The notes under the pieces were generated by a model. It saw only the letters and a program-made list of their open reading frames with translations, was not told the origin of the DNA and did not search any database. A stretch of 64,000 nt of DNA from Lactovum miscens (GTDB lineage: Bacteria; Bacillota; Bacilli; Lactobacillales; Streptococcaceae). The position numbers and the translations under genes are program-made. Below, in pieces: positions 1 through 64,000 of the stretch. Within the stretch, counting starts at the first letter, position 1. The number at the start of each line of letters is the position of its first letter. The DNA lies in assembly GCF_014202895.1 (NCBI RefSeq), contig NZ_JACHHV010000001.1:1-64000 (forward strand), given 5' to 3'.

Positions 1-202
1 AGCGATCCGACGGTTACTTAGCTTCTCCTTGTTGTGCCAACGTTCAATTTGACGGCGTTCAATCAGTGTTAAATGTTTGCCTTTTGTGTTAGAATCATCT
101 TGCATCTGAATCCTTTTCTACTTTATTTTTCCAAATTCAAGTATAAAGGTTTCAGCTGTTTTTTTCTTGCTTCAGGTGGCTAACTTAATTTTACAATTTG
201 CC
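1..202 (-). mobile_element. IS30-family insertion sequence, 5' end only (cut by window edge)
   Basis: Reading the minus strand from an ATG at 105 gives the N-terminus of an IS30-type transposase, with the helix-turn-helix stretch LIERRQIERWHNKEKLSNRR, and it is still open at base 1. The terminal inverted repeat ends near 202 (ending ...ACAATTTGCC). The same end occurs at 21878-21904, but the two copies differ at many positions, so they are related rather than identical elements. No lesion is visible in the part present. The rest lies outside the window, so activity cannot be judged. Confidence 0.8.
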
Positions 203-421
203 AAGGAAAAAATTATTAAAAAGTTCCATTTTTAATAAGCTAGTGGCAGTATAAGTCTAATGATGTAATTTTTTATTTCTAAAGGCTAGTCCCAACAAAT
301 AGATACTTCATATTTTTTTGTAGAGCACAAATTTTAATTACTAATTATTTTTTAAACTTAAAAAGTTTATGATTACTTATAAAAGGCTGAAAAGAAATTA
401 TCTCAACTTTAAAGTTTTACT
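203..421. other. AT-rich spacer between IS end and purK
   Basis: No reading frame of note. Just downstream of the purK stop there is a small dyad (ACTTTAAAGT, about 409-418) without a clear U-run, so I do not call a purK terminator. Confidence 0.4.
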
Positions 422-1522
422 TTACCATATTTGTGTCGCTTCAATTTCTTGAAAAGTGCTGTCTAAGTCCTCCGTCAAAATCGTCACATGACCCATCTTA
501 CGGTTGGGCTTACTATCAAGTTTGCCATAATCATGAACATGCCAATCAGGGTGTGATATCAATAAATCTTTAGCACCTTCAAAGTGTTGACCCAAAATAT
601 TAAGCATTACAGCTGGTTTTAATAACACTGGCTGTGGAAGCTTCTGACCTAGTATTCCCTTAATGTGTAAGTCAAATTGTGAAAAATCACAAGCTTCAAT
701 CGTGTAATGGCCTGAGTTATGCGGTCTTGGTGCCAATTCATTGACGTAAATCGTACCAGACTTAGTTAAGAACATTTCTACACACAGAGTTCCAGCTAAT
801 TTCAATTCGCGAGCAATCGCAAGTGCTACCTGGTAGGCCTTTTTTGCTATTTCATTGGATACACGAGCTGGTGTAATTGTCTGATGCAGAATATTATCAA
901 TGTGATCATTTTCCGCAATTGGAAAAGCAACGACATCTTTACCATTTCCTGACAAAATAATAGAAATTTCACGGTCAAATGAGATAAAATCTTCAAGAAC
1001 ACACTCAGAGTGAGCTACCAAGTCACGGGCTGCATGTAGATCCTCATCTGATGAAAGTACTACCTGTCCATGTCCATCGTAACCACCTGCTACCGTTTTC
1101 AAGACTTGCTTTCTCAAAACCTGATTAGGCAAATCGGCTGAATTCGTAATTAACTGCCAAGGTGCAATGGCTACTTTTGCTTCTTCCATAAGAAAAGTTT
1201 TCTCAAACCTACGATTCTGAGTAATTTCAAGAAGACGAATTCCTTGGGGAATGGCAACACAAGTTTCAATCTGATGAAGACCTTGGGCATCTACATTTTC
1301 AAACTCATAGGTGATCACATCACAGGCATAGGCTAGTTGCAAAAGGGCATCCACATTATCATAATTCGCGACAACCAACTTGTCGGATACCTTACTTGCA
1401 GGACAGTCAGGATTGGGATCAAGAGTAATGACACGGTGCCCCATATATTGAGCCGAGATTGCCATCATTTGGCCAAGCTGTCCTCCACCAATTATTCCAA
1501 TTGTTTTTCTTTTATTTAACAT
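422..1522 (-). CDS. purK: N5-carboxyaminoimidazole ribonucleotide synthase PurK
   Basis: ATP-grasp enzyme of purine synthesis. It uses ATP and bicarbonate to carboxylate AIR to N5-CAIR, which PurE then rearranges. The N-terminus has the nucleotide-fold motif TIGIIGGGQLGQMMA, and the middle has the ATP-grasp segments KTVAGGYDGHGQVV and CVLEDFISFDREIS. Near the C-terminus is NELAPRPHNSGHYTIEAC, typical of PurK. An upstream in-frame start would add about 19 residues; I prefer the methionine just before the NKRKTIG segment because homologues begin there. The ribosome-binding site is poor (GGCGG). Length is about 366 aa, as expected. It is the last gene of purD-DUF523-purE-purK. Confidence 0.93.
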   Translation of the reverse strand: MLNKRKTIGIIGGGQLGQMMAISAQYMGHRVITLDPNPDCPASKVSDKLVVANYDNVDALLQLAYACDVITYEFENVDAQGLHQIETCVAIPQGIRLLEITQNRRFEKTFLMEEAKVAIAPWQLITNSADLPNQVLRKQVLKTVAGGYDGHGQVVLSSDEDLHAARDLVAHSECVLEDFISFDREISIILSGNGKDVVAFPIAENDHIDNILHQTITPARVSNEIAKKAYQVALAIARELKLAGTLCVEMFLTKSGTIYVNELAPRPHNSGHYTIEACDFSQFDLHIKGILGQKLPQPVLLKPAVMLNILGQHFEGAKDLLISHPDWHVHDYGKLDSKPNRKMGHVTILTEDLDSTFQEIEATQIW

Positions 1523-1596
1523 CTTCATCCGCCAATCTTTGGGATTTTCTCTTTTACTAAATTTAACTTTTAGACACAAATTCTTATTTATAATTC

Positions 1597-2082
1597 TTAA
1601 ATTAATAAATCGTTTGAAGCTTTCACGATCTCTGCTGCTTCTTTACGGAAATTGACGAGTTTGTCATAGAGGGTAGTATCATTTACCGCAAGCATCTGGA
1701 CCGCATAAAGTGCGGCATTTTTTGCACCTGCTTCGCCAATAGCCATAGTACCTACAGGTACCCCCGCTGGCATTTGCACAATTGAATAAAGTGAATCCAA
1801 ACCAGATAGGGCATGAGATTTTACTGGTACTCCAATCACTGGTAACGTTGTCTGAGCTGCAACCATACCAGGTAGATGCGCTGCTCCACCTGCACCGGCA
1901 ATAATAAGTTTATAGCCTTTACCTCTTGCTGTATGAGCAAAGTCAGCCATTAATTCAGGACTACGATGAGCTGAGATAACTTTTTTTTCAAAACTAACAC
2001 CGAAATCTTCAAGGATCTCCGCTGTAAATTTCATCGTTTCCCAGTCCGAACTGGAACCCATTATTAATGCTAAATCTGTCAT
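1597..2082 (-). CDS. purE: N5-CAIR mutase PurE (class I)
   Basis: Converts N5-CAIR to CAIR in the cytoplasm. It has the class I PurE motifs in order: [11 protein letters not shown] near the N-terminus, the catalytic SAHRSPE, the glycine-rich [11 protein letters not shown] and the PVIGVPV strand. At 161 aa it is normal size. It lies between the DUF523 gene and purK, and the PurE/PurK pair is the usual two-step bacterial route. It should be expressed from the PurBox promoter upstream of purD. Confidence 0.96.
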
Positions 2083-2128
2083 TTTTTCTCTTTTCTCTCT
2101 ATTATCTTACCCAAATTTATTTCTAAAA

Positions 2129-2538
2129 TTATTTACTTTCAATTTCCAAACTATTTTCCCAAAGTAATTGTGCAGTAAAACCCATTCCTTCAGTTTTGGT
2201 ATTTGAAAAACTTCCATCATAGACCTGACCAAAGCCGCAAGAGGGGCTACTTGATTTCAAAATTGCTTTTGTACACCTAAATTCTTGAGCAATGCGCAGT
2301 GTCTCTTTTGCTCCCAACTCGAATTTTTCCGTAAAATCTTCTCCCAAAGCACTTAACACCCGTTCCCCGACAATCTCCATTGCCGGCCTTGGAGTAGGCA
2401 AACCACCTAGTTGCTCAGGACAGATTGGGAGGGCTAATCCTCCTGTTACCATTTCACAATTTTTGGATCTGTCATTGCATTCCCATCATAACGACAAGAG
2501 AAACCAGCGAGACATGCACTTACTAAAATTTTTTTCAT
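2129..2538 (-). pseudogene. DUF523 family protein, frameshifted
   Basis: The ATG at 2538 overlaps the purD stop as TAATG. The first frame reads MKKILVSACLAGFSCRYDG, the conserved DUF523 start with its cysteines, and runs into a stop after about 30 codons. The second frame starts MVTGGLALPICPEQLGG, the next conserved DUF523 block, with later cysteines in SSPSCGFG. Joining the frames needs one extra A where the sequence reads GTGAAATGG (about 2450-2456). The second frame's ATG overlaps the first frame's stop, so coupled re-initiation is possible, but I see no SD for it. Function is unknown; a metal or Fe-S role is often guessed from the cysteines. It could be a real lesion, a sequencing error or a split gene. 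Confidence 0.8.
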
Positions 2539-3779
2539 TAATTTAGACCTTTTGAACCAATGTCATGTCGGTAGAACATCCCTTTGTTATCAAGTAAATC
2601 TAATTTTCCATAGAGGCTGGCTTGTGTCGATGCCACATCTGCTCCTGTTTCAGTAACCAGATAAACTCGTCCACCATTCGAGACAAGCTGACCTTCGTTT
2701 TCGGAAACACTTGCATAATAGACATTCAAAACGTCTGGAATTTTAGGTAAGATAATCCCCCTTGTTGAACTGGCAGGGTAGCCATCCGAAGCAATGACAA
2801 TGCCCAAAGTTACGCTCGATTCGAGCCAAGTCAACTCTGGTTCACGGCCGTCTAGAATTGCATCAATTGCTGCTGCCAAATCACTAGTCAGGCGAGGCAA
2901 AATAACTTGTGTTTCGGGGTCGCCAAACCGGGCATTGAACTCAATATTTTTAACTTCTTTAGTCTTTGTTAAAATTAATCCAGCATAAAGCACGCCCGTA
3001 AAGGATTTGTCTTCAGAAATAAGGCCTGCAACGGTTGGCTTCACAACTTTCTCTAGGGCTTCATCAATGTATTTTTGGTCAATATGTAAAACTGGAGAAT
3101 AGGCCCCCATGCCACCTGTATTTGCGCCTTTATCCCCGTCAAATACTCGCTTGTGGTCTTGAGCAATTGGCATTGGATAAATATGTCCCTGATGAACAAA
3201 ACTAAAAAGAGAGAATTCTTCACCATCAAGATATTCTTCGATAACTACCTTACCAAATCCATCTTCAAAAATATCAGTTAGGGCTTCCTCGGCTGTTTTT
3301 ATGTCCATAGCCACGGTTACGCCTTTTCCTGCTGCCAGACCATCCGCTTTGATGACAATTGGTGCACCTTGGGTACGAATATAGTCTATGGCCATAGTTA
3401 GAGATTCAAAAGTTGCATAGCTAGCTGTTGGTACACCATACTTGGTCATGATTGACTTAGCAAAGTCTTTAGAACCCTCAATCTCAGCCGCAGCCTTTTT
3501 GGGACCAAAGATTCGCAAACCTGCTACTTCAAATGCATCAACAATGCCATTCATGAGCGCTTTTTCAGGTCCTACGAACGTCAAATTAATGTTCTGGCTT
3601 TGAGCAAATTTGACAAGTTTTTCATTGTCAAGTTCGGAAATTGAAATTGTTTGTATTCCATCGCGGACCATCCCAGGATTACCAGGTGTCACATAAACTG
3701 ATTCAACCAGATCACTCTCTTTAAACTTCTTCGCAATTGCATGTTCGCGTCCTCCAGATCCAACAACTAAAACTTTCAA
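2538..3779 (-). CDS. purD: Phosphoribosylamine-glycine ligase PurD
   Basis: ATP-dependent ligation of glycine to phosphoribosylamine, step 2 of purine synthesis. It begins KVLVVGSGGREHAIAKK, has the ATP-grasp lid KADGLAAGKGVTVA and the substrate segment FNARFGDPETQ. The start appears to be TTG at 3779: a GGAG lies 6 bases upstream, whereas the longer frame start (TTG at 3791) would put that GGAG inside the gene. Length is about 413 aa, typical. It is first in purD-DUF523-purE-purK, with a PurBox and promoter upstream. Confidence 0.95.
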   Translation of the reverse strand: MKVLVVGSGGREHAIAKKFKESDLVESVYVTPGNPGMVRDGIQTISISELDNEKLVKFAQSQNINLTFVGPEKALMNGIVDAFEVAGLRIFGPKKAAAEIEGSKDFAKSIMTKYGVPTASYATFESLTMAIDYIRTQGAPIVIKADGLAAGKGVTVAMDIKTAEEALTDIFEDGFGKVVIEEYLDGEEFSLFSFVHQGHIYPMPIAQDHKRVFDGDKGANTGGMGAYSPVLHIDQKYIDEALEKVVKPTVAGLISEDKSFTGVLYAGLILTKTKEVKNIEFNARFGDPETQVILPRLTSDLAAAIDAILDGREPELTWLESSVTLGIVIASDGYPASSTRGIILPKIPDVLNVYYASVSENEGQLVSNGGRVYLVTETGADVASTQASLYGKLDLLDNKGMFYRHDIGSKGLN

Positions 3780-3832
3780 CTTAATCTCCAAACCTTTTTT
3801 CTCTTAGATTTACCTCAAAACTATCTCCCTCT

Positions 3833-3908
3833 ATCTTAGAAGATTTGGTCAAAAAGAAAAAGTCTAAACCGAAGCTTAGACTCATTTATTTTTAAAATGT
3901 TCGGAAAA
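3833..3908 (-). promoter_or_regulatory. purD promoter with PurBox
   Basis: On the minus strand, TTTTCCGAACATT (3908-3896) matches the lactococcal PurBox AWWWCCGAACWWT except the first base. A TAAGAT -10 candidate lies at 3838-3833, starting 61 bp after the CCGAAC core. That fits the known placement of PurBoxes about 76 bp upstream of the start point, where PurR activates transcription. A terminator-like hairpin lies between them. Confidence 0.8.
3850..3882 (-). terminator. Stem-loop with U-run inside the purD regulatory region
   Basis: On the minus strand, a 9-bp stem AGTCTAAGC / GTTTAGACT (one G-U pair) closes a UUCG tetraloop and is followed by TTTTCTTTTT. This is a strong intrinsic-terminator shape. 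It sits downstream of the PurBox but upstream of the predicted -10, so it should not be part of the purD mRNA. Confidence 0.75.
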
Positions 3909-4443
3909 TTTACAAAGAGCAAGTTCCAAAAATTTAATTTTAACTATATTTACCAATTAGGTTAAAAGACACTTATGTTTTAATGGTACTCTTGATTAAA
4001 TTTAATCGTTTGGATTTTGGAACTTTTATTCCCAATAATGCCCTCAACTAGTGAAGTGACAATATTTTCAAAAACCTTTTATGGAAGACCAGATATAATC
4101 AAAACGACTAAAAAAATCCATAATAAACTGTAAGATCAACTCCTTCAAAAGGGAGAATTTGGAGAAAGATGTTTTTGAGCAAATAAAGAATAAATTTTAC
4201 ACATTTAAAGTAACCCGATCTAATTAACTTTAAATTTAAAGCTAAATAAAAATCTGACTGCACCAAAACTACACATTATTTTGATATTTAGCCTAGGTTA
4301 TGTCAAGTAAAACTTTTGAAGGTCAATCAAGATTTTGTTGCTTATACTTATATTGAAGTTTTGATAAACTCCTACACCTAAAAATGTTCAAGCATAAAAG
4401 TTGAAATCAAATGCCAAAAATGACTATCTTATAATTTGAAATT
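3909..4443. other. Non-coding AT-rich stretch
   Basis: No convincing gene. On the minus strand TTGACA with a 17-base spacer and CAAAAT (about 4305-4275) resembles a promoter, but no gene follows it before purD. I see nothing else I can support. Confidence 0.4.
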
Positions 4444-4707
4444 TTATTTATAGTATTCAATTTTTGCTTTTGGATATTTAGCTTTTAAAATTTTATCAAA
4501 AGGACTACTATATTTTGATAAAATAATTGTTGTGCTGGTCCCATCCTCGTTTCCAAGTAATCGATATAACTCACCTAAATTTACAAATTGAGCTTCAAAT
4601 CTTTTCTTGGCCTCTTCAAAATACTTAGCATCTATAACCGATTTAAACATATAATTTAAACCTACATAATTATTGCTATTTCCTTCAGTTACAAAATACT
4701 TTTTCAT
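4444..4707 (-). CDS. Small hypothetical protein (87 aa)
   Basis: I do not recognise this protein. It is soluble-looking, begins MKKYFVTEGNSNNYVGLNYM, and has a charged centre (YFEEAKKRFEAQF) and a lysine/tyrosine-rich end. The case for a real gene is a perfect GGAGG six bases before the ATG, plus a consensus-like promoter about 275 bases upstream (TTGACA-17-TATGCT at 5008-4980). It stands alone between purH and purD, two ordinary purine genes, which suggests a strain-specific insertion. Confidence 0.6.
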   Translation of the reverse strand: MKKYFVTEGNSNNYVGLNYMFKSVIDAKYFEEAKKRFEAQFVNLGELYRLLGNEDGTSTTIILSKYSSPFDKILKAKYPKAKIEYYK

Positions 4708-5199
4708 AGAACCTCCAGTATAGAAGTTGAAAATAATTCCTATACTATTAATGATATTAATATAAATAATTTCCCGTTTCGGTATTTAAAGCAAAACCAA
4801 CTAGTAGTTAAAGTATTTTCAAATTTCACTGTTGACTCTTATCATTCAATATTTACTACTTTTTAATATTGTTGAAAATTAGTATTCATTTATCCTACAT
4901 TGAACTCATCTTTTCCCGAACAATTTCTTTTATAAACTTGCCTATCTGAAATATCAACCATGTATGCGTTTTCATTGTAAGCATATTACTTTTAAAATTA
5001 ATTGTCAAATATTTATGATAACCACATCAGGTAATTTCTAAGTTAAATTTTGTCAATCTTAATCATCTGAAGTGGCCTGACTGCAGAATGAACATTGGAT
5101 TTCTGTGTAAGTATATCCTTTGTTCTTTTATTACAATAGGATTTTTCCAATTTTCATTTTATTTGGCTTCATTTAAATTCAGCCTTTTTCTTACATAAA
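4708..5199. other. Intergenic stretch with one good promoter
   Basis: On the minus strand, TTGACA (5008-5003), a 17-base spacer and TATGCT (4985-4980) form a near-consensus promoter. Just after it is a 26-codon frame, MKTHTWLIFQIGKFIKEIVR..., which I cannot identify. At 5064-5075 there is a 12-base match (catctgaagtgg) to the left end of the IS at 20945, possibly a remnant. Confidence 0.4.
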
Positions 5200-6753
5200 T
5201 TAGTGGCGGAAATGACGTACACCTGTGAAAACCATAGCAATGCCATATTTATCACAAGCATCGATAACTTCTTTGTCCCGTATCGAACCTCCAGGTTGGA
5301 TAATAGCAGTAATACCGCCTTTCGCGATCTCATCGACATTGTCAGCAAATGGGAAAAAGGCGTCAGAAGCTAGGACCGCACCTGTCTGTGTTTCAACTGG
5401 TTTTTCTGCAGTTGCTTCGAGTGCAATTTTGACTGAGCCTACACGGTTTGTTTGACCAGGTCCGACACCAAGCGTCTGGTGATCGTTCGTCACAATAATA
5501 CCATTAGATTTGACAAACTTCACAGCTTTCCAAGCAAAGCCCAAGGCTTTCATTTGGGTTTCGGTTGGTTGAACCTTAGTTGCTACTACCCAATCATCTG
5601 GGTTTTCAATCAAGACATCCTGGTTTTGGACAAGCAAGCCACCAAGGACGCCTGTCACCATTGGGAAAATCTCAGACCGAGCCTTTTCAGTGAAGTCTAC
5701 AGTCAAAATACGGATATTTTTCTTTTTTTCGAGAACTACTAAGGCATCTGCTGCATAGCTAGGTGCAATGATGATTTCTAGGAAGATCTTGCTCATCTTT
5801 TTAGCTGTTGCCAAATCCACTTCACGGTTCAAGACAATGATTCCACCAAATATAGAAATTGGATCAGCTTCAAAGGCATAATCCCAAGCTAATTCGATGT
5901 TATCGGCTATACCGATGCCACAAGGATTCATGTGTTTAAGAGCTACCACTGTTGGTTTTTCATCAAAATCACGAGCAATTTGAAGCGCTGCGTCCGCATC
6001 ACGGACATTATTGTAGCTGAGTTCCTTACCATGGAGTTGAATGCTACGAGCGACTGAGTAAAGGCTTGGTAAACCTGACTCGTAAAAATCTGCATCTTGT
6101 TGAGGATTTTCACCATAACGCATGCTTTGTTTAAGGTCATACGTCAAAGTAAGCTTTTCAGGTTTGCCTTCAAAAAATTGTTCTGTCAAGTAACCAGCAA
6201 TTAGAGCATCATAGGCGGCCGTGTGGCGAAATACCTTAGCAGCTAATTTTTGACGGGTTTCCAAAGTTGTTTCACCAGTCTCAGTTATTTCAGTTAAGAC
6301 CACTTCATAGTCTGCCGGGTCAATTAGCACTGCCACTGAAGCATGATTTTTTGCTGCCGAACGAAGCATTGAAGGACCACCAATATCTATCTTTTCGATC
6401 ATGTCTTCTTGGTTACCACCTGCCAGCAAAGTTTCCTTAAATGGATAAAGGTTCACCACTACGAGGTCAATCGGTTCGATGTTATGCTTGCGCATAGCAT
6501 CCATGTGCGTTTTCAGGTCACGGCGGCCGAGCAAAGCTCCGTGAATCAAGGGATGAAGAGTCTTTACGCGTCCATCCATCATTTCTGGAAAACCCGTCAC
6601 CTGATCAATCGCAATGGTTTCAATACCTGCTTCAGAAAGTGCAGATTTAGTTCCACCAGTTGAGATGATTTCCCAATCCTGTTCGCGAAGTTTTTGAGCA
6701 AATTCAACGATTCCAGTTTTATCAGAAACACTAATAAGCGCACGTTTTGACAT
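5200..6753 (-). CDS. purH: Bifunctional AICAR transformylase / IMP cyclohydrolase PurH
   Basis: Catalyses the last two steps to IMP. The N-terminal cyclohydrolase (MGS-like) domain starts [19 protein letters not shown] and includes TVVNLYPF-type sequence ([12 protein letters not shown]). The C-terminal transformylase domain has the catalytic KHMNPCGIG motif and ends GVRHFRH, the usual PurH terminus. The start at 6753 is chosen because GGAGG lies five bases upstream; a longer frame adds 21 unlikely residues. Length is 517 aa, normal. It is monocistronic, between its own PurBox-like promoter and the gap before the 87-aa gene. Confidence 0.96.
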
Positions 6754-6855
6754 CTTTTCCTCCATATTCTCGAGTTTCAAAATTCGAGATTTATTCTGTT
6801 TTATTGCCATGGACAAGATTGGACGGATACGTCATCTGTCCTTTTCTACTGTTTA

Positions 6856-6931
6856 ATTTTAATCTTATTGTTAGAAAATGACATGTTTAAAGCGAAACTT
6901 CAGCTAGTTTCAATCTTTATTGTTCGTAAAT
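6856..6931 (-). promoter_or_regulatory. purH promoter with variant PurBox
   Basis: On the minus strand, ATTTACGAACAAT (6931-6919) matches the PurBox consensus except the first C of the core. TAAAAT at 6861-6856 begins exactly 61 bp after the core, the same spacing as at purD and the NCS2 permease. A 6-bp stem-loop (GAAACT/AGTTTC, 6894-6911) lies between, without a U-run. Confidence 0.65.
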
Positions 6932-6951
6932 TAATTTTTTCATAAAAAATA

Positions 6952-6985
6952 AAAGTGCCACAGTCATTATCCTGTAGCACCTATT
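6952..6985 (-). terminator. Rho-independent terminator of purMN
   Basis: On the minus strand GTGCTACAG / CTGTGGCAC forms a 9-bp stem with one G-U pair, followed by TTTTATTTTT, 11 bases after the purN stop. Confidence 0.85.
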
Positions 6986-6995
6986 TCAAGATAAC

Positions 6996-7544
6996 TCATT
7001 TGGAGTTTTTAATCAGGTTTCTTATAACATCCGGATATAAAGCATATTCCGCCTCATGCACTTGTTTTTCATAAGATTTGAGGTCATTGGCATAAGGAAC
7101 ATCAACTTGTGCAATAATTTTACCAGTATCCACGCCTTCATCAACATAATGAATTGTCACACCAAGACCACATTTAGCCGCATGTGATTCCTCAATCGCA
7201 TGCGGAGAGCCAGCAAAAAACGGTAAGTAGGAAGGATGCACATTGACAATCCTCCCCCCAAACTCTTTCAATAAAGTTGGACCAATGATCTTCATGTATC
7301 CCGCCAAAACAATCAAATTAATTGAATGCTTTTTTAACGCAACAACTAGTGCATTCTCATAAGCAACTTTACTAGGAAAATCTCTCAGTTCAAATACCAA
7401 AGATTCTATACCTAAATTCTTAGCTCGATCCAATACATAAGCATTTTTATGATCTGAAAACACTAAGACGACCGAGTCAGGAAATTCCTCAGCTATTCTT
7501 TGAAAATTTGATCCATTTCCAGAAGCAAAAATGGCAATTCTCAC
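6996..7544 (-). CDS. purN: Phosphoribosylglycinamide formyltransferase PurN
   Basis: Folate-dependent transfer of a formyl group to GAR. It has the phosphate-binding ASGNGSNFQ near the N-terminus, the catalytic Asn and His in [10 protein letters not shown], and the catalytic Asp in [11 protein letters not shown]. The usual HPSLLPxFPG reads [17 protein letters not shown], a mild variant. The start is GTG, overlapping the purM stop by four bases (GTGA), so translation is probably coupled. Length 182 aa is normal. Second gene of purMN, followed by a clear terminator. Confidence 0.95.
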
Positions 7545-8554
7545 TTTATCACCACTGCTTGATCTTGGCGTTCAACAATTTTGCCAATTTCAAATGCATT
7601 CAATTCAAATTTAATAGCTTCAGCACTGCCTGCATCCACCGCCAAAACCATACCAATGCCCATATTAAAAATTTCATACATTTCTTTGTGCTTGATCTCA
7701 CCATATTTTTCTAATGCTTTAAAAATAGGCAAGATTTCCCAAGAACCTTCGATAATTTCAGCCGCTAAATCATTGCTAAACATACGTGGAAGATTTTCAT
7801 GAAAACCACCACCTGTGACATGAGCAATACCATTGATCTTATTTTCCTTAATCAGTGGCAACAGCTCTTTCACATAAATCTTAGTTGGTGTTAAGAGAAT
7901 CTCCTTCAAAGGTGCGTTAAGTTCAGGTAAGAACGTATTCAAGTCAAAGCCTGAAAAAATCTTACGTACCAAAGAGTAGCCATTAGAATGAATACCTGAT
8001 GAAGGCAAGCCAAGCAACACGTCACCCGCCTTGACATTTTTTTCTCCATCAATAAGATTGACTTTCTCGGCAACACCAACTGCAAATCCAGCCAGATCAT
8101 AATCATTAGTGCCATACATACCTGGCATTTCAGCTGTCTCACCACCAATTAGAGCAACGCCTGACTGGATACAACCTTCGGCAACACCTGCGATCACCTG
8201 TTCCAATTTCTCGGGTATATTTTTTCCTGTCGCAATGTAGTCAAGAAAATACAATGGTTCGGCTCCCGCCGCAATAATGTCGTTGACGCACATGGCTACA
8301 CAATCAATTCCGATCGTGTCATGCTTATCTGCCTGAATTGCCAGCATTAGCTTTGTACCTACACCATCCGTCCCAGAGATCAAGACAGGTTCTTTCACAT
8401 TCAAGGCAGACAGATCAAAGATACCTCCAAAACCACCTAGTGTACCCATAACGCCTAAACGTTCGGTTTTTACAACATGTTTTTTGATACGTGAGACAAC
8501 TTCATAACCAGCTTCGATATTAACACCAGATTTTGCATAGGCATTTTCAGACAT
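7541..8554 (-). CDS. purM: Phosphoribosylformylglycinamidine cyclo-ligase PurM
   Basis: AIR synthetase, ATP-dependent ring closure of FGAM. It has [13 protein letters not shown] near residue 60, [10 protein letters not shown], the [11 protein letters not shown] loop and [13 protein letters not shown], all conserved in PurM. I place the start at 8554 ([10 protein letters not shown]) because GGAGG is five bases upstream. Length is about 337 aa. It is first in purMN, with a PurBox promoter; the restriction island lies immediately upstream. Confidence 0.96.
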
Positions 8555-8648
8555 ATTTTCCTCCAATAACTTTTAAAAAGGCTTTAAATTAAAGGTGAGA
8601 TTACGATAATTATTTTGACCTAAATTTTATTACCTGCTTTTTTATATA

Positions 8649-8728
8649 ATTCTATGTTAATGCATTTTTTCAAATAAAAAAGTTTTCAGTAAAAAATACT
8701 GAGAACTTCTTTCATATCGTTCGGAAAA
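8649..8728 (-). promoter_or_regulatory. purMN promoter with PurBox
   Basis: On the minus strand TTTTCCGAACGAT (8728-8716) is a PurBox. TAGAAT (8654-8649) starts 65 bp after the core, and an overlapping TATATA lies just beyond. The rest of 8567-8882 has no gene. Confidence 0.8.
8674..8706 (-). terminator. Terminator-like hairpin inside the purMN regulatory region
   Basis: On the minus strand AGTTCTCAGTA / TACTGAAAACT forms an 11-bp stem with one mismatch and a 5-base loop, followed by TTTTTTA. It lies between the PurBox and the -10. It would also stop read-through from the mazG-like gene about 180 bases upstream. Confidence 0.75.
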
Positions 8729-8882
8729 TATAAATTATATGGGATAACTAGCAGATTGTTTTTAGCCAAGTTATAAAATTCGTAGTAAATATAATGAATC
8801 TTGAGTTCCATATTTATCCAACACAAGAGCAAAACTTTACCTTTATTGTTCCCTTCAATTTACTAATCACCTAGGAACCATT

Positions 8883-9206
8883 TCACAATTCCGTATATTT
8901 TTTCTTACTATTTTTGCTTTTCGAGACTGGATAATTTTTATCATTTTTACTAAGTTTTTCTTGAATGATTTTATCAACATTAAGATTCAAATTATCAGCC
9001 ATCATATACGAATAAATAAAAACGTCCGCGAGTTCTTCCTTAACTCGCTCAAGATTCGCAATACCTTCTTCAGAACTTTTCCACTGAAACAGTTCCAAAA
9101 GTTCTGATGCTTCAAGCGAAATAGAGATAGCCAAATCTTTTTCGTTATGAAATTGTCTCCAATTTCGATCATCTCGAAGTTTATTAATTTCATCCATAAT
9201 ATCCAT
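8883..9206 (-). CDS. MazG-like nucleotide pyrophosphohydrolase
   Basis: Small all-alpha NTP pyrophosphohydrolase (107 aa). The metal-binding pattern is visible as SLEASELLELFQW, about 20 residues later KEELADVFIY, then a lysine-rich tail. Such enzymes hydrolyse non-canonical or regulatory nucleotides. Small versions often accompany DUF2075 helicase-like genes in defence and mobile regions, as here, where a broken DUF2075 gene ends three bases upstream. The start has an excellent AGGAGG eight bases before the ATG. It is the only undamaged gene at this end of the island; its substrate is unknown. Confidence 0.8.
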   Translation of the reverse strand: MDIMDEINKLRDDRNWRQFHNEKDLAISISLEASELLELFQWKSSEEGIANLERVKEELADVFIYSYMMADNLNLNVDKIIQEKLSKNDKNYPVSKSKNSKKKYTEL

Positions 9207-9209
9207 TAC

Positions 9210-10436
9210 TTATCCCTCCTGAGCTTTTAAAAGTGCTTCTCTCAAGTATTTATCTACTGCATATATGTAAAGTCCGTTAACTCCACGAGTTAATAATACA
9301 TTGAGTTCATTTTTAAGTAATAAATCAGATACTTCTTCTTTTGATCCATCCTTCAGGGTTCGCTTCTGTGTTGCCTTCTTATTCTTACTTTTAGAGGGAT
9401 CAAATATTATTTCACCATCTCTATATGAAACAGAGGGACCAATAATTACACCAGCATAATTCAAGTCAAATCCTTGGATAGTAAAAGTCGAACCTACTTC
9501 ATTTATTGTTTGCTCTTGTTCTGCCCAAGATTTATCTCTATCTTTCTTTGACTTTTTAAGCTGTAAATTCCACGGAAGCTCAAATCCACCTATCTTTACT
9601 TTCCAAAATTCTTTGTTTTCTGGCTTTTTTCCATTGATATACTCCCATCGAATGTTGCAAGTAATCTCGAGATTCCTGCTTCTTCATTCTTAGATTTTGC
9701 CTTTAATCTTTCATACATTTCTTCAACATCATTAAAAATTATTAAGTCATATTTTGAGTCTTTGCGAATTGGATTTATTTTTTGATTATCAATTAGTTCT
9801 CTAATCCAATTAACCGTGTATTCTTCAGCATTAATTCGAAGTTGTTCACCTAAATAGAAATAATTTTCTTTAAGTTTTACCTTTTCAAGCAAATTGGTAT
9901 AATCCTTATTTTCCACAAATTGTTCACGTGAAAGAATTTGGTTTTTATCAAAAACTACAATAACAACTTTTGCTCTATCCAAAATATCTTGAAGTTGGTT
10001 TTCTCCTCTGTAGGATTGCTTACCTTGGGTCCACAGCAAATGTGCTTCGTCGATAATTACAATGTCAACGGGTTTGCTTGGATCATAAGAATTAATAAAT
10101 TTTGTCAGTTTCGAAACAATATTTGAATCTTGTTTGATTAACCTCAATTTCTTCGCCAGTTGCTGGTATACAATTAATTGTTGATTATGATTAATCAAGA
10201 GGTACTACTTCTGGTCACATTTCTCAATTATTTGATTTTCTTAATTTTCTCGTGAAAACTGATTTAGCTCATCAGAACAGTTTTACCAGATCCAGCTTCT
10301 CCCTCAACTATAATAAGTTGACCAGTTTCATCCTTGCTCAACAAGGTTGTAATCTTTGAAAAATTTTTTTGCCTAATATTAAGCTGTCCATTTGTAAATT
10401 TGTGGAACGGAGAAACTTTGAAAAGTGCAGAGTCTC
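9210..10436 (-). pseudogene. DUF2075 helicase-like ATPase, multiply broken
   Basis: Pieces in different minus-strand frames rebuild one protein. At about 10430-10270 comes SPFHKFTNGQLNIRQ and a Walker A, EGEAGSGKTVLM. The frame then breaks with apparent loss of a few codons. 9596-10198 contains the Walker B VDIVIIDEAHLLW. It breaks again near 9642, where TTCGATGGGAG seems to lack one T. 9210-9590 holds GGFELPWNLQL, QGFDLNYAGVIIG and VLLTRGVNGLYIY, typical of the DUF2075 C-terminus. At least two frameshifts make it a pseudogene. Intact relatives are putative DNA/RNA helicases; their link to MazG-like neighbours suggests nucleotide- or phage-related function. Confidence 0.8.
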
Positions 10437-10458
10437 GGGCGGTCTATAATGCCCCTTT

Positions 10459-10951
10459 TTAAAAGGACTTAGGCACATATTGGTCCCAAAACGGTCCTAT
10501 GATTTTTATATCATTATCAAATAATTGATTTTGTTTTTCTAGCTTTTCAAATGGTTCAAAAAATTTGTAATTTGTCAAGTCTTTCAGCAATTAAATCAAA
10601 TGGAATTTCTGCCGTTATTATTTTCGTTTGAGATCTTGCGTTTTTAACATTATTAATCTTTCTAATTGTACTTTCAATTTTTTCTTTATCAACACCAATT
10701 ATCTCAGTAAGCCATATTAAAGTTTCAGGTCGACCAAAACTATTATATATTTTCCTTGCAGAGGAGTTTGGCTTGTGCCTGAAGCCTTTTACTCCATTGA
10801 TTGGCTGATACAGACAATGCATGGTTAGATGTTCCCGTCCACAAGACCGCCATCGTTGACCCTTTTGTTCAAAATTACTATCAAAATTATTAGCCAGAAG
10901 AAACACTTCTAACAAAATAATTGGAGATGTTTTATAATGCCTAAAACTTCC
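10459..10951 (-). pseudogene. Unidentified frameshifted gene
   Basis: One frame gives a conserved-looking protein segment with WRSCGREHLTMHCLYQP, GVKGFRHKPNSSARK and FGRPETLIWLTEIIG. It stops in a run of Ts at about 10555. In the next frame the protein continues FEPFEKLEKQNQLFDND and ends GPFWDQYVPKSF, so a single-base slip in the T-run is likely. The 5' end has no good start codon or SD and runs into a stop at 10952-10954. I cannot assign a family. It precedes the broken DUF2075 gene and probably belonged to the same unit. Confidence 0.55.
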
Positions 10952-10961
10952 TCAATGACCG

Positions 10962-11102
10962 CCCCATAAAAATGAAAAACAAGAATCCGTCGATTATGTA
11001 AAATCACTAATTGAACAAGCAAGAACAAATGCTCGTAATACTGAAATTCCAAAACTCGAAAAATTAATTCAACTCCTTATACCACCAGTGTGGGGCTTTT
11101 AG
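10962..11102 (+). pseudogene. Short plus-strand coding remnant
   Basis: A 43-codon open stretch reads EKQESVDYVKSLIEQARTNA, then a TEIPKLEKLI segment, and ends at TAG 11100-11102. Composition and helix pattern look like real protein, in the opposite orientation to its neighbours. It loosely recalls the N-terminal region of DNA methyltransferase (Mod-type) proteins, but this is only an impression. There is no start signal; it is probably debris from a lost gene. Confidence 0.35.
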
Positions 11103-11121
11103 CACTAGAATTTGTTAATTC

Positions 11122-12165
11122 TTACTTTAAAAATTTTGCTACAAGAGTTAGCAAGTTTTTTTTAATTTCTTCAAAGTCACAATTTAGATCAATTGTGATA
11201 ATACTTATATTATTCCCATTAATTTCGTAATGATGATTTGGTTGTTCCTCTGAATGTGTCTTTGCATATAATAGCATGCCACTTACCGTCTCATCAAATT
11301 TGGCTTGCCAATTATTTACGTAAGCGAAAATTTGATATAAATTGGCTGACTTCTGCTTTGCTACACCACCTTCAAATCGCTTTGCCATATTTTCAGAATA
11401 AAATTTCGTATCGATTATCAATGTTTTATTTTGGTTTTGTACCATGATATCTGTCTGCATTATAGGTAAAGCATCATAAATACCATTGTCAACTTTCCAG
11501 GGTATTTGTGGATGGGTAACGTCATACTGAGTTTCCCTTTTATAAAATGCAAAAATGAATTTTTCGTACAACGAAGACAGCCTTTGCTCATCTTCTAAAC
11601 TATAGTCATTAGAAAAATCTCCGTCTGAAATTAACATTTCTTTATACAATAAGTGGCAGATATCAATTAAAAACTGATACCTAGTATTTTGACGATTATA
11701 TTGAACGTTCTTCCAAAGATTTAAATTCAATTTAACATCTGAAACATTACTAAAATACACCAAAAATCCATAAAATTTCTTGCGCTTATCCTTGGTTAAT
11801 TTAGGGAAATTTGAAAGGTAGAGTATAGTTGCTTTCAATATTTGATTAAGCAATATATCTTCAGAAAACTCATCATAAATAGTCACTAATTTCTTATCTA
11901 CTAATGAGTTTTGTTTGACTGAAGAATTGATATCAATCTTTCCACGGATCACCGAAGTGCGTTCATTAACTCTGATATAGTCTTTCAATAAGCCACTACG
12001 AATTAAAACAGGTACTCCTATCAATAAAATTTCTGAGTAAAGGTCTTTTATATTCTCAAAATCCTCTGCACTAAAATTTTTAAATTCTGAAAAACTTAAT
12101 ATTTGATATGCATAGGCCAACATATAATAAACATTTTTTATCGGAATTGCATCGTTAGTTTGCAT
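11122..12165 (-). CDS. mcrC: McrC-like nuclease subunit of McrBC
   Basis: Endonuclease partner of the McrB GTPase in type IV (modification-dependent) restriction. The N-terminus (IPIKNVYYMLAYAYQ) matches the McrC start. The nuclease core lies at about residues 235-250: LPIMQTDIMVQN followed by KTLIIDTKFY, giving the PD-(D/E)xK-like D...DTK arrangement. The ATG at 12165 is preferred because GAGGGG lies eight bases upstream. It overlaps mcrB by 11 bases, so expression is coupled. Length about 347 aa is normal. It appears intact. Confidence 0.88.
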   Translation of the reverse strand: MQTNDAIPIKNVYYMLAYAYQILSFSEFKNFSAEDFENIKDLYSEILLIGVPVLIRSGLLKDYIRVNERTSVIRGKIDINSSVKQNSLVDKKLVTIYDEFSEDILLNQILKATILYLSNFPKLTKDKRKKFYGFLVYFSNVSDVKLNLNLWKNVQYNRQNTRYQFLIDICHLLYKEMLISDGDFSNDYSLEDEQRLSSLYEKFIFAFYKRETQYDVTHPQIPWKVDNGIYDALPIMQTDIMVQNQNKTLIIDTKFYSENMAKRFEGGVAKQKSANLYQIFAYVNNWQAKFDETVSGMLLYAKTHSEEQPNHHYEINGNNISIITIDLNCDFEEIKKNLLTLVAKFLK

Positions 12166-14260
12166 AATATGCACCCCTCAAACGAGCTGCCCATTCATCC
12201 GCTTTTGTTTCATCATCAAACCAATATTCGTACAGCTGAGGGATAATTTCATATTCAACAACTTCTTCAGTTCGATTATTGGCGTCTTTCTTAAAAGCTT
12301 CACCTACAAAATAACTATGACCAATTTGGAATCCTGTCCCTAATTCTTCAGAAATAACCTTATTGAGTTTTTTAACTTCATCGATAACTGTCAAAACTTT
12401 AGCTGGATTCCCAATATTATTGAGATAGTCTTTAAATGTGCTATTATCGAAAGCAGGACTTATTTCAAAAAACGAGAATCGACGTCTAAGTGCATAGTCT
12501 AATAGAGCAAGACTTCTATCAGCCGTATTCATCATTCCGATTAGGTAGAGGTTTGATGGTACTAGGAATTTCTCATTTGAATAGAGCAAATTAATAGACT
12601 TACCGCGCTTTTCAGTTTCAATCAACATCATTAATTCACCGAAAATCTTACTCATATTTCCTCGATTAATTTCATCAATGATAAAGAAATAGTCACGTTC
12701 GGGATCTCGTTCTGCTTTTCTTGCAAATTTTACAAATGGCCCTTGTTTTAACTCAAAACCATCACTGTCAGCTTTTGGCCGAAAGCCTTCAATAAAATCT
12801 TCATAGCTATAGCTCTGATGAAATTGAATCATCTGAATGCGAGAGTCATCCTTTTCTTCCATCATCAAATAAGCAAGACGATCTGCAATATAAGTTTTTC
12901 CAACGCCTGGCGCACCTTTAAGTATCAAATTTTTTTTATTTTGAAGAACCGATCGTAATCTATTCAGTTGTTCTCCATCTATGAATACTTCTGAAAGAAA
13001 ATCACTAACTGTGTATGGTTCGTTTTCTTTAATAGTTGGACGGGATTCTACATAACGAATATAGTAATCTATGGAACTTCCAGAAACGCCTTTATAACGG
13101 TCGTAAGATTCATCTGCTAATACTGTCTCTTTAATGTTCTTTAAAGCTTCAGTATCTATTTCACCAAATACTGTTACATGAAAAGTATTTTCAATATCTT
13201 TCAAAGATGAGACTTTTTGAGCTATAGTTTTGTCATTCAGATGCTCGCCACTTTGTTGAACTTGTTGAGATAGCCATGTCTTAAACTCATTTACTATAAG
13301 TGAATTTTCATCAATCACTTCCCCATTGATTAAAGAGTCGATGTAAGCGATAAAATCCGGTTTGCGATTGATATTAGTCAAGGTCTTCATCGCAATTTGC
13401 TCTTTCAAATTCCAACTACCATTGTTTGTCCAATTAATTTTACGTCGATGCTTAAGCACTCTAGCATGATTGTCAAAATAATACTCACCAGTAACTACCC
13501 CACGCCCGACTATTTTCTTAACTCCCTCTTTGGCATAAACAATATCACCAGGTTTAATTTCTTGATAAAACTCCCAAACTGCCTTAGAGTCGTTTATTGG
13601 ACGTGTTCCGTCGTTACGATGTTCCGACATTAATTTCTCAATTTCAGCACGTGAGCTATATTGTTCCAAATCACCTAAGTAGTCCCATCCAAGCCCTATC
13701 ACATTTGAATTATAAAATTCATTCCAAAGACCTGCATCACCACCTGGAGCGCATACCCAATAATTAATACTCTCATCAATTTCACCATCGTGAGTTGATG
13801 TTTTCTTATCTTTTTTGGGATATGTTAAAGAAGGATTTTCAGCATAGTACAAGAACTTAAGATATGCCCTCAACAATACTCCTAATGCAGGAATGCCACC
13901 TAGATTATCTGGTTTGCTACGATTGCCTTCTGTGAAAGTCATTTGAGAGTATTTTTCTAACCACTTTATGTTTATCTCATTGAATGAATTTGGATATCGC
14001 TTGTTTATACCCTTAAGGATTACAGGTACGTCTGATTCTGGTTGCTGAGTAATATCTAAATAAATGTTCTTGAACTCTTCAAATGAACGATAGTTAAAGA
14101 AATTTGTAAAGTAGTCCCGTCCATTGTCTAAACTGAAGTCCTTAAATAACTTTCCAAGATTCTCTAAAAACGGTGCATACCAAATTCCAGTTTTTTCACC
14201 TAAATTATCTTTTGACCAATCTGAAAAATATTTTTTCTGATCTTCTGCAGTGATACTCAT
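12155..14260 (-). CDS. mcrB: McrB-like AAA+ GTPase with EVE-like reader domain
   Basis: Motor and recognition subunit of a type IV system that targets modified DNA. The N-terminal ~160 residues are unassigned. About 167-290 resemble an EVE/PUA-like modified-base reader (WVCAPGGDAGLWNEF, IGLGWDYLGDL, KPGDIVYAKEG). The C-terminal AAA+ module has Walker A GAPGVGKT near 447, Walker B YFFIIDEINRGN near 522 and the McrB signature MMNTADRSLALLD near 573. The start has AAGGAG upstream. An EVE-type reader rather than the E. coli N-domain suggests a different base preference. Intact; follows hsdR by 79 bases. Confidence 0.9.
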   Translation of the reverse strand: MSITAEDQKKYFSDWSKDNLGEKTGIWYAPFLENLGKLFKDFSLDNGRDYFTNFFNYRSFEEFKNIYLDITQQPESDVPVILKGINKRYPNSFNEINIKWLEKYSQMTFTEGNRSKPDNLGGIPALGVLLRAYLKFLYYAENPSLTYPKKDKKTSTHDGEIDESINYWVCAPGGDAGLWNEFYNSNVIGLGWDYLGDLEQYSSRAEIEKLMSEHRNDGTRPINDSKAVWEFYQEIKPGDIVYAKEGVKKIVGRGVVTGEYYFDNHARVLKHRRKINWTNNGSWNLKEQIAMKTLTNINRKPDFIAYIDSLINGEVIDENSLIVNEFKTWLSQQVQQSGEHLNDKTIAQKVSSLKDIENTFHVTVFGEIDTEALKNIKETVLADESYDRYKGVSGSSIDYYIRYVESRPTIKENEPYTVSDFLSEVFIDGEQLNRLRSVLQNKKNLILKGAPGVGKTYIADRLAYLMMEEKDDSRIQMIQFHQSYSYEDFIEGFRPKADSDGFELKQGPFVKFARKAERDPERDYFFIIDEINRGNMSKIFGELMMLIETEKRGKSINLLYSNEKFLVPSNLYLIGMMNTADRSLALLDYALRRRFSFFEISPAFDNSTFKDYLNNIGNPAKVLTVIDEVKKLNKVISEELGTGFQIGHSYFVGEAFKKDANNRTEEVVEYEIIPQLYEYWFDDETKADEWAARLRGAYYAN

Positions 14261-14280
14261 GTGCTTTCTCCTTTATATGT

Positions 14281-14342
14281 TAATCAAATTTATAATATGC
14301 ATCATAATCGGCATCTGAAGGTAATTCTTCCATAAAAATTTA
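14281..14342 (-). other. In-frame coding tail after the hsdR stop
   Basis: Directly after ...FDNHRA and the TAA stop (14342-14340), the same frame continues IF then MEELPSDADYDAYYKF-D before a second TAA at 14283-14281. The tail is acidic and coding-like. It could be a former HsdR C-terminus cut off by a nonsense change, or a 17-aa peptide starting at the ATG at 14334, though no SD is seen. Confidence 0.4.
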
Positions 14343-17300
14343 TGCTCGATGATTATCGAAATATTCCATACCAGCATCCGTCCACATTTCTGCTTGTTGC
14401 ACTACGGTTTGAATTGCATCTTCCATTCCTTCTGGTGGATATTCGTATTTACGTAGCAAGCGTTTCACCATTACACGCATTCTTGCACGAGCTGATTCCT
14501 TCTTCTGCCAATCTACTGTTCGACTTTTACGTAGGATATCTGTCAATTCATGAGCCAATGCAACTAATTGGTCATTTTCAATAAAATCTTTAATTGCTGA
14601 GGGTCTCGTCAATGCATCGTAAAATGCCAGTTCCTCATCAGTAAGACCAAGTTCATTACCTTCAGCACTTGCTATTGTCATCTCTTTTGCAAGCTTCATT
14701 AATTCTTGGATTACCTCTTCGTTAGAAATCATACCATTCAAGTATGACTTCATAGCACGTCCAAGCATATCAGAGAATTTTTCTGATTTAACCAAATTTG
14801 TGTGCTTATACATTGTAACTTGCTCTGCAATCAATTTTTTAAGCATTTCTACTGCAATATTTTTTTCTTTCATCTTAGAAATTTCATCTAAGAACTTCGG
14901 ATCAAATAAAGAGAACCCAGTGTCTATATCTGAGAATAAATTGATAACCCCTTCACTTTTTATACTCGCTTTCAATAACTCATTAATCCGATTGTTGATT
15001 TCTTTCAGTGAGAGTGGTTTTCCAGCCCCTGTAATGCGAGTGAGTAAAGTGCGGACAGCCTCAAAATATGCTGATTCAAACCGTTCTTCTGGAGTTAACA
15101 ATGAGCGACAAAGGGAAGCTGCTTGTCTAAGTAATAAGGCTTGCTTTATGTATTCCTCTTTTGCTTTTTCTTCAGGAACTCCTGATAAGAAGTTTACGCC
15201 GCCACTAATTGTTTTAGCTCGCACAAGATCTGTAGCATTTTCAGACATAAATCCTGAGTAGTCAAAACTATGGAAAATACCTCTACAAACTTCTAGTTTC
15301 TCTATAAACTTAGACAATGCGGTTTTAGCAATGTTAGGATCACCAAAATTACCTTTATCTCGATTGGTATAGTCATTCATCGCTTGTTTGAGAGCTCCGG
15401 CTATACCCACGTAATCTACAACAAGCCCACCTTCTTTGTCTTTATAGACCCGATTCACTCTTGCAATAGCCTGCATTAAATTATGCCCACTCATTGGCTT
15501 GTAAACATACATCGTAGCAAGACTTGGAATATCAAAGCCAGTTAGCCACATGTCAACGACAATCGCAATTTTTAATGGATCTCTATTGTCTTTAAACTTC
15601 CTGGCCATTTCATCTTTATGGCTCTTATTACCAATAATATCATGCCACTCCTCAGGATCATTGTTACCCGAAGTCATCACTACACCAATTTTTTCTGTCC
15701 ATTTTGGTCGTATATCTAAAATCTTGTGATAAATTTTCATTGCTATTGATCGAGAGTAAGCAACCACCATAGCTTTACCGGTCAATTCATTTTCTCGATA
15801 ATTTTCATAATGATTAATAATATCAGCCACTAAAGCATCAATCGTTTGATCTGCTCCAAGAATAGAATCTAAACGCCCAAGTTCCTTCTTGCTCTTCTCA
15901 ATAGCATAATTCTCAGCTTCCTTAACCATAACATCATATTCTTCATCAATTTTATTAAGCACGCTTGCGTCAAGTTTCAGATGAATGACTCGACTTTCAT
16001 AATAAACAGGGCGAGTCGCACCATCTTCAACTGCTTGTGTCATATCATAGACATCAATATAATTACCAAAAACCTCAGTCGTTGATTTGTCCTTGTTTGA
16101 AATTGGTGTTCCTGTAAAACCAATATAAGTCGCATTAGGCAACTGGTCACGAATAATGCGGGCAGTTCCTATTTTTATTTTACCGGTGGCAGCATCAATT
16201 TTTTCTTGTAGACCATATTGACCACGGTGTGCTTCATCTGCCATAACTACAATATTTCTTCGCTCCGATAGAGGTGAATCATTCTCTTCGAACTTTTGCA
16301 TGGTTGTGAAAACAATCCCATTAGCTTCACGTCCTGCTAATAGCGCTTGTAGGTTTTCACGGCTATCCGCTTGAATTGGAATTTGACGCAAAAAGTCAGC
16401 ACATTTCGCAAACTGGCTAAACAATTGGTCATCTAAATCATTTCGGTCAGTAATAACTACAATTGTCGGAGAGCTCAGTACTTTTTGTAAAAGATGCGCA
16501 TAAAACACCATAGACAATGATTTTCCACTGCCTTGAGTATGCCAAAAAACACCACCTTTACCATCTGTTTTTGTTGCATGAATAGTCGAGCTTGACGCTT
16601 TATTCACAGCGAAGTACTGATGATAGGCTGCAAGAATTTTTACATCATCCCCAGAGTAGCAAATAAAGTTTTGTAGAATATCTAAGAATCTTTTTTTATC
16701 AAACATTCCTTCAATAAAAGTATCCCACTGGGCATATTGGATATTTTCATAACTTCCATCAACTGTCTTCCATTCCATGAAACGGTCTTCACCACCAGTA
16801 ATCGTACCAGCCTTAGAGGTTGCTTGATCACTAATGACACAAAAAGTATTGTAGTTAAATAAAGATGGAATTTCCTTTTGATAAGTCTTTAGTTGTAAAT
16901 AAGCATCTGAAACATCAGTTTCTTCTCGAGATGGACTTTTCAATTCAAAAACAACAACAGGAAGACCGTTTAAGAAAACAATAATGTCTGGGCGTTTATT
17001 ACTATTTTCAATAATTGTCCACTGATTAATAACTTCAAAAGAGTTGTTTTCAACATTATCAAAATCAACTAGTCTAACGATACCAACATGTTGTTCTCCT
17101 TTATAAAAGTAAGATACTTCAATACCATTTTGTAGCCACTCAGTAAACTGTTTGTTTTTTTGAATTAATGAACCATTTTCAAAGCGCATCAACTTATTCA
17201 CCGCTTCACTAATCGCAATAGATGGCAGATTTGAATTTACTCGCTCCAAAGATGACGTTAACTCTGATAAATATATTGATTCCGTATAATCCCGATCTAT

Positions 17301-17384
17301 ATCTGGCCCATATTCATAGTCATATCCCATTTGTTTAAACAACTCAATGACTGCATTTTCATAATTTCCTTCAGCAAACACCAC
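14340..17384 (-). CDS. hsdR: Type I restriction enzyme R subunit HsdR
   Basis: Motor/nuclease subunit of type I restriction. The N-terminal RecB-like nuclease has PDIIVFLNGLPVVVFELKSP at about 131-150 (catalytic D and ExK). Helicase motifs follow: Walker A HTQGSGKSLSM near 281, DEAH in VMADEAHRGQYG near 380, FTGTPI, and AIARVNRVYKDKEGG for motif VI. The C-terminal helical region contacts HsdM. The start is GTG with AAAGGAG eight bases upstream. At 1014 aa it is near full length, but an in-frame reading continues after the stop (see the separate entry). Confidence 0.95.
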   Translation of the reverse strand: MVFAEGNYENAVIELFKQMGYDYEYGPDIDRDYTESIYLSELTSSLERVNSNLPSIAISEAVNKLMRFENGSLIQKNKQFTEWLQNGIEVSYFYKGEQHVGIVRLVDFDNVENNSFEVINQWTIIENSNKRPDIIVFLNGLPVVVFELKSPSREETDVSDAYLQLKTYQKEIPSLFNYNTFCVISDQATSKAGTITGGEDRFMEWKTVDGSYENIQYAQWDTFIEGMFDKKRFLDILQNFICYSGDDVKILAAYHQYFAVNKASSSTIHATKTDGKGGVFWHTQGSGKSLSMVFYAHLLQKVLSSPTIVVITDRNDLDDQLFSQFAKCADFLRQIPIQADSRENLQALLAGREANGIVFTTMQKFEENDSPLSERRNIVVMADEAHRGQYGLQEKIDAATGKIKIGTARIIRDQLPNATYIGFTGTPISNKDKSTTEVFGNYIDVYDMTQAVEDGATRPVYYESRVIHLKLDASVLNKIDEEYDVMVKEAENYAIEKSKKELGRLDSILGADQTIDALVADIINHYENYRENELTGKAMVVAYSRSIAMKIYHKILDIRPKWTEKIGVVMTSGNNDPEEWHDIIGNKSHKDEMARKFKDNRDPLKIAIVVDMWLTGFDIPSLATMYVYKPMSGHNLMQAIARVNRVYKDKEGGLVVDYVGIAGALKQAMNDYTNRDKGNFGDPNIAKTALSKFIEKLEVCRGIFHSFDYSGFMSENATDLVRAKTISGGVNFLSGVPEEKAKEEYIKQALLLRQAASLCRSLLTPEERFESAYFEAVRTLLTRITGAGKPLSLKEINNRINELLKASIKSEGVINLFSDIDTGFSLFDPKFLDEISKMKEKNIAVEMLKKLIAEQVTMYKHTNLVKSEKFSDMLGRAMKSYLNGMISNEEVIQELMKLAKEMTIASAEGNELGLTDEELAFYDALTRPSAIKDFIENDQLVALAHELTDILRKSRTVDWQKKESARARMRVMVKRLLRKYEYPPEGMEDAIQTVVQQAEMWTDAGMEYFDNHRA

Positions 17385-17632
17385 GTTTAACTCTCCTTTA
17401 CAAATATCTTAATAGCAATTTCCAAATGAATCGTCTACCGATTATTTATAATAATCTCCTCTACTATCCCAGATTAATTGAATCATCCACAAATATTACT
17501 GCAGTTGAAGCTTTAGCTATTAATGTGGTGGAATGACTTGTAAACTATTTCCATAAATTTTTATCGATAATGCAACTTTCATATTGCGACTTCTTTCTTT
17601 GGTAAATCATCATTTAGTGGCTTATTAGTGGC
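17385..17632 (-). other. hsdS-hsdR gap with a possible AbrB/MazE-like fragment
   Basis: This 248-base gap breaks an otherwise overlapping operon. At 17582-17520 a 20-codon frame reads MKVALSIKIYGNSLQVIPPH. The GNSLxVxxP pattern resembles the start of AbrB/MazE-type antitoxins, which then ends abruptly. It may be a remnant or chance. A good SD (AAAGGAG) serves the hsdR GTG start. Confidence 0.3.
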
Positions 17633-18844
17633 TTAGTTGATTACTGAGACTTCTCCAGACATCAGTTTGGGGAGAAGTGAGTCTCTTGTTTTGACTAATT
17701 TATCATTCTCTAAGATATTATTGTTGATTTTCTCAAATATTGGCATAGTCAGCTTAGAAAATTCATCAAGCACTGCAGGTGTTGGCAAAGTTATTTTAGC
17801 TTTTTTGAAAATGTCTTTTCGATAAAAATCGCGAGCACTACCACTAGACCATCCACGAACTTTATTATTAATATTTTTTACATGAAAGTGGATAAATGAC
17901 TCAGGAACTTCTGGTCTAATTGATCTAAAACACCACATATTCTGATTTTGCAACGAAGGAATGTTCAGCTCTGTTACCAGACTAATCTTTCCGACACTTG
18001 CCCCAACCATAACTAGGACAGTGTCAAACTTACGGAAGACAAAATTACGGTATTTAGTATCCTCGTAGAATTCTTCTGGCAACATAATCAAGTCGTTATT
18101 ATTAACATAACCATTCTCAAAGTTAGTTGTACGAATCATACGAGTTCCTTCAGCAACGTAGTCTTTACTTTTAAATGCGTAGCCGTTTTGAACAGTTGAG
18201 ATTTCGTCAAAATCAATTTCTTCCCAATCTGATGGAAGATCACGACCAAAAGGTTCATAATCGACGAACCAAGAGTTGAAAATAGCTTGAGCTATATCCG
18301 CTAAATGATGATTTATCTTCTTGTTATTCTCAATTTTTTCATCTAAAGCAGATAAGGTCTTTGCAATTTTACGCTGAATTTCGAAAGGATAATCAGGAAC
18401 TTCATATTTCATGATTGCCGTTTTGTCACCACGCGGCATTTTCGTTCCTTTAGACGTAGCTGTATCGTAATTAAAAAAATTATCATTTGCTAATACATAA
18501 TATAAAAATTTAGAGTAGATTTTGCTATTTGCCCTAATCACTAAAACATCATTGGAGCAACCTCCATCTTCTTTTGTGTACCATATTTTCTTAAAGTAGG
18601 GTCGAATATTCGAAATAAGGATGTCTCCTTTTTTATAACCTGACGTTGTTTTACCTGTTGGCAATTTTGCTGCTTTAGTTATACCTTCTTTATTAGGCAA
18701 TATATTCTCAGTTGATATATAGTTGTCCAACGTCAACTCTGCAATATTTACACGGTCACCAGCATAACTAGAAACATCTGATAGAATTTTAGAAGTCAAA
18801 CCCAATCGCCCCCAATCTCTCACGTATTTCATCTTCAAGTTCAT
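17633..18844 (-). CDS. hsdS: Type I specificity subunit HsdS
   Basis: DNA-recognition subunit shared by methylation and restriction complexes. It has two target recognition domains separated by conserved helices. The central one reads FEIQRKIAKTLSALDEKIEN, followed by AQAIFNSWFVDYEPFG; the C-terminal counterpart ends LVKTRDSLLPKLMSGEV. TRD1 spans roughly 20-150 and TRD2 roughly 200-360. The start is uncertain: the frame overlaps hsdM by up to 56 bases, and a GGGGG-preceded TTG inside the overlap is also possible. At about 400 aa it is full length. There is no second hsdS or inverted repeat, so no sign of phase variation here. Confidence 0.92.
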   Translation of the reverse strand: MNLKMKYVRDWGRLGLTSKILSDVSSYAGDRVNIAELTLDNYISTENILPNKEGITKAAKLPTGKTTSGYKKGDILISNIRPYFKKIWYTKEDGGCSNDVLVIRANSKIYSKFLYYVLANDNFFNYDTATSKGTKMPRGDKTAIMKYEVPDYPFEIQRKIAKTLSALDEKIENNKKINHHLADIAQAIFNSWFVDYEPFGRDLPSDWEEIDFDEISTVQNGYAFKSKDYVAEGTRMIRTTNFENGYVNNNDLIMLPEEFYEDTKYRNFVFRKFDTVLVMVGASVGKISLVTELNIPSLQNQNMWCFRSIRPEVPESFIHFHVKNINNKVRGWSSGSARDFYRKDIFKKAKITLPTPAVLDEFSKLTMPIFEKINNNILENDKLVKTRDSLLPKLMSGEVSVIN

Positions 18845-20297
18845 GAGAGCGTTCGAACATTACAGTAAGTTCGCTTGTCAATCGGCCCATTTTTTCTTCA
18901 AAAAGTTCACCATCATCCACCTGTTTTTCAATTCCGACATAACGACCTGGCGTTAAAATATAGTCTTGTTTTGCAATATCTGCTGTTTCAACGACAGCAC
19001 AGAATCCTTTTTTATCTTCAAGTTTTCCGTTTTGGAAAGCTTCAAATGAATTTGCAATTTTCTTAATATCATCTGCTGAGAAGTCTTTATGTTTTCGATC
19101 AACTAGCTCACCCATCTTACGTGCATCAATGAATACCGTCTTACCTTTTTGTTTTTTATTACGTGATATAAACCAAAGACATGCTGGGATCGTTACGCTA
19201 TAAAAAAGATTTGATGGTAAAGCTACTATTCCTTCAATTAAGTCATCTTCAATTATTGCTTTACGGATATCTCCTTCACCACCCGAAGTTGTCGAAAGAG
19301 ATCCATTTGCCAAAACTAAACCAATTTTCCCATTTGGTGCTAAATGATAAATCATATGTTGCATCCAAGCATAGTTAGCATTCGAGCTTGGAGGAGTTCC
19401 ATATTTCCAACGCGGATCATCTTGTAATTGATCAGCTCCCCACTCTTTGATATTAAATGGAGGGTTAGCCATGATGTAATCCATTTTTTGGTTTTTATGA
19501 ACATCGTTAAAGAAGGTATCTGCATTATATGGTCCGAAGTCTGCATCAAGACCACGAATTGCCATATTCATCACTGCCATTTTCCATGTATCGGCATTTG
19601 ACTCTTGACCATAAATTGAAATATCTCTGATATTTCCTCTATGATTTTGAATGAATTTTGCAGATTGAACAAACATGCCTCCAGATCCACAAGCGGGGTC
19701 ATATACGCGTCCTTTGTACGGTTTCAATATTTCTACGATTGTCTTAACAATAGAAGTTGGCGTGTAAAATTCTCCACCCTTTTTACCTTCAGATTCAGCA
19801 AATTGTTCTATAAAATATTCGTAAGTACGGCCAAGTAAGTCTTTTTCTTCATTTTCATCTTTTAAGTTTATGTTGTTAAAAATATCAACTACTTCTCCTA
19901 ATACACGTTTATCTAAGTCAGGACTTGCATAATTGATAGGTAATACATTTTTTAATTTTTTATTCTCTTTTTCGATAGCCCGCATTGCATCATCAAGTAT
20001 TATCCCGATTTCTGGTTTATGTGCTTTTTCTGCTACATTTTTCCAACGGGCTGCTTCCGGTACAAAGAATATGTTTTTCTCAAAGTAGAAATCGCGGTCT
20101 TCTTCATCACCTTCATAATAATCTATATCATTCAAAATTTCTTGGTATCGAAATTCAAACGCATCTGATACATATTTAAGAAATATTAATCCAACAGAGA
20201 TTTTTCGATAATCTGATGCTGAGATATGTGATCGTAGTTTATTAGCTGATGCTAAAAGTTCCTTTTCAAACCCTAAATTTGCATTAGTTATCACCAT
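18789..20297 (-). CDS. hsdM: Type I N6-adenine methyltransferase HsdM
   Basis: Modification subunit. The N-terminal helical domain starts near GFEKELLASANKLRSHIS. The SAM-binding motif I is DPACGSGGMF at about 198-207, and the catalytic motif IV is NPPFNIKEW at about 276-284, marking an N6-adenine (gamma-class) enzyme. Length 502 aa is normal. Its ATG overlaps the xre stop as TAATG, and its end overlaps hsdS, so xre-hsdM-hsdS is a coupled block that should make the methylase before the nuclease. Confidence 0.95.
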   Translation of the reverse strand: MVITNANLGFEKELLASANKLRSHISASDYRKISVGLIFLKYVSDAFEFRYQEILNDIDYYEGDEEDRDFYFEKNIFFVPEAARWKNVAEKAHKPEIGIILDDAMRAIEKENKKLKNVLPINYASPDLDKRVLGEVVDIFNNINLKDENEEKDLLGRTYEYFIEQFAESEGKKGGEFYTPTSIVKTIVEILKPYKGRVYDPACGSGGMFVQSAKFIQNHRGNIRDISIYGQESNADTWKMAVMNMAIRGLDADFGPYNADTFFNDVHKNQKMDYIMANPPFNIKEWGADQLQDDPRWKYGTPPSSNANYAWMQHMIYHLAPNGKIGLVLANGSLSTTSGGEGDIRKAIIEDDLIEGIVALPSNLFYSVTIPACLWFISRNKKQKGKTVFIDARKMGELVDRKHKDFSADDIKKIANSFEAFQNGKLEDKKGFCAVVETADIAKQDYILTPGRYVGIEKQVDDGELFEEKMGRLTSELTVMFERSHELEDEIRERLGAIGFDF

Positions 20298-20533
20298 TAT
20301 TTCTTGTCCTCACTTTTACTAGAATATTTATCAAAGTTAACCACTTCACAGATATCACCTATATCTACTTTCAATCCATAACAGATTTTCTCAAGTGTTT
20401 CTGTAGTTACCGTGTCTGAGTGGGTTAATTTGTTAATTGTATACTGACTAACACCAGAGCGTTTAGCTAACTCTTTCTTACTTAGTTCTAAATCTATCAA
20501 TAATTTCCAAAGCTTTTTATAACTCATCGTCAT
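20297..20533 (-). CDS. XRE-family HTH regulator (restriction-cluster controller)
   Basis: A small Cro/C1-type protein of about 78 aa. The helix-turn-helix is at roughly 15-50 (SKKELAKRSGVSQYTINKL), followed by ETLEKICYGLKVDIGDIC, typical of this family. I choose the ATG at 20533 because AAAGGAG lies eight bases before it. It is the first gene of the operon and overlaps hsdM by one base, which fits an R-M controller that times expression. A 16-bp perfect palindrome 49-64 bp upstream is the likely operator. Confidence 0.82.
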   Translation of the reverse strand: MTMSYKKLWKLLIDLELSKKELAKRSGVSQYTINKLTHSDTVTTETLEKICYGLKVDIGDICEVVNFDKYSSKSEDKK

Positions 20534-20581
20534 AGAGAAAACTCCTTTTCTTTTAAACCTCATCTAAAATTGAAGTATCCA

Positions 20582-20597
20582 TTATGTTATAACATAA
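20582..20597. promoter_or_regulatory. Perfect 16-bp palindrome upstream of xre-hsdMSR
   Basis: TTATGTTATAACATAA reads the same on both strands. It contains a TATAAC -10-like sequence for the minus-strand operon, so a repressor bound here would block it. This is the expected place for autoregulation by the XRE protein; the link is inferred. Confidence 0.55.
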
Positions 20598-20944
20598 AAA
20601 AGCAACGATAACAGTACTTTATTTAGTGAACACTTAATTTTTGATAGTATATCCAATAAAGTACAAATCTACCTTTGATGCCATAGTTACAGATTGCCTT
20701 GCAAAATACAAATCACACAATTGTATCTGAATCTAAATGTTTTATAAACCTCTTCAGAATAAACTACCATGCTTTGAAAATTATTCAAAATTTTGCCTGT
20801 ATTTAGTCAATTTATAAAGCACCTGAAAACTATAGCTATGGACTAGTTTCTTAACATTGAGAATTATGCCTATTTTACCCACATAAGTTTTTATGCAAGT
20901 CTAAGCTATTAAGATAATTACTCCTCAATTATAAAATTTAAATT
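20598..20944. other. AT-rich gap between restriction operon and IS
   Basis: No reading frame, repeat or hairpin that I can support in this ~350-base stretch. Confidence 0.4.
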
Positions 20945-21904
20945 TGGCAAATTACAAATTTAATTTAGCCCCCTAAACATCTGAAGTGGTGTCTGATACT
21001 TGACATTTTTCTTGGATAACGATTCATCCAGGTCTCAATTTTGGCAAAAGTCTGAACTGTTGTTTGTTTTGTTCCTTTGGGTAAAAAGCGTCAAATCATA
21101 CGATTATGATTCTTATTGCTTCCACACTCAAAGCTCGCATAGGCATGGCAATAGTACACAGGACAAGCAACCGTCTCATGTAAACTGACAAATTCACGTC
21201 CATTATCCAACGTGAGGGATTTGAACTGAATCTTCTATTGAAGTGTTAAAAGCGCCGTGTTGACGGATTGAGCAGACTTATCCGAAATTAAACGGATGCT
21301 TTCAAACCGTGTTTGGCTCTCTGTGAGCGTCAAAGTACCGTATCGATTTCCCAATGTCCAAATGCTTCAAGTTGGTTAATCTCTTCATTCAGGACGTTGG
21401 TCAATGGACAAGCAATACAGGCGCTTGGATTGTGTTTTTCGAAATTTCTTTACTTTCTTATAGTGGGGATAAAGTAAGCTATGGCATTTTACACCGTGCC
21501 AGCCTTTGTCCACCCCGTGATAAAGTGTTCGAAGAACAATCACCTGTCAATTCTTGAAGAATAACGACCACGGTGACTTTTATTGGCTCTGCGATGTTCT
21601 TGTGCATGATGCACAGAGTATTTTGTCTTTATTTTTAAGTGAATTTCCCCCAAATGAAGCTCATTATTGAGCGTCTGAGGGGCTTTATTTAAACGCTGAG
21701 AAATCTGAAGGTTACACTTAGCTTGTCCTTGTTGTGCCAACGCTCAATCAACTGACGTTCTGAATAAGTAAGTTCTTTGCCTTTTGTGTCAAAATAACCT
21801 TGCATCTGAATTCCTTTTCTACTTGTCTTCTTTCAAATTCAAGTATAAGAAATTCAGGTGTTTTTTGCTTTCTTTAAGTGGCTAAACTAATTTTACAATT
21901 TGCC
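20945..21904 (-). mobile_element. Degenerate IS30-family insertion sequence
   Basis: Terminal inverted repeats are visible: GGCAAATTACAAATTTAATT on the left (from 20945) and the complement of a similar sequence ending at 21904. The minus-strand transposase starts at 21805 (SERQLIERWHNKDKLS). It shifts frame near 21730, continues SQRLNKAPQTLNNELH, then carries HWEIDTVL and LTLDNGREF, pieces of the IS30 DDE domain, among stops. The element is about 960 bp and certainly inactive by itself. It borders the restriction island on the purF side. Confidence 0.85.
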
Positions 21905-21921
21905 GATTATAAAATTTCTCA

Positions 21922-21968
21922 ATTTATATTTATATTTATATTTATATTTATATTTATATTTATATTTA
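21922..21968. repeat. Hexanucleotide microsatellite (ATTTAT), about 8 copies
   Basis: A near-perfect run of period 6 lies 18 bases outside the IS end and before the purF terminator. The remainder of 21969-22170 is AT-rich with no gene. Such tracts can change length by slippage, but here no coding frame depends on it. Confidence 0.9.
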
Positions 21969-22171
21969 AGGATTATATTTAATATCTAACAATTGAGGTT
22001 TTTAAAATAGAACACTATTTTTAATTTTCTGAGCCATTTTCTTCCCCGTAATAAAGCGTTTAGTTGAACTCATTTTCAATAAGTCTAAATCTATATTATT
22101 TAATTTACAAATTTTGAAATACGAGCAATATTTTCATTATTCAACTCACTTTTAAACCAGAAAGAATATAA

Positions 22172-22213
22172 AAAAGCAAAGTCATTATTTTATAAAACTG
22201 ACCTTGCTTTTAA
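22172..22213 (-). terminator. Terminator of purCSQLF
   Basis: On the minus strand AAAAGCAAGGTCA pairs with TGACTTTGCTTTT (one mismatch) and is followed by further Ts, a few bases past the purF stop. Confidence 0.8.
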
Positions 22214-22218
22214 TGTAT

Positions 22219-23703
22219 TTATAATTTTACAACATTCTTCCGCAATGAATCTAAATACTCCTCTTCATAATCATAAAGCGGAGTTGGATAGTTTCCATCA
22301 AAGTATGCGAGGCAGAGCTTATCGTGGCCAATTGCTTCAACTAAACCATCTTGGCTGAGAAAGTTAAGAGAGTCAGCACCAATAATTTCACATATTTCTT
22401 CATTTGTATGACTAGCTGCAATCAATTCATCTCGATCTTGGATGTCAATTCCGTAGAAGCAGGGATATTTTATCGCTGGGCTTGCAATGGCTACGTGAAC
22501 TTCAGTTGCACCAGCGTCTTTTAGTAGACGAACAATACGGCGGCTAGTTGTACCTCGAACGATTGAATCATCAACCATGATCACGCGCTTCCCTTCAACT
22601 ACTCCACGGACTGCGCTTAACTTCATACGAACTCCCTGCTCACGGAGTTCTTGAGTAGGTTGAATAAAGGTGCGAGCAACATATTGATTCTTGATCAATC
22701 CCATTTCATAAGGTAGGCCAGATTCTTCTGCATAGCCACTAGCGGCACTGAGTGAAGAATTTGGTACACCTATAACTATGTCTGCATCAATTCTAGCTTC
22801 TTGAGCGAGAATTCTGCCAGAGCGTTTGCGAGCTGTGTGAACATTGACACCAGCAATATTACTATCGGGGCGGGCAAAGTAAATATACTCCATTGAACAG
22901 ATCGTTGTGTTGGTTTTTTCCGTGAAACGCTCAACATGAATACCCTTGTCATTGATCTCAATGATTTCGCCTGGTTGAACGTCTTGAATCCATATGGCAC
23001 CAACAACGTCAAATGCACAGGTCTCTGAGGCAACAACAATAGCGCCATTACTCATTTTACCGATGGATAATGGACGGAAGCCATTTGGATCAAGGGCAGC
23101 AATGATGGAATCCTTGGTCATGATGAGGTATGCAAAGCCACCTTGAACAGTGTTCAATGCTTCCTTGACACGCCCCATGAACTCTGGGTGATGGCTACGA
23201 CGGATCAAGTGCATGAGTATCTCAGTATCTGAGTTTGAAGAAAAGATGGCGCCTGATTTTTCAAGTTCACATCGTAGAGTGGTGGCATTAGTAAGATTGC
23301 CATTGTGGGCAAGACCCAGAGCGCCGTCATGGAAGTCAAAGTGGAAGGGTTGGATATTGTTAAGATCTGAGCCACCAGCTGTGGCATAGCGGACATGTCC
23401 GATAGTGGCTGATCCTGTCAACTTCTCAATATCCTTTTCATCACGGAAGACTTCGGTCACGAGACCGAGACCACGGTGACGCTTCATCATCCCGTTGTCA
23501 TTAACCAGAATGCCTGCGCCTTCTTGACCGCGATGTTGAAGGGCATGTAGACCGAAATAAGTCAGACGTGCCGCCGCCGGATGTCCCCAGACGCCAAAGA
23601 GGCCACATTCTTCATTGAGAGATTTCTTTTCAAAATGGACCCATTCTTCAGCTGTCAGGTCAATACTTTGATCTAAGTGCTTTTCTTTTAATTCATTAGG
23701 CAC
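22219..23703 (-). CDS. purF: Amidophosphoribosyltransferase PurF
   Basis: Committed first step: glutamine plus PRPP to phosphoribosylamine. It starts with a propeptide of about 32 residues; the catalytic Cys33 in [11 protein letters not shown] becomes the new N-terminus after cleavage. The class II glutaminase domain has [10 protein letters not shown] and VRYATAGGS. The phosphoribosyltransferase site is [16 protein letters not shown] near residue 365. The start is GTG with GGAG seven bases before it, overlapping purL by 16 bases. Length 494 aa is typical. Confidence 0.96.
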
Positions 23704-25901
23704 GGGATGGCTCCTTCATAGATGCAAACAGCTTCCTCGGTCGCAACAGTGATTGTGTTGATGCGGAGTTTCCCATTATTAGTAACGGTACCGAGCTTGG
23801 CAAGCTCAAGTCCTGCTTCTGTAGCCAAATCTTCAAGAGCCATCGTTGCTTTTGTTGCAACTGACAAGATGAAACGACCCTGTGTTTCGCTAAAAAGTTG
23901 AGGTTCAGTCCCAGTGAAAGTCACATCCACACCAAATCCACCGGCCATGGCAGATTCCACCAAGGCGATAGCGAGGCCACCTTCTGAAAGGTCATGAGCA
24001 GACTTGACAAGCCCAGCTTTGATGGCAGTCAGTACAAATTCTTGGTTCTTTTTCTCAGCACCAAGGTCAAAGTCGATTGTACCTGAAATTTGACCTGTAA
24101 TCATTTTTTGGATTTCTGAGGCTGAAAAGTCGTCGCCAGTTTTACCAATAAGATAGATAACATCACCTGCAGCCTTAAATACTTGAGTGGTGATATAGTC
24201 AGTATTTTCGATCAAGCCAACCATCCCAATCATTGGCGTTGGTAAAATGGCAGATCCGTTAGTTTCATTGTACAGTGAGACATTCCCCGAAATTACTGGA
24301 GTATTAAGAGCCAGACAGGCACGTGAAATACCGTCGACTGCGGTTGTTAGTTCCCAGAATTGTTCTGGCTTTTCAGGATTACCAAAGTTCAAACAATCAG
24401 TAATAGCAAGCGGTCTACCACCTGAAGCAACAATGTTACGCGCTGCTTCAGCCACAGCAATTGCGCCACCTTTTTCTGGATCAAGATAAAGATACCGAGC
24501 GTTGCAGTCGGTAGTCATTGCGAGGGCTTTTCTGGTTCCTCGCACACGCAAAACGGCTGCGTCAGATCCAGGTGCAACCACTGTGTTAGTCATAACACGT
24601 GAATCATAAGTCTCATAAATGCTGCGTTTACTAGCAATAGTTGGTTGTGCGAGCAAAGCTTTTAAAGTTGCTGTGCTGTCTGTAATTTCAGGTATGAACT
24701 TTTCAACTTGAGCAAATTCCGCGATACGGGCAGGGACTTGAGCCTCACGGTAATAAACAGGTGCATCCTCAGCAAGTGAATCAACAGGCACATGAGCAAC
24801 CATTTCACCCTTGTGAAAGAGAGTATAGAACCCGTCATCAGTTACTTCACCTATGTTTACCGCATCAAGATCATATTTCTTGAAGAGTTCAATTATTTCT
24901 TGCTCGTGCCCCTTCTTGATACAAAGAACCATCCGCTCTTGAGACTCCGAGAGCATCATCTCATACGGTATCATTTCAGTTTCACGTTGTGGCACATTAT
25001 CAAGGTTAAGGCTAAGACCAGATCCAGCTTTCGAGGCCATTTCAGAAGTTGATGACACAAGGCCTGCAGCACCCATATCTTGAATTCCAACTAGGATATC
25101 CCCATGATTTTGGATAACTTCGATACAAGCTTCTAGAAGGAGTTTCTCCATAAACGGATCACCTACCTGAACGGCTGAACGTTGAGTTTCAGAACCTGAG
25201 CCGAATTCTTTGGAGGCAAATGAGGCACCATGGATGCCATCACGTCCTGTTTTTGCGCCAACATAAAAAATACTATTGCCTATCCCCTTTGCCTGACCTT
25301 TTTGGATATGCTTGTGCTCAATTAGTCCAACACAAAGAACATTCACTAATGGATTACCTGCATAGGATTCGTCAAAGGCAACTTCACCACCAATAGTTGG
25401 GATACCAATACAGTTGCCGTAACCAGCAATACCAGCAGTAACTTGCTCTACAATATGACGGGTCTTCTGATTATCAATCTGGCCAAAACGTAAACTGTCA
25501 AGAATTGCAATTGGGCGGGCCCCCATTGAAAAAATATCACGAATAATCCCTCCTGAACCCGTCGCAGCACCTTCATAAGGTTCAACATAGCTTGGATGAT
25601 TATGTGATTCAGCTTTGAAAACGACGGCTAAGTTATCTCCAATGTCAACAACACCAGCGCCTTCACCTGGTCCCATAAGGACTTGAGGTCCAGTGGTGGG
25701 AAACTTCTTCAAAACTGGTTTTGAGTTTTTATAGCAACAGTGTTCTGACCACATCACTGCATACATACCAGTTTCAGTAAAGTTGGGTAAGCGATCATCT
25801 AGAATTTCTTCCTTAATCTTAAGATATTCTTCATCAGTCAGTCCCCATTCACGATATATTTTAGTATCCCTGATTTCTTCTGGTGACAATTCTACAGTCA
25901 T
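23688..25901 (-). CDS. purL: FGAM synthase large subunit PurL (small type)
   Basis: ATP-dependent amidation of FGAR, acting with PurQ (glutaminase) and PurS. At 737 aa it is the Gram-positive PurL that lacks a fused glutaminase domain. Seen motifs: [18 protein letters not shown] near the N-terminus, [19 protein letters not shown], and [20 protein letters not shown] near the C-terminus. It lies downstream of purS and purQ and upstream of purF, as expected for the three-subunit complex. Confidence 0.96.
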
Positions 25902-25972
25902 TATTTCTCCTAGAGTTATTTTAACGTGATTCCAGCTTGAGCTAAATCATTACAATACAAAGATAATGCGAG

Positions 25973-26671
25973 TCAAAGTTTAACTCTATCGATAGGTTCA
26001 ATTTTTTCAACAAAATTCTTCAAAATTGAGGCAAACATTTTTACACCATCATTGCTGCCGAGTAGTTTTTCCATCGCACGTTCTGGGTGAGGCATCATGC
26101 CAAGTACATTACCAGTTTTGTTGATGATTCCAGCAATATTCTCAATCGAACCGTTTGGATTTCCTTCCACATAGCTGAAAACGATTTGATTGTTAGCTTT
26201 TAGATCAGCTAGAATATCTTCATCAGCCACATATTGTCCTTCACCATGTGCAATTGGTAAGTGGATCAACTCATTTTTAGTATACTCAGAAGTGAATTTT
26301 GTCTTGTTATTTTCAACCTGCAAAGCCTGCCATTTTGAAACAAACTTCAGGCTATCATTGCGAATCAAAACACCTGGCAAGAGACCAGATTCGACCAAAA
26401 TTTGAAAACCATTGCAAGTACCGAAAATAGGTTTGCCTTCTGATGCCAAACGTTTGATCTCAGGCATGATATTTGAAAATGACGCAATTGCACCACAACG
26501 AAGATAATCACCATAGCTGAAGCCTCCAGGAATTAAAACTCCATCAAACCCAGTAAGTGATCTCTCATCATGCCAGACGAATTCAGCTTCAACTCCCATA
26601 ATATCGCGAATTGCCCAAAGCAAATCAAAGTCACAATTTGAACCTGGAAATTGAATTACGGCAAATTTCAT
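25973..26671 (-). CDS. purQ: FGAM synthase glutaminase subunit PurQ
   Basis: Class I glutamine amidotransferase that supplies ammonia to PurL. It begins [15 protein letters not shown]. The nucleophile Cys is in [20 protein letters not shown], and the catalytic His/Glu are in [11 protein letters not shown] near the end. Length is 232 aa. Its ATG overlaps the purS stop (TGATG), so PurS and PurQ are translationally coupled, which suits their fixed stoichiometry. Confidence 0.95.
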
Positions 26672-26913
26672 CAGTTTAATACCTCAACTTTATAAGTTTC
26701 CATATTAGGATTAGCTAAAAGTTCATTTGCAATTTCAGCAACCTTTTCTTCTGCCATATTGGCTTCAGAATCAAGTTCAAAGTCAAAATATTTACCCACA
26801 TTAAGAGACTCAACAATGCTATAGCCCATCTTGTGAGTGGCTGCTTTGATTGCTTGAGCTTGGGGATCAAGGATTGAAGCCTTATAAGAAACGTATACGC
26901 GTACTTTCGTCAT
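26671..26913 (-). CDS. purS: FGAM synthase subunit PurS
   Basis: A small (80 aa) structural subunit bridging PurL and PurQ. It starts [20 protein letters not shown] and has the conserved [11 protein letters not shown] strand. It sits 78 bases after purC and overlaps purQ by one base, the standard purS-purQ-purL order in Gram-positives. Confidence 0.93.
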
Positions 26914-26991
26914 GATATTACAATGGGAGTCCTAGCAGGCTCCCTTTCCTTTCTTTGTTTAGGGGGGCTATTGAGAATATGTCTAATAGAA

Positions 26992-27699
26992 TTAAATTGC
27001 CTCTAATTTTGATAAAACTTCCGTATAAACTGTGATCAAATCACCAATGTTACGTCTAAAAACATCCTTGTCCATATGGTTGCCTTCAGCATTCCAGAGA
27101 CGTGATGTATCAGGAGAAATCTCATCAGCGAGGATAATCGTACCATCTTCCAGATGGCCAAACTCAAGTTTGAAGTCAACCAAGGTCAAGCCAATTTCAG
27201 ACCAGATATTTTTGAGAAGGATATTAATTCTACGTGTTTCGTCCTTCAAAAAGGCAAGCTCTTCATCAGTTGCAATTCCTAAAAATTTGACATGTTCATC
27301 ATTAATAAAAGGATCATCCAAATCATCATTTTTGTAATAAAACTCAACGATCGGATCTGAGAGAATCTTTCCCTCCTCAATGCCAAAACGTTTGGAAAAT
27401 GAGCCTGCGGCAACGTTTCTCAGGACCACTTCAAGAGGAATAATTGAAACTTTTTTATTTAGTTGTTCGGTTTTTGAAATCTTTTTAATAAAATGTGTTG
27501 TTACACCTTCGGCATTTAATTTTTCAAATATGAGTGAAGTAATTTGGTTATTCAACTCACCTTTGCCATTAATTTTCTCTTTGCGCAAGCCGTTGAGAGC
27601 CGTTGCCTGATCACAATATTCTACCCATAGTACTTCCTGATCATCTGTTACATACAATTTCTTAGCTTTACCTTCGTAAAGCAAAGCTCCTTTTTCCAC
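26992..27699 (-). CDS. purC: SAICAR synthetase PurC
   Basis: Joins aspartate to CAIR using ATP. The protein starts [15 protein letters not shown]. It has [15 protein letters not shown] near the middle, [12 protein letters not shown], and the signature [14 protein letters not shown] at about residue 190. Length 235 aa is normal. The start codon is GTG with GAGG seven bases before. It is first in purC-S-Q-L-F, under a promoter with two PurBoxes. Confidence 0.96.
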
Positions 27700-27743
27700 T
27701 TATTAACCTCAACTTTCTATAGTTTAATTTTAGACTTTCAGAT

Positions 27744-27820
27744 AACATAAAAAAAGCTCTAGCAAAATATTACTACAGTTTTTCTATCTTATGTTCGGTT
27801 TTAGCTAAACGTTCGGAATT
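27744..27820 (-). promoter_or_regulatory. purC promoter with two PurBoxes
   Basis: On the minus strand AATTCCGAACGTT (27820-27808) and AAAACCGAACATA (27802-27790) are two PurBoxes 18 bp apart. A TATGTT -10 candidate at 27749-27744 begins 62 bp after the upstream box. Tandem PurBoxes at purC match what is known in Lactococcus. Confidence 0.85.
27750..27786 (-). terminator. Imperfect hairpin with U-run inside the purC regulatory region
   Basis: On the minus strand CTGTAG pairs with CTAGAG (one mismatch), flanked by AAAAA and TTTTTTT. It lies between the PurBoxes and the -10. The upstream gene rpoZ already has its own terminator, so this one is not needed for that purpose. Confidence 0.45.
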
Positions 27821-27879
27821 TAATTAAGTTTGAAAAATAGAGAAGGTAGATATGCCTACTTGAATTTCCTATTTAACCA

Positions 27880-27915
27880 AAAAAAGAGAAGACATATGCA
27901 ACTCTTTTTCGATAG
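27880..27915 (-). terminator. Terminator of rny-gmk-rpoZ
   Basis: On the minus strand AAAAAGAG / CTCTTTTT encloses a loop and is followed by more Ts, just after the rpoZ stop. A second dyad (AAGTAGG / CTACCTT) lies at about 27844-27862. Confidence 0.75.
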
Positions 27916-27920
27916 TAACC

Positions 27921-28271
27921 TTATTTTTCTTTAGCAGTCTCTGACTTGTTACCTCTTGATTTAGATTCTTCTTCACGTTCTTCTTGAGCGATTAATTCCT
28001 TGATGCGACGTTCTTCTTCCATCTTGTAAAGGTGAAGAACTTCTTCTTTTTGAGCCAAGGTTTGACGTTTAAGGTCAGCATTTGGGTGGATAGTCACTGT
28101 ACCAGCTTCAATTTCCTCTAAGGCACGAAGAGTAGCCTTAGCAGACTTAAATTCCATAGTAGGCTGCCCACCTGCACGGAGTTCATGGGCACGCTTGGCT
28201 TCTAGGACAACGAGTGAGTATTTAGAATCAACACGGTTTAAAAGTGCATCGATTGACGGGCGTAGCATCAT
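27921..28271 (-). CDS. rpoZ: RNA polymerase omega subunit RpoZ
   Basis: Assembly and stability subunit of RNA polymerase. It begins [20 protein letters not shown], with KRAHELRAG, the omega signature. At 116 aa it is a little longer than many homologues because of a charged, lysine/glutamate-rich tail. It overlaps gmk by four bases (ATGA), the usual gmk-rpoZ pair. Confidence 0.93.
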
Positions 28272-28909
28272 AATTTTGTTACCTCTTTTTCTACTTTATA
28301 TTCTTCAAGCATCGCTTCATATTTACCAATCAAACGATCAACGGAGAAGTGCTCTGCTTGGATAATTTTCTTAACACGTTCGGCAGCTAAATCCACCACA
28401 TCATTTTCCACCACATAGTCATAAGCAGCCATCATATGGATTTCTTCACGTGCTTTTATCATACGTTCATCGATCACGGCTTTAGAATCGGTTCCACGAC
28501 CTGTTAGACGGTGACGTAACTCAGATAGGTCAGGAGGAGTAAGAAAAATAAAGACTCCATCTGGAACTTTTTCCTTGACTTGCAAGGCACCTTGAACTTC
28601 AATTTCAAGCATGACATCATAGCCTTCATCAAGCATTCGATTTACCTCACGTAAAGGTGTCCCGTAATAATTTCCTACATATTCAGCATATTCCAGCATT
28701 TGCCCTTCACGAACTGTCTCCTCGAAGTAATCGCGACTACGAAAATAGTAATCCTTACCATCCACTTCTCCTGGACGTTGTGCCCGTGTTGTCATAGAAA
28801 CTGAATATTTTAAATTAATATCTGGACTGTTAAAAATCTTTGCTCTGACTGTTCCTTTTCCAACACCGGAAGGGCCAGAAAAGACAATTAATAAGCCACG
28901 TTCTTTCAT
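28268..28909 (-). CDS. gmk: Guanylate kinase Gmk
   Basis: Phosphorylates GMP to GDP. The P-loop is [15 protein letters not shown] at the N-terminus. The GMP-binding region has [21 protein letters not shown], followed by [11 protein letters not shown]. Length 213 aa is normal. It is co-oriented with rny 192 bases upstream and coupled to rpoZ. Its place beside the purine genes is common in this lineage and makes sense for GTP supply. Confidence 0.96.
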
Positions 28910-29068
28910 TTCATTCTCCTAATCTTTTTCTAGTATAACAGGACAGTTTCTGAAAATCAATAGAATGTAATGAAACTGTTAATTTTCTGACAATAGTTAT
29001 CTTTCATCTGAGGCAACTCTAAATAGTGTTTTTCTCGATATCACTTTTTTGAAAGAGACTAGGATAGA

Positions 29069-29096
29069 AAAAGCACTTCAAAAAGTGCTTCTATTA
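29069..29096 (-). terminator. Terminator downstream of rny
   Basis: On the minus strand AGAAGCACTT / AAGTGCTTTTT with a TTTG-type loop, directly after the rny stop. gmk-rpoZ may therefore rely on their own promoter or on read-through. Confidence 0.8.
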
Positions 29097-29101
29097 AATT
29101 C

Positions 29102-30679
29102 TTATTTCGCAACATCTGTCGCACGGGTCTCACGGATAACAGTCACCTTGATGTTGCCTGGGTAATCCATCTCCTTCTCAATGCGGTCCTTGATATCATG
29201 TGCAAGTACAATGATTTGATTATCATTTAGCTTGTCAGGTTGAACCATGACCCGAACTTCACGACCTGCTTGCAGAGCATAAGCAGACTTAACTCCAGTG
29301 TAGCTGTTTGATATTGCTTCAAGATCTTGAAGACGTTTGATATAGTTCTCAACCGACTCACGACGAGCACCTGGACGCGCTGATGACAAGGCATCTGCCG
29401 CAGCAACAAGCACTGCAATGATTGAAGTTGGCTCCGTATCATTGTGGTGGGATGCAATCGCGTTAATCACGACCGGATTCTCCTTGTATTTACGAGCGAG
29501 CTCAGTACCAATCTCGACATGGCTACCTTCGACTTCATGATCAAGTGCCTTACCTATATCATGCAAGAAACCCGCACGTTTTGCAAGAGCAACATTTTCA
29601 CCGAGTTCGCCAGCCAGCAGTCCAGCAAGATTAGCAACTTCAATCGAGTGATCTAAAACATTTTGACCAAAGGAAGTTCTGAAATGCAGACGTCCCATAA
29701 TTTTCATCAAATCCGGATGAAGAGTATGAGCACCAACCTCAAAGGAGGCAGCTTCACCATATTCACGAATCTTACGATCAATTTCTCTACGATTCTTTGC
29801 AACCAACTCTTCGATACGAGCTGGATGTATGCGCCCATCTTTGACCAATTGTTCCAAGGTCATCCGCGCAATTTCGCGTCGAATTGGATCAAAACCTGAA
29901 AGAACGACAGCTTCTGGCGTGTCATCAATAATGACATCAACACCTGTCAAGCCTTCAAAGGTACGAATGTTACGGCCTTCACGACCAATAATACGTCCCT
30001 TCATTCCTTCGTCAGGTAATGCTACTACTGTTACTGTTTGTTCTGCAATTGACTCAGAAGCCAAGCGTTGAACTGCCAGTGAGATAATATTTCTTGCTTT
30101 ACTATCAGCTTCGCGGTTGGCTTTTTCTTCTGCTGAGCGGATCATATTCGCCATCTCAAAGCTTAAGCCTTCACGAGTTTCAGTTAATAATATATTTTTG
30201 GCATCTTCAGTTGAAAGTTGAGCCACGTGCTCAAGTTCAGCATGTTTTTTTTCTTCAACTTTACTTAATTCTGCTTCGCGATTGTTAATCGTATCGACTT
30301 TCTTTTGCAGATTTGACTCTTTAGAATCAAGGCTTTGCTCTTTGCGAGTGAGCAAATCATCTTTGCGATCCAACTGTTCCTCACGTTGGGCAAGACGTTT
30401 TTCTGTATCTTTTAACTCCTTGCGCTCATCCTTAAATTCTGCTTCAATCTCATCTCTTTGCTTACGCTTGGCATCACTTAGAGAAATCTCTACTTCTTTT
30501 TTGAGATTTTCTGCCTCACGTTTAGCATTTGTCATTAATTCTTTGGCTTTATTATCGGCGTCTTCAGCCAGTTGTTGCTGCTTCAACAGTGAACTGTGAC
30601 TACGTAGTAACAAAGCTACAAAAGCTACGGCTAATACGATTAAAAGGGCTAACAGAATAATGTTTGTTACATCATTCAA
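29102..30679 (-). CDS. rny: Ribonuclease Y
   Basis: Membrane-anchored endoribonuclease that starts mRNA turnover. Residues ~5-27 form one transmembrane helix. A long charged coiled coil covers about 30-200 (many KxEAE and LDRKDDLL-like repeats). The KH domain is near 215-280 ([19 protein letters not shown]). The HD phosphohydrolase domain contains [16 protein letters not shown] with the catalytic His-Asp. Length 525 aa is standard. It precedes gmk. Confidence 0.96.
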
Positions 30680-30710
30680 TCTAATCTATCATCCTTTTCA
30701 TCATAAGTAT

Positions 30711-30743
30711 AAAAAAATCTGTAAATGCTTGGCAAATACAGAC
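30711..30743 (-). terminator. Terminator of the NCS2 permease gene
   Basis: On the minus strand TCTGTA / TACAGA with internal pairing (30718-30742) and TTTTTTT after it. Confidence 0.75.
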
Positions 30744-30852
30744 TCATTGTAACATATTACCAGAAATATTACCGCTTCCAATAATACATTAACCACTTTC
30801 AAATGTTTCCGATACATTTGGTACTTTAATAGACAATCTCTATATTTATTAA

Positions 30853-32145
30853 TTAGTCTTCTTTCGGTAAAATCAAGTTCAAAATTATTCCCATCAATGT
30901 TGCAAGTGCAACAGATGAAATTTGAAGATTGTGAGTGCCGTAGCTTATATTTAAGACCATACCACCGATTCCGACAACGAGCACAACCGAGCTGATTAAG
31001 AGGTTACGCTTCAAGTCAAAATTAACCTGGTTCTCCACGATTATTTTTAAACCGCTAGCTGCAATTACACCAAAAAGGGCAATTGATGCACCACCGATAA
31101 CTGGTGCAGGTATTGAGATAAGAAGGGCTGAGACTTTTCCAATAAAGCTTACCAAAACCGCTAGAGCTGCTGCACCAGCGATAACATAGATTGAGTGAAT
31201 TTTTGAAATCGCCATAACACCAATGTTTTCTCCATATGATGTGACAGGTGGAGCTCCGAGGACACCAGCCAAAATTTGAGCCACGCCATCACCAGCCAAT
31301 GTTTTATCAAGACCTGGTTCTTTAAAAAAATCACGCCCTGTTAACGAATTCAAAACCATCACATGTCCAAAATGTTCTGTCATAGTAACGAAAGCGATAG
31401 GTGCCATAGTAAGAATAGCAGATGGGTAGAAGCCAAACTTGTAGCTCACAAAAATGATATGAGCTGGTGGAAGTTGAAGCCAGTTAGCAGTTGCAACACC
31501 AGATATGTCAACAATCTTTGTTCCAGTTGCCATGCCAATAAGAATAGCAGCAATATAGCCCACCACAATACCTATAAGGATAGGAACAACACTCAAGAAA
31601 CCTTTTCCATAGATACTGAATATAATGATTGAGAATACTGTAATAAGAGCGATGGCAAGTAAGGCAAGACTATATTTTCCTGTTGGGGTTGCACCAACAA
31701 ACATTGAATCATTAATTGCTGTTGGGGCAAGCGAGAGTCCAATAACCATTACAATGGGTCCAACAACAATAGGAGGCAAAATTTTGTCAATCCAGTCACG
31801 GCCGATAAAACGAACGATAATGGCAACAATTAAGTAGACCAAACCACCAATCATAGCACCTTGTGCAATAGCAGGCATACCACCTTGCTTCATCAAAAGC
31901 TGCATGGCTGCAATATAGGCAAAAGAAGAGCCCATATAAGCAGGAACCTTAAAACGGGTAACTGACATATGAGCTAAAGTTCCAAGTCCAGATGATAAAA
32001 GTGCGATAGAGGGATTAATACCTACAAGAATAGGCACAAGAACTGTTGAGCCAAACATTGCAAAGAGATGTTGGAATGAAAGACCAAACCAGAGCTTTAC
32101 ATCTGGACGGTCGTATACGTCTAAAATAACTTCATTGTTTTTCAT
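30853..32145 (-). CDS. NCS2-family nucleobase permease (UraA/PyrP-like)
   Basis: Proton-coupled nucleobase uptake across the membrane. At 430 aa with many hydrophobic helices it is a normal NCS2 member. WFGLSFQHLFAMFGSTVLVP near the N-terminus is the UraA-type opening; later come EHFGHVMVLNSLTGRDFF and GDGVAQILAGVLGAPPVTSYGENIGV. By sequence it is closest to uracil permeases. However, its upstream region has a consensus PurBox and no PyrR attenuator, so PurR control and a purine substrate are possible. SD is AGGAGG. Monocistronic, ended by a terminator. Confidence 0.85.
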   Translation of the reverse strand: MKNNEVILDVYDRPDVKLWFGLSFQHLFAMFGSTVLVPILVGINPSIALLSSGLGTLAHMSVTRFKVPAYMGSSFAYIAAMQLLMKQGGMPAIAQGAMIGGLVYLIVAIIVRFIGRDWIDKILPPIVVGPIVMVIGLSLAPTAINDSMFVGATPTGKYSLALLAIALITVFSIIIFSIYGKGFLSVVPILIGIVVGYIAAILIGMATGTKIVDISGVATANWLQLPPAHIIFVSYKFGFYPSAILTMAPIAFVTMTEHFGHVMVLNSLTGRDFFKEPGLDKTLAGDGVAQILAGVLGAPPVTSYGENIGVMAISKIHSIYVIAGAAALAVLVSFIGKVSALLISIPAPVIGGASIALFGVIAASGLKIIVENQVNFDLKRNLLISSVVLVVGIGGMVLNISYGTHNLQISSVALATLMGIILNLILPKED

Positions 32146-32230
32146 GGGGCCTCCTAAAATTTTTTAAAATGTTGTAGATTGTTAAAGTTGGAAGACTGTC
32201 TAACTTTTCCTTCTTACGCACATTTTTACT

Positions 32231-32306
32231 AGTTTATCAAAAAACTCTGGATAACTGCCAGAGTTTTTTATGAACTTTGAATAAACTTTTATGAATGTTC
32301 GGATAT
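32231..32306 (-). promoter_or_regulatory. Permease promoter with consensus PurBox
   Basis: On the minus strand ATATCCGAACATT (32306-32294) fits AWWWCCGAACWWT at every position. TAAACT (32236-32231) begins exactly 61 bp after the core, the same geometry as purD and purH. Confidence 0.75.
32239..32270. terminator. Perfect bidirectional hairpin in the permease upstream region
   Basis: AAAAAACTCTGG pairs with CCAGAGTTTTTT around a 7-base loop. It ends the 62-aa gene transcript and lies between PurBox and -10. Confidence 0.85.
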
Positions 32307-32327
32307 TATCATCTATTTCAAAAGTGT

Positions 32328-32516
32328 TTATCTTTTATCTTTATTCTTCTTATCATTATCATTCCTACTTGTGAAAGCTTTAAACATCCACCCAAGACCA
32401 ACAATAATAAGAATTAAACTATAAATCCAAAAACCAGGATAGGAGCTTCCGAGAACGAGAACGAGAACGCCGAGTACAATCATAAAGATGCCTAGGCCAT
32501 TGAGACTTACTTTCAT
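32328..32516 (-). CDS. Small membrane protein (62 aa)
   Basis: Two hydrophobic helices (about 7-23 and 29-47: GIFMIVLGVLVLVLGSS and FWIYSLILIIVGLGWMF) followed by a very basic, Asn/Lys-rich tail. I cannot assign a function; DUF3188-type small membrane proteins are a possible comparison. AAGGA lies upstream of the ATG, and an extended -10 (TGTTATAAT, about 32600) gives it its own promoter. The hairpin at 32239-32270 follows the gene. Confidence 0.7.
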   Translation of the reverse strand: MKVSLNGLGIFMIVLGVLVLVLGSSYPGFWIYSLILIIVGLGWMFKAFTSRNDNDKKNKDKR

Positions 32517-32687
32517 AACAAATCCTTATATTTAATTTAGATAAAAAGAAAATCTTTCACATGTTCTAAGAATAATTCTCCTACCATCCTTCGATCATTA
32601 TAACATACCTCTATCTAAATTCATTAATGGGTCAAAGTAGGTTAAACTTGCTTAGCTGATACATTCTAGCTATATCTTTTTCACGAT

Positions 32688-33626
32688 TTATTTTGTTGCA
32701 GTAATGATGGCATTAGTATAAAGTGATAATTCTTTTTGGCTAGCAGTTGGCCCCGAAAAGAAATATACTTTGTTATAATCCATACTCACGATATGGCCTT
32801 TTTTCACTGCATTAAGATTTTTCCAAGTTGGGTTATTTTCCAAAGCAGTAAATTGAGCTTGATCCGCGGCGGCATAGTCGACAAATATATAATCTGCATC
32901 AAAGGAAGCCAAGCTTTCAGCATTCACTTCTGCATAACCAGTTCCTTTAGAAAGGCTTTGCATTTTCTCAGATTCCTTAAAACCTAGACCAGTCGTGAGT
33001 GCTTGACCGCCACGAGCAAAGTTGTCACCATAAGCATATATTTTTCCTCCTTGAAGTTCCAACAATGAAATTGTGGTTTTGCTTGGCTTTATACCCGCTT
33101 TACTTAGTATAACTTTTTGTTCATTTGCTGATTTTGTGAAGGCTTTTTTAAATGTTGCTTCTTCTGATTTTCGGTTGAGTAACTTCGCAAAATAATCAAG
33201 AGACTTATTCATACTTGAAAGTTCTTGGTAATTAACCAATACCGTTGGAGCGATTTTTTGATAATCAGCTACTTGGTCTTTATCAACAGTGATTATCAAA
33301 TCTGGCTTTTGTTCAATTAACTTTTGCAAGTTAAATTTTGGAGCACCCAAGTCAATCATATTTTTCTTTTGATTGCTTGAAAGATAGGGATTTGGGAATG
33401 CCCATGAATCAGTACCAATTACATTTGCGCCAAGTGATGCGACTTCATCCGGATAATTTTGAACAGCAATACGTTGTGGTTTTGCTGGAATTTTAATTTT
33501 TCCATTGAGGGCTTGAAAAGTGACCATTTTTGAGCTAGTTGTTGATTTTGAAGATGTTTGGCCAGCGCAAGCGGTGAGAATCAATAATGTCGCTATGGCG
33601 ATCATTGTGCTAAATACTTTTTTCAA
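32688..33626 (-). CDS. fhuD: Siderophore ABC transporter substrate-binding lipoprotein (FhuD-like)
   Basis: Captures ferric siderophore outside the membrane. The signal peptide ends in the lipobox LTAC, with Cys20 the predicted lipidated residue. The body has PQRIAVQNYPDEVASLG, LIEQKPDLIITVD and ADYIFVDYAA, typical of the helical-backbone metal-receptor family. Length 312 aa is normal. It lies 79 bases after the second permease gene in a C-B-G-D order. Hydroxamate specificity is inferred from family resemblance; catecholate or heme cannot be excluded. Confidence 0.85.
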   Translation of the reverse strand: MKKVFSTMIAIATLLILTACAGQTSSKSTTSSKMVTFQALNGKIKIPAKPQRIAVQNYPDEVASLGANVIGTDSWAFPNPYLSSNQKKNMIDLGAPKFNLQKLIEQKPDLIITVDKDQVADYQKIAPTVLVNYQELSSMNKSLDYFAKLLNRKSEEATFKKAFTKSANEQKVILSKAGIKPSKTTISLLELQGGKIYAYGDNFARGGQALTTGLGFKESEKMQSLSKGTGYAEVNAESLASFDADYIFVDYAAADQAQFTALENNPTWKNLNAVKKGHIVSMDYNKVYFFSGPTASQKELSLYTNAIITATK

Positions 33627-33705
33627 AGTGAACTCCTTTTATAATTTTAAGTTGTAAATAAACATGTTAATAGGTGAATTTTATAATATATTGTCATAAA
33701 ATTAT

Positions 33706-34644
33706 TCAAACTTTTTGAATAAGGTAAATATAATATGGAGCTCCAATAAAAGCCACTACAATCCCAAGAGGCAAACTTGAGGGGGCAAGCATGATCTGAG
33801 AAAGAATATCTGAAAATACTAGAATTATCATTCCCGATAAAAGGGTGGCTGGTATTCTCCGTCTTGATTTAAATCCTACCAATTCCCGAGCGATGTGTGG
33901 CGCAATCAGTCCAATGAATGCCAAGCCACCAACTAACAGTACGGCAATCACTGAGAAAAAAAGTGCTAATCCATAGAGCTGAAGTTTAGTCTTATTAACC
34001 TGAAGTCCAAGACTCATTGCCATTTCCTCACCTAATGAAAGAATCTCAATCTTCTTTTGGAAGAAGGGCAAGATTATAAAGGCAATCATAAGTAAAAGTA
34101 GACACAACCACAAATATGTCAAATCGGTTTGCCATACATCACCGGATAGCCAGACAACAACATTTTGAAAATCAAAGCTGTTAACAGACAATTGTGCCAA
34201 ACTAATAAGAGCTTGAAAAAAGGCAGTGATGGCAACTCCTGTCAGCAATACTCGTAAAGAGCTAGCATTTTTTCGAAGGGCAAAGGCATAAAGCAACACA
34301 AAGGCAAGTATTCCTCCAAGTAAAGCAAAAATCGGATAGGAAAAAATCCAAAAAGTACTTAACTTCAATTGAGTTGAGAAAAGCAGGAATCCAAGCGCCC
34401 CAGCACTCGCTCCTGAGCTTATGCCAAGCGTTGCACTATCTGCTAAGGGATTGTCCGTGACCGCCTGAATGATGAAACCTGCCATTGAGAGGGCCGCCCC
34501 AGCAGCAAGCACAACTAACAACCTTGGCAAACGAAAACTTGGAATCAAGATTGACAATATCTGCCTGTCGCTAGAAAATTGCGTTAGATCAATTACAGCC
34601 AAGAAAAACAACACAAAGATTAAAATAACGAATCTCTTCTTCAT
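33706..34644 (-). CDS. fhuG: Siderophore ABC transporter permease (FhuG-like)
   Basis: FecCD/BtuC-type permease with about 9-10 membrane helices. It contains AAGAALSMAGFIIQAVTDNPLAD near the N-terminus (the conserved GxxQxxxxNPLA region). GLIAPHIARELVGFKSRRR near the C-terminus is the ATPase-coupling loop. Length is 312 aa. It overlaps the other permease gene by four bases. Confidence 0.88.
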   Translation of the reverse strand: MKKRFVILIFVLFFLAVIDLTQFSSDRQILSILIPSFRLPRLLVVLAAGAALSMAGFIIQAVTDNPLADSATLGISSGASAGALGFLLFSTQLKLSTFWIFSYPIFALLGGILAFVLLYAFALRKNASSLRVLLTGVAITAFFQALISLAQLSVNSFDFQNVVVWLSGDVWQTDLTYLWLCLLLLMIAFIILPFFQKKIEILSLGEEMAMSLGLQVNKTKLQLYGLALFFSVIAVLLVGGLAFIGLIAPHIARELVGFKSRRRIPATLLSGMIILVFSDILSQIMLAPSSLPLGIVVAFIGAPYYIYLIQKV

Positions 34645-35591
34645 TTTGCCTCCTTAGCGATAATCCAAAGGAAAAATGGCGCACCAAGTAACATGGTTAA
34701 ACTTCCCGCCGGAAATTCATAAGGCTTAAACATATTTCTGGCAGCCAGATCAGCCAAAAGTAATAGTAGAGTACCTGCTAAGGCTGACAATATAATCGTT
34801 TGCCAAAATTTTGAGCGAGTAAAGCGTCTGGCAATGTGTGGGGCAATTAATCCGACAAAGCTAATGACACCAACAGTCGAAACTGTCACACCAGAGGCCA
34901 GTGCCACCAAAATCATGATAACTATCCGAACGCGGTTGACCGAAACTCCTAATGAAGTTGCCATCTCATCCCCCAATCCCAACATTTGGACAGGTCGAGC
35001 AAAAAATATGAGTAAAACTAGGAAAATAACACTCACAATAGCCATAAGTAAAACTTTCATATTAGTTAGTCCAGAAAATGAACCGACAATCCATAAAAAA
35101 TATGCTTGACTACGATGGCTTGAAAAAGTCAAAGCACTAGCCAGACTTGTTGCAAATAGACCAACCGAAGTTCCAACAAGAATAACTTTGAGGGGGTGAA
35201 AATGTGTTCTTGCCGTTAAAATCATTACAATGGAAAGTACTAAAAAGGCACCAATTGCAGCTGCTAATGTTGACAAAGTCCCATTAGTAGTAAGACCTAA
35301 TGTCAGTAATAATGATAAGGCAAAGCTTGCACCACCAGATATTCCTAAAGTGGACATTTCTGCTATTGGGTTATGTGTCATTATCTGCATCAAATAACCA
35401 CTTACCGATAATAAAAAAGCCGTGAAATAAATACCTAACAAGCGAGGCAAGCGTAATTGCAAGATGATTTTGTTGCTCATTATTTCAGATAAACTATAAT
35501 TTTTATTGCCTAAGAGTAAAAAGAGTACTGACAAAAGTAGAACCGTTAAAAGCAGGATAAAAAATACCAGAGTGAATCGTTTTTTAGCCAC
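34641..35591 (-). CDS. fhuB: Siderophore ABC transporter permease (FhuB-like)
   Basis: Second FecCD-family permease, which would pair with the FhuG-like subunit to form the channel. It has SGYLMQIMTHNPIAEMSTLGI and GLIAPHIARRFTRSKF, the equivalent conserved blocks. At 316 aa it is one domain, unlike the double-length FhuB of E. coli. It overlaps fhuC by eight bases and fhuG by four. Confidence 0.88.
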   Translation of the reverse strand: MAKKRFTLVFFILLLTVLLLSVLFLLLGNKNYSLSEIMSNKIILQLRLPRLLGIYFTAFLLSVSGYLMQIMTHNPIAEMSTLGISGGASFALSLLLTLGLTTNGTLSTLAAAIGAFLVLSIVMILTARTHFHPLKVILVGTSVGLFATSLASALTFSSHRSQAYFLWIVGSFSGLTNMKVLLMAIVSVIFLVLLIFFARPVQMLGLGDEMATSLGVSVNRVRIVIMILVALASGVTVSTVGVISFVGLIAPHIARRFTRSKFWQTIILSALAGTLLLLLADLAARNMFKPYEFPAGSLTMLLGAPFFLWIIAKEAK

Positions 35592-36363
35592 CTTTTACTC
35601 CTGCAATCATCAAACTTTTAGTGAAACTGTCATTCCCCAAAGTTACTTCCAAACCAAAACATTCTTTCAGCTGAACTTCAGTGAAAAGTTTCTCAACCGT
35701 GCCTTCTGCAATAACTTCACCAGCTTTGAGCAAAACGAGATTGTCGGCAAAGCGAGCCGCATGATTCAGGTCATGAATCACATAAACCACCGTTTTTTTA
35801 TGATGATTGGTTAACTCCTTGAGTAAGCTAAGAATGTCCAGCTGGTGTACTAGGTCTAAATAAGTAGTTGGTTCATCCAAAAGGATAATTTCACTATTTT
35901 GCGCTAAAATCATGCTGATAAACGCACGTTGTCTTTGCCCCCCTGAAAGGCTTGAAACTTTAGTATCACGCATTTCCCAAACTTTTGTTTCACGCATAAC
36001 TTGTTCAACAAAAGTATTATCTTCGCTGCTCAATCCTTGCTGAAAAAGCTTCTGATGAGGAAAACGGCCTAAACTGACCAATTCAAGAACTGTGATATCT
36101 GCAGGTGCTTGAACTGATTGGGGTAGTAATGCCAATATTTGAGCAATTTGCCTATCCGTGCGAGCTGACAAAGGTTTATCTTCAAAAAGCACTTCACCTT
36201 CGAACTTAATTAATCGTCCCAAAGCTTTCAAAAGAGTTGACTTGCCTGAACCATTTAACCCTATGATTGCAGTAGTTTTTTCCTTCTCAATCGTGAGATT
36301 AACATTTTTCAATATCTGTTTTTTTCCATAAGACACTGCAATATTTTCGGCACCAAAATACAT
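35584..36363 (-). CDS. fhuC: Siderophore ABC transporter ATPase (FhuC-like)
   Basis: Energises the importer. Walker A is GLNGSGKSTLLK near residue 35; the ABC signature is SLSGGQRQRAF near 138; Walker B with the D-loop is EIILLDEPTTYLDLVHQ; the switch His is in YVIHDLNHA. Length 259 aa is normal. It is the first gene of the operon; transcription starts at the palindrome-containing promoter. Confidence 0.93.
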   Translation of the reverse strand: MYFGAENIAVSYGKKQILKNVNLTIEKEKTTAIIGLNGSGKSTLLKALGRLIKFEGEVLFEDKPLSARTDRQIAQILALLPQSVQAPADITVLELVSLGRFPHQKLFQQGLSSEDNTFVEQVMRETKVWEMRDTKVSSLSGGQRQRAFISMILAQNSEIILLDEPTTYLDLVHQLDILSLLKELTNHHKKTVVYVIHDLNHAARFADNLVLLKAGEVIAEGTVEKLFTEVQLKECFGLEVTLGNDSFTKSLMIAGVKGG

Positions 36364-36388
36364 ATTTCTTCCTTTAAAGAATTTTGAA

Positions 36389-36424
36389 AAGCTAATATGT
36401 AAAACATGTTTTACATATTAGCTT
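36389..36424. promoter_or_regulatory. 36-bp perfect palindrome at the fhu promoter
   Basis: Half-site AAGCTAATATGTAAAACA followed by its exact complement. It begins directly after the -10 of the fhuC promoter, covering the predicted start point and 5' leader. It could be a repressor operator, and in RNA it would form an almost blunt hairpin at the 5' end. Confidence 0.85.
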
Positions 36425-36453
36425 ATTATGTCACAAACTTAATTTAATTACAA
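36425..36453 (-). promoter_or_regulatory. fhuCBGD promoter
   Basis: On the minus strand TTGTAA (36453-36448), a 17-base spacer, and CATAAT (36430-36425) preceded by TG (extended -10). It reads straight into the palindrome. Confidence 0.7.
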
Positions 36454-36494
36454 GATAAAATTTCAAAATTCATAATTTTTTAAGGTAAAATGGC

Positions 36495-36526
36495 AATAAA
36501 AAAAGGATCACATAAATCCCTTTAAT
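36495..36526 (-). terminator. Terminator of the fab/acc operon
   Basis: On the minus strand AAAGGGAT / ATCCTTT (one bulged G), followed by TTTT, about 60 bases after accA. Confidence 0.65.
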
Positions 36527-36583
36527 AAACTGCTTATTCATATTACTTGCATGCAACAAAGCTTGATATTTATCTTCTAAAAG

Positions 36584-37339
36584 TTAATATTTTCTAAAAC
36601 GTGCATAACGGGCTTTTTGAAGTTCGTCTTTTGTCATCCCAGAAAGCTCTGAGAGGGCTTGACGAATTGTTGCAATAAGGTTTGCCTCCAAATTATCTTC
36701 GCCAATGATACCATCAATAATACTCATTTCAAGTAGCTTGTCAGAAGTCATCTTCATCAACTCGGCAGCCTCATCACGACGACTACCATCTTTCCATAAA
36801 ATGGTTGCAAAGCCTTCCGGTGAAAGCACAGAATAAACTGCATTTTCGAGCGCATAAACCTTATTTGCTACTGCCAAGGCCAAGGCACCCCCCGAACCAC
36901 CTTCACCAGTAATAAAGGTAATGATAGGAACGGTTAAATCGGACATTTCCATGAGGTTTCGGGCGATGGCTTCACCTTGGCCACGCTCTTCTGCTTCTAT
37001 ACCAGGATATGCACCAGCAGTATTGACAAAAGTGATAACGGGGCGACCAAACTTCTCGGCCTGTTTCATTAGGCGAAGAGCTTTTCGGTAACCATTTGGT
37101 GAAGGTTGACCAAAATTCGTTGCCAAATTTTCTTCTAAATTTTTTCCTTTTTGAATCCCAACGATGGTTACAGGCTGACCATCAAAACTGGCAATACCGC
37201 CAACAATGGCCTTATCATCGGAATATTGACGATCACCATGCAATTCAAAGAAGTCATCAAAGACATTATTTGCAATCTCACGCATGGAAATACGATCTGC
37301 TGCTCTTGCCTTTTTTATAATTTCAGAAATCTCAGTCAT
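36584..37339 (-). CDS. accA: Acetyl-CoA carboxylase carboxyltransferase alpha AccA
   Basis: Together with AccD transfers carboxyl from biotin to acetyl-CoA to make malonyl-CoA. It has [32 protein letters not shown]-type sequence ([18 protein letters not shown]) and [17 protein letters not shown]. The ATG at 37339 is preferred, with GGAGG eight bases upstream; it overlaps accD by eight bases. At 251 aa it is the short Gram-positive form. Last gene of the operon. Confidence 0.95.
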
Positions 37340-38195
37340 GATTCTGACCTCCATGCAATTTCAATATCAAAGAGATTTTGTCTTTCATGCGATCACGTTT
37401 GACAATTTCATCCACAAAGCCGTGAGCCCTAAGAAACTCAGCTTTTTGAAAGTTATCTGGTAAGGTCTGACGAACTGTTTGTTCAATAACTCGGCGACCT
37501 GCAAAACCAATCAAGGCTTGAGGTTCTGCCAAGATAATATCGCCTTCCATGGCAAAACTGGCAGTAACACCACCTGTCGTAGGATCAGTCAATATAGTTA
37601 AATATAGTAACCCAGCTTTTGAATGTTGCTTGACAGCAGCTGAAATTTTTGCCATCTGCATGAGAGACATAATACCTTCTTGCATACGGGCACCACCTGA
37701 AGCAGTAAACAAGATTAGCGGTAGCTTCTGCTCAGTAGCTAACTCAAAAAGGCGGGTAATTTTTTCGCCAACGACTGTACCCATTGATGCCATGATAAAA
37801 GTTGAATCCATGATTCCAAGGGCGACCTTAGTACCAGAGATGGTCGCAAGCCCTGTCAAAACAGCCTCATCGAGTCCTGTCTTAGCCTGAGTCGCAGCAA
37901 TTTTTTCACGATAGTTGGGAAAATCCAAGGGATCACTGCTTTGGATGCCTGTGAAGAGTTCTTCAAAAGAATCTTCATCCGCAATCAAGGCTAAACGGAT
38001 CTTTGCAGAAATTCGAAAATTATAGCCACAGTTTGGACAAACGTTGTGATCTCCTAAGTCTTTATTATAAATCGTCCGTTTACAAGCAGGACAGCGTGCG
38101 AAAAGTTCATCAGGTACTTCTGGCAAAGTCGTCGGCAAGGCGGGACGATTTGGATTTATCTTAATGTATTTGCTTTTACGTTCAAATAAAGCCAT
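37332..38195 (-). CDS. accD: Acetyl-CoA carboxylase carboxyltransferase beta AccD
   Basis: Zinc-ribbon carboxyltransferase subunit. The four cysteines are seen in [14 protein letters not shown] and VCPNCGYNF at about 35-60. The crotonase-like fold has [19 protein letters not shown] and [16 protein letters not shown]. Length is 287 aa. It follows accC by 31 bases and overlaps accA. Confidence 0.95.
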
Positions 38196-38226
38196 TTATC
38201 CTCCATTTTCTACAAAAAAAGAAAAG

Positions 38227-39594
38227 TCAATCTTCTGCTAAATATTTTGGTAAGAATGTGTTTCCTAAAAAGCTGGTGTCATAATCACCTGCAATGACGT
38301 TTGCATCTGCGATAAGTTCTAGCTGAAAATCAATATTTGTGGTTAGTCCTTCAACTTCAAACTCCATTAAAGCTCTCTGCATCTTCATCAAAGCCTCAAA
38401 GCGATTTTCGCCGTGCACAATAACCTTGGCAATCATACTATCATAATAAGGTGGGATTGTGTATCCAGTGTACATAGCAGAATCAACACGAAGTCCCACG
38501 CCACCTGATGGCAAGAATAGATTAGTAATTTTCCCAGGTTGAGGGGCAAAGTTGAATTTTGGGTTCTCGGCGTTAATACGACACTCAATTGCATGGCCCC
38601 GGAATTGAATGTCTTCCTGACGGACTGACAATTCTTCACCGTCAGCAATGCGAATTTGTTCTTTAACAATATCCACTCCTGAGACAAACTCAGTTACGGG
38701 ATGTTCAACTTGGACACGGGTATTCATCTCCATGAAATAAAAATTCCCACTAGCTTCGTCGAGCAAGAACTCAATGGTACCAGCATTCTCGTATCCAACA
38801 TGAGCAGCTGCTCTGACAGCAGCTGCTGTCATTTTATCTCGTAGTGTATGCCCAACCGCAATTGAAGGAGACTCTTCAAGAACTTTTTGATTATTACGCT
38901 GCAAGGAGCAATCACGTTCACCCAAGTGAACAATGTGTCCATACGAATCGCCTAAAATCTGAACTTCAATGTGTCGAGTTGGACTAATCATACGTTCGAT
39001 GAACATTGCACCATTACCAAAAGCAGCTGTCGCTTCAGCAGTGGCAGATTCAAAGGCAGCAACCAGCTCATTGGCTGATGAAACTTTACGAATACCTTTT
39101 CCACCACCACCGGCTGAGGCTTTAAGCATCACAGGATAGCCAATTTTATTTGCGATTTCTAAAGCTTCTTTGCTTGTGAAGACTTCTCCTTCAGACCCTG
39201 GTGTAACGGGTACACCGGCTTTGATCATCTCAGCACGAGCGTTGATTTTATCACCCATCATATCCATTACTTCCGCAGAAGGACCAATGAATTTGATATT
39301 CATTTCTTCACAAAGTCGCGCAAATTTTGAATTCTCAGATAAAAATCCAAATCCTGGATGAATGGCTTGAGCTCCAGTTGCGACCGCAGCCTCAAGAATG
39401 TTGTTCATATTGAGGTAAGACTGAGCACTGCGGGCTGGGCCAATACAGATTGCTTCATCTGCCAACATAACGTGAAGAGCTTCCTTATCAGCCTCAGAAT
39501 ATACTGCAACTGTCTGAACACCCAATTCACGGGCTGCACGAATGATTCGCACTGCGATTTCACCACGATTGGCAATTAAAATTTTATTAAACAT
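38227..39594 (-). CDS. accC: Biotin carboxylase AccC
   Basis: Carboxylates the biotin on AccB using ATP and bicarbonate. It begins MFNKILIANRGEIAVRIIRA. The ATP-grasp glycine loop is LKASAGGGGKGIRKV; later FIERMISPTRHIEVQILGD, MEMNTRVQVEHPVTE and RINAENP. Length 455 aa is standard. Confidence 0.96.
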   Translation of the reverse strand: MFNKILIANRGEIAVRIIRAARELGVQTVAVYSEADKEALHVMLADEAICIGPARSAQSYLNMNNILEAAVATGAQAIHPGFGFLSENSKFARLCEEMNIKFIGPSAEVMDMMGDKINARAEMIKAGVPVTPGSEGEVFTSKEALEIANKIGYPVMLKASAGGGGKGIRKVSSANELVAAFESATAEATAAFGNGAMFIERMISPTRHIEVQILGDSYGHIVHLGERDCSLQRNNQKVLEESPSIAVGHTLRDKMTAAAVRAAAHVGYENAGTIEFLLDEASGNFYFMEMNTRVQVEHPVTEFVSGVDIVKEQIRIADGEELSVRQEDIQFRGHAIECRINAENPKFNFAPQPGKITNLFLPSGGVGLRVDSAMYTGYTIPPYYDSMIAKVIVHGENRFEALMKMQRALMEFEVEGLTTNIDFQLELIADANVIAGDYDTSFLGNTFLPKYLAED

Positions 39595-39637
39595 ATCTCG
39601 TAAACCTTTTTACTCTATTACTTATGAATAGAATACA

Positions 39638-40078
39638 TTATTCGCCGATCGCGAAAGTCAAAATCCCCTTAGCTGCCAATTCTCCATCAACAGAGGCAAC
39701 AGCTTCTACTACAGCAACATTACCACGACGCTTGATAAAAGTCGCCTCAAGGATCAATTGATCCCCAGGATTTACTTGACGACGATACTTGACCTTATCC
39801 ATGCCACCATAAAAGACCAATTTTCCTTTATTCTCAGGTTTAGACAATTCCAATACACCAGCCGCTTGAGCCAAGGCTTCCATGATCAAAACGCCTGGGA
39901 AAACAGGTTTTTGTGGAAAGTGACCTTGAAAGATTTCTTCATTGATCGTTACATTCTTGTAGGCTTTAATTGAATTTCCATCCTCAGAAATGTCAATCAC
40001 ACGATCAACCAAAAGAATAGGATAACGGTGAGGCAAAGCTTCCATGATTTTTACAACATCAATATTTACTGCAGTCAT
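39638..40078 (-). CDS. fabZ: 3-hydroxyacyl-ACP dehydratase FabZ (copy in acc cluster)
   Basis: Hot-dog fold dehydratase of fatty-acid elongation. It has [13 protein letters not shown] at the N-terminus and the catalytic helix with [20 protein letters not shown] (His and Glu). Length is 146 aa. A second FabZ (45705-46148) is in the same cluster; one of the two may also isomerise to make unsaturated acids, as FabN does in Enterococcus. Sequence reading alone does not tell which. Confidence 0.93.
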
Positions 40079-40111
40079 ATTTCTCCTTATTACCAGAATA
40101 TCAGCAACTTA

Positions 40112-40285
40112 TTACCACGTCGCGATAACTGCTGCAATGACTGAAAGGATCAGTCCAATAACGGCAACTGGCTCTAATTTCTTTTGAAGGTTAGTTGGCT
40201 TTTTCTTGAAAAATAAGGGAAACTGAGTCCAAAGTGTAAAAGCCGCGAAAACAATTAGGACTAGTGTAATAATAAGTACGATCAT
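40112..40285 (-). CDS. 57-aa membrane protein between accB and fabZ
   Basis: The ATG at 40285 overlaps the accB stop as ATGA, and the gene ends 33 bases before fabZ. The peptide begins MIVLIITLVLIVFAAFTLW, continues with a basic linker (FKKKPTNLQKKLEP), and ends VAVIGLILSVIAAVIATW: two membrane helices with a positive loop. I do not know the family. The tight coupling argues for a real gene, perhaps helping place the carboxylase or synthase near the membrane, which is speculation. Confidence 0.75.
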   Translation of the reverse strand: MIVLIITLVLIVFAAFTLWTQFPLFFKKKPTNLQKKLEPVAVIGLILSVIAAVIATW

Positions 40286-40743
40286 TTAATTCTCACTAAA
40301 CTTTGACCAAATTCCACGACTTCATCAGTTGAAACTAAGATCTCAGTAATGATACCATCTTTTGGCGATAGAATCTCATTCATGACCTTCATAGCTTCAA
40401 TAATAAGCAATGTCTGACCTTTTTTAACACTGTCACCAACTTTGACGAAATCAGGTTTCTCAGGTGCTGATTTAAGATAAATCACACCTACCAATGGACT
40501 CTTCAGGATTTCTCCTTCAGCTTCAACTGGTGAAGAGTTTGATTCTATCTTAGTTTCAACTGATGAAAGAGTATGTCCTACTGAAGAAACTTCTACAATG
40601 GGATTTGGCACAGCTATTGGGGCCGACATAACAACATTGTTTTTAGAAAAAGACAAGGCATCTGTCCCATTATTCCAAGAAAATTCTCTTAGGCTAGACC
40701 CATCGAACTCCCGCATCAAATCTCTTACTTCATTAATATTCAT
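40282..40743 (-). CDS. accB: Biotin carboxyl carrier protein AccB
   Basis: Carries CO2 between biotin carboxylase and carboxyltransferase. The C-terminal biotinyl domain has the modified lysine in IEAMKVMNEI and begins SPLVGVIYLKSAPEKPDFVKVGD. The N-terminal part is a helix plus a flexible Ser/Val/Glu-rich linker. Length 153 aa is normal. Confidence 0.95.
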   Translation of the reverse strand: MNINEVRDLMREFDGSSLREFSWNNGTDALSFSKNNVVMSAPIAVPNPIVEVSSVGHTLSSVETKIESNSSPVEAEGEILKSPLVGVIYLKSAPEKPDFVKVGDSVKKGQTLLIIEAMKVMNEILSPKDGIITEILVSTDEVVEFGQSLVRIK

Positions 40744-40909
40744 TTTGATTCCTCATAAATTCATAGATTGACTTCTATTCTTAACCTTTACTTCAATTTC
40801 AAAATCAACTTTTGAATCAAGGCTTGAAGTTGGCCATAATTAAAAGTTCCTTCATAAATGAAATCGAGACCTCATCCATGAAGGCTTTTAGAGTACCTAT
40901 TTCATTAGC

Positions 40910-42130
40910 TTATGCCCATTTCTTGAAAGCAAGTACCGCATTGTGTCCACCAAAACCAAAGTCTTGTGACAAGGCCACATCAATTTCAGCTTCTTTACCT
41001 TCCCCAAGGACAACATTGATCGTCACACCTTCATCCAATTCTTTTGCGCCTGCATTAACTGGTGCAAAATTGTTTTGAATTGAAAGAATCGTTGCAACCG
41101 CTTCGATTGCTCCTGTCCCACCAAGAGCGTGACCATGGAATGACTTGGTTGATGAAACAAGCGCTTTATCACCAATTACATTATGGATGGCAGCTGCTTC
41201 AGTTTCTTCATTGGCATGGGTCGAAGTACCATGAGCGTTCACATAGTCAACTTCTTCTGCTGTTAGACCAGCTTCATCAAGCGCTAATTTTATGGCTTTT
41301 TCTGCACCAATGCCTGACGGTGTTGTCATATGGTAAGCGTCATTTGTGTTACCATAACCAACGATTTCAGCTAAAATATTCGCACCACGGGCTTGAGCAT
41401 GTTCAAGGCTTTCTAGAATCAAAGCACCAGCGCCTTCACCCATTACAAAACCATTACGGTTCTTATCAAATGGGCGACAAGCAATGCTAGGATCCGTCTC
41501 TTTAGAAAGAGCTGTCAAGTTAGCAAAACCAGCGATACCAAGTTCACAAATTGCAGATTCTGCACCACCTGCGATCATTGCATCAGCGTAACCATGTTTG
41601 ATTTCACGAAAGGCTGAACCGATTGCGTTTGCACCCGCTGCACAGGCTGTCACCTCAGCGCGAGAGACACCACGGGCACCTGTACGAAGTGCAACATTTC
41701 CTGTAGCCATATTGGCAATTGCAAGTGGGACATAAAGAGGTGCAACTTTACGAGGACCTTTTTGAAGGATTATTTGAGAATTCTTTTGTGATTGCTCTAA
41801 GCCACCAATACCTGACCCCATTATACAGCCAAGACGGTCAAAGTCGGTATTTTCTTCATTAATTCCTGACATATTTAAGGCATCAAGAGCTACATGCACT
41901 GCATAAAGACTAAAAGTGTCCATACGACGGGCATCTTTTTTCTGAAAGTACTTTTCAAATGGGAAATCTTTTACTTCAGCTGCGACAGAAATTCCTGTTT
42001 CAGTGGCATCAAAGTGTGTGATAGGACCGATACCAATTTTTCCTGTTTTAAGACTGTCCCAGAAGGCTTCAATACTATTACCAATGGCAGATACGACACC
42101 GTAACCTGTAACTACTACTCTATTTGTCAT
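40910..42130 (-). CDS. fabF: 3-oxoacyl-ACP synthase II FabF
   Basis: Condensing enzyme for chain elongation. It has the Cys-His-His triad: Cys in VTACAAGANAIGSAF, His in DYVNAHGTSTHANEETE, and His in KSFHGHALGGTGAIEA. It begins TNRVVVTGYGVVSAIGNS. Length 406 aa is normal. No other FabF/FabB is in the window, so it may serve both saturated and unsaturated branches. A 166-base gap without a gene separates it from accB. Confidence 0.95.
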   Translation of the reverse strand: MTNRVVVTGYGVVSAIGNSIEAFWDSLKTGKIGIGPITHFDATETGISVAAEVKDFPFEKYFQKKDARRMDTFSLYAVHVALDALNMSGINEENTDFDRLGCIMGSGIGGLEQSQKNSQIILQKGPRKVAPLYVPLAIANMATGNVALRTGARGVSRAEVTACAAGANAIGSAFREIKHGYADAMIAGGAESAICELGIAGFANLTALSKETDPSIACRPFDKNRNGFVMGEGAGALILESLEHAQARGANILAEIVGYGNTNDAYHMTTPSGIGAEKAIKLALDEAGLTAEEVDYVNAHGTSTHANEETEAAAIHNVIGDKALVSSTKSFHGHALGGTGAIEAVATILSIQNNFAPVNAGAKELDEGVTINVVLGEGKEAEIDVALSQDFGFGGHNAVLAFKKWA

Positions 42131-42148
42131 CTTCTATTTCTCCTTGAC

Positions 42149-42880
42149 TTACATTACCATGCCACCGTCAATTGTTAAGACTTGACCGGTCATGTATTCT
42201 TGTTGAGCGAGATAAGCTACCACTTCGGCAACTTCTTCTACTTTACCAAAACGCTTCATTGGGATTTGACCCAACACGGCTTCTTTCACTTTGTCAGACA
42301 AAACAGCTGTCATATCTGAATCAATGAACCCTGGCGCTACAGCATTCACTCGAACATTACGTCCTGCAACCTCACGAGCGATTGATTTGGTGAGTCCAAG
42401 CAAACCTGCTTTTGAGGCAGCATAGTTCGCTTGACCCGCATTACCAATCAAACCAGACACACTTGAAATATTGATTATTGCTCCTGCACGAGCACGTGTC
42501 ATTGGTTTTAAGACCGCTTGAGTCATATTAAATGAGCCAGTCAGATTGGTGTGAAGGACAGCCTCAAAGTCCTCTTCAGTCATCTTGAGTGAGAGCCCAT
42601 CACGGGTGATGCCAGCGTTATTTACCAAGATATCAACTGAACCAAGTTGCTCAGTCGCTTCCGATATCATACGTTTAGCATCTTCTGATTTAGCAATATC
42701 ACCAGATATAGCAATCACTTTAACGCCTTTATCAGAAAGTTGAGTCAAGATTTCTTCCGAAACTTGACCACGACCATTAATTACGATATTTGCACCGAGC
42801 TCTGCGAATTTTGTGGCAATTGCCAAACCAATTCCTCGAGTTGATCCAGTTACAAAAACGTTTTTATTTTTTATTTCCAT
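42149..42880 (-). CDS. fabG: 3-oxoacyl-ACP reductase FabG
   Basis: NADPH-dependent short-chain dehydrogenase. The cofactor loop is VTGSTRGIGLAIA, then NNAGITRD. The active-site Ser-Tyr-Lys is in NISSVSGLIGNAGQANYAASK. It ends LTIDGGMVM, as FabG proteins do. Length is 243 aa. Between fabD and fabF. Confidence 0.95.
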   Translation of the reverse strand: MEIKNKNVFVTGSTRGIGLAIATKFAELGANIVINGRGQVSEEILTQLSDKGVKVIAISGDIAKSEDAKRMISEATEQLGSVDILVNNAGITRDGLSLKMTEEDFEAVLHTNLTGSFNMTQAVLKPMTRARAGAIINISSVSGLIGNAGQANYAASKAGLLGLTKSIAREVAGRNVRVNAVAPGFIDSDMTAVLSDKVKEAVLGQIPMKRFGKVEEVAEVVAYLAQQEYMTGQVLTIDGGMVM

Positions 42881-42952
42881 TCTTTCCTCATTATCAATAT
42901 TGATCTGTCACAGCAAGTCAATCGTCGGGCTAGTTCCAAATCGAAAACTAAA

Positions 42953-43879
42953 TTAGGCTTGAATTAACTTATTAAAGCTTTCTAAATCTTCAACATTGGC
43001 GATTTTTGCTTCGTCCACAATTTTCTTAACGAAACTTGACAAGGTTTTCCCTGGACCTACTTCAATAAATTGCGTCACTCCAAGTTCTTGCATGGTAGAA
43101 ATTGACTCGTAGAAACGAACCGGTTCCATCACTTGACGCGTCAGTAAAGACTTTATTTCATCTTGAACCATGATTTTAGCAGTAGTATTAGAAATCAGAG
43201 GTAAGCTAAAATTAGAAAAGTTAATTTTTTCGAGCTCACTGGCTAAAAGTACACTAGCTGGTTTGAGTAAAGCTGTATGGAAAGGTCCAGAAACATTAAG
43301 CTCAATCAGTCGTTTACTTCCAGCTTCCTTTAACTCTACACAGGCTTGATCTACTGCTGCAACTTCACCACCAATTACAATCTGACTAGGCGTGTTGTAG
43401 TTAGCTACGCTCACAACCATCTTCATTTCTGCTGCTACTTTGGCACAGATTTTTTCAATCAATGAAGCATCAGTTTTCATAACGGCTACCATCTTACCAA
43501 CGCCATTTGGGGCAGCTTCAGACATATACTTGCCACGCTTAGCAACAAGTTGAACGGCTGTTTCAAAGTCAAGCGCTCCACTTGCAACAAGAGCCGAATA
43601 TTCACCAAGTGAAAGGCCTGCCACTACATCCGCTTTAATGTCATTCATGGCCAATAGACGGAGAATTGCTACAGATGTCGTTAAAATGGCAGGTTGCGTG
43701 TATTCAGTTAAATTTAATTTTTCTTCGTCTGAATCAATTAAAGAACGCAGATCATAACCTAAAAGCTTGGAAGCTTTATCGAAGGTTGATGCAACAATTT
43801 CGTATTTATCAACCAAATCACGCGCCATTCCTAGTTTCTGCGCACCTTGCCCAGAAAATAAAAAAGCAGTTTTTGTCAT
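42953..43879 (-). CDS. fabD: Malonyl-CoA:ACP transacylase FabD
   Basis: Loads malonate onto ACP. It begins KTAFLFSGQGAQKLGMARDL. The nucleophile Ser is in AGLSLGEYSAL (the usual GHSLG here is GLSLG). The catalytic His is in NVSGPFHTALLKPA, and it ends near FIEVGPGKTLSSFVKK. Length is 308 aa. First gene of the second fab transcription unit, with its own FabT-box promoter. Confidence 0.95.
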   Translation of the reverse strand: MTKTAFLFSGQGAQKLGMARDLVDKYEIVASTFDKASKLLGYDLRSLIDSDEEKLNLTEYTQPAILTTSVAILRLLAMNDIKADVVAGLSLGEYSALVASGALDFETAVQLVAKRGKYMSEAAPNGVGKMVAVMKTDASLIEKICAKVAAEMKMVVSVANYNTPSQIVIGGEVAAVDQACVELKEAGSKRLIELNVSGPFHTALLKPASVLLASELEKINFSNFSLPLISNTTAKIMVQDEIKSLLTRQVMEPVRFYESISTMQELGVTQFIEVGPGKTLSSFVKKIVDEAKIANVEDLESFNKLIQA

Positions 43880-43930
43880 ATTATTATAAATTGCAGACCG
43901 AAGTCTACATTCTTTCTTATTTTCTTAAAA

Positions 43931-43964
43931 ATCTAATGATTTAATGGTTTGATTCTCAAACTAT
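43931..43964 (-). promoter_or_regulatory. fabD promoter with FabT operator
   Basis: The dyad AGTTTGAGAATCAAACCAT (about 43962-43944) matches FabT-type operators. On the minus strand TTGAGA (43959-43954), 17 bases and TTAGAT (43936-43931) form the promoter, with the operator on the -35. Confidence 0.75.
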
Positions 43965-43974
43965 TAAACAGAGA

Positions 43975-43997
43975 AAAAGGGGCAAAATTCGCCCCGA
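43975..43997 (-). terminator. Terminator after acpP
   Basis: On the minus strand GGGGC-7-base loop-GCCCC followed by TTTTT, directly after the acpP stop. It separates the fabI-acpP unit from the fabD-accA unit. Confidence 0.85.
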
Positions 43998-44002
43998 ATT
44001 TC

Positions 44003-44227
44003 TTATTTAGCGTGAGTTTCCACGTAAGATACAAGATCCCCAACTGTCTTAAGGTCTTCTTCTGTATCAACTTCAACGTCAAATTCATCTTCGATATCGT
44101 TAATGATTTGGAAAACATCAAGTGAATCAGCATCAAGAGCTTCGAAAGTAGTCTCAAGTTTGATGTCTTCTTTGTTCTTATCAAGTTCATCAGCGATGAT
44201 ATCTTGAACTTTTTCAAATACAGCCAT
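44003..44227 (-). CDS. acpP: Acyl carrier protein
   Basis: Acidic 74-residue carrier. The phosphopantetheine serine is in [18 protein letters not shown]. The ATG at 44227 is chosen because AAAGGAG is six bases upstream; a longer frame adds 15 unlikely residues. The gene lies after fabH and is followed by a strong terminator, so ACP can be made in excess over fabD-accA. Confidence 0.95.
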
Positions 44228-44314
44228 TTTTTTCTCCTTTTGTTCTGTCCCTAAATATAGTAGACATGCCAATATTATATTATAAAACTGAATTTTTTTC
44301 AGCTTTTACTCGTT

Positions 44315-45241
44315 TTATATGTGCAAGAGCATAGAGCCCCAAGTGAGTCCACCACCAAAACCTGTAATAAGCAAACTCTGACCTTGGTAAACAGTTCCAT
44401 TTTCCATCATTTCAGACAGAAGAAGTGGAATGCTTGCCGCACTGGTATTCCCATAATTTTGTAAATTTTGCAAAAATTTCTCTCTTGGTTGGCCCAACTT
44501 TTTGGCCATTTTGTCAAGAATTCTCTCATTTGCTTGATGAAGAAGGAAGTAGTCAACTTCGTTGTCTCCGACGACTTCCACAATGTTTTTGGGAACATCC
44601 CTGACCGCAAAGTCAAAAATTGCTCGACCATCCATTTTCAGGAAATCTTGTGACATAGGTGAACAGGTCAGTTTTTCTGCTCGTGATCCATCTGTTTGAA
44701 GTTTTTCCGAAAGAACTAATGGGCTTTCACCAGAATCATCAAGCAAAACACCCCCTGCACCATCACCAAATAATACTGCGGTTGATCGATCTGACCAATC
44801 GAGAACCTTTGACATGCTTTCTGCTCCAATGACAATACCACGGTGATAAGCACCTGATCCAATTAACTTGTCTGCTTGTGAAAGAGCGAAGACAAAACCT
44901 GAACAAGCGGCAGTCAAATCATATGCAAAAGCATTGATAGCACCAATATTTGATTGAACCTTTGCTGCTGATGAAGGCATCACTGATTCTGCCGTCATTG
45001 TTGCGATGATAATGAAATCAACACTTTCAGCCGTAAAACCAGATTTCTCTAGTAATTTTTTTGCAACCTCAGTTGCTAGGTCTGATGTGGTTTCATTTTC
45101 TGAAACGATGTGACGTTGGCGGATCCCAGTTCTTGAACGGATCCATTCATCTGAAGTTTCCATGATCAACGATAAGTCATCATTCGTCATAATTCTTTCG
45201 GGTACCGCATGTGCTGCAGCTTGAATTTTAGTAAATCCCAT
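44315..45241 (-). CDS. fabH: 3-oxoacyl-ACP synthase III FabH
   Basis: Initiates chains from acetyl-CoA and malonyl-ACP. The catalytic Cys is in [13 protein letters not shown], the His in [11 protein letters not shown], and the Asn in [14 protein letters not shown]. It ends [14 protein letters not shown]. At 308 aa it is slightly short but has all active-site residues. Its ATG overlaps the fabT stop (TAATG). Confidence 0.94.
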
Positions 45242-45708
45242 TATCTCTTTCGTTGTTCCTCTAAAAATTCATGCAGATTTTTCAAACCGACAGACAAAAT
45301 CTTTGTATCTTCTTCAGAAATACCACGAACAATACGATTAACCATGGCTTTATGAAATTTACGATGAATACGATAAACCAATTCGCCCCTACGGGTCAAG
45401 CTAATATGGACAATGCGGCGATCTCGGACCGACCGTTCACGTGTCACATAGCCTTTGCGTTCTAAATTATTCACAGCCGTGGTCACCGTTGAAATGGTAA
45501 CCATGAGTTTTTCTGCAATTTCAGAAGCGATAGATGTTCCTTTTGAGCCAATCACATCGATGGTATTCATCTCTTTGATGGTCAAATCAGAAAACTTTGA
45601 GTTTTTCAGAGCATCTTCTTCAATTACCAAGACACGATTAAAAATATCCGTCAAGTAATTATTGATTTTGTCATATTCGATAAGATTTCCTGTCGAATTA
45701 TCTGTCAT
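45241..45708 (-). CDS. fabT: MarR-family fatty-acid repressor FabT
   Basis: Winged-helix repressor of fab genes, known to be stimulated by long acyl-ACP. The DNA-binding region has [20 protein letters not shown] and then a basic wing with [19 protein letters not shown]. Length is 155 aa. It overlaps fabZ by four bases and fabH by one. Dyads matching FabT operators lie at fabI (47001-47018) and fabD (43944-43964), giving autoregulation of its own operon. Confidence 0.93.
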
Positions 45709-46148
45709 TCCTGTACTGCGGCCTCATCTACGATAAATGTAAATTCACATTCAGCGACTTTTTTGTCCTCTACGCGTGCCTCTGCATGAGCAATACCCAC
45801 TTTTCCACGAAACTTAGTAATTTCAAAGTGGAGTTTCATGACGTCACCAGGGATTACTTTTTTACGGAATTTAGCTTTATCGATGCCTCCTATATAAGCC
45901 ATTTTCCCTTCAAATCCTGGCTTTTTGAGGATCAAAATAGAACCAGCTTGAGCAAGACTTTCAAGAATCAAGACACCTGGGAAAGTTGGGTTTCCTGGAA
46001 AATGACCACTGAAGATTTGTTCATTGATTGTGACGTTCTTCGTTGCAACAATCTTATTCTCGTCCATGCTATCCACGTAGTCAATAAAGAGAATAGGATA
46101 ACGGTTAGGGATGATTTCTGCAACTTCTTGTGCGTTAAAAACTGGCAT
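45705..46148 (-). CDS. fabZ: FabZ-like dehydratase (copy beside fabI)
   Basis: Second hot-dog dehydratase of 147 aa. It has IIPNRYPILFIDYVD and GHFPGNPTFPGVLILESLAQ with the catalytic His and Glu. It differs clearly from the accC-linked copy, for example in PGNPTFPG versus PQKPVFPG. With no FabM-type isomerase seen in the window, this fabI-linked copy or its partner could be the dehydratase/isomerase (FabN-like). ATGA overlap with fabT. Confidence 0.88.
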   Translation of the reverse strand: MPVFNAQEVAEIIPNRYPILFIDYVDSMDENKIVATKNVTINEQIFSGHFPGNPTFPGVLILESLAQAGSILILKKPGFEGKMAYIGGIDKAKFRKKVIPGDVMKLHFEITKFRGKVGIAHAEARVEDKKVAECEFTFIVDEAAVQE

Positions 46149-46162
46149 TTTATTTGCCCTCC

Positions 46163-46915
46163 TTAAGTTAAGTGTACACCTTTATCAACGTAAATGATAT
46201 CGCCGATGACACCCGCAGCTAGTGGACTTACAAGGAATGCAGCAACTTCACCAATTTCTTCAATCGTGATGCCTTCACCATCTACAGTACGACTATCAGA
46301 TTCTCTGATAAGTCCTTTGTAGCCGTCTACACCTGAAACAGCTAGGGTCTTGATAGCACCAGCAGAAATTGCATTGACGTGGACACCGATTTTACCAAAT
46401 TCAACGGCTAAATAACGAACAGATGCTTCTAGAGCAGCTTTAGCAATTCCCATGACGTTGTAGTTAGGGATAGCACGTTCTGAACCCATATATGTCAACG
46501 TTACGATACCAGCCCCTTTGTTCAATAATGGCTTAACGGCTTTGGATACGGCCAAAAGGCTGAAGGCAGAAACATCTTGAGCAAGTCCATAGCCGTCACG
46601 TGAAACGTTTGAAATATCTCCTGTCAATTCTTCCTTTTTAGAGTATGCGATCGCGTGAACAAGCCCGTCAATTTTTCCAAAACGAGTCTCTATTGTTGAA
46701 AATGTGCGACGAATTGATTCATCATTTGAAACGTCACATTCTACTAGCATGTCTTCTGGTTCAGCAAGTTTTGCCAATTGTTTTTCCATGCGTTCATTTT
46801 GGTAAGTGTAAACCAAGGTTGCTCCTTGTGCTTTCAAGGCTTTTGCGCAACCCCAAGCGATAGATCTACTATTTGCTACACCCATGACAACAATCTTTTT
46901 ATCTTTTAAAAACAT
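46163..46915 (-). CDS. fabI: Enoyl-ACP reductase FabI
   Basis: NADH-dependent final reduction of each elongation cycle and target of triclosan. The cofactor motif is MGVANSRSIAWGCAKAL. The active-site Tyr-x6-Lys is in IPNYNVMGIAKAALEAS, and VNAISAGAIKTLAVSG follows. The ATG at 46915 has GAGGAG four bases upstream; a longer frame adds 15 residues before it. Length 250 aa. First gene of the first fab unit, with a consensus promoter. Confidence 0.94.
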   Translation of the reverse strand: MFLKDKKIVVMGVANSRSIAWGCAKALKAQGATLVYTYQNERMEKQLAKLAEPEDMLVECDVSNDESIRRTFSTIETRFGKIDGLVHAIAYSKKEELTGDISNVSRDGYGLAQDVSAFSLLAVSKAVKPLLNKGAGIVTLTYMGSERAIPNYNVMGIAKAALEASVRYLAVEFGKIGVHVNAISAGAIKTLAVSGVDGYKGLIRESDSRTVDGEGITIEEIGEVAAFLVSPLAAGVIGDIIYVDKGVHLT

Positions 46916-46985
46916 AATTCTCCTCGTTACAGTATTCTCTGGGATGGTCATATGACCCAATCCAAACTATTTTTAAGACTTTTAG

Positions 46986-47018
46986 ATTATAAAATATAAT
47001 ACTTTGATTGTCAAACTA
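46986..47018 (-). promoter_or_regulatory. fabI operon promoter with FabT operator
   Basis: On the minus strand TTGACA (47014-47009), exactly 17 bases, TATAAT (46991-46986): full consensus. The dyad AGTTTGACAATCAAAGT (47017-47001) covers the -35 and matches FabT operators. A wider inverted repeat, ATACTTTGA ... TCAAAGTAT, surrounds it. Confidence 0.85.
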
Positions 47019-47439
47019 TTAACATCAAAGTATTTTTGTTTTCTGAAAATTTACATCTTTTTCAGCATAGGAGTAACATAACAAAAAAAGCACTTTTTAG
47101 TAATTCTAAGGAAGTGGGTGTTCACCAAACCATCTCAATAATTTCTTTTTTGGTGTTGAAATTATTAGTCAAAGTTCTCTATTGTCCATCCAACCTTAGT
47201 TAAATGTAGTCGCCTCACTTCTATAAAATTTATAAATATGTACTTTTCTAGATAGCTTTAATATTATTCAAAAGATACTTCTTTTTATATAGTTAACCTA
47301 GAAGTAGTCGAAAAAAATTTTTTACCCTGTTGAGTCATTTTGCTGCTATTAAGTCAGTAGAAATGCCAATCAAAAGTAGACTTCAAATCTTAGCAATTCT
47401 AAGTACTTCTTTATTTTGAAAACTAAAGTACAGATAGAT
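47019..47439. other. Intergenic stretch between uvrB and the fabI promoter
   Basis: About 420 bases with no gene I can support. A loose dyad near 47120-47160 (GGTGTTCACC and later TTGGTGTT) is not a clear terminator. Confidence 0.4.
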
Positions 47440-49518
47440 TTAGTCTATAGATTTGATTTCCAAGATTGTATCTCTGAGTTCGGCAGCAGCTTCAAAGTCT
47501 AAAAGCCCAGCAGCTTCGGACATTTCACGTTCAAGTTTTTTAATAAGCTCTTTGCGTTCCTTCTTAGTCATTTCTTCCGGATGATTGATTTCAACGACTT
47601 CTCCACTTTCAAGTTTCTTCGTTACAGAAATTAAGTCGCGGATTTCTTTGTGAATGGTTTGTGGGGTAATGCCATGTTCATCATTGTATGCTATCTGAAT
47701 TTGACGGCGGCGGGTAGTTTCGTCCATCGCATTTTTCATAGACTTTGTAATTTTATACTTCTCTCCGTTATATTCAGTGTAAAATCCTCCATCCAGCAAT
47801 TCTTTATCTTGTGGTCGCTCTGGATCAAGTGGCTTAGCCATGTCTGAATATAGGATAACATGTCCATTAGAGTTCCGGGCAGCCCGTCCGATGGTCTGAA
47901 TCAGACCACGTTCATTTCTGAGAAAACCTTCTTTATCTGCGTCTAGTATGGCAACTAAGGAAACTTCAGGCACATCAATTCCTTCACGAAGCAGGTTTAT
48001 TCCAATAAGGACATCAAATAATCCAAGACGTAAATCCCGGATGATTTCGGTACGCTCAAGAGTTTTAATGTCAGAGTGAATGTACTTAACCTTAACACCC
48101 ATCCCTTTGAAGTATTCAGATAAGTCTTCCGACATCTTCTTGGTCAGAGTAGTAACAAAAACACGTTCATTTTTTTCTACTCGGGCATTAATTTCTCCTA
48201 AGAGATCATCAATTTGTCCCATCATCGGGCGAACTTCAACTTCAGGATCAAGCAGACCAGTTGGACGAATCACTTGCTCGACGATTGTATCCGTCTGCTC
48301 ATATTCGTAATCACCTGGTGTCGCAGACACATATACAATTTGATGTACATGTTGTTCAAACTCTTCACGCCGTAAAGGGCGATTATCCAACGCTGAAGGC
48401 AGGCGGAAACCATAATTGACTAGCATTTCCTTACGGGCACGATCTCCGTTGTACATGCCTTTAATTTGTCCCATTGTCATATGACTTTCATCAATCATAA
48501 TCAAAAAATCATCGGGAAAGAAATCGATAAGTGTATATGGTGGCTCACCCTCGGAGCGTCCTTCCATGTGACGACTGTAGTTTTCTATACCGGAGCAATA
48601 ACCTAGCTCCCGCATCATTTCAACGTCATAGTTAGTTCTTTGTTCAAGACGTTGCGCTTCAAGCAGTTTTCCTTCATCGCGAAAGAACTTGAGCTGCTTT
48701 TGAAGCTCGGTTTCAATGCGTTCAATCGCTTCTTCCATGCCTTCATCGCCAACCATAAAGTGAGTTGCTGGGAAAATGGAAAGATGATCAACATCGGACA
48801 GAGCTTGACCAGTTAAGACATCAATTTCCCGAATACGATCAATCTCATCACCAAAGAATTCAACACGAAAAGCATGCTCATCATTTGAGGCAGGAAAAAC
48901 TTCAACAACATCCCCTCGAACACGGAAACGTCCACGTTGGAAATCAATGTCGTTTCTCTCAAACTGAATCATAATTAATTCATTCAAAAACTTGTCGCGA
49001 GAGATTTCTTGACCTGGACGGACTGAAACAACTGATTTTTGATATTCCACTGGTGATCCTAGACCATAGATACAGCTGACTGAAGCCACCACTATAACAT
49101 CATTACGTTCAAGTAGGCTTGAAGTTGCTGAGTGGCGGAGTTTATCAATCTCGTCATTGACACTAGAATCTTTTTCAATATAGGTGTCTGAAGAAGGGAC
49201 ATAAGCTTCTGGTTGATAGTAATCATAATAGCTGACAAAGTATTCGACACGATTATTAGGAAAGAATTCTTTAAATTCACCATAGAGCTGACCAGCTAGG
49301 GTTTTGTTATGAGCGATAACCAATGTCGGCTTATTTACTTTTGCAATGACCTCTGACATAGTAAAAGTCTTACCCGTACCTGTGGCACCATGCAGAATCT
49401 GTGCTTTTTCACCATTTTCGATGCCTTCAACAAGGGCTTCAATCGCTTTAGGCTGATCGCCTGTCGGACTATACTTGCTCACTAGATCGAAGCTATGCTT
49501 GTCTTCTCTTTTAAACAT
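47440..49518 (-). CDS. uvrB: Excinuclease ABC subunit B UvrB
   Basis: Damage-verification helicase of nucleotide excision repair. Walker A is [16 protein letters not shown] near residue 40. The damage-clamping beta-hairpin region has [20 protein letters not shown]. Later come [31 protein letters not shown] and IGRAARN. The C-terminal UVR motif contacts UvrC. Length 692 aa is normal. It is followed on the coding strand by a gap and the fabI unit. Confidence 0.96.
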
Positions 49519-49531
49519 TTTTTACCTTCAC

Positions 49532-49981
49532 TTACTTCAAAAATTCTTGGAAATATTTTAAAACCTGATGATAGACCTTATTCTTAACACCAAAATTCAT
49601 AGCCTCTACCTCTTTTAAGCCAAGCTCCTTCCAACTCAGAAATTCAATCTCCTCTGGAAAAGTATTGAAATTGATCTGAACATTCTGACCAAGTTGAATG
49701 AGGAAGTATTGTTGCTCTTGACCGATAAATTCAGTGCCAAGTGGTTTAAGGCCTTCACCAAATTCATAGCGTAAAAGATCTGGCGCTTTAGCTAGAAGTT
49801 CATAATCCGTCGTCCCAAGTTCTTCTGAAATTTCTCGTTTGAGCGTTTCTTCATCACTTTCACCAACTTCTTTGCCACCTTGAGGAAATCCCCAGCCTTG
49901 ATGATCAGAGCGCTCGAAAATTAATAACTTACCATTGGAATTCATCACAATTGCTGCCACATTTGAGCGATATTTTCTCAT
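49532..49981 (-). CDS. Nudix hydrolase (RppH/YtkD-like)
   Basis: The Nudix box is visible as GGKEVGESDEETLKREISEELG (positions about 36-57; G, E, R, E, EE all present), preceded by GWGFPQ. The protein begins RKYRSNVAAIVMNSNGKLLI. The layout resembles RNA pyrophosphohydrolase-type Nudix proteins, but substrate cannot be read from sequence. Length is 149 aa. It is 13 bases upstream of uvrB and probably co-transcribed, suggesting a role in nucleotide or RNA hygiene. Confidence 0.82.
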   Translation of the reverse strand: MRKYRSNVAAIVMNSNGKLLIFERSDHQGWGFPQGGKEVGESDEETLKREISEELGTTDYELLAKAPDLLRYEFGEGLKPLGTEFIGQEQQYFLIQLGQNVQINFNTFPEEIEFLSWKELGLKEVEAMNFGVKNKVYHQVLKYFQEFLK

Positions 49982-50102
49982 AAAATTGTTCCTATCATTG
50001 ATAGAACCATTTTAACATTTTTCCAAACTACAAATATGAAATTATAATTAGCTATAAATGAATTAATGAGAAGAAGTAATTATCTTCTTTGCTTTTTCTA
50101 AT

Positions 50103-50534
50103 TTAATCCTTTATATTTTTAACAATTTCTTGATAATTTTTATTTCCACCTGACAAATTATAAACTTCTCTGAAACCAACATTTTTTAGGGCATTCTGTG
50201 AAGCATTACCAGTTACACCTTTATTACAGTATACGATTGTAAATTTATTCTTATCAAGAGTTTCAGATTTCTCAGGAAAATCAGAAAAGGAATGTTAATC
50301 AAATTTGGGCACATGATTTTTAGTACAACTTCCTGGCGCACGCATATATATCACGGTTATATCAGTATTTTCAGTCTGCAACCTCAGCACCTAAGGCACA
50401 AGGTATCACACGTACTGCATAGGGATATCTATGTCTTTGTCATAAAGAGTAATTTGTGCAGTTTCAGTATTTCGACATGCTTTGGTCGCCACACTTGTAC
50501 TTGCAACTACTGATCAGATTATTATTATTTTCAT
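50103..50534 (-). pseudogene. Secreted/lipoprotein rhodanese, degraded
   Basis: An ATG at 50534 starts a hydrophobic signal-like run broken by a stop after six codons, continuing SVVASTSVATKACRNTETAQ, a possible lipoprotein. Later, in shifted frames, come MRAPGSCTKNHVP and INIPFSDFPEKSE. The intact-looking rhodanese end has TIVYCNKGVTGNASQNAL (active-site Cys loop), then NLSGGNKNYQEIV and a stop at 50103. One or more frameshifts and at least two stops mean it is not functional. Confidence 0.75.
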
Positions 50535-51013
50535 TTTGACGACTCAATTTGCATATGATAATTGATGTCCCAAGTACTTTTATTTAAACAAACATATTTC
50601 TTTTTACTTTGAAATAAGAGTTCTTTGAAGATCACTTGAAACCAAAGATAAAATTTTCATTCAGTGTATAGTGAAGTGAATCATTGTCTCTTTTTCGATG
50701 AGAAAAAAGCTGCCTATGCAAAACTAATTTACGATAGAATATCGTAAGCACACTAGCTATCACTAAACAAAAAGCTAACATTTTTCAAGCGGTTTGATTG
50801 GTCAGATCCTTTAAAATGCCTAAATTTTTTCTCAATTCATTTTCATCTTTCTAAATAGGTAAATTTTATTTATATCTTGTCAAAACTTAATTTGCAAATT
50901 TATGAATAAAGGATGAGCAGTTTACTGCATTAAAATTTTTAATAATATGTTCAAAATAGGTTTGATCCTAAATCTTCAAGAATCTATCCATAATTAATGC
51001 TATTTTATGAAAC
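50535..51013. other. Non-coding stretch
   Basis: AT-rich, with no reading frame, repeat or clear terminator that I can support. Confidence 0.4.
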
Positions 51014-51616
51014 TTATTTCAATTTCAAAATTTCTCTTAAGCTTTTAACAGAGTATGTTGCCTTATCATTCACTGCACTTGAATCAAAGAAAACCGTAGA
51101 ACATCCTGCAGAATGTCCTGCATCAATATCGATCTCACGATCTCCAATCACAAGGGTATCAGCTTTCTCAAGTTGATATTTTTCTAGTAAATAGTTAATT
51201 GAGTTAGGCTGAGGCTTTCTTGGAAAACCATTTTCGGAAGTCACAACTTCTGTAAAATAGAATTTAATTCCTGAACTTTCAAGAATCGACAGTACTTGTC
51301 GATTTCGGTGAGAAATCATAAAGTTTTGTCCGCCTGATTCAATGACTTTAGCTAATACATCTTTGCCACCATCAAATAGGATAGGTTTTTCCAAAGACTC
51401 AGCTTCTAATTTTTTATATTCTGACAAAAATCCTGGAATCTCTTTTGCAAATTTTTCAACAGCGTGACCGGTTGACACCTTCAGAGCAGGATAAATTTCG
51501 TGGTGAAGGCGGATGAACCCGTGTCTAAATAGTACAGCGATAAAAGCCCGAGTTGAGACTTCATAGTTATCAAGTAGGGTACCTCCAAGGTCCCAAATAT
51601 AGTTTTTGTAAGTCAT
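51014..51616 (-). CDS. HAD-superfamily hydrolase, variant motif I (DLGGT)
   Basis: A 200-aa HAD subfamily IA protein. Motif I is YIWDLGGTLLDNYE: the nucleophile Asp is present, but the usual second Asp (DxD) is Gly. Motif II is seen as FMISHRN and motif IV as LVIGDREIDIDAGHSAGC, with the metal-binding Asp residues. The same DLGGT form is, as far as I recall, common in lactic-acid bacteria, so it is probably a true subfamily. Without the second Asp ordinary phosphatase activity is doubtful; substrate unknown. Seven bases downstream of an EamA transporter gene. Confidence 0.8.
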   Translation of the reverse strand: MTYKNYIWDLGGTLLDNYEVSTRAFIAVLFRHGFIRLHHEIYPALKVSTGHAVEKFAKEIPGFLSEYKKLEAESLEKPILFDGGKDVLAKVIESGGQNFMISHRNRQVLSILESSGIKFYFTEVVTSENGFPRKPQPNSINYLLEKYQLEKADTLVIGDREIDIDAGHSAGCSTVFFDSSAVNDKATYSVKSLREILKLK

Positions 51617-51623
51617 ATTTGAA

Positions 51624-52535
51624 TTAACCTTCTCCTTCAGCTTTAGAAAGTAAAATTACTGAAACAACAACTAGTACCATAGCAAAACCCGTAACGAAAT
51701 TCAATTTGAGTCCAAAGAGGGGAATACTAATGAGTACTGATGTTATCGGTTCGGTAGCCGCTGCCACAGTTGCTACCAAGGGTGAAACATACTTAATTGC
51801 TTGAAGCCAAGCTAGAAAAGCTAATGCTGTCCCTACAATGGCAATTCCTAAAACCAAAGCAATCGACTCAATTGAAATTTTGTAGTTAACTTGCCAAACT
51901 GGATGAATGATATTTGATCCAATTCCAGCAACTAGAAATCCCCAACCAGCAACTGAAATTGCACTATATTTGGCAATTAAGTTGAAAGGTGCCAATGAAT
52001 AAAAGACAACTGCAATAGCCGCGAGAATACCTGAAATTAGTGCTATGGGATTAATTGATAATTTTGAAACATTTCCACCCGTGATTAATAGGAAGACACC
52101 AATCATTGCTAGAAACACCCAAAAAATTGATTTCTTTTTGGGAAATTTATGATGAAAAATTGCAAAATATAAGAGAATAAAAACGGGAGAAATATACTGC
52201 AAGATCGTTGCAGTCGCAGAATTTGAAAATTGAATACAAGTATAATATGAGAATTGGACACTAAAAACACCAAAAACGGTATAAACTAAGAAAACCGGGA
52301 GATTCGACTTGTCTTTCCATATATCAAAAAAATTCATTGGTTTTTGCATTGCAGAAATAAACAGCAAAAAGAATCCAGCCACAATCAAGCGAAATGAGGT
52401 AACCCAGAGAGCATCACCGTGGAAAGTTGAGAAAAAAATCTGTCCAAATATTCCAGAAACTCCCCAAAGACATCCAGCTACAAGGGCATAGAGTGTTCCC
52501 TTAAATATTTGTCTTTGAGTTTTTGTCATTGTCAT
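51624..52535 (-). CDS. EamA/DMT-family transporter
   Basis: About 10 predicted membrane helices over 303 aa in two EamA repeats. The first begins ALVAGCLWGVSGIFGQIFF, and a later segment has PLVATVAAATEPITSVLIS, typical of the drug/metabolite transporter family. Substrate unknown (amino acids, purines or toxins are known in relatives). No SD is seen. A TATAAT (52549-52544) ends nine bases before the ATG, so the transcript may be leaderless. Likely co-transcribed with the HAD gene. Confidence 0.82.
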   Translation of the reverse strand: MTMTKTQRQIFKGTLYALVAGCLWGVSGIFGQIFFSTFHGDALWVTSFRLIVAGFFLLFISAMQKPMNFFDIWKDKSNLPVFLVYTVFGVFSVQFSYYTCIQFSNSATATILQYISPVFILLYFAIFHHKFPKKKSIFWVFLAMIGVFLLITGGNVSKLSINPIALISGILAAIAVVFYSLAPFNLIAKYSAISVAGWGFLVAGIGSNIIHPVWQVNYKISIESIALVLGIAIVGTALAFLAWLQAIKYVSPLVATVAAATEPITSVLISIPLFGLKLNFVTGFAMVLVVVSVILLSKAEGEG

Positions 52536-52613
52536 ACTTTGCTATTATAGCCCATGCTTAAAAAAATCCTAGTTCAAAGTCTAGAATTTCAGAGTTTATA
52601 TAATTCTTAAAAC

Positions 52614-52781
52614 TTAATCACCAGATCCAATTTTACGTACACCTGATGCACCTCCACCACGAGAATTTGTACCTGTCGCCTTTGTACCTGTCATTCCTCC
52701 GTCCTTTTGATAGGGAAATGAGTTTTTTGATTTAGCATCACGAATTGCTGCTAATTTCTCTTGCATTTGTTTCTTATCCAT
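52614..52781 (-). CDS. 55-aa Gly/Ser/Thr-rich hypothetical protein
   Basis: ATG at 52781 with AAGGAA upstream. The protein starts DKKQMQEKLAAIRDAK (a helix) and continues into a glycine-rich tail with GGMTGTKATGTNSRGGGASG. The tail is probably disordered and basic. I do not recognise the family. Base composition (GGTGGAGGTG-type runs) and codon use look like a real gene. It stands alone between eamA and rodA. Confidence 0.65.
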   Translation of the reverse strand: MDKKQMQEKLAAIRDAKSKNSFPYQKDGGMTGTKATGTNSRGGGASGVRKIGSGD

Positions 52782-52974
52782 AGGGACTAATTTCCTTGTT
52801 CTTTATTTTAAGTTAATATACTGATATTGATTCTATCAGATTTCCTTAAGTTCTACAATACTATTGACAAGATTTCTAATAAATACTCAAATGTGTTTCA
52901 GAATATGTAGTATAAATTTCATTAATAAAATTTAAATCCAATTTTTTTCGAAAATCTTTTATAAGACACCATAC

Positions 52975-53003
52975 TAAAAATGGCAAAAACTATGATGTTG
53001 CCA
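52975..53003 (-). terminator. Terminator of rodA
   Basis: On the minus strand TGGCAA / TTGCCA around an 11-base loop, followed by TTTTT, 17 bases after the rodA stop. Confidence 0.7.
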
Positions 53004-53019
53004 AATGGTTAAGTGAGCT

Positions 53020-54288
53020 CTACTCTCGAGTAACCTTTTTGTTTAGTTCCATACGTTTGGCAAGCATACGTCGATACTTGTCACGCGTCTTACCACGACG
53101 TTCTGGAGATTCTTGGTTATACTTGATTGATAAGATCAAACCGATACCAATGATATTTGATATCAAGTTTGAGCCACCTTGTGAGATAAAAGGCAAAGGA
53201 ATACCTGTCAAAGGTAAAATTCCAACAATCGCTCCAATATTTTCAAAAACATGAAAGAGAAGCATCATCGTAAACCCTGTTGCAATCAATGTATAGAAGA
53301 GATTATTAGCCCTAAACGTCGCACGGATCATGCGATAGATTAGATAGAGATAAAGGAAGATCACTATTGATGCACCGACAAAACCTGTACCTCCAGCAAT
53401 TACTGTGAAGATCATATCAGACTCACGAACGGGAACAGCGATCTGACCAATTCCAGATCCGATTCCGAACATCCCTCCTACTGCCGTTGAAATCAAGGCT
53501 TGAGATTGCTGATAAGAGTTTTGCTGAACATCAGCAAATGGGTGAAGCCATGCTTGGAACCGAGCTGACTGGTAAGATTGAAAACCAAGGCTGTTAAGGA
53601 AGTGTTGACCATTTGGAGTAATTATTACATATACTCCAGCCGCAAGTATTGCTGTGAAAAGTAAAATAAGAGGCATGAGAATTTTCCAACTCACCCCTGA
53701 AATAAGCAGCATGCCTGCAAAAATGGCTAAGAATACGAGTAATGTTCCAAAGTCATTTTGCATATGAGGACCAACTAGGACAAAGGCAATTGGAAGAAAT
53801 GAAAGGATCATTTCCACAATAAGGAATAAGTCTGTCCGAATACTTTGAATTTTATTCTTCTCTCGGAAATTAACGACCAATCTTGATAAAAAGAGGATAT
53901 AGGCTACTTTCATCAGCTCTGATGGCTCAAAAAGGGTTGTACCATGGATTGAGATCCAAGATTTAGCACCCGTCGCCATATAGACTGCAGGACTATAAAA
54001 GAAAATCGGTACCACCATCAAGACAAGGCCAATGACATAAATCGTCGGTGCCAAAAGCCAAAGTGCCCTCACATCAAAATGCATTACAAAGAAAGCAGCC
54101 GCAATTCCTATCATTAACCATGCTCCCTGTTGTATCAAAAGCGTATTGGCCTTTAGAGGGTAGTCCGTTGTCAGTGAAAAGCCAAGGGCGACAAAACCAA
54201 TAATAATCAGCAAAAAGACAGGCAAAATCAATGCATAGTCAATTCTAGAGTCATTAAAAAGTTTGCGATTCCGAGGTCTATTTTCCAT
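53020..54288 (-). CDS. rodA: SEDS peptidoglycan polymerase (RodA-like)
   Basis: Membrane glycosyltransferase for cell-wall elongation, with about 10 helices over 422 aa. It has AKSWISIHGTTLFEPSELMK with the conserved region around the catalytic site. ENIGAIVGILPLTGIPLPFI then SQGGSNLISNIIGIG near the end fits RodA better than FtsW. The basic N-terminus (NRPRNRKLF) is cytoplasmic. The start could be 54294 or 54288; SD is weak. Monocistronic, with a terminator behind it. Confidence 0.88.
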   Translation of the reverse strand: MENRPRNRKLFNDSRIDYALILPVFLLIIIGFVALGFSLTTDYPLKANTLLIQQGAWLMIGIAAAFFVMHFDVRALWLLAPTIYVIGLVLMVVPIFFYSPAVYMATGAKSWISIHGTTLFEPSELMKVAYILFLSRLVVNFREKNKIQSIRTDLFLIVEMILSFLPIAFVLVGPHMQNDFGTLLVFLAIFAGMLLISGVSWKILMPLILLFTAILAAGVYVIITPNGQHFLNSLGFQSYQSARFQAWLHPFADVQQNSYQQSQALISTAVGGMFGIGSGIGQIAVPVRESDMIFTVIAGGTGFVGASIVIFLYLYLIYRMIRATFRANNLFYTLIATGFTMMLLFHVFENIGAIVGILPLTGIPLPFISQGGSNLISNIIGIGLILSIKYNQESPERRGKTRDKYRRMLAKRMELNKKVTRE

Positions 54289-54395
54289 TCTCATATTCTA
54301 TCATGCATTTCAGAAAATAAGTATTTCTATTTTCTTACATTTTTCAATTCTTTCATTTTCAATATTTTAATTTTTTATGGATAACTTTAAAAAAA

Positions 54396-54413
54396 CTCGA
54401 AATTAAATTCGAG
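54396..54413 (-). terminator. Terminator after the VTT-domain gene
   Basis: On the minus strand CTCGAA-TTTAAT-TTCGAG followed by TTTTTTT, immediately after the stop at 54419. It closes the cesF-S-R ... VTT run of genes. Confidence 0.85.
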
Positions 54414-54418
54414 ATACT

Positions 54419-55030
54419 TTAACCACCAATTAGTTTTTTTACAAGTTCACCCCCATATATCAACACGTATGAATAAGCCAATATTGATGGGATCTTTCCT
54501 ACGAATATAGTGAAAATGAAAAACTTATAAGTCATTTTGGTCTGGCTTGAAATCATTACTAAGGCATCATCAGGAGCAATTGGAGAACAAATTAGAGCAA
54601 AGAAAATCCAGTCAAACCGACGATTACTCCTCTCATAAATTCCCATAAAGCGTTCATAGGTCTTCTCTTTGACAAAGGTCCTAATCAGGACCGTGCCATA
54701 TCTCCTTCCTACATAAAATAAGCCTAGTGAACCAAAGCAAATTCCAATATAATTGTAAACAAAGCCCATCACAGGACCAAAAATAAGTACCCCTGCCGCT
54801 TGAGATAGCCCTCCAGGAATAATCGGGATAATAATTCCAATCATCGTTATGGAAACAAAGATAAAAGGGCCTAATATTTTATGAGCCAGCACCAGATCTT
54901 TGAGAACTGCCTGATTAGTCAAGGCACCAATTCGATAAAGATACACAGCGCCCAAAACTGTCGCCAAAATTCCTAATATAGAGATGATGTTAAAAATTCG
55001 TTTAATTAATTTTGCGAGCTCTGGATTCAT
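54419..55030 (-). CDS. TVP38/TMEM64 (VTT domain) membrane protein
   Basis: A 203-aa protein with about five or six membrane segments. The VTT/SNARE-associated core has IPIIPGGLSQAAGVLIFGP, then GSLGLFYVGRRYG and LICSPIAPDDALVMI. Relatives (DedA superfamily) are linked to lipid scrambling and envelope homeostasis. The SD (GAGGGGAGG) is very strong. It follows a cell-envelope stress system and is 112 bases after the cyclophilin-S1 gene. Confidence 0.82.
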   Translation of the reverse strand: MNPELAKLIKRIFNIISILGILATVLGAVYLYRIGALTNQAVLKDLVLAHKILGPFIFVSITMIGIIIPIIPGGLSQAAGVLIFGPVMGFVYNYIGICFGSLGLFYVGRRYGTVLIRTFVKEKTYERFMGIYERSNRRFDWIFFALICSPIAPDDALVMISSQTKMTYKFFIFTIFVGKIPSILAYSYVLIYGGELVKKLIGG

Positions 55031-55142
55031 AACCTCCCCTCTCTATCAGTTCAGAATATTATTCAGAAGAAACTGCCAATTCTATAAAAGAAATCGGTTT
55101 AGAATTCAGACTCGGACTTTACTGACCCGATTCTGCAGGGCC

Positions 55143-56150
55143 TTAAAACTCTTTAGCTTGAAGATAGTCCTCAGCTTCTTTAACCCATTTTGACATTTCG
55201 TGTGACAACGACTTAAAGCCAATATCTTCGCGGCTATCTGTGGCAAAATGTTTTCGGTGCGCCTTATGCATTTCAGGATCTTCTTCAAGTGAACGAGCAG
55301 ATAAAGAAATCTTGCTTGAATACTCATCAAAATCAATCACTTGAACCTTCAATTTTTGGCCAATCTCAACAACTTCATGAATGTCTTTAACAAACCCTGA
55401 CTGAATTTCAGAAATGTGAATTAGCCCCTTTTTTTCCTTGTCAAACTTTACAAAGGAACCATATGGCTGTACGCCAATCACTTCTGCATCAAAAATGTCA
55501 CCAATTTTTACTTCATGTTTCCGAAAAATATCTTCAGATGCCTTCAAAATTTTCTTTTTTTTTTCTTCAATTGTAATTGACTCAATAAAGACCTTCTCAA
55601 GAGGGCGGTCATTATGATCCACGCTAACATTTGCAATCTTGTCAAGAACCTCAAAAGAAGCTTCATCAGCCAACTGACCAAAGACAGTGTGTCTGCGATC
55701 CAAATGAGGTGTTCCACCTCTCTCAGCATAGGCTTTTGCAATTTCAGTTGGCCAACCTGCAGATTCTAAGTCAGCTTTTGAGTAATCAGAATTTGACTTT
55801 TGAACGATAAAAAACTGTGAACCATTAGTGTTTGGGCCAGCATTAGCCATTGATAATGCACCACGGAGGTTAAATAAGAAGTCCGAGAATTCATCTTCAA
55901 AACGTTTCCCATAGATTGACTCACCACCAGCACCAGTTCCTGTCGGGTCACCACCTTGAATCATAAATTCATTAATTATCCTGTGGAAAGCAATTCCATC
56001 GTAATAGTTATTCCTAGCCAGCTCTAAAAAATTCTTGACAGTTCTTGGAGTGAGTTCATCAAAAAAATGAACCTTTAAATCACCAAGATTAGTATGAATT
56101 GTAGCAATTGTGCCTTTTGTGGACTTTAAATCTAATTGTGGGTATGTCAT
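55143..56150 (-). CDS. Cyclophilin peptidyl-prolyl isomerase fused to an S1 RNA-binding domain
   Basis: Residues ~10-195 are a cyclophilin: YDGIAFHRIINEFMIQGGDP (catalytic Arg) and SMANAGPNTNGSQFFIV, then HTVFGQLADEASFEVLDKIA. After a lysine-rich helix, residues ~215-285 form an S1 domain: VKIGDIFDAEVIGVQPYGSF, GLIHISEIQSGFV and SSKISLSARSLEE. The tail is charged. Total 335 aa. No signal peptide, so cytoplasmic. ATGA overlap with the HAD gene upstream. The fusion suggests a chaperone acting on ribosome- or RNA-bound partners. Confidence 0.9.
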   Translation of the reverse strand: MTYPQLDLKSTKGTIATIHTNLGDLKVHFFDELTPRTVKNFLELARNNYYDGIAFHRIINEFMIQGGDPTGTGAGGESIYGKRFEDEFSDFLFNLRGALSMANAGPNTNGSQFFIVQKSNSDYSKADLESAGWPTEIAKAYAERGGTPHLDRRHTVFGQLADEASFEVLDKIANVSVDHNDRPLEKVFIESITIEEKKKKILKASEDIFRKHEVKIGDIFDAEVIGVQPYGSFVKFDKEKKGLIHISEIQSGFVKDIHEVVEIGQKLKVQVIDFDEYSSKISLSARSLEEDPEMHKAHRKHFATDSREDIGFKSLSHEMSKWVKEAEDYLQAKEF

Positions 56151-56950
56151 TCAATAATTCCTAATTCTACCAGTGCTTTATGTACACCATCTTCTTCTAC
56201 TTTTTTTGTAACATAGTCGGCTTGTTTGAGAACCTGATCATCTGAGATCTCCATAGCAACGAAGAGACCTGGCAGATCAACTAATTCAAGATCATTAGGA
56301 CCATCTCCAAAATTCATCATACTTTCAAGTGGGAGCCCCAATTTATCTAAGACAATCTTACAACCTTCGCGTTTGTTTCCATTAATTGGGACAATGTCAC
56401 ATGAATTAAGGTGCCAACGGACACGACGAACCTTGTCCGTAAACTTTTCAGGTAAGACTAGATCTTCATCATGATCAGACAGTGACAAGATTTGATATAC
56501 AGAATTTGATTTATTGAAATCCGGATCAACTTTTAAATCACCATAGATGATCTGCATGGCATCTCTCTCAAGGTCACCCCACTTTGAAATGGCCAACTCA
56601 TTATTCCCATAAAAGACATATTCTGAATCTACAGATTTAAGCCAATCTACGAGGTCTTGGGCCAACTCAGGAGAATAAGGATTATCATAAACCACCTCCC
56701 CTGAACTATTCACAATATAAGCTCCGTTTGCGGTAACATAGAAATCCGGATTCAGTGCTCGAACTTCAGGGACGACACCCGATAAGTTTCGACCAGTTGC
56801 AATACCAGTTAAAATTCCCTTTTTTCGTAATTTATCAAAGGCAAGGTTGACTGAATCTGGCATAAACCCAGTGTCTTTTATACGTAATGTGTCATCAATG
56901 TCAAAAAAAATAATTTTTACTTCTTTTGCTCTTTTTTTCAATTCTTCCAT
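56147..56950 (-). CDS. Cof-type HAD-IIB phosphatase
   Basis: Sugar-phosphate/FMN-type phosphatase of 267 aa. Motif I is IIFFDIDDTLRIKD, motif II GIATGRNLSG, and motif IV NFGDGPNDLELVD; all catalytic Asp residues are present. It is 26 bases downstream of the response regulator and overlaps the cyclophilin-S1 gene by four bases. In streptococci I recall this HAD as fused to the cyclophilin; here they are separate. Confidence 0.88.
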   Translation of the reverse strand: MEELKKRAKEVKIIFFDIDDTLRIKDTGFMPDSVNLAFDKLRKKGILTGIATGRNLSGVVPEVRALNPDFYVTANGAYIVNSSGEVVYDNPYSPELAQDLVDWLKSVDSEYVFYGNNELAISKWGDLERDAMQIIYGDLKVDPDFNKSNSVYQILSLSDHDEDLVLPEKFTDKVRRVRWHLNSCDIVPINGNKREGCKIVLDKLGLPLESMMNFGDGPNDLELVDLPGLFVAMEISDDQVLKQADYVTKKVEEDGVHKALVELGIIE

Positions 56951-56976
56951 ATTTATATTATATCAAAAATTCCATT

Positions 56977-57621
56977 TCAGACTTGACTCTCAACCAATTT
57001 ATGATTCATCGCGTAAATTGCTGCTTGAGTACGATCATCAACTTTTAGCTTAACGAAAATATTAGAGACGTGAGTCTTTACTGTCTTCAATGATATGTAA
57101 AGAGCATCAGCAATATCCTGGTTGGACTCTCCTTTTGCGAGCTCACGAAGGACTTCCATTTCTCGGCTGGTCAAATCATCATAAAGCTCATGCGGACGGT
57201 GTTCATGCTCTGCAATTTTTTCTTTAACAGATTCAGATAAGACATCTTCTCCATTAGCCACTTTTCTTATAGCTTCAGTAATTTCATGAGCCTGAGAGGT
57301 CTTTAAAATATAACCTTTGGCACCTGCAGCTAGGGCTGGAAAAACTTTTTCATCATCCAGAAAAGAAGTCAAAATCAAAATACGAGCACTTGGGTCCTTT
57401 TCTAGAATAATTTTTGTTGCAGTAATACCGTCCATGCGATCCATAACCAGATCCATCAGAATTACATCTGGTTTGAACTTTTCAGCCTTCAGAACCCCAA
57501 CTTGGCCATCAGATGCCTCCTCAATGACTTCAATATCCTCTTGAACATTAATAAAACTTGAAAGACCTAAGCGAACCATCTGATGATCGTCCACAATCAT
57601 CACTTTAATCTTGTCTACCAT
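56977..57621 (-). CDS. cesR: Response regulator, NarL/LiaR type (CesR-like)
   Basis: A 214-aa cell-envelope stress regulator. The receiver domain has KVMIVDDHQMVRLGL and the phospho-Asp in PDVILMDLVMDRMDG. The C-terminal LuxR-type HTH has LTSREMEVLRELAKGESNQD and YISLKTVKTHVSNIFVKL. With the kinase and LiaF-like protein upstream it forms the three-gene set called CesSR in Lactococcus and LiaFSR elsewhere. The symbol is by homology and context. Confidence 0.88.
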   Translation of the reverse strand: MVDKIKVMIVDDHQMVRLGLSSFINVQEDIEVIEEASDGQVGVLKAEKFKPDVILMDLVMDRMDGITATKIILEKDPSARILILTSFLDDEKVFPALAAGAKGYILKTSQAHEITEAIRKVANGEDVLSESVKEKIAEHEHRPHELYDDLTSREMEVLRELAKGESNQDIADALYISLKTVKTHVSNIFVKLKVDDRTQAAIYAMNHKLVESQV

Positions 57622-57650
57622 AAATTACTTCTCCTATTATCACGCTTTAT

Positions 57651-58646
57651 TTAGTCATTACTCGTGTCATTACTTACTTTCGGAACTCTAATTTCAACCT
57701 TGGTTCCATGGTTTGGCGCTGTATTGATATCACAATGTCCACCTAGTAATAAGGCACGTTCCTTAAGATTAGATAAACCATAGCTAGTTGCCCGTTTTTC
57801 CGTCTGGTCAAATCCGATTCCATCATCTGCGATAGTCAAAATAATATTTCTTAAATTTTCACGAAGGCTAATATCTATATTTTCTGCATGTGCATGGCGT
57901 AGTGTATTCGATAGCACCTCTTGTGCCATCCGAAAAAGATTGTCTTCTATTGTAGGACTACTGTGCACATCATCTAATCGATAGTTAATATTAGCAGAAA
58001 TTTTAGCTGTCAATTCATTTATTAGACCAGTCAACCCGATGCTTAAAGATTTACCATCCAACTCAATAGGACGCAAATGTAAGAGTAAAGCCCTCATTTC
58101 ATTTTGAGCCTCATGTAAAATTTTAAGTGAAAGTAAGGTTTGGGATTGAATACTTTTTAGGTCAGTTGACCCTTCTACCGACGACAAAATCATAGTTGCA
58201 GCAAAGAGTTCTTGACTTACTGAATCATGCAGCTCCCTTGATATTCTTTTTCGCTCTTCTTCAATGATCTCCGCACGCATTTCTGTACTTGGATTGGATA
58301 AACGCTGAATTTCTCCTGTCAAATCTCGAATGTGTTTTGCAACTTGAGCAACTTCAGGATTTAAAGGAATTTCATTGATATTTAATCTTTCGATATCTTT
58401 GACAAAGTCTTGCCTAATCCTAATATTTTCGCCGTAGTTAACCAGACTTATCACAAGGGAAACAAGCCCTGAGACAAACAGTAACAGCCAAATTTTGGTC
58501 AGATTTTCTGGAATCATCATTCCCGACATATCCATCATGCCACCATTATGGAAAACTGTTGGTTCAAAAAAAGCAAAAAGGGTTAAAGAAAGTGAGAAAA
58601 GAATTACAAAAGCAAGGGCGAAGGTCGTAAAAATTGTTTTTTTCAA
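57651..58646 (-). CDS. cesS: Sensor histidine kinase, LiaS/CesS-like
   Basis: Two membrane helices at the N-terminus (about 7-28 and 52-70) with a very short outer loop rich in Met (NGGMMDMSGMMIPE), an intramembrane-sensing layout. The HisKA_3 region has ERKRISRELHDSVSQELFAA with the phospho-His. The ATPase domain has NLFRMAQEVLSNTLRHAHA, LTIADDGIGFD and SYGLSNLKERALLLGG. Length 331 aa. It lies between cesF and cesR, 16 and 29 bases away. Confidence 0.88.
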   Translation of the reverse strand: MKKTIFTTFALAFVILFSLSLTLFAFFEPTVFHNGGMMDMSGMMIPENLTKIWLLLFVSGLVSLVISLVNYGENIRIRQDFVKDIERLNINEIPLNPEVAQVAKHIRDLTGEIQRLSNPSTEMRAEIIEEERKRISRELHDSVSQELFAATMILSSVEGSTDLKSIQSQTLLSLKILHEAQNEMRALLLHLRPIELDGKSLSIGLTGLINELTAKISANINYRLDDVHSSPTIEDNLFRMAQEVLSNTLRHAHAENIDISLRENLRNIILTIADDGIGFDQTEKRATSYGLSNLKERALLLGGHCDINTAPNHGTKVEIRVPKVSNDTSND

Positions 58647-58662
58647 AATAGCCTCCTTCTAA

Positions 58663-59322
58663 TTACCCACGTACAATGTCAACATTTCCTTTATCTACCC
58701 GAATCATAATTGCCACCCGCTTTGAAGCAGATTCATAATTATCAGAAAAATATCGAATCTGAACATCATTAATTTTTGTCATTTTTCCTAAGACGCTAAC
58801 AACGCCTTTATTGACATTGATATTTAGTGCTAATTCCACATCTTCCGGAACAATAATCTTTGTATTACCAGAATTTTTACGAATAGATAGATTATTTCCA
58901 GACTCATGGAAGTGCATGTCACCAAGATCAATTATCTCATTTTTATTTTCATTTTCCCCTTGATTAAAGTGCTGACTCTGGCTTTGATCTTTGCTGAAAG
59001 AATCTACATATGGCACTTCGTAAAATTTTTGGTGAGACTGATTTCCATTTGGATTTTTTTTTCGATAGTAAAGAATTCCCAAGATAACTGGGAAAGCAAT
59101 CGCAAGCCAGAAATAACCAGTCTTAAAAAGCTCTAAAACCGTAAGTAACCAAAAGATACCACAAATGATTCCCAATATGTGGCTATTAAAACGATTAGCC
59201 AACCAGCTAAAAAGTAGGGCAATCCCTATAAAAAAGATAAATCCGTTTCTAAAGAGCGCCACCAGTAACAGAAGCACTATAAAGGCTTCTATTACTGCAA
59301 AAAAGGTAACTCGTCTATTCAT
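58663..59322 (-). CDS. LiaF-like membrane regulator (CesF)
   Basis: Four hydrophobic segments in the first ~90 residues, then a cytoplasmic linker, then a C-terminal beta-rich domain (SIRKNSGNTKIIVPEDVELA, IMIRVDKGNVDIVRG) as in LiaF/DUF2154 proteins, which hold the kinase inactive. Length is 219 aa. First gene of the three-gene operon. A TGATAAAAT extended -10 lies so close to the ATG that a very short leader is possible. Confidence 0.8.
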   Translation of the reverse strand: MNRRVTFFAVIEAFIVLLLLVALFRNGFIFFIGIALLFSWLANRFNSHILGIICGIFWLLTVLELFKTGYFWLAIAFPVILGILYYRKKNPNGNQSHQKFYEVPYVDSFSKDQSQSQHFNQGENENKNEIIDLGDMHFHESGNNLSIRKNSGNTKIIVPEDVELALNINVNKGVVSVLGKMTKINDVQIRYFSDNYESASKRVAIMIRVDKGNVDIVRG

Positions 59323-59351
59323 GCTCTTATTTTATCAGATAATTTTAAAAA

Positions 59352-59371
59352 AATATCAGCCATAAGGCTGA
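59352..59371 (-). terminator. Hairpin with U-run upstream of cesF
   Basis: On the minus strand TCAGCC-TTAT-GGCTGA, then TATTTTTTT. It blocks read-through into the cesFSR operon. Confidence 0.75.
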
Positions 59372-59480
59372 AATTCAAGAGAAAGTTCACTCAAAAAATT
59401 AACGAGTCCCAATTACAATACGAGCATATCTTGATATCTTGTCAACCGTCAATGCTGGCAAGTTTTTTGAAATAACAATT

Positions 59481-59522
59481 TTGTTGTTGCTTTACCAATG
59501 ATTATAATCTACTACATTTGTA
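59481..59522 (+). promoter_or_regulatory. Plus-strand promoter with a cop-box-like site
   Basis: TTGTTG, 16 bases, TATAAT (59503-59508), then TACATTTGTA (59513-59522), which fits the CopR/CopY box TACANNTGTA and would sit on the start point. No plus-strand gene follows. Confidence 0.45.
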
Positions 59523-59553
59523 AAGTCAATTGGAAAGTAGATTGGACTATGGA

Positions 59554-59742
59554 CTAAATGTGATAAAAATCTTTTATCAAAAGACTTTTTATTTTTTTGT
59601 TTTTACCTAAAATTGGTTTGAGCTTTTCATAAAGCTTTCCTTCAATCATTGAAATATAACCAATTCTAGCATATTCTGAAAAATCAGTATTAAAAGTAAA
59701 GCTGTAGCAAGTAATAGTATAATTTTTTAGCTTATTTTTATA
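59554..59742 (-). pseudogene. Coding remnant without a start
   Basis: A 62-codon open frame ending at 59554 reads ...YTITCYSFTFNTDFSEYARI, GYISMIEGKLYEKLKPILGK, then a lysine-rich end. Composition is protein-like, but there is no start codon or SD, and a stop lies just upstream. I cannot name a family; probably the 3' end of a deleted gene. The rest of 59323-59797 has no gene. Confidence 0.35.
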
Positions 59743-59797
59743 TCATCACCAGTGAGTTTTAGTGCACTAGCCGTATTTATATTATTTCCAATGTACT

Positions 59798-60748
59798 TTA
59801 TCTTATAACATTTATAGGCTTTCCTACAGAAAAAGCACTAATATTTTCTTTGATTAGAGATATTAATCTTTGTCTAGTCTCTAAGCCTTTCCACCCAATA
59901 TGTGGAGTGATAATAACTTTATCCATCGTATACAAAGGGCTTGTTTCATCTAGAGGTTCAACTTCTTGTACATCAAGTCCAGCACCAGCTATTATTCCTG
60001 AATCAATGGCTTGAATCAAGTCACTTTCATTAATCAACGGACCACGGGCGGTATTTATAACAAAAGCTGTATTTTTCATTAATGCTAATGTTTCTTGATT
60101 AATCATATGCCTAGTTTTACTATTTAATGGACAATTAAGAGAAATAAAATCACTATTTTTAAACAATTCTTCAGTAGTTGTAAAATGAACTTTTCCTTCA
60201 TCTTTTCTTGAAGTTCGAGTTGATACTAATATTTTCATTCCTAAAGCTTCAGCTACTTTGATGATTTCTTTAGCAATGTGTCCATAGCCAACCACACCTA
60301 AAGTTTTCCCATTCAACTCAATATGATCAACTATCAAATGTTTACGAAAATTATCATAGTTATTTCGTTCTAACATACGAATTTGCTTTTGAACTGAACT
60401 AGCCAGATTTAACATAAGCATTATTGCAGTATGTGAAACTCGTTTGCTACTATAATCAGGAACATTACATAAGATAATACCCTTTTCCTGAACTGCTTCT
60501 AAATTAATATTATTATATCCAGTTCCAGCCTCACATATCATCCTCACACTATCGGGAAATTTTAAAATAATTTCTTTATCCAGTTTCATTTCTTTTGTAA
60601 TCACAATATTAAAGCCTTGCACACGTTCTATAATTTGGTCTTCAGATGTTTCACTATAAATTTTAACTTCAGAGGAAATTTTAGAATAATCTATTTTTCC
60701 ATCATAGTTTACAGTTTTTGCATTTAACACGACTGTTCTATCATTCAT
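59798..60748 (-). CDS. D-isomer-specific 2-hydroxyacid dehydrogenase
   Basis: NAD(P)-dependent reductase of a 2-oxoacid (316 aa). The cofactor loop is LGVVGYGHIAKEIIKVA. The catalytic Arg is in FVINTARGPLINE, the Glu in GLDVQEVEPLDETS, and the His in VIITPHIGWKGLETR. The N-terminus resembles hydroxypyruvate/glycerate dehydrogenase-type members, but the substrate is not certain. It lies 64 bases after a 69-aa gene, and the pair is divergent from an HxlR regulator that probably controls it. Confidence 0.86.
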   Translation of the reverse strand: MNDRTVVLNAKTVNYDGKIDYSKISSEVKIYSETSEDQIIERVQGFNIVITKEMKLDKEIILKFPDSVRMICEAGTGYNNINLEAVQEKGIILCNVPDYSSKRVSHTAIMLMLNLASSVQKQIRMLERNNYDNFRKHLIVDHIELNGKTLGVVGYGHIAKEIIKVAEALGMKILVSTRTSRKDEGKVHFTTTEELFKNSDFISLNCPLNSKTRHMINQETLALMKNTAFVINTARGPLINESDLIQAIDSGIIAGAGLDVQEVEPLDETSPLYTMDKVIITPHIGWKGLETRQRLISLIKENISAFSVGKPINVIR

Positions 60749-60812
60749 AATTTAGTTACACTTTCTTATTTCTTTATATTATTCACTTTTAATATTACTC
60801 CAATTAATTTAT

Positions 60813-61022
60813 CTATTTAAGTAATCTAATAGACTTTACTTTGAAAGCAAAGCTACTATCATCGTCAGTAATAAATCCATTATGATCTGCTACATGTTGT
60901 ACAGCTACTTCAATAGATTCAAAATACTTAACAACACTAGGTGTATACATACTGGCTTCTCCCATAAAATTAGGTATTGCTTGTTCTTCAAATGGCAAAA
61001 GACATTTAAACTCAAATTTCAT
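60813..61022 (-). CDS. Small hypothetical protein (69 aa)
   Basis: Not recognised. It starts KFEFKCLLPFEEQAIPNFMG and ends in a mixed strand (DDDSSFAFKVKSIRLLK), with a single cysteine. AAAGGA lies about 11 bases before the ATG. First gene of the minus-strand unit divergent from hxlR, so it is a candidate HxlR target with the dehydrogenase. Confidence 0.6.
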   Translation of the reverse strand: MKFEFKCLLPFEEQAIPNFMGEASMYTPSVVKYFESIEVAVQHVADHNGFITDDDSSFAFKVKSIRLLK

Positions 61023-61196
61023 ATTTATTTTTTTCCTTTCTAATCAATCAAAGGTATAGTGTTACATAGCCCTAAATGGTTTACATGAACTCTAGTCTAC
61101 TAATTTTTCGTTGCTTTAAGTATCTTTGGTTAAAATAAACATCCTCAAAAGTATATGTGATAAAATGCATGTATAAAATATGTTAGGAGCAATTTC
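61023..61196. promoter_or_regulatory. Divergent promoter region hxlR / 69-aa gene
   Basis: The 174-base gap has AT-rich promoter elements for hxlR (TATAAA near 61161-61166) and AGGAG before its ATG. It is the natural place for an HxlR operator, but I found no convincing dyad. Confidence 0.5.
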
Positions 61197-61598
61197 ATGA
61201 CTGATTTAATCAGACAAGAAAGTTTAAATAGAATTTCTAAAGGAGACTTTGGTTGTTTCAAAGAGCTAACTTTAGCAATGTTCTCTGGTAAATGGAAAAT
61301 TAATATCCTATATCATCTTTACCATGATGGGGACTACCATTTTAATAATTTAACTCGTTTACTACCGCGAGCCAGTCGTAAAATGCTAGCTCAACAATTA
61401 AACGAACTTCGCGAGGATGGTTTAATTTCTAAAAAATATCTTAAAAATAATAACATTATTTATACTGTATATTCTCTAACACCTCTTGGTAAATCTTTGA
61501 TACCTATTCTTGATATGATGTACGACTGGGGAAAAAATAGAGTATCTGATTTGAAACTAGACACCACCTGCTTTCAATTATCAAACAAGGATCTTTAA
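61197..61598 (+). CDS. HxlR-family transcriptional regulator
   Basis: A 133-aa winged-helix regulator. The family core is MFSGKWKINILYHLYHDGDY, followed by FNNLTRLLPRASRKMLAQQL and LREDGLISKKYL, and SLTPLGKSLIPIL. A conserved cysteine sits in GDFGCFKELT (residue ~20); in related HypR/QorR-like proteins such a Cys senses electrophiles or quinones. The SD is AGGAG. The only clear plus-strand gene here, divergent from the dehydrogenase pair. Confidence 0.88.
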   Translation: MTDLIRQESLNRISKGDFGCFKELTLAMFSGKWKINILYHLYHDGDYHFNNLTRLLPRASRKMLAQQLNELREDGLISKKYLKNNNIIYTVYSLTPLGKSLIPILDMMYDWGKNRVSDLKLDTTCFQLSNKDL

Positions 61599-61736
61599 AT
61601 ATTATAATACTTACTCAGAGTGAAAAAAAGAAGGTACTTTTAAGTAACTATCCTATACTATATTCTTACAAATTTCAGTTATATTTGTATAATCATCTAT
61701 CTCTATCATTTGTAATTTATTTATATTAAACAACTT

Positions 61737-61886
61737 TTAGAAATAAATTCTAAATGCTCTAACAGGACGTAAATGACTATTAACGTGTGATTCAGAATTA
61801 CCACTTTCTAATCTATTAACCAAATATTGTTCTATATGAGCTGACTTAATTTCATCAATGCTTAGAATGTCACTTTGACAAAAAAA
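61737..61886 (-). pseudogene. Tyrosine-recombinase (integrase) fragment
   Basis: An open stretch of about 50 codons reads ILSIDEIKSAHIEQYLVNRL, then ESGNSESHVNSHLRPVRAF and a stop. This matches the N-terminal SAM-like core-binding domain of phage/Tn integrases. It has no catalytic domain and no start. It marks a former integration event near the DUF59 gene. Confidence 0.55.
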
Positions 61887-61917
61887 TCAGAGAAAACCTT
61901 TAACGATTTTCCCTGAA
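61884..61917 (-). terminator. Terminator-like hairpin
   Basis: On the minus strand TCAGGGAAAA / TTTTCTCTGA (one mismatch) followed by TTTTTTT. Upstream of it (61918-62000) is another short coding-like remnant (SIELAIKEMLFDNKTIGLSK) I cannot identify. The rest of 61599-62124 shows no gene. Confidence 0.6.
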
Positions 61918-62124
61918 TATAATCTTATTTTTTGATAACCCTATTGTTTTATTATCAAAAAGCATTTCTTTTATTGCTAATTCAATGGAAGTTTTATGTT
62001 GTCTCTTAACGTTTTATTAGATTTAACAACAATAAAATATTATTCCAGTTTGGTTTGGATACCATACTAAATGATTTTTTTGTTTTTCACCAATCATTCA
62101 AATACTTCCCCAGTCACACCAAAT

Positions 62125-62454
62125 TTAACGAATCCCCAAAGCAATTCTTGCATAACGACTCATTTTATCGACTGTCCATTGAGGGTACCAAACAAGTTTT
62201 ACTTCAATATTTGTAACTTCTGGAACAGCCGTAAGAGCATCATGAATTTGGTCTGTTAACAAGTCAGCTAATGGACAGCCCATTGTGGTCAAGGTCATTC
62301 GAATCTCGGTATTCCCTGCATCATCAAAATCAATACCATAAACCAGACCAAGATTGATGATGTCAATTCCCAATTCTGGATCAATAACATTTTCTAGTGC
62401 GCCAAAAATACGTTCTTGAATGTCTTTTATTTGTTCTTCTGTATGTTCTGCCAT
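62125..62454 (-). CDS. DUF59/MIP18 family metal-sulfur cluster assembly protein
   Basis: A 109-aa protein of the SufT/PaaD-like family. It has VIDPELGIDIINLGLVYGID and the cysteine motif MTLTTMGCPLADLL, and ends with the basic VWYPQWTVDKMSRYAR. Family members help mature Fe-S proteins. It stands alone; no suf genes are in the window. Confidence 0.88.
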   Translation of the reverse strand: MAEHTEEQIKDIQERIFGALENVIDPELGIDIINLGLVYGIDFDDAGNTEIRMTLTTMGCPLADLLTDQIHDALTAVPEVTNIEVKLVWYPQWTVDKMSRYARIALGIR

Positions 62455-62584
62455 GTTTTATTACTCCAAAAAATCATTTTTAAAAAACTTAACCTAGCGT
62501 TCGTTTAGGCTGAGTCAGATTTGAGAAGTATACTTTATCTCTCATCTTTTGTAAAATCATTTTAACATTTTTTAATAAAAACAA

Positions 62585-62608
62585 AAGCCCAATAATTTCT
62601 TGAGCTTC
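62585..62608 (-). terminator. Terminator of the BI-1 family gene
   Basis: On the minus strand AGCTCAA / TTGGGCT (with a U-G pair) and then TTTTGTTTTT. Confidence 0.65.
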
Positions 62609-62629
62609 TATTTAATAAATTAAATTATA

Positions 62630-63334
62630 TTAATCACGTCCACCCGCTGCAAAACCAAAGATTCGTAAAATAGCTAGGAATAAGTTGATAAAATCAAGGT
62701 ATAGTGCCAAGGCCATTGAAACTGCCCAGCCTTCTTGCACTTGTCCATTCACTGAGTCATAAACTCGAGCAATTTTTTGATTATCCCAAGCAATCAAAAT
62801 CGAAAAGATAATGACTGAAAGAAAACTCAAGCCAAACATCAAGGCTGATGATCCAATGAAAAAATTAACTACACTAGCAATAATGACACCAATCAAGGCC
62901 CCCATCATTGCTTTACCTATGCCAGATAGCTCTCGCTTAGTTACTCGTCCATAGGCAGATAAACCAAAGAACATGCCTGAGGCTGTTAAGAATGCAACAG
63001 AGATGGCTCCCTTTGTATACATCAACAAAGTAAAGCTAATCAAAAAGCCAAAAAGTGCCGCAAAGCCAATAAATAAGGGAAGTGCTGTAGGTGAATTCGT
63101 TGCCGCTGCTTTTTGCATAGGAAAAATCAACACCATTGGAATTAACCAAATAAGCAAAAACATAAAGCTACCACCTTGGAGAATGGAAATCATATTCTGT
63201 GCAAAAAACTGAATCATTATCCAGGCAACAACTGCTGAAACCAAAACACCCATACCCATGATGGCGTAAATTCTATTATAGAAGGCGTTTAGGCCAGCTT
63301 TTCGATCATCTAAAATAATACTATTATTATCCAT
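62630..63334 (-). CDS. Bax inhibitor-1 family membrane protein
   Basis: A 234-aa protein with about seven membrane helices, as in YetJ/YccA calcium-leak proteins. The N-terminus is cytoplasmic (DDRKAGLNAFYNRIYAIMGM). Near the end SMALALYLDFINLFLAILRI-type sequence contains the conserved acidic residue, followed by FGFAAGGRD. Family members in bacteria are pH-gated Ca2+ channels; the role here is not known. Monocistronic. Confidence 0.87.
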   Translation of the reverse strand: MDNNSIILDDRKAGLNAFYNRIYAIMGMGVLVSAVVAWIMIQFFAQNMISILQGGSFMFLLIWLIPMVLIFPMQKAAATNSPTALPLFIGFAALFGFLISFTLLMYTKGAISVAFLTASGMFFGLSAYGRVTKRELSGIGKAMMGALIGVIIASVVNFFIGSSALMFGLSFLSVIIFSILIAWDNQKIARVYDSVNGQVQEGWAVSMALALYLDFINLFLAILRIFGFAAGGRD

Positions 63335-63379
63335 TAGTCTAATCCTCCAATTCTTTAATTTGATTATAACAAAATGATA

Positions 63380-63410
63380 AAAAAAAACAATCAGTCCTTA
63401 GACTGATTGT
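63380..63410 (-). terminator. Terminator downstream of tsaE
   Basis: On the minus strand a perfect 10-bp stem ACAATCAGTC / GACTGATTGT with a TAAG loop and an eight-T run. Confidence 0.9.
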
Positions 63411-63551
63411 AATCTTCTTTAAACTTGTAATTAATTTTTTTCTATAATCCTTGATTCCTTTAAATAGTAATAAGAATTAACGAAATTCTAAAACTAATGT
63501 AGATAATTCTAAAAATGGTTATATAAGTGAGGTATTAAACTAAATATTACT

Positions 63552-64000
63552 TTATTCCATAGCTAAATTTTTCTTAAGAGCAAGAGCTCTTACTCCATGT
63601 GCCTCAAAGGAGAGCTCACGTTCCCCAATTTCAGTATAGTTAAACTTAACATGTAAGTAGTTATCTGGAAGATCTTTACCTAATAGTTCTCCCCACTCAA
63701 TAACAGATACGCCATTCGCTTCTAAGTATGAATCCATATCAAAAGAGTCTGGATCATCACCAACTCGATAAATATCCATATGATAAAGTGGGAGGCGTCC
63801 ACCGTCATACTCGCGAACAATAGTAAAGGTTGGAGATTTTACCATTTGTGTAATCCCCAGCCCTTTAGCAAGACCTTTAGTAAAGCTTGTTTTCCCAGTT
63901 CCAAGTTCTCCTGTGAGGACAATAACATCCCTAGCTTCCAAAAGACGACCAAGCTTTTCAGCGAAAGTCGTCATTTCTAATTCATTAAATAAGTATTTCA
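63552..64000 (-). CDS. tsaE: tRNA threonylcarbamoyladenosine biosynthesis ATPase TsaE (start cut by window edge)
   Basis: ATPase that works with TsaB/TsaD in t6A37 tRNA modification. Walker A is VLTGELGTGKTSFTKGLAKG; SPTFTIVREYDGG and LYHMDIYRVGD follow, then VSVIEWGE. The internal ATG at 63974 gives 140 aa, but the frame stays open upstream as KYLFNELEMTTFAEKLG to base 3999-4000 of the last kilobase, where TG is read. The true start is therefore probably the codon that begins at 64001, one base outside the window (about 149 aa). Confidence 0.9.
   Translation of the reverse strand, partial: KYLFNELEMTTFAEKLGRLLEARDVIVLTGELGTGKTSFTKGLAKGLGITQMVKSPTFTIVREYDGGRLPLYHMDIYRVGDDPDSFDMDSYLEANGVSVIEWGELLGKDLPDNYLHVKFNYTEIGERELSFEAHGVRALALKKNLAME

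Follow-up and report, generated by a model that had tools for sequence, protein, structure and literature searches.

The Fe-S regulators IscR, SufR, and RirA belong to the Rrf2 or DeoR type, and the control of iron genes in bacteria without Fur is an open matter. CylR2, the cytolysin regulator of Enterococcus faecalis, is a small protein that represses its target by binding across the promoter (PMC3709268). For lactic acid bacteria, a published regulon reconstruction assigns the fhu, feoAB, and suf operons to PerR (PMC3616900). We analyzed a 64-kb stretch of DNA (the window) that carries an fhu-type operon behind a long perfect palindrome (Table 1). Judged by its sequence, the operon encodes an ABC iron-type transporter, with neither siderophore nor heme favored as its cargo.

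Table 1. Positions of the palindrome, its promoter, and associated genes and motif copies in the window
Feature	Position	Strand	Remarks
36-bp perfect palindrome AAGCTAATATGTAAAACATGTTTTACATATTAGCTT	36389..36424		dyad of 18+18, no mismatch
Putative operator core TGTAAAACATGTTTTACA (TGTMAAA-N4-TTTKACA)	36398..36415		conserved, 18 bp
Outer arm	36389..36397		mirror of 36416-36424
Outer arm	36416..36424		mirror of 36389-36397
-10 hexamer CATAAT	36425..36430	-	TG in front
-35 hexamer TTGTAA	36448..36453	-	
FhuC-like ABC ATPase	35584..36363	-	
FecCD-family permease	34641..35591	-	
FecCD-family permease	33706..34644	-	
Peripla_BP_2 substrate-binding lipoprotein	32688..33626	-	
One-mismatch motif copy	62550..62567		upstream of SufT-like (PF01883) gene, about 62125-62454 (-)

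Two minus-strand ORFs flank the palindrome, an accA-like ORF that ends at 36584 and the fhuC-like ORF that starts at 36363. The first base of the palindrome is the one right after the -10 hexamer. The initial annotation had described at 36389-36453 an unusual, mismatch-free 36-bp dyad adjoining an extended -10 promoter (TTGTAA-17-CATAAT). The dyad is indeed perfect, and the promoter is present on the minus strand with a 17-bp spacer and 9 of 12 consensus matches; the palindrome itself, however, takes up only 36389-36424 of that range, and the remainder takes in the promoter. It is the longest perfect palindrome with a loop of 0 to 4 bases in the whole window. The number of palindromes of 36 bp expected from base composition is 2.8e-6, and arms never exceeded 13 bp in 20 Markov-1 simulations; a chance origin is excluded. 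The position of the -10 would place +1 of the fhu promoter, and so the beginning of the fhu message, inside the dyad. The runner-up inverted repeat in the window, at 63387-63410, has arms of 10 bp and a loop of 4 bases.

Upstream of the genes for the FhuC orthologs of five relatives (56-77% identity), the core was present in all five cases, exactly in G011, G019, G001, and G002 and with one mismatch in G021. At the more distant FhuC-like loci L007-L030, the exact core was absent from the flanks searched. Alignment of the site in "other lactococci" had been proposed as a check; the host is within the family of Lactococcus, but its genus differs from the lactococci named, and it is the 18-bp core that is kept in relatives, while the outer arms are unconserved beyond about 4 bp. 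Over 94 distinct sites, arm pairing outside the core was 0.55 adjoining the core and 0.40 at the fourth base, and from the fifth base outward it was at background (expected 0.29) with small rises at bases 9 and 10. The 9-bp outer extension was found at the window site only among these 94, as was a perfect center. By this comparison, conservation extends over a unit of 18 to about 24-26 bp. Because pairing more than 4 bp beyond the core is near background, one dimer would be enough, and the earlier suggestion that the palindrome binds two repressor dimers was not borne out. The outer arms are, on the same comparison, an extra of the window site alone, and the putative operator does not need them.

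The dyad had also been proposed to form a near-blunt 5' hairpin as RNA, and the predicted fold is strong, with a 16-bp stem, -19.5 kcal/mol, and a z of -7.4, although the message would begin within the dyad. The palindrome could be mainly an RNA element, either a near-blunt 5' hairpin guarding the fhu message or the end signal of the upstream acc operon, and this would explain outer arms that are superfluous for an operator. However, the core also occurs at sites with an unpaired center and at sites before the -10 or at the -35, and the outer arms are unconserved, all of which makes a mainly RNA role very improbable. A terminator of the acc operon was rejected, as no intrinsic terminator was found on the minus strand in 36200-36800. 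A further explanation, which concerns the outer arms only and is compatible with the core being an operator, has in our view an even chance: the arms are functionless, and template switching in replication perfected an imperfect palindrome. Mutation by correction of quasi-palindromes is well known, and the restriction of the 9-bp extension and the perfect center to one site in 94 is in favor of it. A 5' RNA hairpin kept by selection is, for the outer arms, just as likely as palindrome correction without function.

The genome of the window holds five exact copies of the motif (control, one). They lie before fhuC, the XRE-feoA-feoB genes, sufC, and a pyruvate:ferredoxin oxidoreductase (PFOR) gene, and one is intragenic (C2:83345), likely by chance. 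There were 10 copies with one mismatch (control, 4 copies in total when up to one mismatch was allowed). Of the 10, three fit: one is upstream of the SufT-like gene (Table 1), a second adds to the exact copy before the oxidoreductase gene, and the third separates VIT1 from an HgdC-type activator. The other seven were at or in genes without a clear link. Searches with two mismatches were too noisy (204 versus 167 in the control, in one genome). The search for other genomic copies that the initial annotation had recommended found the motif repeated at other iron genes.

In 117 Streptococcaceae genomes, 179 exact sites were counted, and 97 distinct exact sites among those listed were read for their neighbors. 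These were sufT (11 sites), fhuC (8), XRE (7), feoA (7), lipoate ligase (lplA; 7), LutA-like CCG protein (6), FecCD permease (6), PFOR (5), FNR-type reductase (5), OsmC (4), and sufC (2), with gltB, DUF1858, HgdC-type, noxE, and cydA as rarer neighbors. Cluster counts were used here because a keyword list, which placed 83 of the 97 sites and left 14 outside the listed targets, had a false OsmC label and undercounted FecCD. Gene names were mostly given by eye (HgdC-type activator, GltB, CydA, NoxE, OsmC, SufB, SufS, MetE, MntH, and most repeats); Pfam/NCBIfam was run on the window transporter, on two SufT-like examples, and on one example each of XRE, FeoA, FeoB, SufC, PFOR, LutA-like, DUF1858, LplA, FNR-type, and VIT1. 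Most of the neighbors, so annotated, are genes for iron uptake, Fe-S assembly, Fe-S enzymes, or redox functions. At G070:C67:60829 (L287) and G077:C46:105019 (L274), the exact motif has a CydA-like gene on one side and a small ribosomal-protein-like gene on the other, which hints at control of heme or respiration.

One of the genes behind the motif encodes a small XRE protein. In the window genome, this gene (C9:30356) has feoA and feoB downstream of it and, by eye, an enolase-like ORF upstream, and the motif copy at C9:30298 begins 58 bp before it. There was one clear XRE ortholog in each of eight genomes; in the window genome it heads feoAB, and in Lactococcus taiwanensis and L. cremoris it is the leading gene of the fhu operon. 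An ortholog of at least 120 bits was found in 37 of the 117 Streptococcaceae genomes, and all 37 contained the exact motif, which occurred in 10 of the 80 genomes without a close ortholog. Exact copies numbered 167 in the ortholog genomes versus 16 for the reversed control and 12 versus 11 in the other 80. The Fisher p of 1.3e-21 for ortholog versus motif across the 117 genomes ignores shared descent. The 120-bit line was set after a gap had been seen (weakest kept, 122.6 bits; next, 74.6 bits), and 53 of the 80 genomes under it carry weaker XRE matches at E 1e-12.

Loci outside the Streptococcaceae are a cleaner test of the link between motif and XRE gene than the 117-genome count. The best 80 named XRE-family loci, of 556 confirmed (594 kb in the 80, some near-duplicates), contained 87 exact motifs, every one of which lay upstream of the XRE gene and no more than 600 bp from it. 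The exact motif was present in 64 of these 80 loci (reversed pattern, 0), and 9 of the remaining 16 had a one-mismatch copy. The relatives in this set include Paenibacillus, Brevibacillus, Companilactobacillus, and many Clostridia. In Paenibacillus tyrfis (L183), an 18-mer identical to TGTAAAACATGTTTTACA stands before the XRE gene. Where two motif copies occur in the best 80 loci, they are 43-47 bp apart.

It could be argued that another regulator reads the motif and that the XRE gene is merely one target. Autoregulation of XRE is deduced from position, and 7 of the 30 Streptococcaceae orthologs read (of 37) lack a good motif before the gene: the motif was exact in 12, had one mismatch in 11, and was worse in 7 (3 to 5 mismatches; G019, G052, G058, G075, and G079 among them). 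However, in the flanks of the best 80 of 556 loci, the exact motif lies solely upstream of the XRE gene or its two-gene operon, and family motif counts track the presence of XRE. Another regulator would need to have stayed with XRE genes across Paenibacillus, Brevibacillus, Companilactobacillus, and Clostridia, and we consider this reading very improbable.

The site had been judged not to look like a standard Fur box. With general consensus sequences for the Fur and PerR boxes, no box with up to three mismatches was found in 36389-36453. A search for the Fur family (PF01475, E 0.001) gave no match in the window genome, which is 99% complete. Of eight relatives searched, six likewise had none, and L. 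taiwanensis (G011) and L. cremoris (G064), both of which bear the motif, had one protein each. Both results agree with that judgment. The reconstruction in PMC3616900, which puts fhu, feoAB, and suf operons under PerR, would have the site read by PerR or Fur. Since the PF01475 search of the window genome came up empty, no box lies within three mismatches, and the motif is unlike both boxes, this is extremely unlikely. A DtxR/MntR-type regulator was rejected because the distribution of PF02742 (DtxR C-terminal domain), which is absent from G000-G003 (G000 being the window genome) and present in five of nine genomes searched, does not follow the motif. The published FhuR, which we take to be the LysR-type CmbR, was also rejected, being unrelated to the window operon.

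The order of genes downstream of the motif bears on the history of the palindrome. In G011, G002, and G021, the motif and fhuC are separated by a small XRE gene that runs into the start of fhuC; the XRE gene of the window genome stands today ahead of feoAB. A shadow frame across the window fhuC start (36363-36319, minus strand) reads KKYVFWCRKYCSVLWKK, which is close to the XRE tail DVFWCEKYQCVLWK of G011 (L. taiwanensis), and in the corresponding frame of G019 and G001, VFW alone is retained. We regard KKYVFWCRKYCSVLWKK as likely to be a remnant of an XRE C-terminus. Because of this remnant, an XRE gene probably once lay between the window operator and fhuC, and the palindrome would therefore probably descend from the regulator's own operator. 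At L002, L005, and L006, the XRE ORF overlaps the fhuC start by about 70 nt in another frame, and the Cx4C tail and the FhuC N-terminus share DNA.

The XRE protein has an HTH_3 domain of about 60 amino acids (PF01381, E 5e-13), and the best solved match to its profile is the CylR2 structure (PDB 1utx; E 3.7e-17, positions 3-63). All 30 orthologs read have W-C-x-K-Y-x-C-x-L near the C-terminus, 26 of them having been preselected by the Cx4C pattern and 4 being others. In the 26 aligned orthologs, C74, C79, and H24 are invariant. AlphaFold gives only the helix-turn-helix helices, with the tail modeled at low confidence (pLDDT under 50). The Cx4C tail was absent from 71 XRE loci outside the Streptococcaceae. 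The conserved residues suggest that the W-C-x-K-Y-x-C tail may bind iron or an Fe-S cluster.

Taken together, we think it likely that the core is the operator of this CylR2-like XRE repressor, the W-C-x-K-Y-x-C tail probably sensing iron or Fe-S, and that the repressor blocks fhu at +1. The sequences themselves show the motif, its recurrence, its link to the XRE gene, its place at the promoter, and the invariant cysteines; from these we infer the binding of XRE to the core, the ligand, and the sign of the response. An XRE dimer on the 18-bp core would cover +1 after the -10 and halt transcription of the fhu-type operon, since a dimer bound there would block RNA polymerase. Repression would hold under plentiful iron or Fe-S, with release when these are scarce or oxidized. 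Further targets of the regulator would be its own gene, feoAB, suf, sufT, and several genes for Fe-S enzymes. The view of the initial annotation that a repressor-type DNA site covers +1 of the iron-transport operon gains from the conservation of the core and its repetition at iron genes, with +1 as placed from the -10. By eye, the site at fhu, feo, suf, sufT, noxE, and XRE tends to lie a few bases past the -10, where it would cover +1; a -10-like hexamer ended 6 or 7 bases before the core in 26 of 84 site-gene pairs (raw count), and that of the window ends 10 bases before it. Several PFOR and LutA-like genes instead have TTGACA, the 3' half of the site, at a possible -35 position and not after the -10.

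Published expression data can be compared with these targets. In L. lactis MG1363, oxygen raised fhuC, fhuD, fhuG, noxE, and nifU and lowered nifJ about 11-fold, along with an Fe-S oxidoreductase (PMC4289295). In L. garvieae 21881 at 18°C, fhu, suf, and an iron ABC system were up together (PMC3817100). Heat survival of L. lactis KF147 is tracked jointly by fhu, suf, and lplL, with feoA following weakly across four strains (PMC5156439). The available parts of these three papers leave the XRE regulator unnamed, and their data fit co-regulation of fhu with suf, feoA, or lplL. The nifJ site of L. cremoris G064 has one mismatch, and nifJ is opposite in sign to fhu, which points to a dual role or a second regulator. 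A single simple repressor does not account for every target, because PFOR and LutA-like sites overlap the -35 and nifJ falls while fhu rises. A broader scheme, which we put forward only tentatively and hold to be less probable than its alternatives combined, is that a CylR2-type XRE protein that lost its membrane sensor partner and gained a Cx4C tail as a direct sensor of iron or Fe-S runs iron and Fe-S homeostasis in lactococci and related Streptococcaceae, several of which have no detectable Fur-family protein; it would act as a repressor at sites behind the -10 (fhu, feo, and suf) and possibly as an activator at sites touching the -35 (PFOR and LutA-like).

For iron control in Fur-less bacteria, the analysis yields a candidate for the regulator gene, an 18-bp putative operator, and a list of presumed targets. 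If the assignment is true, small XRE proteins, a large family, would gain an operator. Among the matches listed in the literature searches, mainly open-access, no title or abstract opening named this XRE protein as an iron regulator, which is weak evidence of novelty.

Among known systems, CylR2 is one of the nearest. The helix-turn-helix domains are related, and a repressor over the promoter is proposed for the XRE protein as well. CylR2, however, acts in peptide sensing alongside CylR1, presumably a membrane protein, whereas no CylR1-like small membrane partner was seen beside the XRE gene of the window genome (neighbors by eye), and the XRE protein has an added Cx4C tail and iron and Fe-S gene targets. 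The relatives in Clostridia and Bacillales, which we presume to be YozG-like, have a related DNA-binding domain and the same operator motif before their own genes; unlike the Streptococcaceae protein, those of the 71 loci outside the family are without the Cx4C tail. In six loci inspected (L129, L135, L155, L166, L171, and L190), a small membrane-protein-like ORF precedes XRE, with the exact motif before it in five, an arrangement that recalls CylR1-CylR2. This ORF is about 100 amino acids long with a GDER motif, and that of L155 had no match to a Pfam family. The Fur and PerR regulons have like kinds of targets (iron uptake and Fe-S assembly) but a different protein family and a different motif. 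The proposed regulator resembles IscR, SufR, and RirA in logic, a repressor with a possible Fe-S cluster governing suf and iron genes, but as an HTH_3 protein it is unlike these regulators of the Rrf2 or DeoR type.
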